Assembly: GCF_027579695.1 (NCBI RefSeq)
Contig: NC_083590.1
Span: 14,767,656-14,831,655, forward strand
Length of the DNA stretch: 64,000 nucleotides
Direction: 5' to 3'
Source: Neoarius graeffei
Taxonomy: Eukaryota; Chordata; Actinopteri; Siluriformes; Ariidae
Shown here one piece after another: positions 1-64,000 of this stretch. Every line of letters begins with the position of its first letter. Position 1 is the stretch's first letter. Made by a program: the position numbers and the translations under genes. Below the pieces are notes generated by a model, which ran no database searches, had not been told where the DNA came from, and was given only the letters and a program-made list of their open reading frames with translations.

Positions 1-621
1 CATCGGTTGCTTAGAAGTTACCCTGGGGTCCTTTGTGACCTCGCTGACTATTACACGCCTTGCTCTTGGAGTGATCTTTGTTGGTCAACCACTCCTGGGG
101 AGGGTAACAATGGTCTTGAATTTCCTCCATTTGTAAACAATCTGTCTGACTGTGGACTGGTGGAGTCCAAACTCTTTAGAGATGGTTTTGTAACCTTTTC
201 CAGCCTGATGAGCATCAACAATGCTTTTTCTGAGGTCCTCAGAAATCTCCTTTGTTCATGCACTTCCACAAACGTGTTGTGAAGATCAGACTTTGATAGA
301 TCCCTGTTCTTTAAATAAAACAGGGTGCCCACTCACACCTGATTGTCAACCCATTGATTGAAAACACCGGACTGTAATTTCACCTTCAAATTAACTGCTA
401 ATCCTAGAGGTTCACATACTTTTGCCACTCACAGATATGTAATATTGGATCATTTTCCTCAATAAATAAATGACTGAGTATAATATTTTTGTCTCATTTG
501 TTTAACTGGGTTCTCTTTATCTACTTTTAGGACTTGTGTGAAAATCTGATGATGTTTTAAGTCATATTTATGCAGAAATATAGAAAATTCTAAAGGGTTC
601 ACAAACTTTCAAGCACCACTG
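1..621 (-). mobile_element. Tc1-like transposon, 5' part (truncated by window edge)
   Basis: Read on the minus strand, this starts with a terminal inverted repeat (cagtggtgcttgaaagtttg, ending at 621 next to a TA target dinucleotide), followed by the helix-turn-helix part of a Tc1 transposase. The reading resembles residues such as EISEDLRK and GKGYKTISKEFG. The same family lies in the opposite orientation at 53,364-54,527. The reading is dead: a TGA stands where the family has the GRPTK linker arginine (a likely CpG decay), and the DDE catalytic half lies outside the window. Confidence 0.85.
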
Positions 622-1489
622 TATACCTATAACTCCAACTCTGACTATCCCTCGGCCTGAATTTAGTTCCAGTCTGGAGCAGGAACACCACAACTATAAT
701 ATCGCTTGGTCCTGACACTCAGGGAAATGAACACATGCAACTTAGGAATAGTCAGGGAAGTTTTTTCCAAGTTGGAGCACACTATTCTGGGTCATACTGT
801 ACAGCTTGGGCTCCAAAACAACCCATTTACACACTCCGGTGGTTGATAAAATACGGAGAGGTCACAGACTACGGAAATATAATTTAAAAAAAAAAAGAAT
901 ACAAAATGCAGAGTGGTTACAGATTTTAATACGGATGCTAATAATTTACGGATCGGTCACAGACGTTTCAGTACATTACAGATTCGTTACTGATTTCATA
1001 CGGATGATGCATCACGGATAAAAAAAAAAGAAGTTTAAAATAATTAAATGTTTGGATGGCTGAAGTTCATAATTAAAATATCTTACCTGCATTTATATAG
1101 TATTTACTTTATTAATTTACTTCATGGAAAATCACATATCTGTGAATAAAAGATCCGTGCTTTGTATTATATTTTTTTTTTCCGTGAATCCCTATTCCTT
1201 GACTTGATGATCCAACAAGGATGTACAAAGATGCCTGGAGAAAAATAGCACGTGCTCAGACAAAGTCACGTGTAAACAATTACCTGATTGGTCAGATGTT
1301 TTATTGGATCAGGTCCAAGCCTGGAAAAATGGCTCCAAAAGCTCCAGAGTCTCACCGATACGGATAAACCCAGGCCTGGGCTATAGGGATCGTTATTGGT
1401 TTGGTGTGAGCACCGACCACATAAACTGCAGGGGGACCGATTTATTTATAGTTATCGGTATTGTAGGACCAGGGCTTCAACAGAGAGAG

Positions 1490-1545
<56 letters not shown>

Positions 1546-2200
1546 AGAGGAGAATCAGCAGATTGGTCTGAGCTGACAGGAAGACCTGTATATTAACTTA
1601 AATAATCACTCTTTACACCCGTACTGAACAGAAAAGCATCTCAGAATACATACAACGCATCAGTCCTTGAGTAGATGTCATAACATTTTGAGACACTGAG
1701 TGATTTAATATAAACCTGTGCGACTGTCAAAGTTGCCATTCTGTAGAAAACTAATCAACACCTCCTGACCAATCAGAATCCAGAACTCGACTGCACTGTA
1801 GTGGAAAACTGAATTTCGGTAAATGGATTTTCCACTGGAGACAGAAAACACACACACCATACTGGAGAACGCATTCAACACCCTAATGCATCTCTCTCTC
1901 TCTCACTCTGTGTGGAGTCTTAAATGAGTGAAATTGTGGGTTTGAACTCTGACCTTTGCTCCCCAGAGACTGGGTGCTCAGCCATATGGTGGTGACAGGG
2001 CAGCCTGGCAGGGGTGTTAAATGCCGCTTGTGTGTGTGCGTGTGTGTGTGTGTCAGATGGAGGGAAGAGACCCAAAGGACCAAGAAAGCCGTTAGAGGAC
2101 AATTATTCTCGCTTCAAGACAACAAGCCTTCCTCTGTGTCATAAACATGTGATACTGAGTAAACTCTCTCTCTCTCTCTCACACACACACACAGTCTTTA
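622..2200. other. Intergenic stretch without recognised gene
   Basis: AT-rich sequence with short purine-rich and CA/TG tracts. It holds a long GA microsatellite (1,490-1,542), a TG tract (about 2,026-2,053) and a TC/AC tract (2,165-2,193). Open frames here are low-complexity and show no family resemblance. I see no exon-like unit. Confidence 0.6.
1490..1542. repeat. (GA)n microsatellite
   Basis: About 25 GA dinucleotides with one early interruption. Frames through it encode only Arg-Glu repeats and are not genes. Confidence 0.95.
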
Positions 2201-2218
2201 CAAATGTAGTGTAATTGT

Positions 2219-2715
2219 TATTATTCTATCCACATTCACTGGATATGAGCAATCTCATGCTCTGATTGGCTACTCTACTACTAGGATATCAGGTCATATA
2301 CTGCGAGTAGAGAAAAACAAAATGGCAGAGCGTGTTGCTGAACCAACCGAGAACAAAAAAACTCTGCTCGAAAACAACCCCCCTCAAAAAAAAGTTAAAA
2401 AAGCAACAAAATAATAAATGGAAAGAACACATCAATTTTTTTTTATTTTTCGAGAATTATTATTATCACATTTTTCACAAATTGTTCCTGTCATTTCACC
2501 AGTTTGTTTACATTCTAAGTGGAAATGATTTTGTCGGACGTTTTGTATAAAGTTTTTATTTATAGAATTTGCAAAAAAATGAAAATAAAAATGCTCCATT
2601 TCTCCAAATCCAGTGAATGTATTTAGAATAAAACAGTTATTCTACTCGGTGCTATGCACCTCATCAGCCATCAGCTCCTGTACGACTCGATTTCGTGGAA
2701 TAACTGTTCAATGTA
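2219..2715 (+). mobile_element. Non-autonomous TIR repeat, family M, copy A
   Basis: Starts ttattctatccacattcact and contains the inverse near 2,609-2,634 (atccagtgaatg...agaataaaacag). It then ends with a module reading ctcgatttcgtggaataact. Other copies lie at 54,610-55,105 (+), 63,434-63,930 (+) and, inverted and partial, 44,146-44,402. The shared ends, repeated order and internal inverted repeats indicate a MITE-like DNA element without coding capacity. I cannot name the superfamily. Confidence 0.75.
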
Positions 2716-2739
2716 TCTAATGTATACAAGATATTATTA

Positions 2740-3310
2740 TATGGCATGAGCTACTTCCGGTAAAATCATGCGCTCTGATTGGTTCCTTGGCGGGTAATAT
2801 TTTCCTGTAATAATCCCGTGCGTGATTATGGACTTTCTTTCCAAGGCGCCGGCTTTCAATGTTGCAAAAAATAAACAAGAACAAAACAACAAATAAAGAT
2901 TAACTGGAAATCAAACGGAATCAAAAACAGCCGAAACACAAAAGACAAACAAGAGTCACTGAGTTATTCAAGAAATGAGCAACGAAGAGCGTTCAGAAAG
3001 CGCTAACCGCTAACAGAAATTCAGTTCTGAAACCGCTAGCCATTTATTCTGCCTGCGCAACTTATCTACGGTACAAATATGACATGACTGAAAGAAAGCA
3101 GCATCACACCTCGTTATAATGACCATCTATTTTAATCTTAGAAATAATGAAGCCAGATAATAAACTCCTGATTAACCTCGCTTGCTCTGTCTTTATGGGA
3201 AAATATCAGTCCGAGGTCTTTTGTACGAGCCGAGCCGTACTGTCAAGACCTCGGTCTGATATTTTCCTGTAAAGACTGAGCAGGCGAGGTTTATCAGGAG
3301 TTATTAACAG
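2740..3310. repeat. Repeat with long hairpin
   Basis: The right part is a near-perfect inverted repeat. The left arm is about 3,158-3,220 (taataaactcctg...ccgaggtctt), the right arm about 3,245-3,306, and the spacer is about 24 bases. Such a fold is typical of a foldback or MITE-type DNA element. No coding capacity is seen. Confidence 0.65.
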
Positions 3311-3376
3311 CGCTACTATCTTACTATACTGCTCAGAATGCACATAAACACCTGTAAGCATTCACACACACCAAAT

Positions 3377-5098
3377 ACCCCTTTTCCACCAAGGCAGTTC
3401 AAGTTGCAGTTCAGAGCCGGTGCCTGATCTTGACCCAGTTCTTCCCGTGTCAACAACCAAAGAACTGGATCTCAGCCTGGAAAACTGGTTCCAGAGCTGT
3501 TCTCGAACCAAGAACCATTTACATCAGGGGCTTAGATGGGACTATCAAGACCAAGAAGACTAATTAAACTTTGTAACCCCTTCTTTGCAAAAACCAGAGT
3601 GAGTGTAGCATCTAGTGTGACTTTAGGCCCTTTTCCACTACCCTTTTTCAGCTCACTTCAGCTCGCTTCAGCTCACTTCAGCCCGACACGGCTCGCGTTT
3701 CGACTACCAAAAACCAGCACGACTCAGCTCGCTTCAGCCCTGCTTAGCCCCTAAAACTCGCACCGTTTTGGAGTGGGGCTGAAGCGAGCCAAAGCGAGCC
3801 GAGTGAGGCTGGGGGCGTGAGCAGACACTCCCCTGTGCACTGATTGGTGAGGAGGAGTGTCCTCACACGCCCACACACGCCCCGCGAGCGCGCTGGGATC
3901 TGTAAACACCGCAAACCCGGAAGAAGGAGAATTACGAATTACGAGAATTTCTGAAGCCTTATGCGCCTCACCTCATCTATACGCTCTTGCCAGTATCTGT
4001 CCGCGTTGTCGGTGACAACAAGCCACAGCACCGAGACCAGCAACACTAACGACTCCATGTCCTCCATGTTTATTGTTTACTATTCGGGTCGTGAGACTAC
4101 CGCTTAAAAGCTCACTGATGTCACTGTTTGCGCTGCTTAACGACATCACCTGACGTCCACCCACTTTCGCTAACTCCACCCAATGTGTCCACCCACTTCC
4201 AGCCAGCACGGTTCAGCGCGGTGGTAGTCGAAATGCAACTCCAACAGCCCCGCTCAGCCCGACTCAGCACGGCACGGCTCAGCCCGACTCAGCCGCGTTT
4301 GTAGTGGAAAAGTGGCATAATCCACTGTTCTGCCCCAGCGTTTACCCCACGACTGAAATCTACTTGTGGTGGTGGTCAGTGGAACGGGTTGACATCACCA
4401 GGTTCCGCTCACGTGGATTAGAACCTGTTCTGCTCAGGCTGCTCATCGCGCATGTTCTAGATCAGCAACAACCACGGGTTTCAGAAAAACAGTTTTCTCT
4501 TATTATTTCATTTGACTTCCAAAGAAACACAGTGTGCTTTGAAATGTCGTGCCTGCGAGTTCTGATAATCAAAACAAAAATGGACTGTTCATTTCTGTTA
4601 CTGAAATGAAAACAACACCCACCAAATGTACACATTTTTAACAATCAGTTAAAAAGGTGAAAAACATGCTCACTGGACTCTCCCTGTTGTCATGGTAACA
4701 CTGACAATACCACCTAACATTCACACTGATAAAGATCATCTCCGGAGTGAAAGTTCTCCGTTCACGTGATCGGTGATTTGGCCAACTGTTCTAGCACAGC
4801 ACAGCTCCGTTTGGTGATACACCAAAATACACATTATGTTTATTATTATTTATCAAAATGTCTCTTACAGAACACTCATTTTTCCGCTAATAAACCTGGC
4901 CCCGCCCAAGTAAAGTCTCTGTACTGTGTTGCTGGGAAAGCGGAGACATATACAGCTGTAAACAGTGATGTAATGATGTGGCTCTCTAACCTGTGGAAAA
5001 GCAAACCGGTCCTTAAAACATTCACAAGTTGAACTGAGTCAGAACCGGGACTAACACCAGCCCAGAACAAGCACCTAGTTTGCGTTGGTGGAAAGGGT
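3377..5098. mobile_element. TIR DNA element (outer element of a nested pair)
   Basis: The left end reads accccttttccaccaaggca and the right end, reverse-complemented, reads accctttccaccaacgca, giving terminal inverted repeats of about 18-20 bases. The inside has no intact gene. At 3,625-4,317 it is interrupted by a second, unrelated TIR element, so the outer element was about 1.0 kb before that insertion. Superfamily is not determined; hAT-like or PIF-like are both possible. Confidence 0.6.
3625..4317. mobile_element. PIF/Harbinger-like non-autonomous element, copy 1 (nested)
   Basis: Ends are AGGCCCTTTTCCACTAC and, reverse-complemented, TGCCACTTTTCCACTAC. The second copy at 9,857-10,528 is flanked by TAA on both sides, the 3-bp TWA-type target duplication expected of PIF/Harbinger. 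On the minus strand from 4,067 a 42-codon frame begins MEDMESLVLL and runs to a stop. Both copies keep it, so it may be the N-terminal leftover of the parent element's protein; that is inference. No DDE nuclease domain is present. Confidence 0.65.
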
Positions 5099-5104
5099 TT
5101 AAAA

Positions 5105-5600
5105 GTGAAGGGGGTGTGGCCTCTGTGCCTGTCAGTCACATTGAAAGAGGTGTGGCCTCTGTATCAGTCAGGATCAGTCACGGTCAGAAGGAGGTGTGAA
5201 GGGGGTGTGGCCTATGTGCCTGTCAGTCTCAGTAAGGAAAGCATGGTCTACGTGCCTGTCAGTCTCAGTGAAGGAGGTGTGGCCTACATGCCTGTCAGTG
5301 ACACTGAAGAAAGTGTGGTCTATGTGCCTGTGAGTCTCACTAAGGAAGGTGTGGCCTACGTGCCTGTCAGTGACACTGAAGGAGGCATGGGCTCTGTGCT
5401 GGTCAGTCTCAGTGAGGTAGTCATGGCCTACGTGCCTGTCAGTGACACTAAAGGTGTGGTCTACATGCCTGTCAGTCTCAGTGAGGAAGGTGTGGCCTAC
5501 GTGCCTGTCAGTTTCACTGAAGGAGGCATGGCCTACATGCCTGTCAGTCTCACTGAAGGAGGCGTGGCCTCTGTGCCCATAGCACACCTACTTCTCTCAT
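5105..5600. repeat. 36-bp minisatellite (VNTR)
   Basis: Roughly 13 degenerate copies of a 36-bp unit (core gtggcctacgtgcctgtcag). Because 36 is a multiple of three, a frame stays open on both strands: the plus strand gives a 12-residue repeat around VAYVPVSL, and the minus strand a His-rich repeat. Openness in antisense as well, with no splice context or signal sequence, argues against a real gene. Confidence 0.85.
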
Positions 5601-6150
5601 GAGGAGGCTACAGGATAAGGCTTTATCTGGATCAGGTGTGTTAGAAACATCTGAGTCCTGCTCAGCGAAAGCATCCATGAATTAACCTCTTGGATGATTG
5701 TGTGTGTGTGTGTGTGTGTGTGTGATATCACTGAAACCTTAAATGTGCTTTATGGTTATGATTTTCAGTGGCAGTTGTTCATTAATCGTAGCAAAACTCA
5801 GACGCCAAACGTGTCTTAGCCGGAGGATGCGATTTGGGTTGCGTGCGTAATTTTCTGGCAGCCTGTTCCCTTATTCTGTGTTTCGTATTTGCATATTGAA
5901 GAACACGAACCTGCAACATGCAGAACAATAGCGTTCCTGTAAACAGATCATCATGTCTCCATACACACTTGATGAAAATGAAAGCGCTCTGCTGCAGGAC
6001 TAAAGCAGAGATCCTGGGAAATGTTTATGAACAATAAATACCACTGACTACCCATGACACTTACTGTGCGGTCTATCGGTATCGCGATGGCCGGTAGTAT
6101 CGCGATATCTCAGCTCAGCTCTGACGGTATGAGAGCTGAAAGACTGATGT
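5601..6150. other. Putative intron sequence of the mast1-like gene
   Basis: Unique-looking sequence downstream (in the minus-strand sense) of the MAST-like first exon, with a (GT)n tract at about 5,699-5,724. I see no further exon between 1 and 6,150 on the minus strand, so the next exon of that gene probably lies left of the window. Confidence 0.4.
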
Positions 6151-6156
6151 TCTCAC

Positions 6157-6195
6157 CTGCAGCCGCCTGCGCCGGATGATGCCGGTGTCGTCCAT
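6157..6195 (-). CDS. mast1: First coding exon of a MAST-family Ser/Thr kinase (partial gene)
   Basis: On the minus strand the sequence reads ACCATGG (perfect Kozak), then 13 codons MDDTGIIRRRRLQ, then CAG|GTGAGA, a consensus donor in phase 0. From memory, human MAST3 begins MDESSLLRRRGLQ and also continues with a lysine in the next block, so length, charge and position agree residue by residue. MAST kinases are large AGC-type kinases with DUF1908, kinase and PDZ domains that bind microtubules. Human MAST1 lies head-to-head next to RTBDN, and here this exon diverges from rtbdn the same way, which favours mast1 over mast3. Only this exon is inside the window; the kinase domain would lie to the left. 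Identification rests on 13 residues plus synteny. Confidence 0.62.
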
Positions 6196-6572
6196 GGTTG
6201 GGTCGGATGATGTTCCGGTACCACAGGGGAAAGAAGGCGGGCTGCTAAACCGACACCAGGGAGCTGCTCAGTCCACAACCGCTGGAACTGGACAGATGTT
6301 GAATCATTGCGTTGCTGTCCGATTATCACCGTTTCCTCACACAATAACCGGACCGGACCGGACCTTACCTTATACACAGCACAGCCATCACGGCTTCACC
6401 GCCGCATCCGGTCCGGGGTTTTCTCCCGTTAGCTAACGGAGCTCCTTATCGTCCCGGTTCGTGTCAGAAAACCATATTTAACCCGTAAACGCCCTGAAAC
6501 AAGAAGCGCAGACCCCGATCACATCCAAATCCTCTTCTGGTAACGGAGAAAAATAAATAACGGCTGCTCCGG

Positions 6573-6607
<35 letters not shown>

Positions 6608-6920
6608 GGTTACATCTTCCACACGCGCGCGCGAGAGAGAGGAGTCACTGAGCAGGAAGCGGCTCGCGCTCCGTCGCTGCTCCGTTAACACATGTAAACA
6701 CTACAGAAACGGAACTCACGCGCTCGAGACGCAACGCGGAAGTGTGTGTGCGCGCGCGCGTGTCGCCCGTTATTGCAGTGAGGATGTCAGCAGCACCGAA
6801 CGCACGAGCTGCTTGTCTCCTCCTCGAGCTCAGCTGATTGGCCCGCGCGCCCCCTCTGCTCCTTTTATTCCTTTTATGAGGAGGAGACCGGCAGAACAAT
6901 GCGGAGGCGCCTGTGTGTGT
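6160..6920 (-). promoter_or_regulatory. CpG-island promoter and 5' UTR of the mast1-like gene
   Basis: This stretch is GC- and CpG-rich against an AT-rich background (for example cgcgcgcgcgagag, acgcaacgcggaag). It surrounds the MAST-like start exon and holds an inverted CCAAT box (gattgg, 6,836-6,841). An (AAT)n microsatellite (about 6,573-6,606) interrupts it. The transcription start cannot be fixed from sequence. The gene would be transcribed leftwards. Confidence 0.6.
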
Positions 6921-7099
6921 GCGTGTGTGTGTGTGTGTGTGGTACAGACTGAGGACCGGAATACGGTTTTTACCAACAGAGTGAGGACCTGTTTGAGAAG
7001 TGAGGACATTTTGGCTGTTTTTGTTTGTTTGTTTGTTTGTTTTTTAAATCCACTGTCAAGTTAGCTGTCTTCAAAGGGCTGTTTGAGGGTTAAACTATG

Positions 7100-7320
7100 G
7101 GGTGCCACGTGGGACGAAATGCGTTCTGTCATTGACGAAATTCATTTCGTGATGCATCATATGCATTCCGTGGACGAAATACATGTCGTGATTGACACCA
7201 TGAATTTCGTGATATAGGGAATGCATTCCGTGCTTGACTTCACACACACGAAATGACATACTGTCTTCATCATTTCGTGGACACAATGAAAATTGATGTG
7301 TGCGTTTCGTGGACGAAAGG
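7100..7320. repeat. Array of inverted CGAAAT/ATTTCG motifs
   Basis: About eight motifs of the form acgaaat or atttcgt occur in alternating orientation in 220 bases, including the palindrome acgaaattcatttcgt near 7,136-7,151. Spacing is irregular, about 20-40 bases. It directly abuts a SINE. It looks like a degenerate foldback minisatellite; no function is evident. Confidence 0.6.
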
Positions 7321-7692
7321 CATCACGGTAGTGGTTAGCGCTGTCGCCTCACAGCAAGAAGGTCCGGGTTCGAGCCCCGGGGCCGGCGAGGGCCTTTCTG
7401 TGTGGAGTTTGCATGTTCTCCCCGTGTCCGCGTGGGTTTCCTCCGGGTGCTCCGGTTTCCCCCACAGTCCAAAGACATGCAGGTTAGGTTAACTGGTGAC
7501 TCTAAATTGAGCGTAGGTGTGAATGTGAGTGTGAATGGTTGTCTGTGTCTATGTGTCGGCCCTGTGATGACCTGGCGACTTGTCCAGGGTGTACCCCGCC
7601 TTTCGCCCGTAGTCAGCTGGGATAGGCTCCAGCTTGCCTGCGACCCTGTAGAACAGGATAAAGCGGCTACAGATAATGAGATGAGATGAGAT
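7320..7692 (+). mobile_element. tRNA-derived SINE, family A (3' tail ATGAGATGAG)
   Basis: The head carries pol III-type internal promoter motifs: tagtggttagcgc as the A-box region and ggttcgagcccc as the B box. The body is conserved among the copies in this window and the 3' tail is a short ATGAG repeat. The first bases of the head (ggcggcacggtgg) are missing or altered here. Open frames through this family are not genes. Confidence 0.85.
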
Positions 7693-7694
7693 TT

Positions 7695-7750
<56 letters not shown>
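7693..7750. repeat. (TATC)n microsatellite
   Basis: About 14 TATC units directly after the SINE tail. A (TTTG)n tract follows at about 7,860-7,887. Confidence 0.95.
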
Positions 7751-7751
<1 letters not shown>

Positions 7752-9050
7752 TTGCTTGTCTGTTTATTAATATTTAGTTATTTTTAAAAATATTTATTTG
7801 TTTATTTACTAATATTATTTCATTAAATAATATTAGTAAATAAATATATAAACTAAATTGTTTGTTTGTTTGTTTGTTTGTTTGTTTGGCTGGCTATTTA
7901 TTTATATATATTTAATTAATGGTTATTTATTTATTTAATGAAATAATATTATTTCATTTCATATAACATTGCATAAAACAGTATCTGAAAATTATTATAG
8001 GACCTTTATTTTTATTCATCTAAGCATCTTTAAATAAATACTATATGATGTTAGGTTTGAATATTACATTTTCCAACGAAGGTCATAATTCTGGACTGTA
8101 AAAGCAATACTCAGGATTTGGGAGAGGATTTTGTCACGTAGACCTGGCAACCCTGTTAAGGGTAACCACACGTTATGGCTGAAAATGGTAAAACAGTAGA
8201 AATGAGATCATTTGCAGACCAGATCCCGAATTACGTAATTGTTTCTTGGCTGGTTATGAGAAGCTAATTATAAAATGCAACAGTCTTTCGCACAGACTTA
8301 CAGAGAGAAACAGACATATAGGGAGAGAAGAGTAATGAGAAAGGAAAATAATAAGCTGGAAACTATTTCATCACATACAGTATTATGAGAAAACCATACA
8401 ACACAGATAAGAAGTCTCTACATGCAGAAACCACCAAACAGGTCTTAATCTCACAGCAAAATGAGTTTGAGGGGGGAAAAAAAAGAATAAAACAGTGGAA
8501 ACAGTGGGAATCACTGCCAGCAGATGCTGTGATCACTCAACCTCCACGCTCATCATCATCATGCCAGACACAGCAGGAACAGTCAGCAGTGTGATTAAAC
8601 TCCGAATGAGCTTTACAGAGAGAGAATGACTGAAAGCGATAGCAATGATTGAATGTAGCTCTAAAGACTTACAGTCCTGTAACTTATTTTGATTGTCCAG
8701 GGGCAGTAAATCAAATTGTTTGCACTCACTGTATGCTATAATCTTGAATGCATTTCTACATAATTGTAGGAAATTCCATGGCATATGAGCACAGTGTGTG
8801 ACTCAGAACTCTAAAATCAGGAGACTCACATCATGGAAGGGAGTGAAGGTCTGACCCCTGGTGTGTAGAGATGTTAAAAAAAGGCATTGTCGTACAATAT
8901 AACATGGCTGGTATTCTATAAAAGTGTTAGAGTTTTAAAGCTCACAACTAGGTTTAATTTTTTTTAAATGGGCTTTAACTGTAAACACTGGGAATGGTCA
9001 GAAACTGAAAATATGCAAGAGCTGGAATATTAAAGACTATGACTAATCAT
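7751..9050. other. AT-rich intergenic sequence
   Basis: No recognised gene or repeat except the TTTG tract. A 69-codon open frame near 8,385 has no family resemblance and no splice context. Confidence 0.5.
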
Positions 9051-10725
9051 GAGTCAGATTCTTACCCGTGGGGGTTAACTAAGAGATAGATTCTTGAACA
9101 ATGGGATAAACCAGAAGTCAGACCTTTCAACGTTAGAACATAAAGAAAAAAAAACATTAAATGTTGACACCAACCAAGATCGAAATACCAGGTTTAACAA
9201 AGAGTCAGAGACCCAAAGACTGGGACAAACCATGTATCAGATCCTAAAGCACTGGGGCTAACCAAAAAACATAAAGACTGTGAAAAAAAATCAAAAGTCT
9301 TAAGCACAAAGACAAACAAAATTCACTAGATTGGTAATAATCAAGAATTAGAATTTGAGCTTTAGGTTAAACCAAAAGACAAATCCCTAAAGACTGGGAT
9401 TAATCAAGAATCTGAGCCATCAATACTGAGACTAATGAAGAGTCAAAACCTTAAAGACTGGGACTGACCAAGAACCAGAATCCAAAAGACTGGGTCTAAC
9501 CAAGAGTCAGAGTCCTAGAGACTGGGTCTAACCAAGAGTCGGAGTCCTAGAGACTGGGTCTAACCAAGAATCAGAGTCCTCAAGACTGGGACTAACCAAG
9601 AGAAGAAGCCCTAAATACTGGGACTAATCAAGAGTCAGAGTCTGAGAGATTGAGTCTAACCCAGAGTAGAAGCCCTAAAGACTGGGACAGACTAAGCGTC
9701 AAAGACCTAAAAATTGGGCTAAAGAAGAATAAAAAAAATCTAAATATTGGGACTAACCAAGAGTCAATACCCTAAATACTCGGACTAATCAAGAGTCAAA
9801 GACTGAAAGATGGAGTTAAAGAATAATCAAAGACCTAAAGACTGGGACTAAACTAAAGGCCCTTTTCCACTACCCTTTTTCAGCTCACTTCAGCTCGCTT
9901 CAGCTCACTTCAGCCCGACACGGCTCGCGTTTTGACTACCAAAAACCAGCACGACTCAGCTCGCTTCAGCCCTGCTTAGCCCCTAAAACTCGCACTGTTT
10001 TGGAGTGGGGCTGAAGCGAGCCAAAAGGCCCTTTTCCACTCCCCTGTGCACTGATTGGTGAGGAGGAGTGTCCTCACATGCCCACACACGCCCCGCGAGC
10101 GCACTGGGATCTGTAAACACTGCAAACCCGGAAGGAGAAGAATTACGAATTACGAGAATTTCTGAAGCCTTATGTGCCTCGCCTCATCTATACGCTCTTG
10201 CCAGTATCTGTTGGCGTTGTCGGTGACAACAAGCCACAGCACCAAGACCAGCAACACTAACGATTCCATGTCCTCCATGTTTACTGTTTACTATCCGGGT
10301 CGTGAGACAACCGCTTAAAAGATCACTGATGTCACTGTTTGCGCTGCTTAGCGACATCACCTGACGTCCACCCACTTTCGCTAACTCCACCCAATGTGTC
10401 CACCCACTTCCAGCCAGCACGGTTCAGCGCGGTTGTAGTCGAAATGCAACTCCAACAGCCCCACTCAGCTCGACTCAGCACGGCACGGCTCAGCCCGACT
10501 CAGCCGCGTTTGTAGTGGAAAAGCGGCATAAGAGTCAAAGACCTAAAATGGGGTTAAAGAAGACTCAAAGATCTAAAGACTGGGACTAACCAAGAGTGAA
10601 CACCGTAAAGACCAGGACTAATGAAGAGTCAAAGATCTAAAGCTGGGGCTAAAGAAGATTCAAAGCCCTGCAGACTGGGACTGCAGACTGGGACTGACCA
10701 AGAGTCAGAGCCCAAAAGATTGAGA
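9050..10725 (+). repeat. 32-bp minisatellite, array 1 (plus orientation), interrupted by a transposon
   Basis: Degenerate tandem copies of a unit with core gactgggtctaaccaagagt. The cleanest copies are at 9,470-9,600, and the edges are strongly diverged. A TIR element sits at 9,857-10,528, and the array resumes after it. The same unit, reverse-complemented, forms the array at 15,228-16,430. Confidence 0.85.
9857..10528. mobile_element. PIF/Harbinger-like non-autonomous element, copy 2
   Basis: Ends AGGCCCTTTTCCAC and GTGGAAAAGCGGCA are flanked on both sides by TAA (9,854-9,856 and 10,529-10,531). Removing the element and one TAA restores the minisatellite unit, so the insertion site is clear. 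Compared with copy 1, about 38 internal bases near 10,023 are replaced by a second copy of the terminal sequence (aggcccttttccact). The minus-strand 42-codon frame near 10,278 is kept with a few substitutions. Confidence 0.75.
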
Positions 10726-11683
10726 CTAATTACCCACAGTTAAACAGTTATAGCTCTAAACGCCATTTGAATTTTTGTTATTTTTCTCAGCTCTTTATTT
10801 ATAGCACTTTTCATACATTTATCATGCAGCTCAAACTGTTAAATAGAAGATGGAAATAAATATACACACACAATAGTAAGACAATAAAATATTTAAATAA
10901 AAAAAGTAAAATTATTCAGTTGGATAATATTAAAATTATTTCAATATTTAAATTATGAAAAGTAAAACAGGTCATTTAATAAAAACGAAATGAAAAGTTT
11001 TAATAATATTTTGTAATATTTAATAAATAAAAGAAGTATGCAACAAATGTCGATATTCAGCCGGGAAATGTTTATATTCTATTTTTTTTTTCTGCTGAAG
11101 ATACAGAACTAATGCAGCTAATATACTGTAATGGAGGTTTAGTCGAAGCCCTTTGTCCAGGAGACGTGGTACGACAGTGACACAGGGAGGTGCAGCTGTG
11201 TTAGTACACTGACCATTTCACACCACACAGGTTTCAAGTTCAATTCTTTTCATGTCTGAATTGTGATGACACTGTCCTCGATTATGAAATGCAGTCACAT
11301 TAGAAAACATTTTCTTTTCTCAGCCAGTCACTGCAAACCTGAATATTTACAGGAATAAAATCTGGTTTAAATAAATAAAATCTGATAAGGAGAACTGGGC
11401 ACAAATTGAGAAATGGTGGGGTTAAAACAAACAAACAAACAAACAAACACAGATATGTTGATATTTACAGCCTCCTCATGGCATCAGTTTGATTTTTATA
11501 GAATAAAAATCCAAACTTTCACTATAACCTACACTCACAGGAAACATTCATAGCACTGACCTCTGGTTTTGAAGTCTCTTAAAAGAAAGTATCTTTTTTT
11601 TCTCCTAAAAAACAACACGTGTAAATGTGTAAAAGCAGTGTGTAAATTAAAATTTAGACATCAAAAATTAACATGCTAAATAA
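10726..11683. other. AT-rich intergenic sequence
   Basis: Very AT-rich, with short A/T tracts and a small (CAAA)n tract near 11,430. I see no gene and no clear repeat boundary. Confidence 0.5.
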
Positions 11684-12066
11684 TCTCATCTCATCTCATC
11701 TCATTATCTGTAGCCGCTTTATCCTTCTACAGGGTCGCAGGCAAGCTGGAGCCTATCCCAGCTGACTACGGGCGAAAGGCGGGGTACACCCTGGACAAGT
11801 CGCCAGGTCATCACAGGGCTGACACATAGACACAGACAACCATTCACACTCACATTCACACCTACGCTCAATTTAGAGTCACCAGTTAACCTAACCTGCA
11901 TGTCTTTGGACTGTGGGGGAAACCGGAGCACCCGGAGGAAACCCACGCGGACACGGGGAGAACATGCAAACTCCGCACAGAAAGGCCCTCGCCGGCCACG
12001 GGGCTCGAACCCAGGACCTTCTTGCTGTGAGGCGACAGCGCTAACCACTACACCACCGTGCCGCCC
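11684..12066 (-). mobile_element. SINE family A, full-length copy
   Basis: Reads in reverse: ctcatctcatc tail at the left, pol III box region and ccgtgccgccc head at the right. Close to the other young copies at 12,913 and 48,681. Confidence 0.85.
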
Positions 12067-12480
12067 CCACAAAATTAAATGTTACAGAAAAAAAGTTTGT
12101 AATGTATCTGAGCAGCATATTCCATAAGAGATGACTTTTCAGATTAAAAAAGAAAACATAATGAAGGCTGCTGGGTTTCGGTGTAAAATGAAGAAGCGAG
12201 TGTGACAGTCAAAGTGTCCAGAAGAACTGGGGCTGGTTCTGTAAGATGCTCAGTAAAACCTACAGCTCATTTCCTTATCAAACTGCACTCACTGGACCTC
12301 AGACTTTTTTTTTTTTTTAAAGCAAAAGGTCGTCTCACACCAAATACTGACTTTGTTTCATTTATTATGGCTTACTGCTGACTGTTCATAGTATTTTTTA
12401 AATGTTGAAACATTTCATTTCATTATTTTTAAACTCTTTTTGGTCAACAGTGTTCCTTTACATGCGCTCAAGACTTTTGC
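12067..12480. repeat. Dispersed repeat R, copy 1
   Basis: Homologous to 25,267-25,303 plus 25,557-25,860 (shared cores include cagattaaaaaagaaaacat and gtgacagtcaaagtgtccag). In the other copy a SINE splits the sequence at an ataagag site, so this copy shows the SINE-free arrangement. Nature unknown; probably a non-autonomous transposon body. Confidence 0.6.
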
Positions 12481-12589
12481 GCGGTACTGTAAGTTGGACA
12501 TTAAGGGTTATTTTTTTATTGTTGTAAAATATTTAAAATTTTAAACTTGAAAGCATTTTCATGTTTTGTCCCATTTCGATCATAAATAA

Positions 12590-12790
12590 TAATTAAACAT
12601 GTAGGATGAAGCTAGGTATTTTATTTTGTTCCATGTCTCCACACTATGTCCCAAGTCTCCCAACATGATGTCCCAAGTCTCCCCTCAGTGTCTCATGTCT
12701 CCCTGCAAAAAATAATGACAGAAAAAGTGAAGTCAGAAGGCCAGTATATGTGACAAGCTGAGAAACTAATGTTGTGGCAAGAGGTTAAAT
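12590..12790. repeat. Dispersed repeat Q, copy 1
   Basis: About 200 bases homologous to 35,285-35,480 (shared cores: ggatgaagctagg, gtgacaagctgagaaact). It includes short repeats of a tgtcccaagtctccc type. No coding capacity. Confidence 0.6.
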
Positions 12791-12912
12791 AAATAAAATA
12801 AACGATAAAACGTTTCTACTGTGATCGGCTCATTTTGAAGTTTAAAAATGATAAATTATATATTCATATATTTGTGCAATTCATATAATTATATTTCATG
12901 AATTATATCATG

Positions 12913-13288
12913 GGCGGCACGGTGGTGTAGTGGTTAGCGCTGTCGCCTCACAGCAAGAAGGTCCTGGGTTCGAGCCCCGGGGCCGGCGAGGGCCTTTCTG
13001 TGTGGAGTTTGCATGTTCTCCCCGTGTCCGCGTGGGTTTCCTCCGGGTGCTCCGGTTTCCCCCACAGTCCAAAGACATGCAGGTTAGGTTAACTGGTGAC
13101 TCTAAATTGACCGTAGGTGTGAATGTGAGTGTGAATGGTTGTCTGTGTCTATGTGTCAGCCCTGTGATGACCTGGCGACTTGTCCAGGGTGTACCCCGCC
13201 TTTCGCCCGTAGTCAGCTGGGATAGGCTCCAGCTTGCCTGCGACCCTGTAGAAGGATAAAGCGGCTAGAGATAATGAGATGAGATGAG
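12913..13288 (+). mobile_element. SINE family A with perfect 12-bp target duplication
   Basis: A complete copy from ggcggcacggtgg to gatgagatgag. It is flanked by identical aattatatcatg at 12,901-12,912 and 13,289-13,300. Target duplications of this length mark LINE-mediated retrotransposition and support the SINE assignment of the whole family. The perfect duplication suggests recent insertion. Confidence 0.92.
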
Positions 13289-13580
13289 AATTATATCATG
13301 TTACTCAGGCCAACATCTTCATATGTAATCAGCATTACTGAATATACTGATGGTGATTCTGAGAAATTCTGAGTGCCATGAATAAGCATGACGGTCAGTC
13401 AAACAAAAACCTTAAAAGTGTAACATAAACTAAAACTGAAGCAATTTTTTTAGAGGAATCCAGGCACTTAAGCACAGGAACACTTGTGTTGAGGAAAATG
13501 GAGATAACATAGAACAATGATGCACTTTTGTGACACCTACCTGTATTTGCAATACACAATAAAAAATTTTAAATAATAAT

Positions 13581-13953
13581 CTCATCTCATTATCTCTAGC
13601 CACTTTATCCTGTTCTACAGGGTCGCAGGCAAGCTGGAGCCTATCCCAGCTGACTACGGGCGAAAGGCGGGGTACACCCTGGACAAGTCGCCAGGTCATC
13701 ACAGGGCTGACACATAGACACAGATAACCATTCACACTCACATTCACACCTACGGTCAATTTAGAGTCACCAGTTAACCTAACCTGCATGTCTTTGGACT
13801 GTGGGGGAAACCGGAGCACCCGGAGGAAACCCACGCGGACACGGGGAGAACATGCAAACTCCACACAGAAAGGCCCTCGCCGGCCACGGGGCTCGAACCC
13901 AGACCTTCTTGCTGTGAGGCGACAGCGCTAACCACTACACCACTGTGCCACCC
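13581..13953 (-). mobile_element. SINE family A, full-length copy
   Basis: Reverse orientation, with the tail at the left and the head at the right (cactgtgccaccc). Flanks on both sides are AATAAT-rich (aaataataat left, taaaataataat right), compatible with a target duplication in a simple-repeat site. Confidence 0.85.
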
Positions 13954-14892
13954 TAAAATAATAATAATAATAATAATTTTACTTCTCCTTGTATGCCACA
14001 CATTAATACTGTCGTCAAACTGTTCTCGAGGATGAAAGTAAAATCCTAATCCATTAAAAATCACTCAAAAAATTTGTGTTCAGTCAGTTGTGACATGATG
14101 CTAAGCCATGCTTCTTCAAAATATAATATCATTTTTCATTTACCGTATATGTCGAGGCTCAACACCATGGGATTTCAGAAATGCAGTGTGTGTTGGAGAT
14201 TTTGTTTTATTAATGGAAAGAAAGGTTTAAACTATTTGCTCTAATCACTGAGATCACATCTCCCCCACTTTCTGATGTGTGATGTGAACTGATTCCAGTC
14301 CTGTGTATGAAGGAGCAGATGCAAATGTGTACCTTATACAGTCCTTAGTGAGTGTACATTTGGAGCAGAATTAAAGGATAGACCTTTCTGAACTTTACAT
14401 GTATAGAATATGATACCTTTTTTTTTTTTTTTTTGCTCTATATCCTGCTGTATCCTTACAACACTTCTAGGACATGATGATATCTGGTGTATTTTTGTTC
14501 TATCATCGTTTTAGCAGTTTTTTTTCCTCTTTAGCTGAAGGATCTGCACTGGATTATTACAGTAGAGAACATTTTGAGTTCCTTCTCGGGTAAACACTGA
14601 GGCCCGGGTCTTTTGTGGCTGTTTCCCTGAATAGCTTGTGCACAAAGGACACCATTGTGCCTGTTTAAATGAGAAAGCTATGATGTGCCCTTTCAGCCTG
14701 AAAATGAACCAGGCCTGAGAAAGTCTGTGCTCAACCACGGTTATGAAACTGCATAATTTATGCAACTTTGCCTTTACTTGACAGGACAAAAGTGGAATCG
14801 AGCAAGTTTGGAAATAATAGTAGTAAAGCCTGCATTTATACTGTGGGCCTTTGATGTACAATTCCTATATTTTAACGTAGGTTTGATTTTAC
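13954..14892. other. Intergenic sequence
   Basis: No recognised gene. A minus-strand 116-codon open frame (14,511-14,861) has no conserved motif, no phase-compatible neighbour exon and no repeat homology that I can see. Confidence 0.45.
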
Positions 14893-15068
14893 ATTACATA
14901 CAGGCATTCAGCAGGTGCTCTTATCCAGAGTGATGTACAACACACCCAGAGCAGCCTGGGGTTAGGTGTCTTGCTTAAGGGCATTTCAGCCATTCCTGCT
15001 GGTCCAGGGAATAAAACAAGTGACCTTTTGGTCCCAAAGCTGCTTCTCTAACCATTAGGCCATGGTTT
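14893..15068 (-). mobile_element. tRNA-related SINE, family B
   Basis: In reverse it reads accattaggccatgg-type ends, a ggtcccaaagctgcttctc block and a cagcaggtgctcttatcc block. Related copies lie at 30,737-30,874 (-) and 37,862-38,018 (+), with an eroded piece at 16,560-16,660. The B-box-like ggtccagggaataaaac is degenerate. Confidence 0.7.
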
Positions 15069-15103
15069 CTCCAGTTTCTGTTCTGCCTGTTTACATTTAC
15101 ATA

Positions 15104-15228
15104 TAGATAAATCATGAGCCATATCTGATTCCCATGTTTACATCATTCCCTCAGCAAAATGGTTCTCTGAGATGATTGTGGCCTTCCTAAAAGCCTTTAA
15201 TTTTACATGAGCATTGAAGACATGACTG
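15104..15228 (+). repeat. Direct repeat flanking the minisatellite (left)
   Basis: About 125 bases (atagataaatcatgagccat onwards) recur at 16,432-16,561 in the same orientation, bracketing the 32-bp array. The two copies differ by scattered substitutions and a small insertion. Confidence 0.8.
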
Positions 15229-16431
15229 GTTATTTAGGTTTTTGATTCTTGGTTAGTCCCAGTATTTAGGGTGTTGACTCTTGGTTAATCCCAGTGTTTA
15301 GATTTTTTTTATTCTTCCATAGCCCAAGTTTTAGGTCTTTGACTCTTGTTCTGTCCCAGTATTTAGAGCTTCTCCTCTTGGTTAGACCCAGTCTCTCGGA
15401 CTCTGACTCTTGGTTAGATCCAGTCTCTAGGACTCTGACTCTTGGTTAGACCCAGTCTCTAGGACTCGGACTCTTGGTTAGACCCAGTCTCTCAGACTCT
15501 GACTCTTGGTTAGACCCAGTCTCTCGGACTCTGACTCTTGGTTAGACCCAGGCTGTAGGACTCTGACTCTTGGTTAGACTCAGTCTCTCAGACTCTGACT
15601 CTTGGTTAGACCCAGGCTGTAGGACTCTGACTCTTGGTTAGACTCAGCCTCTCAGACTCTGACTCTTGGTTAGACCCAGCCTCTCGGACTCTGACTCTTG
15701 GTTAGACCCAGCCTCTCGGACTCTGACTCTTGGTTAGACCCAGTCTCTCGGACTCTGACTCTTGGTTAGACCCAGTCTCTCGGACTCTGACTCTTGGTTA
15801 GACCCAGTCTCTCGGACTCTGACTCTTGGTTAGACCCAGTCTCTCGGACTCTGACTCTTGGTTAGACCCAGTCTCTCGGACTCTGACTCTTGGTTAGACC
15901 CAGGCTGTAGGACTCTGGCTCTTGGTTAGACCCAGTCTCTCGGACTCTGACTCTTGGTTAGACCCAGTCTCTCAGACTCTGACTCTTGGTTAGACCCAGG
16001 CTGTAGGACTCTGACTCTTGGTTAGACTCAGCCTCTCAGACTCTGACTCTTGGTTAGACCCAGCCTCTCGGACTCTGACTCTTGGTTAGACCCAGCCTCT
16101 CGGACTCTGACTCTTGGTTAGACCCAGTCTCTCGGACTCTGACTCTTGGTTAGACCCAGTCTCTCGGACTCTGACTCTTGGTTAGACCCAGTCTCTCGGA
16201 CTCTGACTCTTGGTTAGGCCCAGGCTCTAGGACTCTGGCTCTTGGTTAGACCCAGGCTGTAGGACTCTGACTCTTGGTTAGACTCAGTCTCTCAGACTCT
16301 GACTCTTGGTTAGACCCAGTCTCTCGGACTCTGACTCTTGGTTAGGCCCAGGCTCTAGGACTCTGGCTCTTGGTTAGAGTCTCTAGGACTCTGGCTCTTG
16401 GTTAGACCCAGGCTGTAGGACTCTGACTCAT
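15228..16431 (-). repeat. 32-bp minisatellite, array 2 (minus orientation)
   Basis: About 37 copies of the unit core actcttggttagacccagtc, the reverse complement of array 1. It is highly regular from about 15,390 on, while the left 160 bases are diverged. That diverged part matches the diverged order of variants at 9,600-9,800 in reverse complement. Higher-order blocks with ggctgtaggactc variants recur, which suggests amplification of multi-unit blocks. Confidence 0.9.
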
Positions 16432-16561
16432 GATAGATAAATCCTGAGCCATATCTGATTCCCATGTTTACATAATTCCCCCAGCAAAATGGTTCTGTAC
16501 TTTATTTACACTGAGATGATTCTTAAATCCTTTCATTTTACATGAACATTGAAGCATTGAC
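16432..16561 (+). repeat. Direct repeat flanking the minisatellite (right)
   Basis: Second copy of the block at 15,104-15,228. It is followed by a tRNA-related SINE fragment (16,560-16,660: gcgagttcagtaccacgaag, then an aggcaaggcctttaacctta-type block). Confidence 0.8.
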
Positions 16562-16661
16562 TGCTCTGGGTTACAGAGGTTTGCGAGTTCAGTACCACGA
16601 AGCTGCCACTGTTGGGCCCTTAGGCAAGGCCTTTAACCTTATCAGCTTAACCTCTCCACAT

Positions 16662-17375
16662 CAACCCCATGTAGAAATAGGAAAAAGATGTAAAAAGAAG
16701 AAAAAGAAGATTGACGCCATGACCGACAATATCCTCTCTCTGCTATTTCACAAGAATTGTCCTCTTAGATGGCCTGGGATCTGTACTTATCCTGCAGGGT
16801 TTTACACAGTCATATACTCCTACAGACTGATAAGACAGTTTATATAATCTGGACTCCAAATGAGTGCCAAATGATGAATTTCAACTGCATAACAATGATA
16901 ATAACTTCACAATTAACAGGAAAAAAGATGTGTGTTTAGATATGAGTCAAATGACCATAAAGACTATGGATATTTTTAATCATATATGGCTATACATATT
17001 TTGAATTTAGAGCTTCATTCAAATGTGCCCCATATCAGATCTGAAAGCTGTTTAGACATATGCAGCAATATCAGATTTTTGTCAGAAGTTTGCAAAAAAA
17101 AAAAAATCAATCAATAATTGGTTGTCAAAGTAAATGCAGCCATAAAGGGATTACACTTTTGTTCTGGCTCCTCTTTGCAAGGCTGTGTTTCAGTCCCTTG
17201 TTTCCCTCAGCGCCATCGTATCTAGGTCACTCTCTGTCTCAACCCAGATCAGATTATATTCAGACCAGAATGTCAAGGGCGTAGTAGCTCATCTGGCCTG
17301 CCATCAAAACAACCATGACGACGAAAACATGAAACAGAACTGAAATGTGATGATGTGAGAGAGGACCAACCTTCA
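16662..17375. other. Intergenic sequence
   Basis: No recognised gene. Short frames at 16,542 and 17,060 are interrupted and lack family resemblance. Confidence 0.5.
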
Positions 17376-17377
17376 CG

Positions 17378-17970
17378 ACAAACTGTTTACAACAAGAACA
17401 TCAACAAAGGACTAAATTTTGCTCCCCAAGGGAAGATCGACCCAAAACATCGATCAGAACTGAATTCGCATGATAAATGAGAGAGGAGATACAGTTCTAG
17501 TCAGAAGAAAATGTGTTAAGTGACCTAATTACTAATTTGTTAGCAAAAAATTTACAATACAATGACCAAGTGTTGTGCAGAATATTGAGTTCTTTCAAAT
17601 CAAACAATCAGAGCTGAAATCCGTTGAGAACTGGGGGGGGGGGGGGGGAGATATGATTTAATTGAAAATAAACAAAGTTGTAAACAAATTGTTTACAACA
17701 GGAAAATCAACAAACAAACAAATGACCAAGTTTTGTTCCTCGAGGGGAGATAGACCCAAAACATGGATCAGAACTGGAATCAGATGAGAAATCAGAGAAG
17801 AGATACAATTCTAGTGAGAGGCCTGGAAAATTTGTTAATTTGGACTAATTAGTAACTTGCTAGCAAAAAAATTGACAAAACAATGACCAAATTTTGTGCA
17901 GAGTGATGAGTTCTTTCAAACAAAACAATCAGAACAGAAATTCGTGGAGAACTGACAGAAGAGATACGAT
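17378..17970 (+). repeat. Two-copy tandem repeat, unit about 300 bp
   Basis: Copy 1 (about 17,378-17,665) and copy 2 (about 17,687-17,970) share blocks in the same order: tttacaacaagaacatcaac, gacccaaaacatcgatcaga, caatgaccaagtgttgtgca and agatatgatttaa. A poly-G run (17,633-17,649) sits in copy 1 only. No coding capacity is seen. Confidence 0.75.
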
Positions 17971-19135
17971 TTAACTGAATTGTGGACGATGGATGCCACA
18001 CCATGGCAACAGCTCATCGGCTTTATGGTCACATGAGCTAATTATGTCCAGATGTTTCTCATTTTATCATTTTCACAACATCCAAAATGACCCAACATGG
18101 TTGAGGATAATTGGGATGATGAAGGTATAAGGTGGACACATTAATAAACACTCCACAGCTATGCATTCATGGACTTTATGTGCATTAAGTGAGAATAAGG
18201 TAGACTGGGAAATACAGAACATTAATCAGGTCCACTAGTGAGTAGACAAAAGCCAGACAAAACAGTTCCCGTGCTGCCTGCCATTACAAAAATCTCCTCC
18301 GCTTTAGACGGCATGGATTTCAGGTTAGCTGTAGTTACGTAAAACAAATTCACTTGTTTTCATTTCTTTGGGCTTAAACTCTGGAAAAGCATCTTAACAG
18401 ATTTGCATTGTGTATTATAAGCACTGTGGGAATCCCAGTTCTCCTCAGATTACAACATAGTTGAATTAACTCTTACATCATCGATTAGCAAAGACGTGTC
18501 TGAAGTTGAGCTACACAGCGCTGTTTAATTCTGGATCCTGAATAGTCAGAAGGTGTTGATTAATTTTATCTAACAGCAGCTCGGACAGTAATGCAGGTTT
18601 AGGTTTATATTAATGCCCTCAATACTGGATTTTAAAACCATGTGTAATTGTTGATGTTAAAGGAGTCTCCAGTGTCAGTGCTTTGTAACAGTCAGAGGTA
18701 ACTAAGCTTTCTGACATCTTCAGGACAGAGACGTTCACACTTTGTGGCTTCTCATTTTAGCAAACAAATTTTTATATGTACTACAGTATAATGTAAGCAA
18801 GAAAAGTTAACGTTGCCACATGCTTGCACACTAAATGAAAGCTTTTCTTAAATCTTACATTCATTATATTTCTCTGACACTTTCAGTACTGAACTAAATC
18901 CTTCCCGATGTCCAGTTTTGTCCAGGACTATAAACACTGTAGGTGTTACATGAACATGGGGAACGTAGCTGTGTTTGTTGCTGACTTGGTAGAAGTGCAG
19001 GTGTGAGTCAGCATCGCCTGAGGCAGTTCACTCTGGAGTCATCAAGGGCACTTTAATTGAGCACAGGGTTCAGGAGCTGCTCTAAAACATACACTCTGTT
19101 TCCATACTTTTATTTTCACAGTCGCAACCTTACAG
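17971..19135. other. Intergenic sequence upstream of rtbdn
   Basis: No recognised gene or clear transposon. It precedes the presumed promoter of rtbdn. Confidence 0.45.
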
Positions 19136-19139
19136 AACT

Positions 19140-19367
19140 CTGTATGTATAAGAGAGAGGGGGAGGGGAGGAGTGAAGGGGTGGAGTCTAAGATGGCTTGT
19201 GTGGTGCATGCGCATGTGTGAATGAGGGGGTGTGTTATCATTGTTGTCCTCCACTGAATCAGAGACACACAGACAGCTGATGGGAAAACATCAGCTCCAA
19301 GCAGAGAGAAGCAGGGAAAAAAGAAAACAGAAGAAAAGAAGTTAAGTGCAGCGTGCAACAGGACCCA
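19140..19367 (+). promoter_or_regulatory. Possible promoter and non-coding first exon of rtbdn
   Basis: A TATA-like tgtatgtataagag (about 19,141-19,154) is followed about 220 bases later by a good donor, gacccag|gtatgac at 19,367/19,368. The next good acceptor, ttctccaag|gcaaca at 20,624/20,625, lies just 5' of the coding start. This would make a 5'-UTR intron of about 1.26 kb that holds the 26-bp minisatellite. No transcript evidence is available; this is inference from splice-site quality and position. Confidence 0.3.
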
Positions 19368-19448
19368 GGTATGACAGTTTTACCCTTACATCCCTTTATT
19401 TACCCCACTTTTACCATAACATCTGATTATTTACTGCACTTTTACCAT

Positions 19449-20602
19449 TACATGGCCAGTAATTTAACATATGCTCATTGGCTAGTGTGTTAATGTATCG
19501 TTATTAGACAATGACAAAGTACCCTGATTGGCCAGTGGCTTAACATATCCTCATTGACTGGTGACTTAACATATCCTCATTGACTGGTGACTTAACATAT
19601 CCTCATTGACCAATGACTTAACATATCCTCATTGACTAGTGGCTTAACATGTCCTCATTGACCAGTGGCTTAACATATCCTCATCGAATAGTGGCTTAAC
19701 ATATTCTCATTGACCAGTGGCTTAACATATCCTCATTGACTATTGACTTAACATATCCTCATTGACTACTGGCTTAACATATACTCATTGACCAATGGCT
19801 TAACATATCCTCATTGACTAGTGGCTTATCCTCATTGACTAGTGGCTTAACATGTCTTTATTGACCAATGGGTTAACATATCCTCATCGACTAGTGGCTT
19901 AACATATCCTCATTGACTAGTGGCTTAACATATCCTCATTGACTAGTGGCTTAACATATCCTCATTGACTAGTGGTTTAACATATCCTCATTGACTAGTG
20001 GCTTAACATATCCTCATTGACCAATGGCTTAACATATCCTCATTGACCAGTGGCTTAATATATCCTCATTAACCAGTGGCTTAATATATCCTCATTGACC
20101 AGTGGCTTAATATATCCTCATTGACTAGTGGCTTAAAATATCCTCATTGACCACTGGCTTAAAATATCCTCATTGACTAGTGGCTTAACATATCCTCATT
20201 GACCAGTGGCTTAACATATCCTCATTGACTATTGGCTTAACATGTCTTCATTGACTATTGGCTTAACATGTCTTCATTGACCAATGGCTTAACATATCCT
20301 CATTGACCAGTGGCTTAATATATCCTCATTGACCAGTGGCTTAATATATCCTCATTGACCAGTGGCTTAATATATCTTCATTGACCAGTGGCTTATTATA
20401 TCCTCATTGACCAGTGGCTTAATATATCCTCATTGACTAGTGGCTTAAAATATCCTCATTGACCAGTGGCTTAAAATATCCTCATTGACTAGTGGCTTAA
20501 CATATCCTCACTGACTAGTGGCTTAATATATCCTCATTGAGCAGTGGCTTATCATATCCTCATTGACGAGTGGCTTAATACATCCTCATTGGCCAATGTC
20601 TT
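19449..20602 (+). repeat. 26-bp minisatellite upstream of the rtbdn coding start
   Basis: About 44 copies of a 26-bp unit with core cattgactagtggcttaaca. The first copies are diverged and carry attggc (an inverted CCAAT) where later copies read attgac. The array ends about 65 bases before the rtbdn start codon. Frames through it can stay open for a while by chance. Confidence 0.92.
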
Positions 20603-20666
20603 ACTTCTAATACTGTTCTCCAAGGCAACACATCACATCCCAAGTGACGTTCTTCCACTTGCTGAA

Positions 20667-22796
20667 ATGGTCATTCCCTCAGCATTAGTCTTTGCCTATT
20701 GGACAAGTTTTCTGGTTGCATTTGGTTGGTGCAGAGAAAGGGTGTGTCTTCAGGATGGACTTCACAAATCCATGCCCAGTCCAGAGCCCAATCTTAAAGA
20801 ATGCTCATTGTACGTGGAGAGTGAGTAAATGCTTTCAAATAGATGAACACGCTGGATGTTTTTAAACTAACAGTGACATATAAGTATTAATTTTACATTC
20901 ACAGGTGGTTTATATAAAATGCTAATGAGTATATTTTTCTCAGATGCTTGTTGCTCAGAGCAGGACATTGAAGACCTTACTGCTGCTACTGCTGGTGTGT
21001 TGTGGGACAGGTGTGGCTCTCTCAGTCCAGGGTAAGTAGCACTACTGTGCTAGCATCGAAATAATACCCAAATTATTGTGGGTGGGGTTCAGGTGGAATA
21101 CTGTACAGAGTACTCCAACAGTACAAAGCCAACATATGGGCTACACTCAGTAACTGTAATTCTCTCTCTCGCGCTCTCTCTCTCTCTCTAGATGTGAGGA
21201 GTTCCTGAAGAGAGTCATTTGCTTTTACCGCTGCTCTCCAGATACCACATACTGGCCACACCCTCAGAGTAGTTCTTCCCTTAGGGCGGTGCCACTGTGC
21301 CACAGCTTCTGCAGAGACTGGTGAGGCCACACCCACCTTATTAGCATAACATGCTGAAAACTGTGTGTACGTCACTGGTTAAGGCGTTAGACTACTGATC
21401 AAAAGGTTGTCCCTTGTCGGACCTTGAGCAAGGACCTTACCCCTCCAGTGCTCGCTTGTATAAATTTAAAATGTAATGTCCTTTCATGTCTCTAAATTTC
21501 TCTGGACAAGGGCACCTGCCAATTGTCAATGAAAAACAATTTGTAAACTAATATAATAATTTTTTATTAATTAAAGAACACCACGCCATAATTTTTATCC
21601 ATTTGTAGTTATACTTATTGTTATGAACATGCATGAAACAAGTTAGCTCCTGCGATCATTTGTGTTACAGCAGCTATAAACAGTTGTTCCCTCACCAGCC
21701 TCTCTTTTTACTCTGTACTGAAGATAATATCACAAAAAATCTCAGATGTCAGAAACCTTTAAGTTACATCCTCAAGTGCTGACAGTGGAAACATCTATCT
21801 ATCCATTATCTGTAGCTGCTAATCCTGTGCAGGGTCACAGGCGAGCTGGAGCCTATCCCAGCTGACTATGGGCGAGAGGCGGGGTTCACCCTGGACAACT
21901 TGCCAGGTCATTGCAGGGCTGATACAGAGAGACAAACAACCATTCACATTCACACCTACAGTCAATTTAGAGCCACCAATTAGCCGAACCTGCCTGTCTT
22001 TGGACTGTGGAGGAAACCGGAGCACCCGGAGGAAACCCACACAGACACGGGGAGAACATACAAACTCCACACAAAAAGGCCCCTGTTGGCCACTGGGCTC
22101 GAACCCAGAACCTTCTTGCTGTGAGGTGACAGTGCTAACCACTACACCACCATGCCATCCGACATTGGAAACATTCCATCTATAAATGTTAAAAATGTTT
22201 CCTTAAACAATTTTATCCATTAATTATTAGCCTTACATTGTCTTGAGCAGCACACGCTTGTTTTAAGTTACTAGTGTGAGCGTCTGTGTTGCTTTGTCTC
22301 TGTGTCAGGTATGAAGTTTGTAAATCAGACCTCACATGTGCTCGAGACTGGACCAGAGACCCCAGAGGACTAAACTGCACTGGTAGTTGCATACCCTATC
22401 AACAGGTACCCAATACTCACCTGAATACATGCTATGGCATGAAATACGGGATTTGGATGAACAGGGGGATGGACGGGGGATAGAGGAATGGATGGATGGA
22501 TAAATGGATGAATGAATGGATGGATGGATGGTTGGATGAATGAATGAATGAATGAATGAATGAATGAATGAACAGATGGATGAATGGATGGTTGGATGAA
22601 TTAATGGATGCATGAATGAATAGATAAATGGATGGATGGATGGATGGATGGATGGATGGATGGATGGATTAGACTGAATTAAATTAGATGGATGTTCAGA
22701 TTATAAAATGTCAATTGAAAGTTTCCTCAGTCATTAATCTTACACACACACTATTATTTTCCTATATTGAATACTATAATGCTTGATATTTTTTGA

Positions 22797-22827
<31 letters not shown>

Positions 22828-23153
22828 GCGCGCACAATGAGCAGATGTACCAGCATGGTCGAAACCTCTGCGAGAGCCTCTGGGGTGACGCCTTTGTGAT
22901 GGTGGAGGATGAAACCATGGAGGTCAAAGGTCAGGGCTCTGGATGTTTGAAACTCAGCGCCTCAGACCAAGAGGTTATTGCTGCTGTGAGAATGCAGAAC
23001 GATGACGTGGATGAGCTGGACACCACCAAACACCATGGAACCCCCCTCAATGCAGCGCCCCAGCAGGGGCAGAGGAACCATGACAAGCTGTTGTTACACA
23101 AACACTCTGCTCCCTCTGTACACGATTCAGAGGGCAGCGGCAGCGGCTTCTAG
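20667..23153 (+). CDS. rtbdn: Retbindin / riboflavin-binding protein (folate-receptor family), five exons
   Basis: Assembled from exons 20,667-20,820, 20,944-21,031, 21,192-21,320, 22,309-22,405 and 22,845-23,153. All introns are GT-AG and phases 1, 2, 2 and 0 match exactly; the total is 258 codons. Residues 1-22 form a signal peptide ([20 protein letters not shown], then WC). The mature part has [27 protein letters not shown] (27-55), CFYRCSP (91-97), [21 protein letters not shown] (114-134) and [14 protein letters not shown] (158-171). It has 16 cysteines, the number usual for the folate-receptor fold, and a sequon at Asn146. The tail (200-258) is acidic, then Ser/His-rich, and has no hydrophobic GPI signal, so a secreted protein is expected. 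Chicken riboflavin-binding protein and mammalian retbindin share these motifs; retbindin binds flavins at the photoreceptor-RPE interface. Position next to junb and a MAST exon favours rtbdn. The start was chosen for its signal peptide and Kozak context (G at -3 and +4). Confidence 0.88.
21370..21540 (+). mobile_element. tRNA-like SINE fragment in rtbdn intron 3
   Basis: Eroded tRNA-like head (aaggcgttagactactgatc), then a gagcaaggaccttacccctc block and a ggacaagggcacctgcc tail. No intact B box. Intronic. Confidence 0.5.
21796..22161 (-). mobile_element. SINE family A, older copy, in rtbdn intron 3
   Basis: Reverse copy with many CpG-to-TpG changes and a GGAT-type tail (ctatctatccattatctgtag at the left end). 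It lies wholly between exons 3 and 4 and does not disturb splice sites. Confidence 0.82.
22480..22672. repeat. (ATGG/ATGA)n microsatellite in rtbdn intron 4
   Basis: About 190 bases of ATGG and ATGA tetramers. A (GT)n tract follows at about 22,797-22,830 and ends only about 15 bases before the exon 5 acceptor (gagcag|atg). The usual polypyrimidine tract is therefore replaced by a GT/GC-rich run. Confidence 0.9.
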
Positions 23154-23572
23154 ACTCACAATCATGACATGTTCTAGAATGTTCTGAAAGATCAGGTATC
23201 ACTTTAAAAGCTGAGTTCTGAAAGCACAGAATATTCTAAATCAGAATAACTGTATATCATTATAGAGTCGAGCTTCTTCTAGAACAGTTGTGTGTTACTT
23301 CACAATCCTGTGTTTTAGATCACATCTCACATTTCCTCCTACATTTCCTCACTTGGTAGTGTTATTGTAAGAACACGGCATATACAGTCAGGTACTAATG
23401 TCTGAATCCATTACCAAGCATTTCATTTAAATAAGAATTCATGGTATTCCTGGTCTCTTAATGACTAACACATCATACCTATGGAGCTAGCTGTACACTT
23501 CCTGTCTAATCTCCTTCACATCATGAAGCAGCAGTCAGACCTAAAGAGTGAGCACGAACCTTTATCAGTGTA
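23154..23572 (+). other. Presumed rtbdn 3' UTR and flank
   Basis: Follows the TAG at 23,151-23,153. No canonical AATAAA occurs in the first few hundred bases that I can identify, so the polyadenylation site is uncertain. Confidence 0.35.
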
Positions 23573-24075
23573 TACACTGTCTGGCCAAAAGTATCTGGAC
23601 ACCTGACCATCACACCAATATGTGCTTCTTCCCCAAACTCTTACCACAAAGCTGGAAGCAGACAACTGTATAGAATGTTTTTGTAAAGCTGTAGCATTAT
23701 AATTTCCCTTCACTGGAACTCCAACCTGTTCAGGCATGAATGACAATGCCCCTGTGCAGAAAGCGAGCTCCATGAAGACATGGTGTGTTAAGGTTGGAGT
23801 GGAAGAACTCAAGAGCACTGACTGAACTCAACTCCACTGATCACCTTTGGGATGAACTAGAACTGGAGCCTCCTCAACATCCCAACATGAGCACCTGATC
23901 TCACAAATGCTCTTGTAGCTGAACTGAATGAGCACAAATCCCTACAGCCACACCCCAGAATCTAGTGGAAACCTTCCCAGAAGAAAAGAGAAGAGCTTAT
24001 TATTACAGTGATGGAATGTTCAGCAAGGACATATGGGTGTGATGGGCAGGGGTGCACATACTTTTGGCTATATAT
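23573..24075 (+). mobile_element. Tc1/mariner-related non-autonomous element
   Basis: The left end actgtctggccaaaagtatc and the right end acatacttttggctatat form inverted repeats. The inside keeps DNA derived from the C-terminal transposase half (for example ggttggagtggaagaactc) but with stops and deletions. An inverted partial copy lies at 61,995-62,337. Confidence 0.75.
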
Positions 24076-24734
24076 TGTATTGATATTACACAGAAATTGA
24101 CATCTTATGATGCGTATAATTCTATTGTGTATTACAGTTTTTTGGTTCTCAAGGTCAACCTTTGAAAGTTGGCAACTTTACAAATCGTAAATTAGCAAAG
24201 TCAAATATTATTGAAACTCAACTCTGTTATCATGTTCTTGAGACAATATTATGTTTGTGTATCATTTCCAATGAAACCCACATCATTCTCTTTTTCGCGT
24301 GTAGATGATAAATCTGGGCACCTGACCAAATTATACAGATTAAAAAGTTTTATTCAGCATTTTGTTTACAAAGTACAATAAATGAAGAGTCAGTGTACAA
24401 AAGGTCTTTCATTATTTTTGCACAACTAGCTTTAGAATTTCACGTAACGTGATGATTATGCTTGAGAAATTGTTCTGACAGAAAGCATGACCTCAACATC
24501 TATCACGAATTATGTTATTAGCATAGATCATATAAACTTTACATAGCATAGCCAAGTGCAAAGCATATATTACTGGGCAGGAGTCTTAGGCATCTGATTT
24601 TTTTTTTTTGTTTGTTTGTTTGTTTGTTTTTTTAGTATAAACTTTGTGATAGATTTTTATTTGATGGTTTCTACATTATAGAGTCAGTAGAAAAACTTTT
24701 TAGATTTCCAAACATTAGTTTTCCAGCACAGAAT
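24076..24734. other. AT-rich sequence with (TTTG)n
   Basis: No gene recognised. TTTG repeats lie near 24,609-24,628. The right part may belong to dispersed repeat R. Confidence 0.45.
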
Positions 24735-24736
24735 TA

Positions 24737-25264
24737 CACTACCATTCAAAAGTTTGGGGTCACCCAGACAATTTTGTGTTTTCCATGAAAAGTCACACTT
24801 TTATTTACCACCATAAGTTGTAAAATGAATAGAAAATATAGTCAAGACATTTTTCTGGCCATTTTGAGCATTTAATCGACCCCACAAATGTGATGCTCCA
24901 GAAACTCAATCTGCTCAAAGGAAGGTCAGTTTTATAGCTTCTCTAAAGAGCTCAACTGTTTTCAGCTGTGCTAACATGATTGTACAAGGGTTTTCTAATC
25001 ATCCATTAGCCTTCTGAGGCAATGAGCAAACACATTGTACCATTAGAACACTGGAGTGAGAGTTGCTGGAAATGGGCCTCTATACACCTATGGAGATATT
25101 GCACCAAAAACCAGACATTTGCAGCTAGAATAGTCATTTACCACATTAGCAATGTATAGAGTGGATTTCTGATTAGTTTAAAGTGATCTTCATTGAAAAG
25201 AACAGTGCTTTTCTTTCAAAAATAAGGACATTTCAAAGTGACCACAAACTTTTGAACGGTAGTG
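24737..25264. mobile_element. Tc1/mariner-type MITE
   Basis: Terminal inverted repeats cactaccattcaaaagtttg and (reverse complement of the right end) cactaccgttcaaaagtttg are flanked by TA on both sides. Length is 528 bp and there is no transposase. The TA target and end sequence fit a non-autonomous Tc1-type element widespread in fish. Confidence 0.88.
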
Positions 25265-25303
25265 TAAACATTACAGAATAAAGAAAGCAGCATATTGCAT
25301 AAG

Positions 25304-25556
25304 AGGTGGTATGATGGTGTAGTGGTTAGCACTGTTGCCTCATGGAAAGAAGGTTCTGGGTTTGAACCCAGTGGCTGACGAGGGCTAATTGGTGGCTCTA
25401 AACTGACCGTAGGTGTGAATGGTTGTTTGTCTCTATGTGTCAGTCCTATAATGATCTGGTGACTTGTCCAGGGTGTACCCTGCCTCTCACCCATAGTCAG
25501 CTGGGATAAGCTCCAGCTTGCCTGTGACCCTGTACAGGATGAGTGGCGATGGATGG
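25304..25556 (+). mobile_element. SINE family A, internally deleted copy
   Basis: The head (gtggtatgatggtgtagtgg) and 3' part are present, but about 120 bases between gctgacgagggc and taattggtggctc are missing. It splits dispersed repeat R at ataagag/acaagag, the likely target duplication. Confidence 0.78.
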
Positions 25557-25860
25557 ATGTTACACAAGAGAGCACTTTTCAGATTAAAAAAGAAAACATA
25601 ATGAAGGCTACTTTATTTTTGGTGCAAAATGAAGAAGTGAGTGTGACAGTCAAAGTGTCCAGAAGAACTGTACAGTACCTGGTTCTGTAAGATGCTCAGT
25701 AAAACCTACAGCTCATTTCCGCATAAAACTGCACTCACTGGACCTGAGACTACTATTTTTTTATTTTTAAAGCAAAGGGTCATCTTACACCAAATACTCA
25801 CTTTGTTTCACTCATTACTGTTTACTCTGCACTCACCGGGCACTTTAACAGGAACTTATT
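25557..25860. repeat. Dispersed repeat R, copy 2
   Basis: Homologous to 12,118-12,480 in the same orientation. See copy 1. Confidence 0.6.
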
Positions 25861-26350
25861 CGTGAGTCTAAGATTCCTGTTCTTGGTTGCAGGAGTGGAA
25901 CCAAATGTGTCCTTCTGTTCTGCTGTTGCATGCTGAGATGCTTTTCTGCTCACCATGGCTGTAAAGAGTGATTATATGAGTTACTACATCCCTCCTGGCA
26001 AAAAAAATGCTCAAACCAATCTGGCCATTTTCTGATCTCTGACCTCTCTTATCAACAAGGCATTTGCTTACTTTCCATCCACAGAACCGTCGCTCACTCA
26101 CTCACTCACTCACTTGATGGTTGTTTTTTTGTTTTTCGCACCATTCTGTCTGTGTAAACTCTAGAGACTGTTGTGTATGAAAACCTCCAGGAGATCAGCA
26201 GTTTCTGAAATACTCAAATCAGTCCATGTGGCTCAAACCAACACCCATGCCACAGTGAATGAAAGTCACACCTCACTGTGAGATCACAATTTTTCCCATT
26301 TGGATGTTTGAACATTGTGATCATTAACTGAAGCTCTTGATTTGTATCTG
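25829..26350 (-). pseudogene. IS630/Tc1-type transposase remnant
   Basis: On the minus strand, pieces read KCLVDKRGQRSENGQIGL and ITLYSHGEQKSISACNSRT. They match the helix-turn-helix to linker region of a fish IS630/Tc1-like transposase family that I know as ...CLVDERGQRRM... and ...ITTLYNRG... The left end (actcaccgggcactttaaca) is the known terminal repeat type of that family. Stops and gaps are present and the DDE part is absent. A related remnant lies at 55,190-55,870. Confidence 0.65.
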
Positions 26351-26639
26351 TGTGATTTGATGCATCAAGGGACCGGCTGGTTAGAGAGCTGCATCAAACA
26401 GCAGATGGATGGATGGATGGGTGTTTCTAGTAAATTGGCTAGTGAGTGGATACTCTTTATACTATTTCTTAATGCAGAAACATGTAATTTTATTATCTTT
26501 GAAGGGATTTTTGCTCTGCAGTGTTTCTCAAGGCTTCTCCAGACTTCAGTACTGTAGCTAAACATCTAGTTTCGACCTGTAAGAACCTGACATTCACATT
26601 TATCGCCTAACTTCAGTTGTAGCATTAATGTGACACTAG

Positions 26640-27200
26640 GTGGCGATGTTGGGTTACATTTTTTTTAATCCAGCCGAATGATCACCTCAGGCCACACACT
26701 GCAGAGCATTTTTTTTAACATAGTTACTGGGAGACCAAATGGTCTCCCAGTGGCCAGATTTGGTCTCCTAGTCAATGCCAAACCAGCTTCACTGGGAGAC
26801 CAAATTTTAAACCAAGTTATATCTTATCATTTGGTTCAATCAGTTGCAATTAATTAACCAAGTACCATGCAAGTATACATTTAACAAGGAAAACGAAGAT
26901 CTATGTTATAAGATATACACACAAGATCATGTTGGTTAAGAAAAACAAAACTAAAATTTGGTTACTGAGATGGCTGATGTCAGAATCCGATGTCATTACT
27001 GTGTAACTTCGAGTGTCTTTGACATAACATTTGTGCTTGGTAATTGCTCTTGATAGCTGTGTAGTCACTGTAGTGTGTTTGTCTGTATGGTGATTGGTGA
27101 ACCATTTTGCATCACAGAATATGCCGCAGCGGTGCAGCCGCATGGACTCTGGGGCCTGTGATTGTATTGCCCAGACCAGTTGGTCTCCTAGTGGAAAATC
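26640..27200. repeat. Hairpin-rich repeat (GGGAGACCAAA family)
   Basis: It contains the near-perfect palindrome actgggagaccaaatggtct... at 26,726-26,751. Four more copies of tggtctcc or gggagacca in both orientations occur up to 27,190. It looks like a terminal-repeat-containing non-autonomous element. No transposase reading was found. Confidence 0.5.
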
Positions 27201-28129
27201 CTTAAAAAATACTCAGCCACACAAATACTGTACATCCAACAATACAAATTTGATTTCTTGACTCATAAAACATATTATTTACAACGACTAGACAAGCTGA
27301 TTCATGGGGTATTGGTAAAAAGCTCTGGGTTTGAGTGCATGAACACGATCCATGATGCTAAACTAGAGGCTAATCACCTTGTAGCTACAGCAGAAAAACA
27401 ATGAAGAAACATGTCTTGGCTTATAAAGTGCATTTAGAGGTCCAAAATTTAAGGGCAATTCAACTTTTGACATTCGTGTCCCCCCATCTTAAAAGCTGCT
27501 GTTGTTTTTTTTATCTTTATGTTTGCAAAGACTAACTAGCTAACTAGCTATCATTAATGTGTATTGTGGTTTAGGTTAACTTCTTAGTTCACTAGCTAAT
27601 TGTTTATGATCATGTAGCACATCATGTTTACACTCTGAACAAAAAAATCAGCACGTCATCATCAGAGTTTCGGCTATAAGCCGTATCATGTCTCTAAGAT
27701 ATTATTCAAAGCTTACTTGCATCATATCATTATTTCCTCGAGATATGTTTACTCTCAAGGTGACAGTGCATCATAAGCAGGAAATTATACAACGACTTTG
27801 TGCTGCACTTCATTTTGCTCGGTGCCTTCAGAAACCTATGCTTTCCTGAGTCTGAACATGTCGTAAATGAGTGTTTCTGTGAATGCTGAGAAATTTGGGG
27901 CGGGCAATTTGGCAAAAATGAAGCAGGTTGGGTTTTAAATACTGCCAAATGATAATACTGCCACCTCCCAAGTGAAAGGTCCACAGCAGAGCCGCACTCA
28001 AACGCTTTTATATTTTTCAGGATACAACACTTATGACATACATCATTCTGTGAGATGTCAACTCTGTGACAGATACACCAGCTACGATCTATTCCTGTAA
28101 AACAACCCTGGTGGCTGTGATCCTTAAAG
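27201..28129. other. Intergenic sequence
   Basis: No recognised gene or repeat boundary. Confidence 0.45.
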
Positions 28130-28844
28130 CTAGACTGCCTTTCAGGTTTTTCAAGTCTAGGTCATAAAAAGAATTTTCCCTGACACCTGATTATTTTTGT
28201 TTAGTGGACCAAAAACTACTGAATTCAAATCATAGACTTCCCATTTTATGTTTTTTTTAAATAGAACAATTAATGAATTTAAGGCCATGTGGCCCTAAAT
28301 TCTCCACTATTTTTCCCTGCTTCACCATGACCCTATTCATGATACTATGTCGTGCATCATGTGGTGGGCTTTCCCCATTCACACAAGGCATTGTGGGATA
28401 AAAATTTGAAACAAGAGAGAAAAATGGAGGATGTGAGTGTGCGACTCAAATATGAAAGAGCGACTACAGTAACAGAAAGCGAGAAGAAAAGATGTTATGT
28501 CATATACGAAGGAAAGGAAACGCAGGACCAAACTAATAAATATCGGCAGTCAGCGAGCACCTCGGTGTGATCAGTTGTTCGTTTAGTGAACAGAATGATG
28601 GAACTGTCAGTGCACAGTCAAAGGTAAACCTTTGCACACACACACGGACTTCCTCTGTTTGCTTGACTGCTCAATTTCATGCACATTATTTGCTTTAATC
28701 CCCTCAAATTAAATAACTTCCCAGCCACAGAACAGAATGACCTGATATTTTGTAAGATATTACAGAAATAAACATATATCACTATGACCACATTTCAGAG
28801 GGAACTAAATTTCACCGATTTTATGAAATCGAAAGGCCATCTAG
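28130..28844 (+). mobile_element. TIR element, family T, copy 1, with short coding remnant
   Basis: Ends ctagactgcctttcaggttt and (reverse complement) ctagatggcctttcgatttc form short inverted repeats. About 80-90% similar over its length to 32,303-33,010. Inside, an ATG in both copies begins MEDVSV and is followed by a Lys/Glu-rich frame (28,424-28,570). In copy 1 a gtaaacc donor-like site lies shortly after it. This may be the first exon of a lost transposase; the superfamily is unknown. Confidence 0.65.
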
Positions 28845-30073
28845 TGTTAATTACGATTTTGTTTAAATGACAGAAAATACTAATTTGTAACTTTTTAACC
28901 TTAATTTGGGACTAAATGTAGTCAAAATAATAATAAGCTAATAATAACTAAGTTACTAAGTTAGGCCTGTTACTTTTTGCGCTCCCCTTCCTTTAAAGTC
29001 AAAATCAAATGGCTTGTTGTCTAGAATTTGGCTTCTTCAGTAGACGTTGTTGGTGGAACTGTAGCCTGCACTGCAGTATCCAGCAGCATTGGCAATGCTA
29101 CATCTACCTTCAATTAGATGTCACATCGTTGACGTCACATAGTTGACAAATTTGGGGCATTTTGGTTTTCCATGTCCATTGGTCTCAACCTATTATCGCC
29201 CAGGGTCATGTGCGTGAAGGGAGTGGGCTGCCACTTTGTTTCATCATACTGACCACTTACCACAGTTAATCACGCAGATGTCATCACCATCACAGAGTTG
29301 ACACGTAAAAAAGGTACGCTTCAATTTTTATACACTCAACTCCATGCAAAAAATATACCAAAATGAGTACACACGATCGTGTGTATGAAATGTTGTTCTG
29401 TTGCTCTCCCTGCCAGATAACATAACGTGAGGCAGGCGAACCTTGTATCCGAGTAACTGTTGCAACACTGGGGCTGAATTCAACACCGTCACAGAGTTGA
29501 CCGCACGTTCATGGGACACCTACTTTGGCTGAGCTGCAGTCAAAATGATTAAAAGCTGCATCATGTTTAGTTGAATTTTCTTTAAACACATATCAATGAC
29601 ATGTACAGAAGGTTAATCCTGTCTGCTGGCTTTCAGTGGAGAAATAACACTGTTAGTTCAAACCAAGGTGGCAGGTGGGCGGGACAAGCCGAGTTGGCTG
29701 TTTTCACACTTATTTCAATTTTTTCCAACAACTAAGAAATGTCCAAGAGGTCTGCTGAATTTTTTCCCAGTAAGCCCGAGGGAGTTCTTGCTGTATGTAC
29801 AGGTTTTAGATCTCTCCACATTACACAGGCCTCGCGATGGATCTGGGGCACAAATTTCCCAGTATTCACAGAAACTCTCTATTTTGCCATGCTAGCGAGA
29901 TGGAATCTTTTTAGGGGGCTTCCTGGTATAAAGTTCTCTATACATCACACATCTGAGGGTTTGCACTTTGAAGTTTGACATTTTCATGGCCTTTGTGTTG
30001 GCCTCACAGGTGCTGGGGGGGTTTCCTCAAAACTTAATAATATCAGTCATTTTAAAAACAACGACCCACCTTT
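28845..30073. other. Intergenic sequence
   Basis: No recognised gene. Several plus- and minus-strand open frames of 60-80 codons show no family motif. Confidence 0.45.
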
Positions 30074-30429
30074 GGGGCGGCACGGTGGTGTAGTGGTTAA
30101 CACTGTCGCCTCACAGCAAAAAGGTTCTGAGTTCAAGCCCAGTGGCTGATGGTGGCCTTTCTGTGTGGAGTTTGAATGTTCTCCTCGTGCCTCCGGGTGC
30201 TCCGGTTTCCCCCACGGTCCAAAGACATGCAGGTTCGGCTAATTGGTGGCTCTAAATTGGCCGTAGGTGTGAATGTGAGTGTGAATGGTTGTTTGTCTCT
30301 GTGTGTCAGTCCTGTGATGACCTAGCGACTTGTCCAGGGTGTACCCCGCCTCTCACCCATAGTCAGCTGGGATAGGATCCAGCTTGCCTGCGACCCTGTA
30401 CAGGATAAGCAGCTACGGATAATGAATGG
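30074..30429 (+). mobile_element. SINE family A, GGATGG-tailed copy
   Basis: Complete head (ggcggcacggtggtgtagtg) and a tail reading ataatgaatggatgg instead of ATGAGATGAG, so it belongs to an older subfamily shared with the copies at 21,796, 25,304 and 45,154. Confidence 0.85.
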
Positions 30430-30736
30430 ATGGACGGATGAACTACCTTTCCACCTCTGGACCAATGTGTGTAGTGCAGCAGGTGGTGAGATTCAGACAT
30501 TTGCGCTATAGTTACAGCTTTGAGGCTTGTCGCACTACAGTGTTACTTTTAAACAGAAACACATATAAAACATATAAAGTTAGAAGTCCATGAAAGATAA
30601 TATGGAGCGTATCTTTTCTTTTTCTTTCTTCCTTTGGTTGTACCACTATCTTGTCTGGGTAACTGTAAAAAATCCTGTATATGAAATCTGCTCATCCTGG
30701 GCCCTGGGGTTATTGATTATATATACTTGTCTGGAT

Positions 30737-30874
30737 GTACATTACAGCCATTCAGCAGATGCTCTTATCCAAAGCAGTTTGCTTAAGGGCACTTCAGCCA
30801 TTCCTGCTGGTCCAGGGAATCAAACCAGCAACCTTTTGGTCCCGAAGCTGCTTCTCTAACCATTAGGCCATAGT
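30737..30874 (-). mobile_element. SINE family B, copy 2
   Basis: In reverse it shows cattaggccatagt, ggtcccgaagctgcttctc and ggtccagggaatcaaacc, followed by the cagcagatgctcttatcc block. B-box-like sequence is better preserved here than in copy 1. Confidence 0.7.
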
Positions 30875-31125
30875 TGCAGAGGGTTAAACCTGGAGACGAA
30901 CAGAATAAAAGAAAAGAAAAGCAAGGATTATGGAAAAACAAGCCATGTGCAATGTGCGTCAAGCTCTCAGAGTTTATTCGTCTTTTTGTGTGCTAATGCG
31001 TGTTTGAGATGTGAAGGTAGGCGGAATATTCATGAGGTTAAGAGAGAAGGTGGGATGGAAGGACAAGGGTAGGATTTAGAGAGTGAGATGAGGTGGGATG
31101 GAGAAACTATGAGGTAAATGGAGAG

Positions 31126-31166
<41 letters not shown>

Positions 31167-31286
31167 GTGGGATGAAAGAATGACGGAGGTGAGTGGAGAG
31201 ACAATGTGAGTTGGTCTGAATGTGAGTGGGGAGACTGAGCCCACCATCACCTTCTGTCGTCAGCAGCTGCATCATAGAAGATCCCC

Positions 31287-31353
<67 letters not shown>

Positions 31354-31775
31354 CATGATGCTCCAAAACCCACCTTCTGACGTCTGTCATCCTCTAAACC
31401 ATTCTAAATAACCTCTACAATATAGGAAACTGCTTTCTGATGTAAAAGAGGTCTGATGTAACCAAACAGGAAGTGGTAACTACAGCTGCTTCCTCCTCAC
31501 AGGAAATAGTCTCAAATCCACATGCAGCGTGTGCACATTTACAGTATCTCTCAGTTTATTTAAATTCAACTTTATTTCAATGCTATTGTATCACAGCATT
31601 TTTGAATTCTGGACTCTGATTGATCAGAAGGTGTTGATTACTCTTCTGGAACAGCAGCTCTGACAATAGTATGGGTTTATATTAATGCACTCGTTCTCTT
31701 TATGTTATTAACAGCTTGTTTACAGGGACTTGTACAGCAGATTCTTGACATGATCATATATATATATAAAATCTT
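30875..31775. other. Intergenic sequence with GA and GT microsatellites
   Basis: (GA)n lies at about 31,131-31,163, (GT)n at about 31,289-31,335, and GA again to 31,354. Frames here encode only Ser-Leu or Thr-His repeats. Confidence 0.7.
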
Positions 31776-32150
31776 ATCTCATCTCATTATCTCTAGCCGC
31801 TTTATCCTGTTCTACAGGGTCGCAGGCAAGCTGGAGGCTATCCCAGCTGACTACGGGCGAAAGGCGGGGTACACCCTGGACAAGTCGCCAGGTCATCACA
31901 GGGCTGACACATAGACACAGACAACCATTCACACTCACATTCACACCTACGGTCAATTTAGAGTCACCAGTTAACCTAACCTGCATGTCTTTGGACTGTG
32001 GGGGAAACCGGAGCACCCGAGGAAACCCACGCGGACACGGGGAGAACATGCAAACTCCACACAAAAAGGTCCTCGCCGGCCACGGGGCTCGAACCCGGAC
32101 CTTCTCGCTGTGAGGCAACAGCGCTAACCACTACACCACCGTGCTGCCCT
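31776..32150 (-). mobile_element. SINE family A, full-length copy
   Basis: Reverse copy with tail tctcatctcattatctctag at the left and head caccgtgctgccct at the right. Confidence 0.85.
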
Positions 32151-32302
32151 AAAATAATATTAATAATAATAATAATTTAATAATAATGCCGCCATATATA
32201 TAAAATCATGTAATTGTTGATGTGGTGAAGTTTTCTGTAAGGAGATTTTTTTTAATTTAAAATGTATGGAAGGAGTTTCCAGTGTCAGCACAGTTATTAA
32301 AG

Positions 32303-33010
32303 CTATACCACCTTTCAGATTTTTCAAGTGTAGGTCATAAAATGAATTTTCCCCGACACACAATTATTTTTATTGAGTGACCGAAAGCTACTGAATTTGA
32401 ATCACAAACTTCCAATTTTATTAGTTTTTTTTAACAATTAATGTATTTAAGGTCACATGGCCCTAAATTCTCTGCTATTTTTTTCTGCTTCACCATGACT
32501 CAATACAAGATACTACATCATGCATCACGTGGTGGGCTTTCCCCATTCGCGCAAGGCATTGTGGGATACAAATTTGAAATAGGAGAGAAAAATGGAGGAT
32601 GTGAGTGTGTGAATGAAACGTGAAAGACCGACTACAGTAACGGAAAGCAAGAAGAAAAGACGTTATGTTATATACGAAGGAAAGGAAACGCAGGACCAAA
32701 CTAATAAATATCGGCGCTCAGCGAGCACCTCGGTGTGATCAGCTGTTCATTTAGCGACAGAATGATGGAACTGTCAGTGCACGAACAAAGGTAAACCTGC
32801 GCATGCGCACACACGGACTCCCTCTGTCTGCTTGACTGCACGATTTCATGCACATTATTTGCTTTAATCCCCTCAAATTAAATAACTTCCCAGCCACAGA
32901 ATGGCCTGATATTTTGTGAGATATTACAGAAATAAAAACATATGTCACAATGACCACTTTTCAGAGGGAACTAAATTTCACCGATTTTATGAAATCGAAA
33001 GGCCGTCTAG
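32303..33010 (+). mobile_element. TIR element, family T, copy 2
   Basis: Same ends and order as 28,130-28,844. The MEDVSV start (32,592) is kept, but a TGA follows soon after (ATGAAACGTGA in place of a sense codon), so the frame is broken. Confidence 0.65.
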
Positions 33011-33278
33011 CTTTAAGGTTGGAGCATTTTGTTTTTTTTTGTAAAAGGGAAATAGTTATAGTGTTCAAGATTTAACTTGTTTTTCCAGCTGTTTCCAGAA
33101 GTTAAAAGCAAAACAACCACAAGATAATCATCGGGTTTTACACACTTCAAGAGTTTTGCAATTATAATTAAGGCTTATTAGCGAACAAAATGGTTCCACT
33201 TGGACTCCTGTTTCATAACACAACATTTATACAGTGGCACAAAGAACTAGAATTAATTTCATTCCTCCACAGAGCTCT

Positions 33279-33325
<47 letters not shown>

Positions 33326-34107
33326 ATTTTCCAAAGGAAAATAATAAAAAAAAACCTTGTGGATGGAAACTGGAGCAGATCTGTGGTCAAGTTCATGATG
33401 ACTGTTTGAAGCTGTTTTCTGTGGCAGGCGATGAAGAACAAGTGAATGAAAATAAAAAAATACTTTAAAAAAAACCAACAAAAAAAAACCTCAACCAGGC
33501 TATTACAGGTCAAAGGTCAGGTGGACAGTGTGTGTACATCTAAATGTGTTTGGAAAATCCCTGCTGACCCTTTATTCGTGAGCTGGAATGCCGGGGCAAG
33601 GAACAACTGTTTACAAATCTGAAAGTAATGTCTCCATAAAGTACAAGATGTTAATTATAAACCCACAGCAAATTATTATCCACTTAAACAGCTCACACCC
33701 TCAACTTTTATAGTCACTGTGATGTTTATTTGCTCCAGTCCTACAGTGGTTCATGAGGTCACTTTATTCTGTATTTCACTGAAGAGACTGTTCTGGAATG
33801 GAGCCAGATTTTTTTTTCCCCTTTCCTTTACAATTCCTGATATTTATAGCTTGGAAAAAACTGTGACAGAAGACAGAACTGCAGAATTAGAGTTCCTGAA
33901 AAAGTCCCGTTGACCTCTGTGTGGAAATATCTGCTAATGCTTCACAGATTCACCAAATTAAAGCTGAATGAATAAGAAATATGAGCCAGTAAATAAACGC
34001 CACCCTTCAAGTTAAGTAGACACGCATACATTCTACTGTTTATTTAATACAGAACAGGTTTTTTTTGTGACTGAAATCAATCCTCAAATGTCCTGGAATG
34101 ATGTGGT
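33011..34107. other. Intergenic sequence with (GT)n
   Basis: (GT)n lies at about 33,283-33,322. No gene recognised. Confidence 0.5.
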
Positions 34108-34504
34108 TATGTCATGTCATAGGATCCTTATAAGGACTACTTTATATGATACAATATATGTTATTATTATCCATACAGGACACTTTTTTGATGGAATAAA
34201 AACGTGTTCTATTCCCTTCTAGCAGGTTTCATTCATTTGGTTTTATAGCATGCAATATTGTTCGCATATTGTTTATCCTACTTGTATTATGTCACTCTAC
34301 CCAATGGAGAATGAGCGTTGAATATGGTTTACAATTTTGCATGGTTATCAAGACAACATGACGTCACACGTTGGAAACTTCCACGCTAGCGAGCAACTGT
34401 GACAATTTGTAAACAAACATGGCCGCCAGGTTTGCTTCGTTAAATACGGAAGATTTTGAGAGAATTTTGAAAGAGAAAGATGCATTGAACACCCCAAAGG
34501 AATG

Positions 34505-34547
<43 letters not shown>

Positions 34548-34700
34548 TAGGCTGGCTTTTTTTCATGGTCTATCAGATATATTCGATTCAGCTACTTGTC
34601 TTCGACTCGTTCAGTATCATGCTAGCTGAATGGAATATATCTGATATACCACTCAACGCCAGCCAATATTATTTAAATATTCAATTTTTGATTCAATCAC
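34108..34700 (+). mobile_element. Non-autonomous repeat, family P, copy 1, with N-terminal recombinase-like remnant
   Basis: At 34,421 an ATG begins MAARFASLNTEDFERILKEK, followed by DALNTPKEC, then an (AAT)n tract (about 34,508-34,549). A hairpin (agatatattcgattcagct with its complement, about 34,575-34,660) follows. The coding piece resembles the N-terminus of Crypton/DUF3504-type proteins (pattern: E-D-L-[EL]-L-L-x-x-K-D-x-x-N-T-K). That family link is from memory. The catalytic domain is absent. Confidence 0.55.
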
Positions 34701-35284
34701 TGAATCTGCTATGATACCGTACAACACGATTCTGATTTGTCTGATAACAATTCGATATTTGATAATGGGGGAAGGCAGGGAGACTTGGGAGAGTTTGTAT
34801 TCCCATCAATTAATTTCAACCAATCAGGTTTGAAATTCCATCAGAGGTTTGATGTTGGCCCTGAGAGTAACTTACTTCCTCTGGAGCCATGAAGCTGGAC
34901 AGGTTTGTGCAGTTCAATATTTTTATCAACCCAAACTTGTATTTTCTCTGCTGGTGAATTGGGGATTTGTTCGGAATTAAATTATGTTGCTTAGACTGAC
35001 TAGATATGGTATTATTTATTAAACTTCATTTTTTTGTTCCTCAAAATGGCCAGATGGGGAGAGTTGGGATGGTTCATCATATTACTGGTTTGTTCTTATA
35101 CATTTACAAATATTAAATTGTTTTAAAATGTAGGTTAAAAACGTGGGCATGTCCCTGCATGAGGATTAATCATATTTCATTCATTCTTAAGATTGGATCT
35201 GTTTTGTTGAGTCAGGTTTGGGGTAAACTGACATTTTCTATCGCTGAGCCAACATTGTGTGTTATAGAGTTCATACGGGACAAG

Positions 35285-35480
35285 TTTTGACCATAAATAA
35301 AAATTAAACATGGAGGATGAAGCTAGGCATTTTATTTTTGTCCCATGCCTCCCCTCAATGTCCCAAGTGTCCCAACATAATGTCCCATGTCTCCTCAAAA
35401 AACAATGACAGAAAACGTGAAGCCTGAAGGTTTCATGTTTTATAAGTGACAAGCTGAGAAACTCATGTTGTGGTAAGGGG
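35285..35480. repeat. Dispersed repeat Q, copy 2
   Basis: Homologous to 12,590-12,790, with the same orientation and block order. Confidence 0.6.
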
Positions 35481-35619
35481 GGAGAGTAAATACTCTCTGA
35501 TGTAATATGAATATCCAATACTGGTTCTGATCCAATGTCATTCAGTTTTCTGTCCAGCCAGTGTACATATAAAAAAGTCAAAGATCTAACAGTAAAAATG
35601 GTCCTACTCCAAAAAGTCC

Positions 35620-36045
35620 AACTCCAAAAACTCCTGTTTTGCTCTTGTAAATATGCGCGAAGAATATCTAATGAAGTTTTGGGAGCCTTTCGGGTGTTCA
35701 GCGCGTCTTTCTCTTAAAATTCTCTCAAAACCTTCCGTATTTAATGAAGCAAACCTGGCGGCCATGATCATTTACAAATTGTCACAGTCGCTTGCTCACT
35801 AACACGGAAGTTTTATGTCTCCAACGTGTGGCGTCATGTTGTCTTGACAACCATGCAATATAGTAAACCATATTCAACGCTCATTCTCCATTGGGCAGAA
35901 TGACATAATACACGTAGGATAATCGATATGCATGCTATCAAACCAAATGAATGAAACCTGCTGGAAGGGAATAGAACACATTTTTATTCCATCAAAAAAG
36001 TGTCCTGTATGGATAATAATTAGACAATACCTCTGGATGATACAA
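35620..36045 (-). mobile_element. Family P repeat, copy 2 (longest coding remnant)
   Basis: On the minus strand from about 35,766 it reads MAARFASLNTE, FERIL, then with one frameshift DALNTRKAPKTSLDILRAYL (35,650-35,705). It thus extends past the point where copies 1 and 3 run into ATT repeats. This supports a truncated recombinase or Crypton-like N-terminus as the origin of the family. Inverted relative to copy 1, about 1 kb away. Confidence 0.55.
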
Positions 36046-36419
36046 TATATGATTATTGATTAGGTTTAATACGCTACAGTTGATAAGTGACCAATTTTGT
36101 TCACACTCGGGTTTTGATGACGTAGAGACGGACGTACGGAAGCAACAGAAATACTTTTTGTATTTTTATTAAATTCTTTACACAATAATTTCCTTTACAC
36201 ACCACTTATTTGCTCTTTTTTTATCATTTTTGATTTTATGTACACTCATAATTGTTAGTATTTGCCAGATTAGGACTGATTACTATCAGCTGCTATGCAT
36301 GAGTATTGGGTAGGGTTTAAATTGGTCAGAAGGTGTTGATTAATGTTCTGTAGGAGCAGCTTAGAAGATAATCTGAGTGAAGTGAGCAGGAGAGGGATGG
36401 TATGTGCCTGGTGCTTGGG

Positions 36420-36605
36420 AAGGTGGGGTTGCTGGAGGTTGTTGGAGGTTGTTCAAGGTTGTAAATGGGTTGCTGGAGGTTGTAAATGGGTTGTCGGAGG
36501 TTGTAAATGGGTTGCTGGAGGTTGTTGGAGGTTGGTGAAGGTTGTAAATGGGTTGTTGGAGGTTGTTGGAGTTTGTAAATGGGTTGTTGGCAGAGTTTGA
36601 CAGGG
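36420..36605. repeat. Short G-rich minisatellite
   Basis: About eight units of gttgctggaggttgtaaatgg-like sequence. Proline/glutamine-rich antisense and Trp/Gly-rich sense frames are by-products. Confidence 0.85.
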
Positions 36606-37164
36606 CACATAGCTTGAGCAGTGATGTTAAAATGCATGTGGAGGGAAATTACTGGCTGCTCTGGAATGTCAGTAACGGCACGCGGGTGCGCGTGGGTGTA
36701 CCATGCCAGGAGGGGTGTGCGCGCGCTACAAAGGAAGAACAGAAGGATCAAAAGACACGTCAGCTTTCAAACATGCACCAAAATCCCCACAACGAGCATC
36801 CAGACATCCTCGTGCAAACAGCACCTTTAACCCTGAAGGGACCAGTGGTGTTCATGGACCAAAAAAACCCCCCTGACATCATGTGATCTTCATTTTTCAC
36901 TTAAAAAAAACAGTACAGGTGAACAAGGCTTGCTTCTTTTTTCTTTTTTAATGGAGAGGTTCACTTATTCATGACCTTGTGTTCTGGTTTAAATAAATCC
37001 TCTAAATCTGTTTTCTACCTACTAAACCTCTATATCAGCCACGTGGGTTTTAGACACTTCACCTGTGCTGTATCACATCTCACATGTCATCACATGAAAT
37101 GCACGTGTTTCTGTTTGCTTTTATTATTTGTACACATTCGTCATGCATAGGATGTGTGATTAAT

Positions 37165-37197
<33 letters not shown>

Positions 37198-37671
37198 TAA
37201 TTTTGATCAGAGAAAGTGTGAAGAAATGAAGAGATTGTGGTCGTTTGAGTCCTGAGTTTAATAATCAGAATGACTCACACTGTAATATAATATAATATAA
37301 TTTAATATAATATAATATAATATAATATAATATAATATAATATAATATAATATAATATAATATAATATAATATAATATAATATAATATAATCACTTTACA
37401 GTCAACAAATCAAAAACTGTAATTTCCTTTCCTTTACTTTAGTTTCTGTTTATGTGTCTTCAAACCTCTTTATTGCAGGACAAATGTTTTTAATGTCAAT
37501 TGGGTGACATTTGATTGATGAAAGTGTCGTTCATAAATCACAAAATGTCACAGATTAAAGGTGATTGAAGTCTGATTAGAGAATGATGGCAAGATTCCAG
37601 CATGTATTACTCATTTGCAGAAGAAAAACGGTACTAAACTGTACTTTCTCCATGTCACTGGGGTAGTACCT

Positions 37672-37754
<83 letters not shown>

Positions 37755-38850
37755 CTGATTTATGTCCATTTAATATCCACACCTATCTTTCACCTGGAAA
37801 TGTAGAAACAGCATAAGGTACATAACTGGACCCTTTACACTCAGAAAAAGGAGGAGTCATGGCCTAAATCATTAGAAAAGCAGCATTGGGACCAAAAGGT
37901 CGCCGGGTCGATTCCCTAAACCAGCAGGAATGGCTGAAGTGCCCTTGAGCAGCAAGGCACCTAACCCCTAACTGCTCCGGGTGTGTTTATCGAGCATCTG
38001 ATAAATACCTCGAATGTAATCACTGTGTCTTTCAGCATGTAACGTATAAGGTACATAACTGGATGTTTTATATTCTCAGGAGGGGAAAAAAGGTAATAAA
38101 GTTATTTTTTTTCTGTCACTAGATAAGAGAAGAATCTTTTGTACAGAGTGGTAAATGGAACAGCTGTTCTTTCATCTGAAACAGATGTTGTGCACATGGT
38201 CCATAACTGGATGTTTTATTTTCTCAGAAGAAGAAAAAAAGAAGTACTAAATTCTACTTTCCCATATCACTTGAGTGGTTTCCCTCAACCAAAGGCACAT
38301 CTTTATTGTGTATCTTACACTGTTAGAAATACTTTAGGAGTCCATTTCTGTCCCCCTCGGGCTCATTATTGGACCTCAAGAGAACTATGTATACCTTTTT
38401 CAGGCTAAAAGGGTACTTTGATGTTCTCAGGCAGTATAAAAGGGAACAAATGAGTACCTTAGAGGATGCTGCCTCGATGACAGGCCAGTTATGCACTTTA
38501 TTTTCTGGAAAGGTGCATGGAGTGGATCTCACTTAATGTGCTCAAGGTACCAGAGTAGTACCAAACATTTTCGCATCACTATGTAATTAGATTAGTATTA
38601 AAAAAAAGGTAGAGAAGGTGGGCATGCTTGAAGTGAAAAAGTGTAGTACCTTTCTTATAAGCATGGTGTGTGCGTGGTATTTAACTAAAAAGGTGTGAAC
38701 AGGTAAACTAATTCCGCTTTCAAACTTCCCCACTGAATGAACGTTTCTTTTTAAAAACCCACTGAGGTCGTGATTTGTTGGAAATTTGCTGCTATTCGGC
38801 GTTTTCCAGCCCCCTACACTGCTCCGGTCCTCGCCTGTGCACTTATTGGA
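36606..38850. other. junb downstream flank with microsatellites
   Basis: Holds (CA)n at about 37,164-37,195, a (TATAA)n array at about 37,277-37,391, (TATC)n at about 37,673-37,754 and a SINE B copy (37,862-38,018). The stretch 38,100-38,600 contains several ggtactttt/aagtacc-type blocks of an unknown repeat. No gene recognised. Confidence 0.6.
37862..38018 (+). mobile_element. SINE family B, copy 3
   Basis: Plus orientation: catggcctaaatcattagaa, gggaccaaaaggtcgccggg, gattccctaaaccagcagga and the gagcagcaaggcacctaacc block. Confidence 0.7.
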
Positions 38851-38879
38851 GAGAAATGAAACCAAACAGCGAGTGGGCG

Positions 38880-39160
38880 GCGGCGGATTTTCGCGCAAAC
38901 ACTTCCCAGCTGTGACGTAGGAAGCACTAAAAATGCCCATATATGGACATGCTGGTTGACGTAGATAGGAAAGACCTTTAACGCCCAAATCAATAACGAG
39001 GCGAGTCCGAGATTTAGAAACAAAAACAGCATGAAAGGTGGAAAACCCCCCGCCGTGTTGGTCATGGAAAGGTCTCTGAACGGCTCAGGTGTCAAAAAAA
39101 ACAAAACACAAAAACAGTAAACAGAATGCTAATCGGTTACATAACAACCGGAAGTGCCTT
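38880..39160 (-). promoter_or_regulatory. Candidate junb downstream enhancer with SRE, CRE-like and ETS sites
   Basis: A compact site cluster lies 0.6-0.9 kb past the junb stop: tttcgcgc (E2F-like, 38,889), tgacgtag (CRE/AP-1-like, 38,913-38,920), aggaag (ETS core, 38,919), a perfect palindromic CArG box ccatatatgg (38,937-38,946), and tgacgtag again (38,957-38,964). Further on are gttacataac (C/EBP or PAR-bZIP-like, 39,136-39,145) and accggaagtg (ETS consensus, 39,147-39,156). The stretch is less AT-rich than its flanks and free of recognised repeats. From memory, a serum- and cAMP-responsive enhancer 3' of mouse Junb has been reported, so a downstream SRE fits the gene. Confidence 0.6.
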
Positions 39161-39605
39161 TCAACTGGGTCAAGGTTCATAAACAAAACGCCAAGCTGAG
39201 AGCTTCCAGGGCTGAAGAGATAAGAGGAGATGAGATATGAGAAGTGAAAAAAAAGACCACCAAGAGGAACAAGAGAGAGATGTATATATTCCAATGTGTT
39301 CTTTTTACTTAAATAAAACAAATAAAAAATGACATTGTAAACATGACATAGTTAAAACATTAAGTCAGGATCAACCTGACTTGAAAAAACAAAACAAAAC
39401 AAATAATTTACACATTTAGAAAAAAAATGACAGTATCAGGTGACGTCATAGGCTACTAAACATACAAATCTCCCTTTGATCATGACATTATTGGCCTGGA
39501 GAAGGCTTTACTGGCCTGGTCACTCAGTCTTTCGAGCCCACATGGCTCTTGTGTTTCTCAGTCGCCTCAATCTAGTGAACGGTGTCCGGCAACCGTACCG
39601 TTTTG

Positions 39606-39611
39606 TTTATT
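39606..39611 (-). terminator. junb polyadenylation signal (candidate)
   Basis: AATAAA on the minus strand, about 145 bases after the stop codon. This would give a short 3' UTR; further AATAAA-like sites lie farther downstream. Unproven without transcripts. Confidence 0.45.
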
Positions 39612-39755
39612 GATTGATTTATGTTTCGGCGCGTCTTGAAGCTCAGAATGTCATCATGTCCATTCTTGGACGTGAATGAGTGTCCATTGACGAGCTTTCC
39701 AGTGTTTTGAGTGTTAGTGAATAAAGAGTGTGTGTGTGGTGTGGTGCGGTTGTTT

Positions 39756-40751
39756 TCAGAAAGCCTCCATCTTGCTGGTGAGCATGAGCTGGCAGCCGCT
39801 GCTGACGTGCCGCAGGACCTTCTGCTTGAGCTGCGCCACTTGCTCGCGCAGGAGCGACGCGGTGCTCGAGAGACCCGCGTTGTCCGACTTGAGCACCTTG
39901 ACGCGGTCCTCGAGACGCGCGATGCGCTCCAGTTTGCGCCGGCGGCACTTGGTGGCGGCGAGTCGGTTCCTCAGGCGCTTGCGCTCCGCCTTGATGCGCT
40001 CCTGGCTCTCCATGTCGATCGGAGAGACGGGCGGCGTGCCGTCGCTGCTGTGCATGTCCGGCACCGTCTGCGGCTCCTCTTTGAGAGGCACGAAGCGCTG
40101 CTGCTGCTGCTGCTGTTGTGCGGGATGGACGCCACCAGCCAGAGGGTTCTGGTACGCGTCTGCGTGCGCCGGAGGAGGCAGGTAGCTGATGGTGGCTGAC
40201 GGGTAGCTCGAGGTGGCTGTAGTGGACGAGACGAGGCTCGGGCAGTAAGGATTGAGCGTGGTGTAGACTGGAGCTTCTGGCTGCAGGGCGGAGCCGAACG
40301 CCGAGGGAGCCGCCACCGAGCACGTCGTCACCCCGCCCGCTCCGATCGACACGTTGGGCGGGGGCTGGTGCATCTTGTGCAGCTCGTCCAGCGCCTTCAC
40401 GAAGCCCTCCGCGAAGCCCTCCTGCTCGTCTGTGATGGAGCGGTGGCCGTAGAGATGATACTGACCCGGCGGTGTCGGGCTGGTCAGCACCCCGTTGCTG
40501 TTCTGGATGATCAGCCTCTCCAGCTCCGGAGAGGCCAGCTTCAGAGACCCGACGTCCGCCTGAGACGCGTGGTACACCGGGTCGGACTTGAGGCTGCGGT
40601 AGGGCTCGCTCAGGCTGCTCAGGCTCATGGGCTGCTGCTGATGCTGATGCTGCTTCTGGAGCTTGTAGTCGTGCAGCGCGGCGTCCGCGTGGCCGTAACC
40701 CAACAGAAAAGAGTCGTCATGGTAAAAAGGCTGCTCCATTTTTGTGGACAT
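39756..40751 (-). CDS. junb: Transcription factor JunB, intact single exon
   Basis: 331 codons without introns, as usual for jun genes. JUN proteins dimerise with FOS or each other to form AP-1, bind TGA(C/G)TCA in the nucleus and act as immediate-early regulators. The N-terminus [15 protein letters not shown] is JunB-type. A Jun transactivation segment follows at 69-130 ([41 protein letters not shown]). LKEEP (223-227) fits a SUMO-type site and [11 protein letters not shown] (238-248) is the conserved phosphorylated block. The basic region is 251-276 ([13 protein letters not shown], with redox-sensitive Cys269). The zipper has leucines at 280, 287, 294, 301 and 308 and His315. L/L/AT in the basic region distinguishes JunB from c-Jun (M/I/AS). 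Two Gln-rich runs (34-40 and 212-218) are lineage-specific. The start has the upstream flank expected of the family, and whether this is junba or junbb is undecided. Confidence 0.97.
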
Positions 40752-41300
40752 AAGAGGCGTGATGAAGAGTTGAGGCTTTGGGGCTTACCTTTACCTGAGT
40801 CAGTCAGGTGTGTGTGTGTGTGCGCTTCAATCAGAGCAGCACTGAGTCTTGGTTCAAAACACAACCCTAATATGAGTTCTGTCTTTTTTTTAAGCGCTGC
40901 TGCTTGTTCTTCTTCTTATTCTTCTTCTTTACAATGTCCAGTCTGAAAAGTCCCAGGATAAAAAGCAGCACAAGGTCGGTTCTCTCTTTAAAAAAAAAAA
41001 AAAGTCAAGATCTTTTCCAAATCTGTGCAAACACAAATGCAGAATAAAAATAACCAGCGCACAAAAATCCCCGTCAGTCAGTCAGTTTGTCTCCTGTGTG
41101 TTATTACAGCACTCTCTGGGTTCACATGGACTGGAGTCCCGGCCGCCACATTCGCTTTTATGCTGACAGCCGGCAGCCCGAGCTGAACGCAGCCCGCTGA
41201 TTGGTTGGAAGTCCAGCCCTGCCGACAGAACACGCCCGCTTTAATGACGCGACGCGACGTCATTGTCAGGAACTGCTGGTCTGTAAACAAGCCCCTGGGC
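40752..41300 (-). promoter_or_regulatory. junb 5' UTR and core promoter
   Basis: On the minus strand: a TATA-like gcataaaag (41,155-41,163), a CCAAT box (aaccaatcag, about 41,197-41,206) some 40 bases upstream of it, and a CRE-like tgacgtcg (41,255-41,262) about 50 bases farther. This order (CRE, CCAAT, TATA) is a textbook inducible promoter and puts transcription start near 41,125-41,130, giving a 5' UTR of about 375 bases. That start is inferred from spacing only. The stretch is CpG-rich. Confidence 0.65.
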
Positions 41301-41815
41301 GACAAGGAGGCGAGAGCGCGCGCGAGATAAATAATGCAAATAGCCTAATAGATATGAATATATATCTGTGAATAAGATCCGACATTTTTAATCTGACTAT
41401 TTAAAGCGGTAGAATTAATGATTTAACACCATACGAGTCGCAAGTCAGACACATTTACAATCCCAGACTCGCTCAGTGCTTCATTTAAACACACAGTCAG
41501 CACTAAGGCTGATTTCTGTGCACTTGGAAATGTTTATAAAAGGCACGGCAGGTCTAAATGAATAGAATAAAGCAAGTTCTAAGTCTAGTGTGGATCTTTA
41601 TGAAAATTATTTGACTCAAACATTGTCACATTTGGATACAAAACCGGCCCTAAGCGGTCTGTCCGATTAAATGAATGCATGGTGTGTGTGTGTGTGTGTG
41701 TGTTTTAATGTGCCAAATCAGCACTGCGGAAAAGTTGGTGAAATTGCACAATAAACTGGTTATACCTGCGTGCGCGCGCGTGTGGTGAAGCCACGCTCCC
41801 ATGGCCACTTTCAGC

Positions 41816-41857
41816 ACCGGAAGCCTATACATTCCATATATGGGTATGGTGACGTTC
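41816..41857 (-). promoter_or_regulatory. Upstream SRE of junb: ETS + CArG + CRE-like composite
   Basis: accggaag (41,816-41,823), ten bases, a perfect palindromic CArG box ccatatatgg (41,834-41,843), six bases, then tgacgttc (41,850-41,857). ETS next to CArG is the layout bound by SRF with ternary complex factors in fos and egr genes. It lies about 0.7 kb upstream of the inferred junb transcription start. Confidence 0.6.
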
Positions 41858-42085
41858 GAGTTCCTGTTCGTGTGAAAAGCGGGAAGCCCAGCCCACTTCC
41901 ACCTCTGAACAGAGAGAGGCACTGAGTGCCATTTATTCCCTCAGAATAGATCTGCTGCACTTCTCTACAGCTACAGCTGTGAAACAGGGCTCTGGAGTTT
42001 AGTGTGGAATTACATTTATAGTAATGATGATGATGATGATGGTGAGAAGGAGAGGACAAAATAAAAACCATCACACGAAGAAGGG

Positions 42086-42463
42086 GGGCGGCATGGTGGT
42101 GTAGTGGTTAGTGCTGTCGCCTCACAGCAAGAAGGTCCTGGGTTCGAGCCCCGGGGCCAGCGAGGGCCCTTCTGTGTGGAGTTTGCATGTTCTCCCCGTG
42201 TCCGCGTGGGTTTCCTCCGGGTGCTCCGGTTTCCCCCACAGTCCAAAGACATGCAGGTTAGGATAACTGGTGACTCTAAATTGACCGTAGGTGTGAATGT
42301 GAGTGTGAATGGTTGTCTGTGTCTATGTGTCAGCCCTGTGATGACCTGGTGACTTGTCCAGGGTGTACCCCGCCTTTCGCCCATAGTCAACTGAGATAGG
42401 CTCCAGCTTGCCTGCGACCCTGTAGAACAGGATAAAGCAGCTAGAGATAATGAGATGAGATGA
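42086..42463 (+). mobile_element. SINE family A with target duplication
   Basis: Complete copy flanked by gaagaagg on the left and again directly after the gatgagatgag tail. B box ggttcgagcccc is intact. Confidence 0.88.
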
Positions 42464-42704
42464 GAAGAAGGAGTAATGAATGCATCATAATACATTAATA
42501 AGCACAGCTTACTACAACAAAAAAATATCAAAATATCAAGCTGTAACAAAATGCAGCTTGATATTTCATACAAATTATATTTTTCCATAATTCCACCCAT
42601 CCATCCATTAATCTATCCTTGACTTGCAAGCAACGTCAAAACAAAATAGAAACCCAGATGTCGTCCATGTTGGTGGAGATACAAACGCGGGCTCAAGCGA
42701 TACG

Positions 42705-43310
42705 TTTTTTAGCAGCTGTCTTTGTTTTTTCACTGCTTTAAGCGTTCTTTTAGCAATGCCATATCTTTGTGGTCACAGCAGTACTCGTGACCGTGGCACG
42801 TTCCGATTTTTTAGAGTTCTGTCCGTGATTCGGAAAGAGGGCGAGGAATCTGAGGCTTAGTACGGAGAGGAGACGAGCATGGCTGAACAACATCGGCAGG
42901 GCTGATCTAAAGCCTCGGTCACAACCGGCCATACGTGCTCCTATGGCCGGTCTACGTGCAAAAAATGCAAGAAACGCACGGAGGGCGTGCATGAAACGCA
43001 CGGAGGGCGCGCGTGTGATGTGCTGATTTTCGAGCCGTAGACTGGCCGCAGACCGGCTGCAGAGGTTCTTTGTCATGTCAAACAAACTCTACGGGCGCTT
43101 ACGTTTTTTTCAGGTTGCAAGACAAACTTACGGCCAACGTGCGTCTTTCTCCATGAACAAAAAAAACGCAGCGATTTGGGAAATGCCAAAAATCACATGG
43201 CCAAAAAATCGTATGTCCGGTTGTGACCTAGGCTTAACAGAATTTTCTCTAAAACCAAAACAGCTCGTGTTTGCAGTCATCATTTTATCTCAGGTGAGAC
43301 TCAAAAGCTT
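42705..43310 (+). pseudogene. THAP-domain (P/Kolobok-type) transposase N-terminus, broken by a nested element
   Basis: The plus strand reads YLCGHSSTRDRGTFRFFRV and IRKEGEESEA, then, after a one-base frameshift, STERRRAWLNNIGRADL (to about 42,910). Past the inserted TIR element, in another frame, ARVCSHHFISG (43,262-43,295) supplies the C-x2-H end of a THAP zinc finger and is followed by a CAG|GTGAGA donor-like site. THAP fingers are the DNA-binding domains of P-element and Kolobok-type transposases. With two frameshifts and an insertion the unit is dead. A host THAP gene is possible but less likely given the repeat-rich setting. Confidence 0.6.
42911..43234. mobile_element. PIF/Harbinger-like MITE nested in the THAP remnant
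   Basis: 324 bp with terminal inverted repeats agcctcggtcacaaccggcc and (reverse complement) agcctaggtcacaaccggac. It is flanked by TAA at 42,908-42,910 and 43,235-43,237, the 3-bp duplication typical of PIF/Harbinger. Internally there are tandem gaaacgcacggagggcg-like repeats. No coding capacity. Confidence 0.85.
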
Positions 43311-43795
43311 TCTCGATAATATCATGGAAGAATTTTATTTCGCGTTGCTAGAATTTTGCTATAAAATAAGTGTTCTCTTGTCGTGGTTCACTCGGTCGTT
43401 GTTATCATTTGAACACGTGTGTTATCAGAAAAATTATACAATAGAAATAATCCAGACTGGGCACCCACTCAGAAAATGGGCTACATTTCATCCAAGGTCG
43501 GACTTGATTCTTCAGCAGCCAAACCAGAAAGAACACGATATCTGGGTACTCAATGGTCAGTAGAAGTGCCTTATCTTCAGAAAACTCTGACTGTTTTAAA
43601 TAATATGCATCAAAAACCACACATATCTATATCTATCTTCTCTATGTATTGAATCTCTGCTCGATCGTTCAAATTGTGGTAATACTGAGAAAATTTAGCA
43701 TTGTTTATTTACAGACACGCCGCCATCCTAGCTGCTTTGTATATCCACCATCATGGCGGATGTTCATGACGTAATACATTTTGATCACATGGTTG

Positions 43796-44113
43796 CAAGT
43801 CATCTGTACCACTTATCCATCAGGATTGTGAAGGACACAAGAGCCAATCCCAACTGACTTTGCTTGAGAGGCGGGGTTCACCTTGGACAGATCGCCAATC
43901 TACGGTATCTCAGGGCTACACAGAGATCAAAAACCATCACATTCGCACTCAAACTCGCACCTACAGGCAATTTTGAGTAGACAGTTGACCTAATCTGCAT
44001 ATCACTGGACTGTCAGAGGAAACCAGAGCACCCTGAGAGTGAGAACATGCAAACTGCACACACAAAGACCCCAGTCAGCCATGCGGTTCAAACCCAGAAC
44101 CTTCTTGATAACC
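43796..44113 (-). mobile_element. SINE family A, ancient eroded copy
   Basis: In reverse, blocks such as gaggcggggttcaccttgga and gaggaaaccagagcaccctg match the family in order, with many substitutions and several short gaps. Confidence 0.65.
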
Positions 44114-44145
44114 TGCAAATTTTTTTAGATTTGTATGTATATTTA

Positions 44146-44402
44146 ACAGTTATTCCACAAAATCGAGTCGTACATGAGCTGATCGCCAATGAGGTATGTA
44201 ACACCAAGAAACATCAAGTGGAATAATTGTTTTATTCTATCCACATTCACTGGATTTTGAGAAATGGAGCATTTTTCTTTTCTTTTTTTTTGCAAATTCG
44301 ATGAATAAAAACTTTATCTAAAACGTCTGGCAAAATAATTTCCGCTTAGAATGTAAACAAACCGGTGAAATGACAGGAGCAATTTGTGGAAAACGTGATA
44401 AT
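44146..44402 (-). mobile_element. Family M repeat, partial inverted copy D
   Basis: Starts aacagttattccacaaaatc and continues through ttattctatccacattcact, i.e. family M in reverse. It stops where the SINE at 44,409 begins (taataataat|ctcatctcatt), so the SINE insertion or a deletion removed the other end. Confidence 0.7.
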
Positions 44403-44408
44403 AATAAT

Positions 44409-45507
44409 CTCATCTCATTATCTTTAGCCGCTTTATCCTGTTCTACAGGGTCGCAGGCGAGCTGGAGCCTATCCCAGCTGACTACGGGCGAAAGGCGGGG
44501 TACACCCTGGACAAGTCGCCAGGTCATCACAGGGCTGACACATAGACACAGACAACCATTCACACTCACATTCACACCTATGCTCAATTTAGAGTCACCA
44601 GTTAACCTAACCTGCATGTCTTTGGACTGTGGGGGAAACCGGAGCACCCGGAGGAAACCCACGTGGACACGGGGAGAACATGCAAACTCTGCACAGAAAG
44701 GCCCTTGCCGGCCACAGGGCTTGAACCCAGGACCTTCTTGCTGTGAGGCGACAGCACTAACCACTACACCACCAGGCACGGTGGTGTAGTGGTTAGTGCT
44801 GTCGCCTCACAGCAAGAAGGTCCTGGGTTCAAGCCCTGTGGCCGGCGAGGGCCTTTCTGTGAGGAGTTTGCATGTTCTCCCCGTGTCCGCGTGGGTTTCC
44901 TCTGGGTGCTCCGGTTTCCCCCACAGTCCAAAGACATGCAGACACACACACACACACCTCTGGGCAGCACAGTGGTGTAATGGTTAGCACTGTCGCCTCA
45001 CAGCAAGAAGGTCCTGGGTTCAAGCCCTGTGGCCGGCGAGGGCCTTTCTGTGAGGAGTTTGCATGTTCTCCCCGTGTCCGCGTGGGTTTCCTCTGGGTGC
45101 TCCGGTTTCCCCCACAGTCCAAAGACATGCAGACACACACACACACACCTCTGGGCAGCACAGTGGTGTAATGGTTAGCACTGTCGCCTCACAGCAAGAA
45201 GGTTCTGGGTTTAAGCCCAGTGGCTAATGAGGGTCTTTCTGTGTGGAGTTTGCATGTTCTCCCCGTGTCTGCGTGGGTTTCCTCCAGGTGCTCCGTTTTT
45301 CCCCCACAGTCCAAAGACATGCAGGTTAGGATAATTGGTGGCCCTAAATTCACTGTGAGTGTGAATGGTTTTGTGTCTCTATGTGGCAGCCCTGCGATGA
45401 TCTGGCGTCTTGTCCAGGGTAAACCCCGCCTCTTGCCCATAGCCAGCTGGGATAGGCTCCAGCTTGCCTGCGACCCTGTACAGGATAAGCGGCTACAGAT
45501 AATGGAT
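44409..45507. repeat. SINE family A cluster: inverted copy, two truncated tandem heads and one full copy
   Basis: 44,409-44,772 is a minus-strand copy. Head-to-head with it, 44,773-44,941 is a plus-strand head cut off at acatgcag. 44,962-45,133 is a second, nearly identical head with the same truncation, and 45,154-45,507 is a full-length plus copy. Each join is bridged by an (AC)n plus ctctgggcagcac. The two truncated units form a tandem repeat of about 192 bp, and the first pair forms a palindrome with arms of about 170 bp. Confidence 0.85.
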
Positions 45508-46063
45508 GGATGGACCTCTCAGTGTATCTCCTTTCTCTTCCAAGAGCAGAAGAGTTCAGATCTGGAGTTTGTGGTCATCGGTTTCAGTCTCAGCACGATG
45601 TCATGTGTTTGGTTTTAAAAACAGTGCCTGACTCATCTGGCACCCGTAGCCGGGTTTTTCAGGACTGGGATGAGGGGTGATTTATCTTTATCGGTCTGTG
45701 CTGTCAGACACATTTTGCAGCTGGGACATTTATTTCTTGGAGGCACTTGCAAAAAAAGAAAAGAAAAGAAAGATGTTAAAGAGGTCCAGCGAGGCAACAC
45801 ACCTGGGAGGCAACATGTGTTTACTTGCCTGCTCTGTCAGCTGTGTGTGTGTGTGTGTATGCCTGCACACTGTTCCCTGAAATAGTCCATAGAGCTTTCT
45901 CAGCCTCAACATGCACAAAATATATCAGGGATCAGTGATCAGGGTTCTCCGAGATGATGTTGAGCAGAGTGAAGCATCTGTACTAATGACCAGAAGGTTG
46001 TGAGTTCAGCTACTACTGAGCAAGGCCGCTAAGCTTCAAGCACTCAGCTCAGCTCTGTGCTTG
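45508..46063. other. Intergenic sequence
   Basis: No recognised gene. Near 45,985-46,060 an eroded tRNA-like piece (gaccagaaggttgtgagttc; ctgagcaaggccgctaagct) resembles a SINE head. Confidence 0.45.
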
Positions 46064-47488
46064 CAACCCCATTTCCAGAAAAGTTGGGATGTTTTCCAAA
46101 ATGCATTGAAAAACAAAAATCTGTGATTTGTTAATTCGTGTGAACCTTTATTTAACCGAGGAAAGTAAAAAGAAAAGATTTTCAATCACCTTAATTGTAT
46201 TTTGTAAATATGAACAAAGTTAGAATTTGAGGCAAAATAAGACTGAAAAGTTTATAGGATATTTAAATAACACCATTTTGGAAGATTCCACAATAAGCAG
46301 GTTAATTGCGATCATGATTGGGTATAAAAGGAGCAGCACCAAAGGCTCAGTCTTTGCAAGCAAGAATGGGGTGTGGCTCACTCCTTTGTGCCAAAATTCA
46401 TGAGATAATTGTTCATCAATTCAATAAGAACATTTCTCAATGCAAGTCTTTCAAAATCTACAGGACATAATATTGTGAAAAGATTCAGGGAATTCAGAGA
46501 CATCTCAGTGCGTAAAGGGCGAGGTCGGAAACATGCGTGACCTTTGAGCTCTCAGGCAGCACTGCCAGAAAAACCGTCATGCTAATATGACAAATATAGC
46601 CACATGGGTTTGGGAGTACCTCGGAAAACTGTTGTCACTTAACATTATCCATCGCTGCATCCAGAAATGCAACCTGAAACTGTATTACACAAGGAGGAAG
46701 CCATTCATCAATTCTATGCAGAAACAATGTTGAGTTCTCTGGGCCTGAACTCATCTCAGATGGAACGAAAGTCAGTGGAAACATGTGCTGTGGTCAGTGG
46801 AGTCCACATTTCAGCTTGTTTTCAGGAACACTGGACGTCAAGTTCTCAGTGCCAAAGGTGAACATGACTATCCAGTTTGTTATCAGAGAAAGGTGTAAAA
46901 GCCAGTATCTGTGATGGTATGGGGGGGGGGCATCAGTGCCCACGGCATGGGGGAGTTATATCTGTGTGAAGGTACCATTGATATATTTGTCTTTTCCTGG
47001 GAAGTCCATGCTTATTTGAGCTTTACAATGCCAGGCCTCATTCTGCAAGGGCTACAACAGCGTGGCTTCATAGACACTGAGTGTGTGCACTTAACTGGCC
47101 TGCTGCCAGTCCAGATCTGTCTCCTATTGAGAATGTATGGTGCATCGTGAAGAGGAGAATCAGACAACGATGACCACGGACTGTTGAGCAGCTGAAATCT
47201 TGTCTCAAGCAAGAATGGACAAAAAAAATTCCAAATGCAAAACTGTGACAGTTCGTATCCTCAGATCCCATACAATTAAAAAGTGTGATTAAAGGAACAA
47301 TGTAATGTAATACAATTGTAATAATGCCTCCGTCTCAACTTTTGAGTGTGTTTCAGGAATCTTCTAACATTGTCTACATTTACAAAATACAATTAAGTTG
47401 GTCAGTTAAAGTATTGGAAATCTTTGATTTGGACTTTTATCAGTTAAATAAAGGTTCGCATGAATTAACAAATCTGGAAACGGGGTTG
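46064..47488 (+). mobile_element. Tc1/mariner-superfamily element with decayed transposase
   Basis: Ends caaccccatttccagaaaag and (reverse complement) caaccccgtttccagatttg define a 1.43-kb element. The inside holds eroded transposase DNA with many stops and frameshifts. The end type is common in fish genomes and I associate it with an IS630-like branch. The assignment rests on ends and size; no DDE triad can be read. Confidence 0.65.
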
Positions 47489-47693
47489 TAGATCTACAGA
47501 CACGGAGCACTAGATAGCAGGAGGAGGAGGCGTGCACACTACTGAAGCCATACAGTATAATCAGTAGAACTGTGTTTTGTTTTAACATGAAGGTATTTGT
47601 CTTGAAATTACACAACTTAATCAAGACCTTCAGATTGTTAATATAAGGCATTGAGTTCTAAAGGGCTAAAAAGAGCCGTATTGTGTGTGTGTT

Positions 47694-47740
<47 letters not shown>

Positions 47741-47965
47741 TGCCAGGTTCAGGATGTACAGGGGCCAAGGGCACTCTTGTGCTGAATATATCTTGAACAT
47801 GATGTTCACAGTACACACGATTTGCGTTGGTCAACATGACTCTTGGCATAAATTTCATCACAGCAGTGCAGCAGTAGTTTACTGATCTAAAACTCTGGAC
47901 CAGTATCAGATTGAGTATGTATGTATGTATGTATGTATGTATGTATGTATGTATGTATGTATGTA

Positions 47966-48010
<45 letters not shown>

Positions 48011-48203
48011 TTGGCAGACGCTTTAGAATCTCTCTGGCTCCTTTACAAACACATCTGCCAAAGAAATAAATACGAATACGAGAGGCTTATATAACATCTG
48101 AGAAATTCCTGTTTTTCTACATGCTGATCCATCTGCGTTAATAGATTTCAACATAAGAGTGCACAATACAGGCAATTCGAGGCATTTCCTTCCAAACGCG
48201 CGT

Positions 48204-48260
<57 letters not shown>

Positions 48261-48668
48261 ATACAAACAATCTTGTTTTCATGTCCATATTCAATGCTTC
48301 CATTGTTTCACACAGATAACTAACTACATGACTGAACACCGTAAAGGATGCAGTTTTATCGCAAATGATCTGTAGAATTTGGTGTCTCTATCCTTCTTTG
48401 TGCGTGTGTGTGTGTGTGTGTGTAGGTGTGTGGTAATCTAGCTGTATTTGTCTTGGCACATTCTGATTTTTTCAAAATCGACTGAGTGTTACCTGTAAGG
48501 GGATGGGAGATATACATGCCTCCAGGTGATGGACACTTACCATAAGTGTGTGTGCGCACGTACACACATCATACGTGTTGAAGGCTGCTGAAGACCAGAC
48601 TATGTGGGTGTTCATCATTCTTGCAACAGAATAGTAAAAGACACACAGCTGGATCAAAGCGTTAAACG
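47489..48668. other. Microsatellite-rich intergenic stretch
   Basis: (GT)n/(GA)n at 47,683-47,738, (TATG)n at about 47,916-47,965 passing directly into (TGTC)n to about 48,008, (CA)n at about 48,204-48,259, and (TG)n at about 48,403-48,421. No gene recognised. Confidence 0.8.
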
Positions 48669-48680
48669 GCTATGAAATCT

Positions 48681-49050
48681 CATCTCATCATCTGTAGCCG
48701 CTTTATCCTGTTCTACAGGGTCGCAGGCAAGCTGGAACCTATCCCAGCTGACTACGGGCGAAAGGCGGGGTACACCCTGGACAAGTCGCCAGGTCATCAC
48801 AGGGCTGACACATAGACACAGACAACCATTCACACTCACATTCACACCTACGCTCAATTTAGAGTCACCAGTTAACCTAACCTGCATGTCTTTGGACTGT
48901 GGGGGAAACCGGAGCACCCGGAGGAAACCCACGCGGACACGGGGAGAACATGCAAACTCCGCACAGAAAGGCCCTCGCTGGCCACGGGGCTCGAACCCGG
49001 ACCTTCTTGCTGTGAGGCGACAGCGCTAACCACTACACCACCGTGCCGCC
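48681..49050 (-). mobile_element. SINE family A with about 12-bp target duplication
   Basis: Full copy flanked by gctatgaaatct at 48,669-48,680 and 49,051-49,062. A young insertion. Confidence 0.92.
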
Positions 49051-49161
49051 GCTATGAAATCTGATGTGGCTTTTTTTTTCACTAAAGATGCAGCAGATAG
49101 TGATAGTGATAGTGATATCAGGTCGTCCTTTTGTTTGGTTTTTTTTTAGTCAGTGTTTATA

Positions 49162-50780
<1,619 letters not shown>

Positions 50781-51759
50781 TACATCGTGAACAGGATGCA
50801 GAGTCATGTGTAAACTTGTATTTAGAAGCATCTCGATCACACAGTGTGAATGAAACTCAAGATAAAGAAAAAAGAACGAGGGAACTTGAAGAACCTGTGT
50901 TCTTCCTGTGATCAAAAAATTGCAATGATGCAACTTCCTGTTGAACATGTGACTTGTGGAATATTCCAGATATTTCACACGGTGGGGAGTTTTTTTTTTG
51001 AAGGTAAAGTAAAAGTTAGTTTCATTTTTTGTGAAGAACACTGATTTGGACAGAAATGGATTTGTCGACTCAGATGTTCATACTCGGACAGACTTTCATG
51101 CGGTGTCTTTTCAAACAGCCCTTGCAGGTTGTAGCAGCTGCTGTCTGCTCACAGAGTGTGTGTGAATCCTCCATCCTGCTCTCAGACAGGTCCCAACAGC
51201 ACCTCCGTCACTGCTGCACATGTTGTTTAGCATGTTCACACAGACTGTCTATTGTACATGTCCTCTGCACACACACACAACCCTGCTATTGTATATCTGT
51301 GTCTCACACTCTCACACGCCGTCCCTCTCGTCCCTCAGAGAGACGAGGCCTCTGCCTAGCCGCATGCTCAGTGACTCACACTTGACTCCGGTGTCAGGGA
51401 TCTTCTGGATGACCCTCGCTGTCTTCCAGACTTTTACTGCAGTCAGCAGGAATGAAAAGTGGAGCGATAGAGACGGGGGTGAATGTGGGATTGTCAACAC
51501 TTTTTTCTCTCCCTGTCAGCAGAAAGACACGAAGAGCTGGAGGCCAGGAAAACGAACCACAGACAAACAGACAGAGAGAGAATTATCTCAAATCAGATTA
51601 GGGATTATTTATGCGCCTGGCTCACTTTTTGTAAACAGATGAAGTCATTTAAAAGATCAGAGATGACATCCAGCTCGTTTGGACACCGTCAGCAACAAGG
51701 CAGAATACAATTCTTAATAAAAAAGAATTAAAAATTCATGTTAGTCATGTCCCATCTTA
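50781..51759. other. Intergenic sequence
   Basis: No recognised gene or repeat. Two overlapping open frames of 109 and 140 codons (51,056-51,642) show no family motif; the second ends in unremarkable sequence. It could be unique non-coding DNA. Confidence 0.4.
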
Positions 51760-51761
51760 TA

Positions 51762-53350
51762 CAGTGCCTTGCAAAAGTATTCATACCCCTTGAGCTTTTT
51801 CACATTTTTCCATCTTACAACCACAAAGTTTTTTATTGAGATTTTATGTGATAGACCAACACAGAGTAGCACATAATTGTGAAGTGAAACGAAAATGATA
51901 AATGGTCTTCACAATTTTAAACAAATAAAAATCTGAACAATGTGGTGTGCATTAGTATTCAGCCCCCTGTCCTCTGATACCTCTAAATACAATCCAGTGC
52001 AATCAATTGCCTTCAGAAGTCATCTAATTAGTTAATAGAGTCCTACTGTGTGTAATTTACTCTCAGCATAAATACACTTGTTCTGTGAAGGCCTCAGTGG
52101 TTTGTTAGAGAACACTGAAGAACAAACAGCATCATGAAGACCAAAGAACTCACCAGACAGGTCAGGGATAAAGTTCTGGAGAAGTTTAAAGCAGGGTTAG
52201 GTTATTAAAAAAATATCCCAAGCTCTGAACATCTCAAGAAGCACTGTTCAATCCATCATTCAAAAATGGAAAAAGTATGGCACAACCGCAAACCTACCAA
52301 GACATGGCCGTCCATCTAAACTGACAGAGCGAGCAAGGAGAGCACTGGTCAGAGAAGCAGCCAAGAGGCCCATGATCACTCTGGAGGAGCTGCAGAAATC
52401 CACAGCTCAGGTGGGAGAATCTGTGCACAGGACAACTATAAGTCGTACACTCCACAAATCTGGCCTTTTTGGAAGAGTGGCAAGAAGAAAGCCATTGTTG
52501 AAAGACAGGCATAAGAAGCCATGTAGGGGACACAGCAAACATGTGGAAGAAGGTGCTTTGGTCAGATAAGACCAAAGTTGAACTTTTTGGCCTAAATGCA
52601 AAGCGCTATGTGTGGTGGAAAACTAACACTGCTCATCACCCTGCACACACCATCCCCACTGTGAAACATGGTGGTGGCAGCATCATGCTATGGGGATGCT
52701 TTTCCTCAGCAGGGACAGGGAAGCTGGTCAGAGTTGATGGGAAGATGGATGGAGCGAAATACAGGGCAATCCTGGAAGAAAACCTGTTGGAGGCTGCAAA
52801 AGACTTGAGACTGGGAAGGAGATTCACCTTCCAGCAAGACAATGACCCTAAACATACAGCCAGAGCTACAATGGAATGGTTTAGATCAAAGAATATTCAT
52901 GTGTTAGAATGGCCCAGTCAAAGTCCAGACCTAAATCCCATTGAGCATCTGTGGCAAGACTTGAAAATTGCTGTTCACAGATGCTCTCCATCCAATCTGG
53001 CTGAGCTTGAGCTATTTTGCAAAGAAGAATGGGCAAAAATTTCAGTGTCTAGATGTGCAAAGCTGGTAGAGACATACCACAAAAGACTTGCAGCTGTAAT
53101 TGCAGCAAAAGGTGGCTCTACAAAGTATTGACACAGGGGGGCTGAATACTAATGCCCACCACATTGTTCAGATTTTTATTTGTTTAAAATTTTGAAGACC
53201 ATTTATCATTTTCGTTTCACTTCACAATTATGTGCTACTCTGTGTTGATCTATCACATAAAATCTCAATAAAAAAACTTTTAAGTTTGTGGTTGTAAGGT
53301 GGAAAAATGTGAAAAAGTTCAAGGGGGATGAATACTTTTGCAAGGCACTG
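51762..53350 (+). mobile_element. Tc1-like transposon, complete ends
   Basis: 1,589 bp with inverted ends cagtgccttgcaaaagtatt and TA flanks. It carries a transposase pseudogene (52,133-53,131). It is the best preserved DNA transposon in the window, so it probably was active more recently than its neighbours. Confidence 0.93.
52133..53131 (+). pseudogene. Tc1-like transposase, catalytic half open, N-terminal half frameshifted
   Basis: The frame starts MKTKELTRQVRDKVLEKFKA. An extra base near 52,204 shifts it, so the paired-type HTH is split. The middle (52,372-52,569, MITLEELQKSTAQVGESVHR onwards) is open, and a second shift with a small deletion occurs near 52,520. From 52,541 a 196-codon frame runs to the natural end (KGGSTKY). 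In that part the DDE motifs are visible: [10 protein letters not shown] (first Asp, with Lys where Glu is usual), [10 protein letters not shown] (second Asp) and [11 protein letters not shown] (Glu). The protein would cut and paste the element at TA sites. It cannot be made as one chain now. Confidence 0.9.
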
Positions 53351-53363
53351 TACATCTCATATA

Positions 53364-54526
53364 CAGTGGTGCTTGAAAGTTTGTGAACCCTTTAGAATTT
53401 TCTATATATCTGCATAAATATGATCGAAAACATCATCAGGTTTTCACACAAGTCCTAAAAGTAGATAAAGAGAACCCAGTTAAACAAATGAGACAAAAAT
53501 ATTATACTCTGTCATTCATTTATTGAGGAAAATGATCCAATGTTACATATCTTTTTTTTTTTTACATACACATTACATATTGTAATGTGCAATTTTTCCG
53601 AGCCTCTCAATAAGGCAATTTTTCTATACTTTTTCACAGTAGATAATGCAAATAGCCCTCTGTATTTAATCCTTCGTTTGTCTAATTTTTATTTCAGTTT
53701 TATTTGTTATCTGTTTGACATTTTCTTGCTACTGTAACACGTGAATTTCCCCGATGTGGGATGAATAAAGTGAATCTAATCTAATCTAATCTAATCTAAT
53801 CTAATCTAATCTAATCTAATCTAATCTAATCTAATCTAATCTCTGTGAGTGGCAAAAGTATGTGAACCTCTAGGATTAGCAGTTCATTTGAAGGTGAAAT
53901 TAGAGTCAGGTGTTTTCAAACCTGATGACAATCAGGTGTGAGTGGGCACCCTGTTTTATTTAAAGAACAGGGATCTATCAAAGTCTGATCTTCACAACAC
54001 GTGTTTGTGGAAGTGTATCATGGCACGAACAAAGGAGATTTCTGAGGACCTCAGAAAAAGCGTTGTTGATGCTCATCAGGCTGGAAAAGGTTACAAAACC
54101 ATCTCTAAAGAGTTTGGACTCCACTAATCCACAGCCAGACAGATTGTGTACAAATGGAGGAAATTCAATATCATTGTTACCCTCCCCAGTAGTGGTCGAC
54201 CAACAAAGATCACTCCAAGAGCAAGGCGTGTAATAGTCGGCGAGGTCACAAAGGACCACAGGTTAACTTCTAAGCAACTGAAGGCCTCTCTCACATTGGC
54301 TAATGTTCATGAGTCCACCATCAGGAGGACACTGAACAACAATGGTGTGCATGGCAGGGTTGCAAGGAGAAAGTCACTGTTCTCCAAAAAGAACACTGCT
54401 GCTCGTCTGTAGTTTGCTAAAGATCACGTGGACAAGCCAGAAGGCTATTGGAAAAATGTTTTGTGCATGGATGAGACCAAAATAGAACTTTTTGGTTTAA
54501 ATGAGAAGCGTTATGTTTGGAGAAAG

Positions 54527-54527
<1 letters not shown>
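53364..54527 (+). mobile_element. Tc1-like transposon, 3'-truncated, with nested LINE tail
   Basis: The left end cagtggtgcttgaaagtttg (TA before it) is the family seen inverted at 1-621. The transposase starts at 54,020 (MARTKEISEDLRK), has a stop after KEFGLH (54,125), and continues as broken frames to KRYVWRKE, where it runs into (TA)n. The DDE end and right terminal repeat are missing. A LINE-type insertion lies inside the left terminal region (53,553-53,843). Confidence 0.88.
53553..53843 (+). mobile_element. 5'-truncated LINE 3' end with (TAATC)n tail
   Basis: Interrupts the Tc1 sequence between ttacatatct and ctgtgagtggc, which are contiguous in the copy at the window start. It contains tttccccgatgtgggatgaa then taaagtgaatctaatc and about 13 TAATC units. 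This is the typical 3' end and short-repeat tail of L2/Rex-type fish LINEs. It lacks any open frame. Confidence 0.75.

Positions 54528-54609
<82 letters not shown>
54528..54609. repeat. (TA)n microsatellite
   Basis: About 41 TA units between the truncated Tc1 and family M copy B. It may mark the deletion or recombination point that removed the Tc1 right half. Confidence 0.95.
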
Positions 54610-54610
<1 letters not shown>

Positions 54611-55105
54611 TATCCAAATTAACTGGATATGAGCAATCATGCTCTCTGATTGGCTACTCTACTATTAGGATATCAGCTCATATACCATGAGTAGAGAAAA
54701 ACAAAATGGTGGAGCGTGTTGCTGAACCAAGCGAGGACGAAATAAAAACTCTACTCGAAAACAAAACCCCAGAAAATAAAAAAAACAACAACAAAATACA
54801 GAATGAAAGTATTTGATGGTAAGAACGTATCTTTTTTTATTTTTCAAGAATTATTATTATCATCACATTTTTCACAAATTACTCCTGCCATTTCACCAGT
54901 TTGTTTACATTCTAAGTGGAAATGATTTTGTCAGATGTTTTGTACAAAGTTTTTTATTTATCAAATTTGTAAAAATAAAAATGCTCTGTTTCTCCAAATC
55001 CAGTGAATGTGGATAGAATAAAACAGTTCTTCCAATCGGTGCTACGCACCTCGTCGGCTATCAGCTCATGTATGACTTGATTTTGTGGAATAACTGTTAA
55101 ATATT
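54610..55105 (+). mobile_element. Family M repeat, copy B
   Basis: ctatccaaattaactggata to attttgtggaataactgtta. Same order of blocks as copy A. Confidence 0.75.
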
Positions 55106-55189
55106 CCCTTCTAACATCAGACTTTGGGACTCCATTCCCATGAGGATTGTTTATAATAATCATCATTGAGATGATCCATTTTTACTTAA

Positions 55190-55870
55190 GGCTTCACTGT
55201 TACTCATATTTTAATCCAGCTCATGATTTTTTCTTCCTCGGTTAACAATGACTGCTGGAGTGTTGACTGTGGTATGGGTGTTGGTTTGAGCCAGATGGAT
55301 TGGTTTGAGTTTTCCAGAAACTGCTGATCTCCTGGGGTTTTTCACACACAACAGGCTCTAGAGTTTACATCACCTGGTAGGTCCAATCTAAAAATGTGTA
55401 CATTAAGTAGACTTTTATCCACTGTCGCCTTGGAGTCCTGTTCTTGGTTGACAGAAGTGGACACAACATGTCATCCTGCTGTTGTAGTTCATCTGCCTCA
55501 AGGATCAACATACATTAAGTTCTGAGATGCTTTTCTGCTCACCACAGTTGTAAAGAATGATTAGTGAGCGAGTTACTGTAGCAAACCAGTCTGACTATTC
55601 ACCTCAGATCTCTCTCATCAACAAGTCTGTAGAACTGTCGCTCACTCACTCAATGGTTTTTTTTTTGCACCATTCTGTCTGCATAAACTCTAGAGACTGT
55701 TGTGTGTGAAAACCCCAGGAGTTCAGCAATTTCTGAAATACTCAAACCAGTCCATCTGGCTCAAACCAACACCCATGCCAAAGTGAAAGTCACAGAGATC
55801 ACACTTTCTTTATTCTGATGATTGATATGAACATTTATGAAGCTCTTGACATGTGTTTGCAGGATTATAT
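55190..55870. pseudogene. IS630/Tc1-type remnant, two pieces in opposite orientation
   Basis: 55,245-55,400 (plus) and 55,435-55,870 (minus) both match the family at 25,829-26,350. Shared blocks are agaaactgctgatctcctgg on plus, and caccattctgtctgcataaa and tctgagatgcttttctgctc on minus. Only the transposase N-terminal region is represented and it is full of stops. The inverted arrangement suggests two insertions or an inversion. Confidence 0.55.
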
Positions 55871-55929
55871 ACACTGCACTCCTGACTGGGTAATTACAAT
55901 CACATAAATGAGCAATTCCCGGACCAAAA

Positions 55930-56530
55930 TCAAGTCAAGTTTATTTGTATAGCGCTTTTAACAATAGACATTGTCACAAAGCAGCTTTACAGAATTTGAA
56001 TGACTTTAAACATGAGCTAATTTTATCCCTAATCTATCCCCAGTGAACAAACCTGTGGCAGCAGTGGCAAGGAAAATCTCCCTCAGACGGCATGAGGAAG
56101 AAACTTCGAGAGGAACCAGACTCAAAAGGGAACCCATCCTCATCTGGGTGATAACAGACAATGTGATTATAACATTTTTAACAGTTTTAACATGAAGTGT
56201 GTTTTGTTGAAGTTATAAACTGGTCATTGATGGAAACTTGAGTGCAAAACTGTTCATGACAACCACACTCCTAAAGTTAGCAAGTCAACTGTAGTCCTCA
56301 GCCACAAAAGCATTACTGTAAGTGTCCAGAGTCGTCTTCCAAGGGTGACTTTCGAATGTCCATATGGGGCCATCCTCCACAGGAGCGATGTGATGAGACT
56401 CCAGTCAGATGTAGGGCATCAGGATGGATCAGGCAGGTCGAGGAGCAGGAGAGCTCAGCATCTTGATCTCAGGATTGACACGTAACTCAGAGGGACAGAC
56501 AGAGTGGGGGGAGAGGGGAGAAAAGAGAGA
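55930..56530 (+). mobile_element. Fish interspersed repeat (TTTATTTGTATAGCGC family)
   Basis: Starts aagtcaagtttatttgtata, then gcgcttttaacaatagacat and tcacaaagcagctttacaga, then ggaaaatctccctcagacgg and gaggaaccagactcaaaagg. I recognise this as a repeat common in otophysan fish genomes; whether it is a SINE or a LINE 3' end I cannot decide. No coding capacity. Confidence 0.6.
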
Positions 56531-56586
56531 GGGAGAAAAACGCAGGTTGTTAGGTCTGCCCAATCTCAAAGTGCTGTGTGTGTGCG

Positions 56587-56661
<75 letters not shown>
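56587..56661. repeat. (TA)n microsatellite
   Basis: About 35 TA units after a short tacata lead-in. Frames through it give only Tyr-Ile repeats. Confidence 0.95.
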
Positions 56662-56665
<4 letters not shown>

Positions 56666-56699
56666 CCCCACTCGCCCCTCCTCTGGGTGGTATTTTTTC

Positions 56700-56940
56700 C
56701 CCTCAAGTTTGGGTCCTCTACCAGAGGCCTGGGAGTTTGAGGGTCCTGCGCAGTATCTTAGCTGTTCCTAGGACTGCGCTTTTCTGGACAGACATCTCAG
56801 AAGTTGTTCCTGGGCTCTGTTGGAGCCACTCTCCCAGTTTGGGGGTCACTGCACCAGGGACTCCTATTACCATGGGGATCACTGTTGTCTTCATCTTCCA
56901 CATCTTTTCTTTGGTAGATAGTTCAGTTGATAACATCACT
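56700..56940 (-). pseudogene. LINE reverse-transcriptase C-terminal fragment
   Basis: The minus strand reads VTPKLGEWLQQSPGTTSEMS then VQKSAVLGTAKILRRTLKLP. This block closes the ORF2-like protein of a non-LTR retrotransposon frequent in fish (from memory). It is preceded by MWKMKTTVIPMVIGVPGA and lacks the RT catalytic part. Confidence 0.55.
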
Positions 56941-57049
56941 CACTTAGTGCACTCTGGTGCAGGGGGGTCATGGGTTTGTGCCCTGGTTGAGGCAACTCCA
57001 GTGAGGGCTCGTAGGCAAGGCCCTTAATGATATCTGCCTACCTGATAAA
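56941..57049 (+). mobile_element. tRNA-like SINE fragment
   Basis: Blocks cacttagtgcactctggtgc, gggtttgtgccctggttgag and gtaggcaaggcccttaatga suggest a short eroded SINE copy next to the LINE fragment. Confidence 0.4.
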
Positions 57050-57559
57050 AATGAGAGACAGAAAAACAAGAGTATTACTGGTTCTAACAAGGTCTGTGTC
57101 AGGTGTTGAGGAACCTGATGAGAAATGGGACACTGGAACGAGAGCTTATTTATATATTACAGAGACACAAATGTTTTCCTGGGAAATCTGGCATTCGTAT
57201 TTTTCATACGAGCTCCATCTGGGACATGAAGAACCAAAACTGGGACATATATCTCAATATGTCACTCGTGAGGAAATCGATGAATGGTTTTGATAAATTT
57301 GGGGACTTTTTGTTCGTGAATTTGTTGATATAATAAAAAGAAAATCACGTGTTGGATTGAAGATATGAAGTTTATCTTCTTGTGTTGAAAAACTCAAATT
57401 TTTCATACGAAATGTATCGCAGATCTGAGTGACATATTTAAATAATATTGCCTGGCATTGAGTGGTATATCAGATATATTCCATTCAGCTAGCATGATAC
57501 TGAACAAGTCAAAGACAAATAGCTGAATGGAATATATCTGATAGACCATGAAAAAAAGC

Positions 57560-57604
<45 letters not shown>

Positions 57605-58190
57605 GCAAACACATTCCTTTGGGGTGTTCAATGTGTCTTTCTTTTTCAAAATTCTCTCAAAATCTTCCATATTTAATGAAGTGATCCTGGCGGTCATATT
57701 TGTTTACAAATTGTCCCAGTCGCTCACTAGCACGGAAGTTTTACGTCTCTGATGTGTGATGTCATGTTGTCTTGACCACCATGCAATATCATAAACCATA
57801 TTCAACCCTCATTCTCCATTGGGTAGAGTGACGTAATACATGTAGGATAAGCGATATGCTAAAAATATTTCATGCTATCCAACCAAATGAATGAAACCCG
57901 CTAGAAGGGAATAGAACACATTTTTCTTCCATGGAAAAAGTGTCCTGTATCTATAATAATTCCCGATATTTCACTCTGATGATGTCACTCCCAATGTTTT
58001 CCCATGAACCGGTTCAAAATTAAAATTATTTTCATTAACTTGTGTATATTTTTGTGGATGTGTCCATATCATATAAAAAACATTATGCAGTGGAGCGAAG
58101 ATATGAAGTTTATCTTCCCGTGTTGAAAAGTATATACATTCACCACTCGAAGATAAACTTCATATCTTTGCACTACCGTGTAATACTCTC
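57050..58190 (-). mobile_element. Family P repeat, copy 3, with hairpins
   Basis: Minus-strand reading from about 57,697 starts MTARITSLNMEDFERILKKK, then DTLNTPKECV, then runs into (ATT)n (57,562-57,604). Copy 1 ends its coding piece at the same residue. The motif aagatatgaagtttatcttc occurs at 57,360-57,379 and 58,098-58,117 and, inverted, at 58,149-58,168. A second hairpin (agatatattccattcagcta) lies at about 57,468-57,545. Left of the hairpin, 57,050-57,350 appears to belong to the same unit. Confidence 0.5.
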
Positions 58191-59886
58191 TCTCTCTTTA
58201 TATCTAACATAAATAAACCATTTACTATACAGAAATTATTTCAAATTTGTAAAACTATTTAATAAGATAAAACCGTACATATGGGCCAGGTGAAATAAGA
58301 TTTTAAACTTAATATAATGTGATAAAGGCATGTACTGTATGTAGATTTATTGGGCTTTTTTTAAACTCTTGCTTTTATGTAATACAAAGCAGCATAATCA
58401 TGATCCTCATTTTCGCTGATGTTGTTCTATTTCTGTAAAGCTTTAAAGAGATGACCTGAGTCAACTGGGTCAACTGTACAGAGCACGAAGTTGAACCAAA
58501 AACACACAAACAGCCCATCAGATTGAGAAAAGGATGTCAAGAGCCATCTGAAGAGGTCAGTGTACTGCCCCCTGAGTCACTCCTCGGCTTTATCCGACAC
58601 AACGACAGCACTCATGTCTGTGGAGCTGCTGTTGATGTGTGTGGTCAGCGAGAGGACAGAAATAAACCCATCCATCATCAGCTCAAGGCCTTAATGGAGC
58701 TGACGTGTTGACCACAAACCCACAAACAGGCCGATAAGCATCACGCTAACACTGGATGATTAGCATGTCACTAACAGCTCGGGTAGCTGATGAGGCAGAA
58801 AGGCACTGCACACAGCACTTACAGCTCAGCTCTCTGCTTCTCCTCCTGTCACTGCTCATGACTGATCTCCTGAAGGGCGCTAGCTGCTAGCAGTTATGCT
58901 ACTAAGGCTGAAATGATGTAATGATAAACTTCATCATATCATTGTGTAGCTGTCTAGTAACCTGTACTTTCCAAACACATCCTGAAAATCCTGCCTGAAA
59001 AATAAATTGTTTTATCATAAACTGAGTTCATGGTTAACGCTCCCTCCCAGTTTCTCTTATTTGTAAGAAACACTGCGTTGATTTATCAAACACTCCCTGA
59101 GTAAGACTATTGGTCAAAGGTCAGCTTTTTGTCGTAAATCGGTCATGAAATGCTCACTCTTATCACCCACACACATCTCCTCTCCTGAAAGGGCCGTTTC
59201 AGAAGATGAGAACTTTGTCCCCAAACATTAAGCACTCTTTTGGTGCAGGCACAAGTGTCACACTCCTGTACACAGCTGGTATAACGCTGGAGATTTCACT
59301 CAGTTGGTTTCGTGGTCAGAAATAAAAGAGATCGCACTGAGCAGATGAACCAGCTCTTGTTTTCTGAATCTTCATTCGGAAAACAATGCTGCTTCTGAGG
59401 CAAAACAGAAATTATTGGAATACACTGTACCATTCTCAAAGTATTTACATAACCAGCAAGGTAGCGGTCCACAGCGCTGTTCGTTAACATTAACTCAACA
59501 CCTCGCTGTCTGCTGTCTTCTGATTTAATTCTGTTTAAATCATTTGTTTAAGGTCCTGTGTTACACTATACTGCACTCTACTACTGTACATTATACTACA
59601 CTGTACTGAATAAACTGTAGACTGTGCCATCTCTATTCTACAAGGCATACGTTATACTATACTACTATACCACACTGTACTATATGTATATGTATACTAT
59701 AAAAAGTTCTACTATACTATATTTATATGGTATAATATTATATCCCTCATCATCAAAATATTCCTATGCAGGAATTGGCTAAGGATGGCTCATGTGACAT
59801 AAAACAGTTCCACCATTGATTAAGCAATGTATCTCGTGACATCAAAAAAAAAAAAAAAAGGATATGATGTGAGCCAGTCATGGTAT
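58191..59886. other. Intergenic sequence
   Basis: Mostly unique-looking. A 62-codon frame at 58,523-58,711 lies in a better-composed stretch (58,430-58,900) but has no motif I know and no obvious splice partners. Around 59,560-59,750 sequence rich in tactatac repeats begins. Confidence 0.4.
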
Positions 59887-60560
59887 ACTAGTGCATCTCA
59901 GAAAATTAGAATACCATGAAAAAGTTCTTTTTTTTCGTAATTTAATTCAAAAAGGTAAACTTTCATATATTCTATATTCATTACATGTAAAGTGAAATAT
60001 TTAAAGCCTTTTTTGTTTTAATTTTGATGATTATGGCTTATAGCTCATGAAAATCAGAAATCCAGTATCTCAAATTATTAGAATATTCCATAAGATCAAT
60101 CAAAAAAAGGATTTACAATACAGAAATGTCCAACTTCTGAAAAGTATATTCATTTATACACTCAATACTTGGTTGGGGCTCCTTTACCATGAATTACTGC
60201 ATCAATGCGGTGTGGCATGGAGGTGATCAGTCTGTGGCACTGCTGAGGTGTTATTGAAGCCCAGGTTGCTTTGATAGTGGCCTTCAGTGTATCTGTATTT
60301 TTGGGTCGGGTGTTTCTCATCTTCCTCTTGACAATACCCCATAGATTCTCTATGGGGTTCAGGTCAGGCAAGTTGGCTGGCCAATCAAATACAGTAATAT
60401 CATGGTCAGCAAACCATTTGGTAGTAGTTTTGGCACTGTGGGTAGGTGCTAAGTCCTGCTGGAAAAGGAAATCAGCATCTCCAAAAAGCTCGTCAGCAGA
60501 CATGAAGCATGAAGTGCTCTAAAATCTCCTGGTAGATGGCTGCATTGACTTCGGCCTTGA
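59887..60560 (-). mobile_element. Tc1-like element, truncated, with transposase C-terminus
   Basis: The left end tagtgcatctcagaaaatta is a known fish Tc1-type terminal sequence. On the minus strand 60,162-60,503 is an open 113-codon frame with FQQDLAPTHSAKTT (second Asp), LPDLNPIENLWG (Glu) and a KGAPTKY end. The N-terminal half and the other terminal repeat are missing, and the sequence abuts a SINE at 60,562. Confidence 0.82.
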
Positions 60561-60561
60561 T

Positions 60562-60722
60562 AAAATGGCTCAGGTGGATAAGGTGCCCTACCATAAATCC
60601 AAAGACCTGGGTTCGATTCTGACCTGAGGTTATTTCCTGATCCTTCCCTATCTCTCTCTCTCCTGCTCCTTTCCTGTCTCTACCCTGTCCTATCCAATAA
60701 AGGTGGAAAAAGCCCCCCAAAA
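60562..60722 (+). mobile_element. tRNA-derived SINE, family C
   Basis: tRNA-like head with A-box region tggctcaggtggataaggtg and B box ggttcgattc, then an acctgaggttatttcctgat body and a ccaataaaggtggaaaaagc 3' end. Pol III boxes are well preserved. Confidence 0.8.
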
Positions 60723-60884
60723 AATTGTACAAAATTATGGGACAATCTGTTTATTTAACACTGTTGTAATTACTGTTTGGTCAGTAAAACTGTTTACATG
60801 TTCACTGTATTTTATACTGAATTATTCTGGCAACCACAGCTGCCATTTTTTTTTTGTAAAAACAACAGATTTTTTTTACAGTGT

Positions 60885-61790
60885 GGCCAAACATACACTA
60901 CACTACACTACACTACACTACACTACACTACATTAAAGACTATATAGTCTCAGTATGGCCACACATACACTACACTACACTACACTACACTACACTACAC
61001 TACACTACACTAAAGACTATAATGTCTCAGTGTGGCCAAACATATACTACACTATGCTACACTATACTACACTACACTACACTGTACTATACTATATGGC
61101 CAAACATATACTACACTACACCACACTATACTATAATATGCTATGCTATGCTATACTAAAGACTGCAATGTCTCAATACAGCCAAACATATACTACACTA
61201 CACTACTGTACACTACACTATACTACACTACATTACACTATACTATATTAAAGACTATAATGTCTTAATACAGCCAAACATATACTTCACTATACTACAC
61301 TACTGTACACTACACTATATTACACTACATTACACTATACTATATCAAAGACTATAAATGTCTCAATCCAGCCAAACATATACTCCACTATACTCCACTA
61401 TACTACTGTACACTACACTATACTACACTACATTATACTATGCTATATTAAAGACTATAATATCTCAAAATGGCCAAACATATACGACACTACACCACAC
61501 CACACCACACCACACCATACCATACTATACTATACTATACTATACTATACTATACTATACTATACTATACTATACTATACTATACTATACTATACTATAC
61601 TATACTTCGCAACGCTGCTTTACACTGCACTACACTACATTACACTATACTATACTAAAGACTATAATGTCTCAATATGGCCAAACATATACTACACTAT
61701 ACTACACCGCACTCTATACTGTACTATACTACAATGTACTCGACTCCACTATAGTAAAAAACTATTACTATAATATATACTACTACATGA
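60885..61790 (+). repeat. Compound satellite: TACAC/TATAC pentamers with a recurring linker
   Basis: Runs of tacac or tatac pentamers are separated by a linker (aaagactataatgtctcaat, then gccaaacatatac). The linker recurs nine times, at about 60,886, 60,955, 61,033, 61,100, 61,180, 61,271, 61,370, 61,471 and 61,678. Most spacings are 65-100 bases, so this is a two-level repeat. Open frames are all Tyr-Thr-Leu-His repeats. Confidence 0.85.
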
Positions 61791-61994
61791 CACTATGCTG
61801 TCTCTTTTCAGTCTGAAATACATAAAAATGTGTGTGTGTGTGTGTGTGTGCATGTGGTCTTTATATTGTGTTACATGTAACCAATTTATCTGAACCACAC
61901 CAATAGCATTCCAATGTACAATATACATGTTATGGCCATGAGTTTGTGCACAATGTATCATTACCATACATGCATATGTGCTTGTTGAACTTCC

Positions 61995-62337
61995 CATTCC
62001 AGATTTCACCATCATAATAAACTCCACTCTTCTGAGAAGGCCTTTCACTAGATTTTGGGGCATGGCTGTGGGGATTTGAGCTCCTTCAGTTTAGCTATAA
62101 GAGCATTAGTGAGATCAGGTACTGATGTTGGGATAATGAGGAGGCTCCAGTTCCAGTTCCTGTTCATCACAAAGGTGGTCAGTGGGCTTGAGTTCTGTGC
62201 AGGACACTTGAGTTCTTCCACTCCAACCTTAACACACCATGGAGCTCTGTGCTTTGTGCACAGGAGCATTGTCATATTTCATACTACATATGGGTGTGAT
62301 GGTCAGGGGTGCACATAGTTTTGGCCATATAGTATAT
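61995..62337 (-). mobile_element. Tc1/mariner-related non-autonomous element, inverted partial copy
   Basis: Reverse complement of the family at 23,573-24,075 (shared blocks: gagttcttccactccaacct, gggtgtgatggtcaggggtg). The right end is disordered: the ggccatatag terminal block follows a small deletion. Confidence 0.7.
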
Positions 62338-63433
62338 GTCTTGACATATTGTGTACATGATAAATAAATAAACTGACACTGTGTCAATGGAAAGGGATTT
62401 GGATTAGATTGGATTCCCTGGATAAAAAGTCCACTTTGTCCATATTTGACCCAATGAGAGGTTGTCTGGTCAGAAATGCAGGAATTTTCAGAGTAATCGC
62501 ATCACACCACTGCAGACGCTAGCTATTTTCAAAGACTGTGCATCCGTGGTGAACTCGTGACTCGCATGCAGTGAGTGTGTGAACACACTTTTACTTCTGA
62601 TGTTTATGTCTTGTTGTGTGTCTGTCTCTCTCCGTCTGGTGTTTGAAGTTAAATCGAAAACAGGTACTTAAAAAGTCCCGTTCAGGCCTTTTAACTTTTC
62701 CTGACCATGTCGTGTGTGTGTGTGTGTGGGGGGGGAGTATGTCCTGGCTTGTTTCCTGTAAAACATCGAGTCAGATTCTACCACATGTGTTTGTCTTCGC
62801 GTCCCAAACAGTAACGCAGCCAAGCTTTGATTCAGATGAAATGAAAGTACGGAGCTGACTGTTGCTCTGATGAGGATATGGAGCTTATAAAGGTAAACTT
62901 TACGATAATATAAATCAGGACGATTCTGAGTAATTTCCCTTGGTAACTGCTGATCTCAGTTCTTTTACACGGGCTCAGTCTGTGAACAGTCTGGGATTAA
63001 TATCAGCAGCATCTTTGAATAGTTACAAAATCTACATCATACTTCCTAAAATGAGACCTTTGATCCATATCTTCTAGCTTTTATTCTGTGCATTTATTTC
63101 CATTTGTATTAGTTAAAATCTCAATTTATTAATCGAATGCAAAGGTGGAAACAGGAAGTGAGGTTAAACATGTGGGAATTTCTTCAAGACCTAAAAAGCT
63201 GCTCAGGCTTCTTGTGAAGCTGCTGCTCGATGCACAGAGAGCACAAATCTGCATCAACAATCCTCTGAAGGGTCCAAAAGACACAATATTGGGGTTTGCT
63301 TCATTGTTTTTAGACATATTTCTCTGAATATACCGTAGTTAGAGCCAAGTACCAGAGCACAGCTAAAAATCTGGGGATTCATCCTCAAAGACACATGATG
63401 GAACTACTGCTCAGGAGACACTATGTATCCCAT
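62338..63433. other. Intergenic sequence
   Basis: No recognised gene. (GT)n lies at about 62,712-62,727 next to a poly-G run. Small open frames on both strands at 63,129-63,327 overlap and carry no known motif. Confidence 0.4.
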
Positions 63434-63930
63434 ATTATTCGATCCACATTCACTGGATATGAGCAATCGCACACTCTGATTGGCTACTCTACGACTCCGA
63501 TATCTGCTCATATACCATAAATAGAGTAAAACAAATTGGCGGAGCGTGTTGCTGAACCAACTGAGGATGAAATAAAAACTCTCCTTGGAAACAAAACCCC
63601 AAAAATACAAAAAAAAAGCAACAAAATATGGAATAAAAGTATTTAATTGTATTATTGCATTTTCCCCCAAATTGCTCCTGTCATTTCACCAGTTCATTTC
63701 CATTCTCAACAGAAATTATTTTGTTGAATGTTTTGTATGAAGTTTTTATTTATCGAATATGCAAAAAAAATTAAAATAAAAATGCTCCGTTTCTTAAAAT
63801 CCAGTGAATGTGGATAGAATAAAACAGTTATTCCACTCAATCTTGTCGTACATGGATTATAGACAACTTGTTGCTACGTGCCTCGTCGACTATCAGCTCA
63901 TGTACGACTCGATTTCATGGAATAACCGTT
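63434..63930 (+). mobile_element. Family M repeat, copy C
   Basis: tattattcgatccacattca to gatttcatggaataaccgtt. Near 63,841 it carries an extra tacatggattatagacaact block compared with copies A and B. Confidence 0.75.
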
Positions 63931-63960
63931 AAATATTTTCATTATGGAGGTCATATTTAT

Positions 63961-64000
63961 GGGTGGCACGGTGGTGTAGTGGTTAGCGCTGTCGCCTCAC
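63961..64000 (+). mobile_element. SINE family A head, cut by window end
   Basis: gggtggcacggtggtgtagt and gcgctgtcgcctcac match the first 40 bases of the family. Confidence 0.85.

Follow-up and report, generated by a model that had tools for sequence, protein, structure and literature searches.

Does the junb gene of a fish carry, behind its coding sequence, a counterpart of the serum-responsive enhancer that lies downstream of the mouse gene? Mammals have supplied most of what is known about immediate-early enhancers, and the question is raised here by a compact group of predicted transcription-factor sites in 64 kb of Neoarius graeffei DNA (the whole stretch analysed, hereafter "the window"). 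An earlier note on this DNA had pointed to the mouse enhancer, which is described in print (PMC516031; PMC3799436). There, the serum response of mouse junB is attributed to a CArG box lying downstream of the gene (PMC516031, citing Perez-Albuerne 1993), and an enhancer of ~200 bp is situated ~200 bp beyond the polyadenylation site and holds four kB sites, of which three contribute (PMC3799436); enhancer and promoter are described there as joined by a stable, pre-formed short loop (PMC3799436, PMC2833204).

The gene beside the fish block is a genuine junb. A single-exon open reading frame of 331 amino acids at 39756–40751 on the minus strand encodes a complete Jun protein by Pfam search (Jun, 1.7e-51; bZIP_1, 2.2e-17), and viral contigs (600 pattern-matching stretches) and prokaryote contigs (597) contained zero relatives of it. 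Because the reading frame is on the minus strand, the 3′ flank runs toward falling coordinates, and the block at 38880–39160 falls ~0.60–0.88 kb beyond the stop codon, much where the earlier note had put it. On the other side of the gene, the predicted core promoter (41157–41204, minus strand) consists of a CCAAT box at 41200–41204 and CATAAA at 41157–41162. In a second junb copy, on C18, CCAAT stands at −440 and TATAAA at −409 relative to the start codon; both copies carry CCAAT and a TATA-like box ~410–450 bp upstream of the start codon. A HOOK gene lies ~150 kb from the window's junb on the same contig (C23), and PMC3799436 gives HOOK2 as a close neighbour of mouse junb, ~15 kb off. More complete sets of HOOK-like exons lie at 14.96 and 15.75 Mb of C23, and further matches to such exons, several of them with stops, recur over 15.05–18.6 Mb—a pattern that suggests that parts of a hook gene have been duplicated more than once along this contig. 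Elsewhere in the window, reading frames of transposase type occupy 52201–53131 and 60162–60518, which we take, from their sequence, to be of a Tc1-like family.

The core of the block was described accurately from the outset. A palindromic CArG box, CCATATATGG, which is a predicted SRF site, occupies 38937–38946 and is flanked by two copies of TGACGTAG on the plus strand, a gene-proximal one (38957–38964) and a gene-distal one (38913–38920), all three being exact in the sequence. Both flanking sites are CRE/ATF-like, start within 28 bp of the CArG box (start to start) and are of the half-site type, the full palindrome being absent; we call the whole of 38911–38964 (minus strand) the CRE–CArG–CRE core. 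The C/EBP-like site proposed previously is also present, as TTATGTAA on the minus strand at 39137–39144, and fits the NFIL3/PAR-bZIP consensus. Two further sites had been overlooked, i.e., an NF-kB consensus site, GGGGTTTTCC, on the minus strand at 39040–39049, which is the sole kB-consensus match within 3.5 kb either side of junb (coding sequence left out), and an EGR/Sp1-type GC box, GAGTGGGCGG, on the plus strand at 38871–38880. Only part of the ETS claim survived. The strict site CCGGAAG at 39148–39154 (plus strand; CCGGAAGT extends to 39155) is the sole (A/C)CGGAA(G/A) match in 3.5 kb of junb 3′ flank, whereas the GGAA cores adjoining the CArG box (38920–38923 and 38968–38971) are weak, both lying within TAGGAA, a context that misfits the TCF consensus, (C/A)(C/A)GGA(A/T), as given in PMC516031. 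The observed/expected CpG ratio is 0.94 in 38801–39000 and 0.83 in 39001–39200, vs. 0.49 for the window as a whole.

Lone exact CArG boxes are common enough—the 64-kb window holds five, two of them CCATATATGG, together with three copies of TGACGTAG—but their combination is rare. Dinucleotide-shuffling the whole window 100 times never produced a CArG box flanked left and right by TGACGT at start-to-start distances of up to 40 bp. Among 3186 tiles of 300 bp, all six scanned motif classes came together in one (38861–39160, annotated here as a putative downstream enhancer), a figure that flatters the block because half of the classes (NF-kB, PAR-bZIP, and EGR) were chosen after it had been read; of the 100 shuffled controls, 95 reached at most two classes, five reached three, and none reached more. 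With TGACGT and CCGGAAG allowed up to 250 bp from a CArG box, the window has two such boxes, one downstream and one upstream of junb, vs. four in 200 shuffled windows; at limits of 40 or 150 bp an upstream cluster (41834) alone qualifies and the downstream block drops out, the same number of shuffled windows yielding zero boxes at 40 bp and two at 150 bp.

Nor is the block a repeat, in keeping with what had been claimed for it. The interval 38850–39200 has a single match, itself, in the species' own 2.34 Gb assembly, by a search that passes over very common words and whose sensitivity to repeats is bounded accordingly, and there are zero direct repeats in 38600–39300. On these two results, and within the sensitivity of that search, we reject a dispersed repeat or transposon as the origin of the block.

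A more telling comparison comes from within the same genome. A protein search identified six Jun-family places, among which the copy on C18 (locus L008) is nearest to the window's junb (68% identity). This copy has an NFI gene 0.5 Mb away, and in human NFIX lies near JUNB. Among the matches listed there was no HOOK gene on C18 and no NFI gene on C23, and neither tested neighbour stands beside both copies. We infer that the C23 and C18 copies are duplicates of one JUNB region that underwent complementary losses, with the teleost genome duplication as the most likely source. As for other members of the family, a 343-aa Jun-family gene on C29 (L011) has a HOOK gene ~0.25 Mb away, a Jun gene on C3 has one ~1.3 Mb away, and a diverged Jun-family gene of 273 aa is present on C1 (L012); L011 or L012 may be an additional vertebrate Jun paralogue.

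Behind the coding sequence of the C18 copy, the core is repeated in order and spacing (L008:5514–5565). Specifically, TGACGTCA stands at +504, CCAAAAAATGG at +522, and TACGTCA at +549, such that two ACGTCA motifs are 44 bp apart. This is exactly the spacing found in the window, their orientation relative to the gene is likewise the same, and they enclose a CArG box with one mismatch, which is degraded by one extra base (CC, seven A/T, GG). When the 1.5-kb C18 flank was dinucleotide-shuffled 100,000 times, an ACGTCA pair at 39–49 bp (a tolerance of ±5 bp that was the analyst's choice) arose 173 times and one at exactly 44 bp 15 times, a smaller run of 20,000 shuffles having given 26 pairs; the pair at 39–49 bp with a CArG box (≤1 mismatch) between its members arose in two of the 100,000. 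Across the window and five 9.9-kb Jun loci, read on both strands, ACGTCA pairs at 39–49 bp occur at two places only, one in each junb 3′ flank. Both flanks also carry GGGCGG after the second CRE, and both have a kB consensus site, but on opposite sides of the core.

Beyond these sites, little is shared. Aligned by plain methods, the two 3′ flanks share the stretch with the polyadenylation signal and otherwise low-complexity or weak matches only. Local alignment of a 120-bp core against the C18 3′ flank gave a score equalled by 8 of 300 shuffles and by 2 of 122 real 3-kb tiles; the 54-mer core, ungapped, has 27 identities in 54, a level that many unrelated places reach, and 33 in 53 once one compensated indel, chosen for best fit, is admitted. 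Since alignment of the flanks is unconvincing, what has been kept is the order and spacing of the sites and hardly the sequence. The upstream regions fail to align as well (1.3 kb upstream of both ATGs, no BLAST match at E 0.1), so that non-alignment is not peculiar to the downstream block. A model built from the sequence of the two cores alone spans 55 positions at 0.456 bits per position, which is not informative enough to search the genome with.

How, then, should the block be read? Were it transcribed as 3′ untranslated sequence of junb and acting as RNA, the mRNA would have to extend to the AATAAA at 38497–38502, and the gene strand indeed has no canonical AATAAA between 39606 and 38502. 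On the contrary, a further AATAAA is present at 39606–39611, and a probable variant polyadenylation signal, AGTAAA (39304–39309, minus strand), lies within ATTTAAGTAAAA, a stretch common to both junb 3′ flanks (~+366 from the stop in the C18 copy); if used, this signal would end the mRNA at ~39280 and leave the block ~100–400 bp beyond it. The features that recur between the two copies are, moreover, of the kind bound as DNA by proteins, and we find an RNA role for the block scarcely credible. That the block is a functionless cluster of short motifs, come together by chance in unique DNA beside a gene, seems to us only slightly less improbable, i.e., very unlikely. The unconvincing alignment of the two flanks and the post hoc choice of half of the motif classes would both fit such a cluster, but the absence of CRE–CArG–CRE triplets from the 100 shuffled windows, the repetition of the arrangement in the second copy (at a frequency of two in 100,000 shuffles), and the elevated CpG ratio across the block all count against it.

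A more serious competitor accepts that the block is a working junb enhancer and gives it an origin separate from that of the mouse element, SRE and CRE sites having gathered independently in the two lineages. Binding sites turn over quickly, as is generally known, and the upstream cluster at 41817–41855, for which no counterpart was found upstream of the second copy, suggests that clusters of this kind can be gained or lost. Yet the fish block lies on the same side of the gene as the mouse enhancer, at a similar distance beyond the predicted end of the mRNA and with sites of the same kinds, and its core stands beside both fish junb copies; independent origin therefore strikes us as unlikely. 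The reading that we favor, and consider probable, is that 38861–39160 is a compact stimulus-responsive junb enhancer and the counterpart of the mouse one, with a core that predates the split of the fish copies. In proposing a fish counterpart, the earlier note was on firm ground as to place and kinds of site, which match the mouse, and the order and spacing of the core repeat at a second junb copy; that the block has been kept since the fish–mammal split is plausible. Because a worn version appears to persist beside the second copy, the block is probably an old control element. What is new here is the evidence, drawn from sequence comparison, suggesting that the core predates the fish junb duplication, and in the literature, at the level of titles and abstract openings, we found no downstream SRE described for a fish junb gene.

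If the block is such an enhancer, SRF would occupy the CArG box and CREB/ATF or AP-1 dimers the two flanking CREs, which together would take in growth-factor and cAMP/calcium signals. Inflammatory signals would enter through NF-kB on 39040–39049, and ETS and EGR factors would act at the neighbouring sites. As in the mouse reports, a short chromatin loop would then bring the element to the junb promoter, ~2 kb away, where the signalled factors would either release polymerase or recruit it.

The gene's other flank may contribute as well. A second SRE-type cluster, at 41817–41855 on the plus strand and ~0.7 kb upstream of the predicted transcription start site, packs CCGGAAG, CCATATATGG, and TGACGT into 39 bp; its ETS site is of the strict type and 10 bp away from the CArG box, and, to judge by its motifs, the cluster could in some ways be called a more classical SRE than the downstream block. 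It has one match, itself, in its own genome, and the 4 kb upstream of the C18 junb contain no CArG box (≤1 mismatch) within 60 bp of TGACGT. These observations invite a broader conjecture, offered tentatively and with more doubt than confidence: that an immediate-early enhancer has stood behind junb throughout the vertebrates since before the fish–mammal split, with a fixed CRE–CArG–CRE geometry (44 bp, ~four helix turns) that has outlasted alignable sequence, and that in this fish it works together with the upstream SRE cluster, the promoter being held between SRF sites on either side. Apart from this conjecture, a fish element that matches the mouse one in place and parts, and that can be followed across a gene duplication by the order and spacing of its motifs though hardly by alignment, would show that such enhancers can be conserved by their grammar and overlooked by ordinary conservation scans. 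For fish researchers the block offers a 300-bp target, junba and junbb being described in PMC9922731 as genes that matter in fin regeneration.

Among known systems, the SREs in the promoters of c-fos and egr1 combine a CArG box with CRE and ETS sites close by, at immediate-early genes. The downstream block resembles them in having a CArG box with nearby CRE and ETS sites at a gene of this class; theirs, however, lie upstream in the promoter, and the window's closer analogue is the cluster at 41817–41855. Regeneration-response elements near zebrafish junba and junbb likewise represent candidate inducible control DNA around fish junb genes, but as described (PMC9922731) they are multi-copy, compared there with transposons, and based on E-box and AP-1 motifs, whereas the block has one match in its own genome; SRF and CArG are both absent from the main text of that report.

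The closest likeness is to the mouse junb "E" region (Perez-Albuerne et al., 1993, PNAS 90:11960). The sequence of its CArG box was not found in the paper texts examined (including PMC5817314 and PMC3087454). The first 1.2 kb of the fish junb 3′ flank contain no TTCN3GAA STAT site. Judging by its title, a 1995 report by Brown is said to deal with an APRF/NF-kB site for IL-6 at junb, and Perez-Albuerne and colleagues reportedly also described, in 1993, a CRE in the mouse downstream enhancer. By the accessible accounts of the mouse element, the two differ in that the fish block has one strict kB site and the mouse four, and in that the fish block has a core of two CREs 44 bp apart and an NFIL3/PAR-type site, both unmentioned for mouse in the cited texts as available. 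They are alike, so far as those accounts extend, in lying behind the gene, in being compact, in combining a CArG box with an NF-kB site, in lying no more than a few hundred bp from where the mRNA ends (the predicted end in the fish), and in sharing a contig with a gene of the HOOK family.
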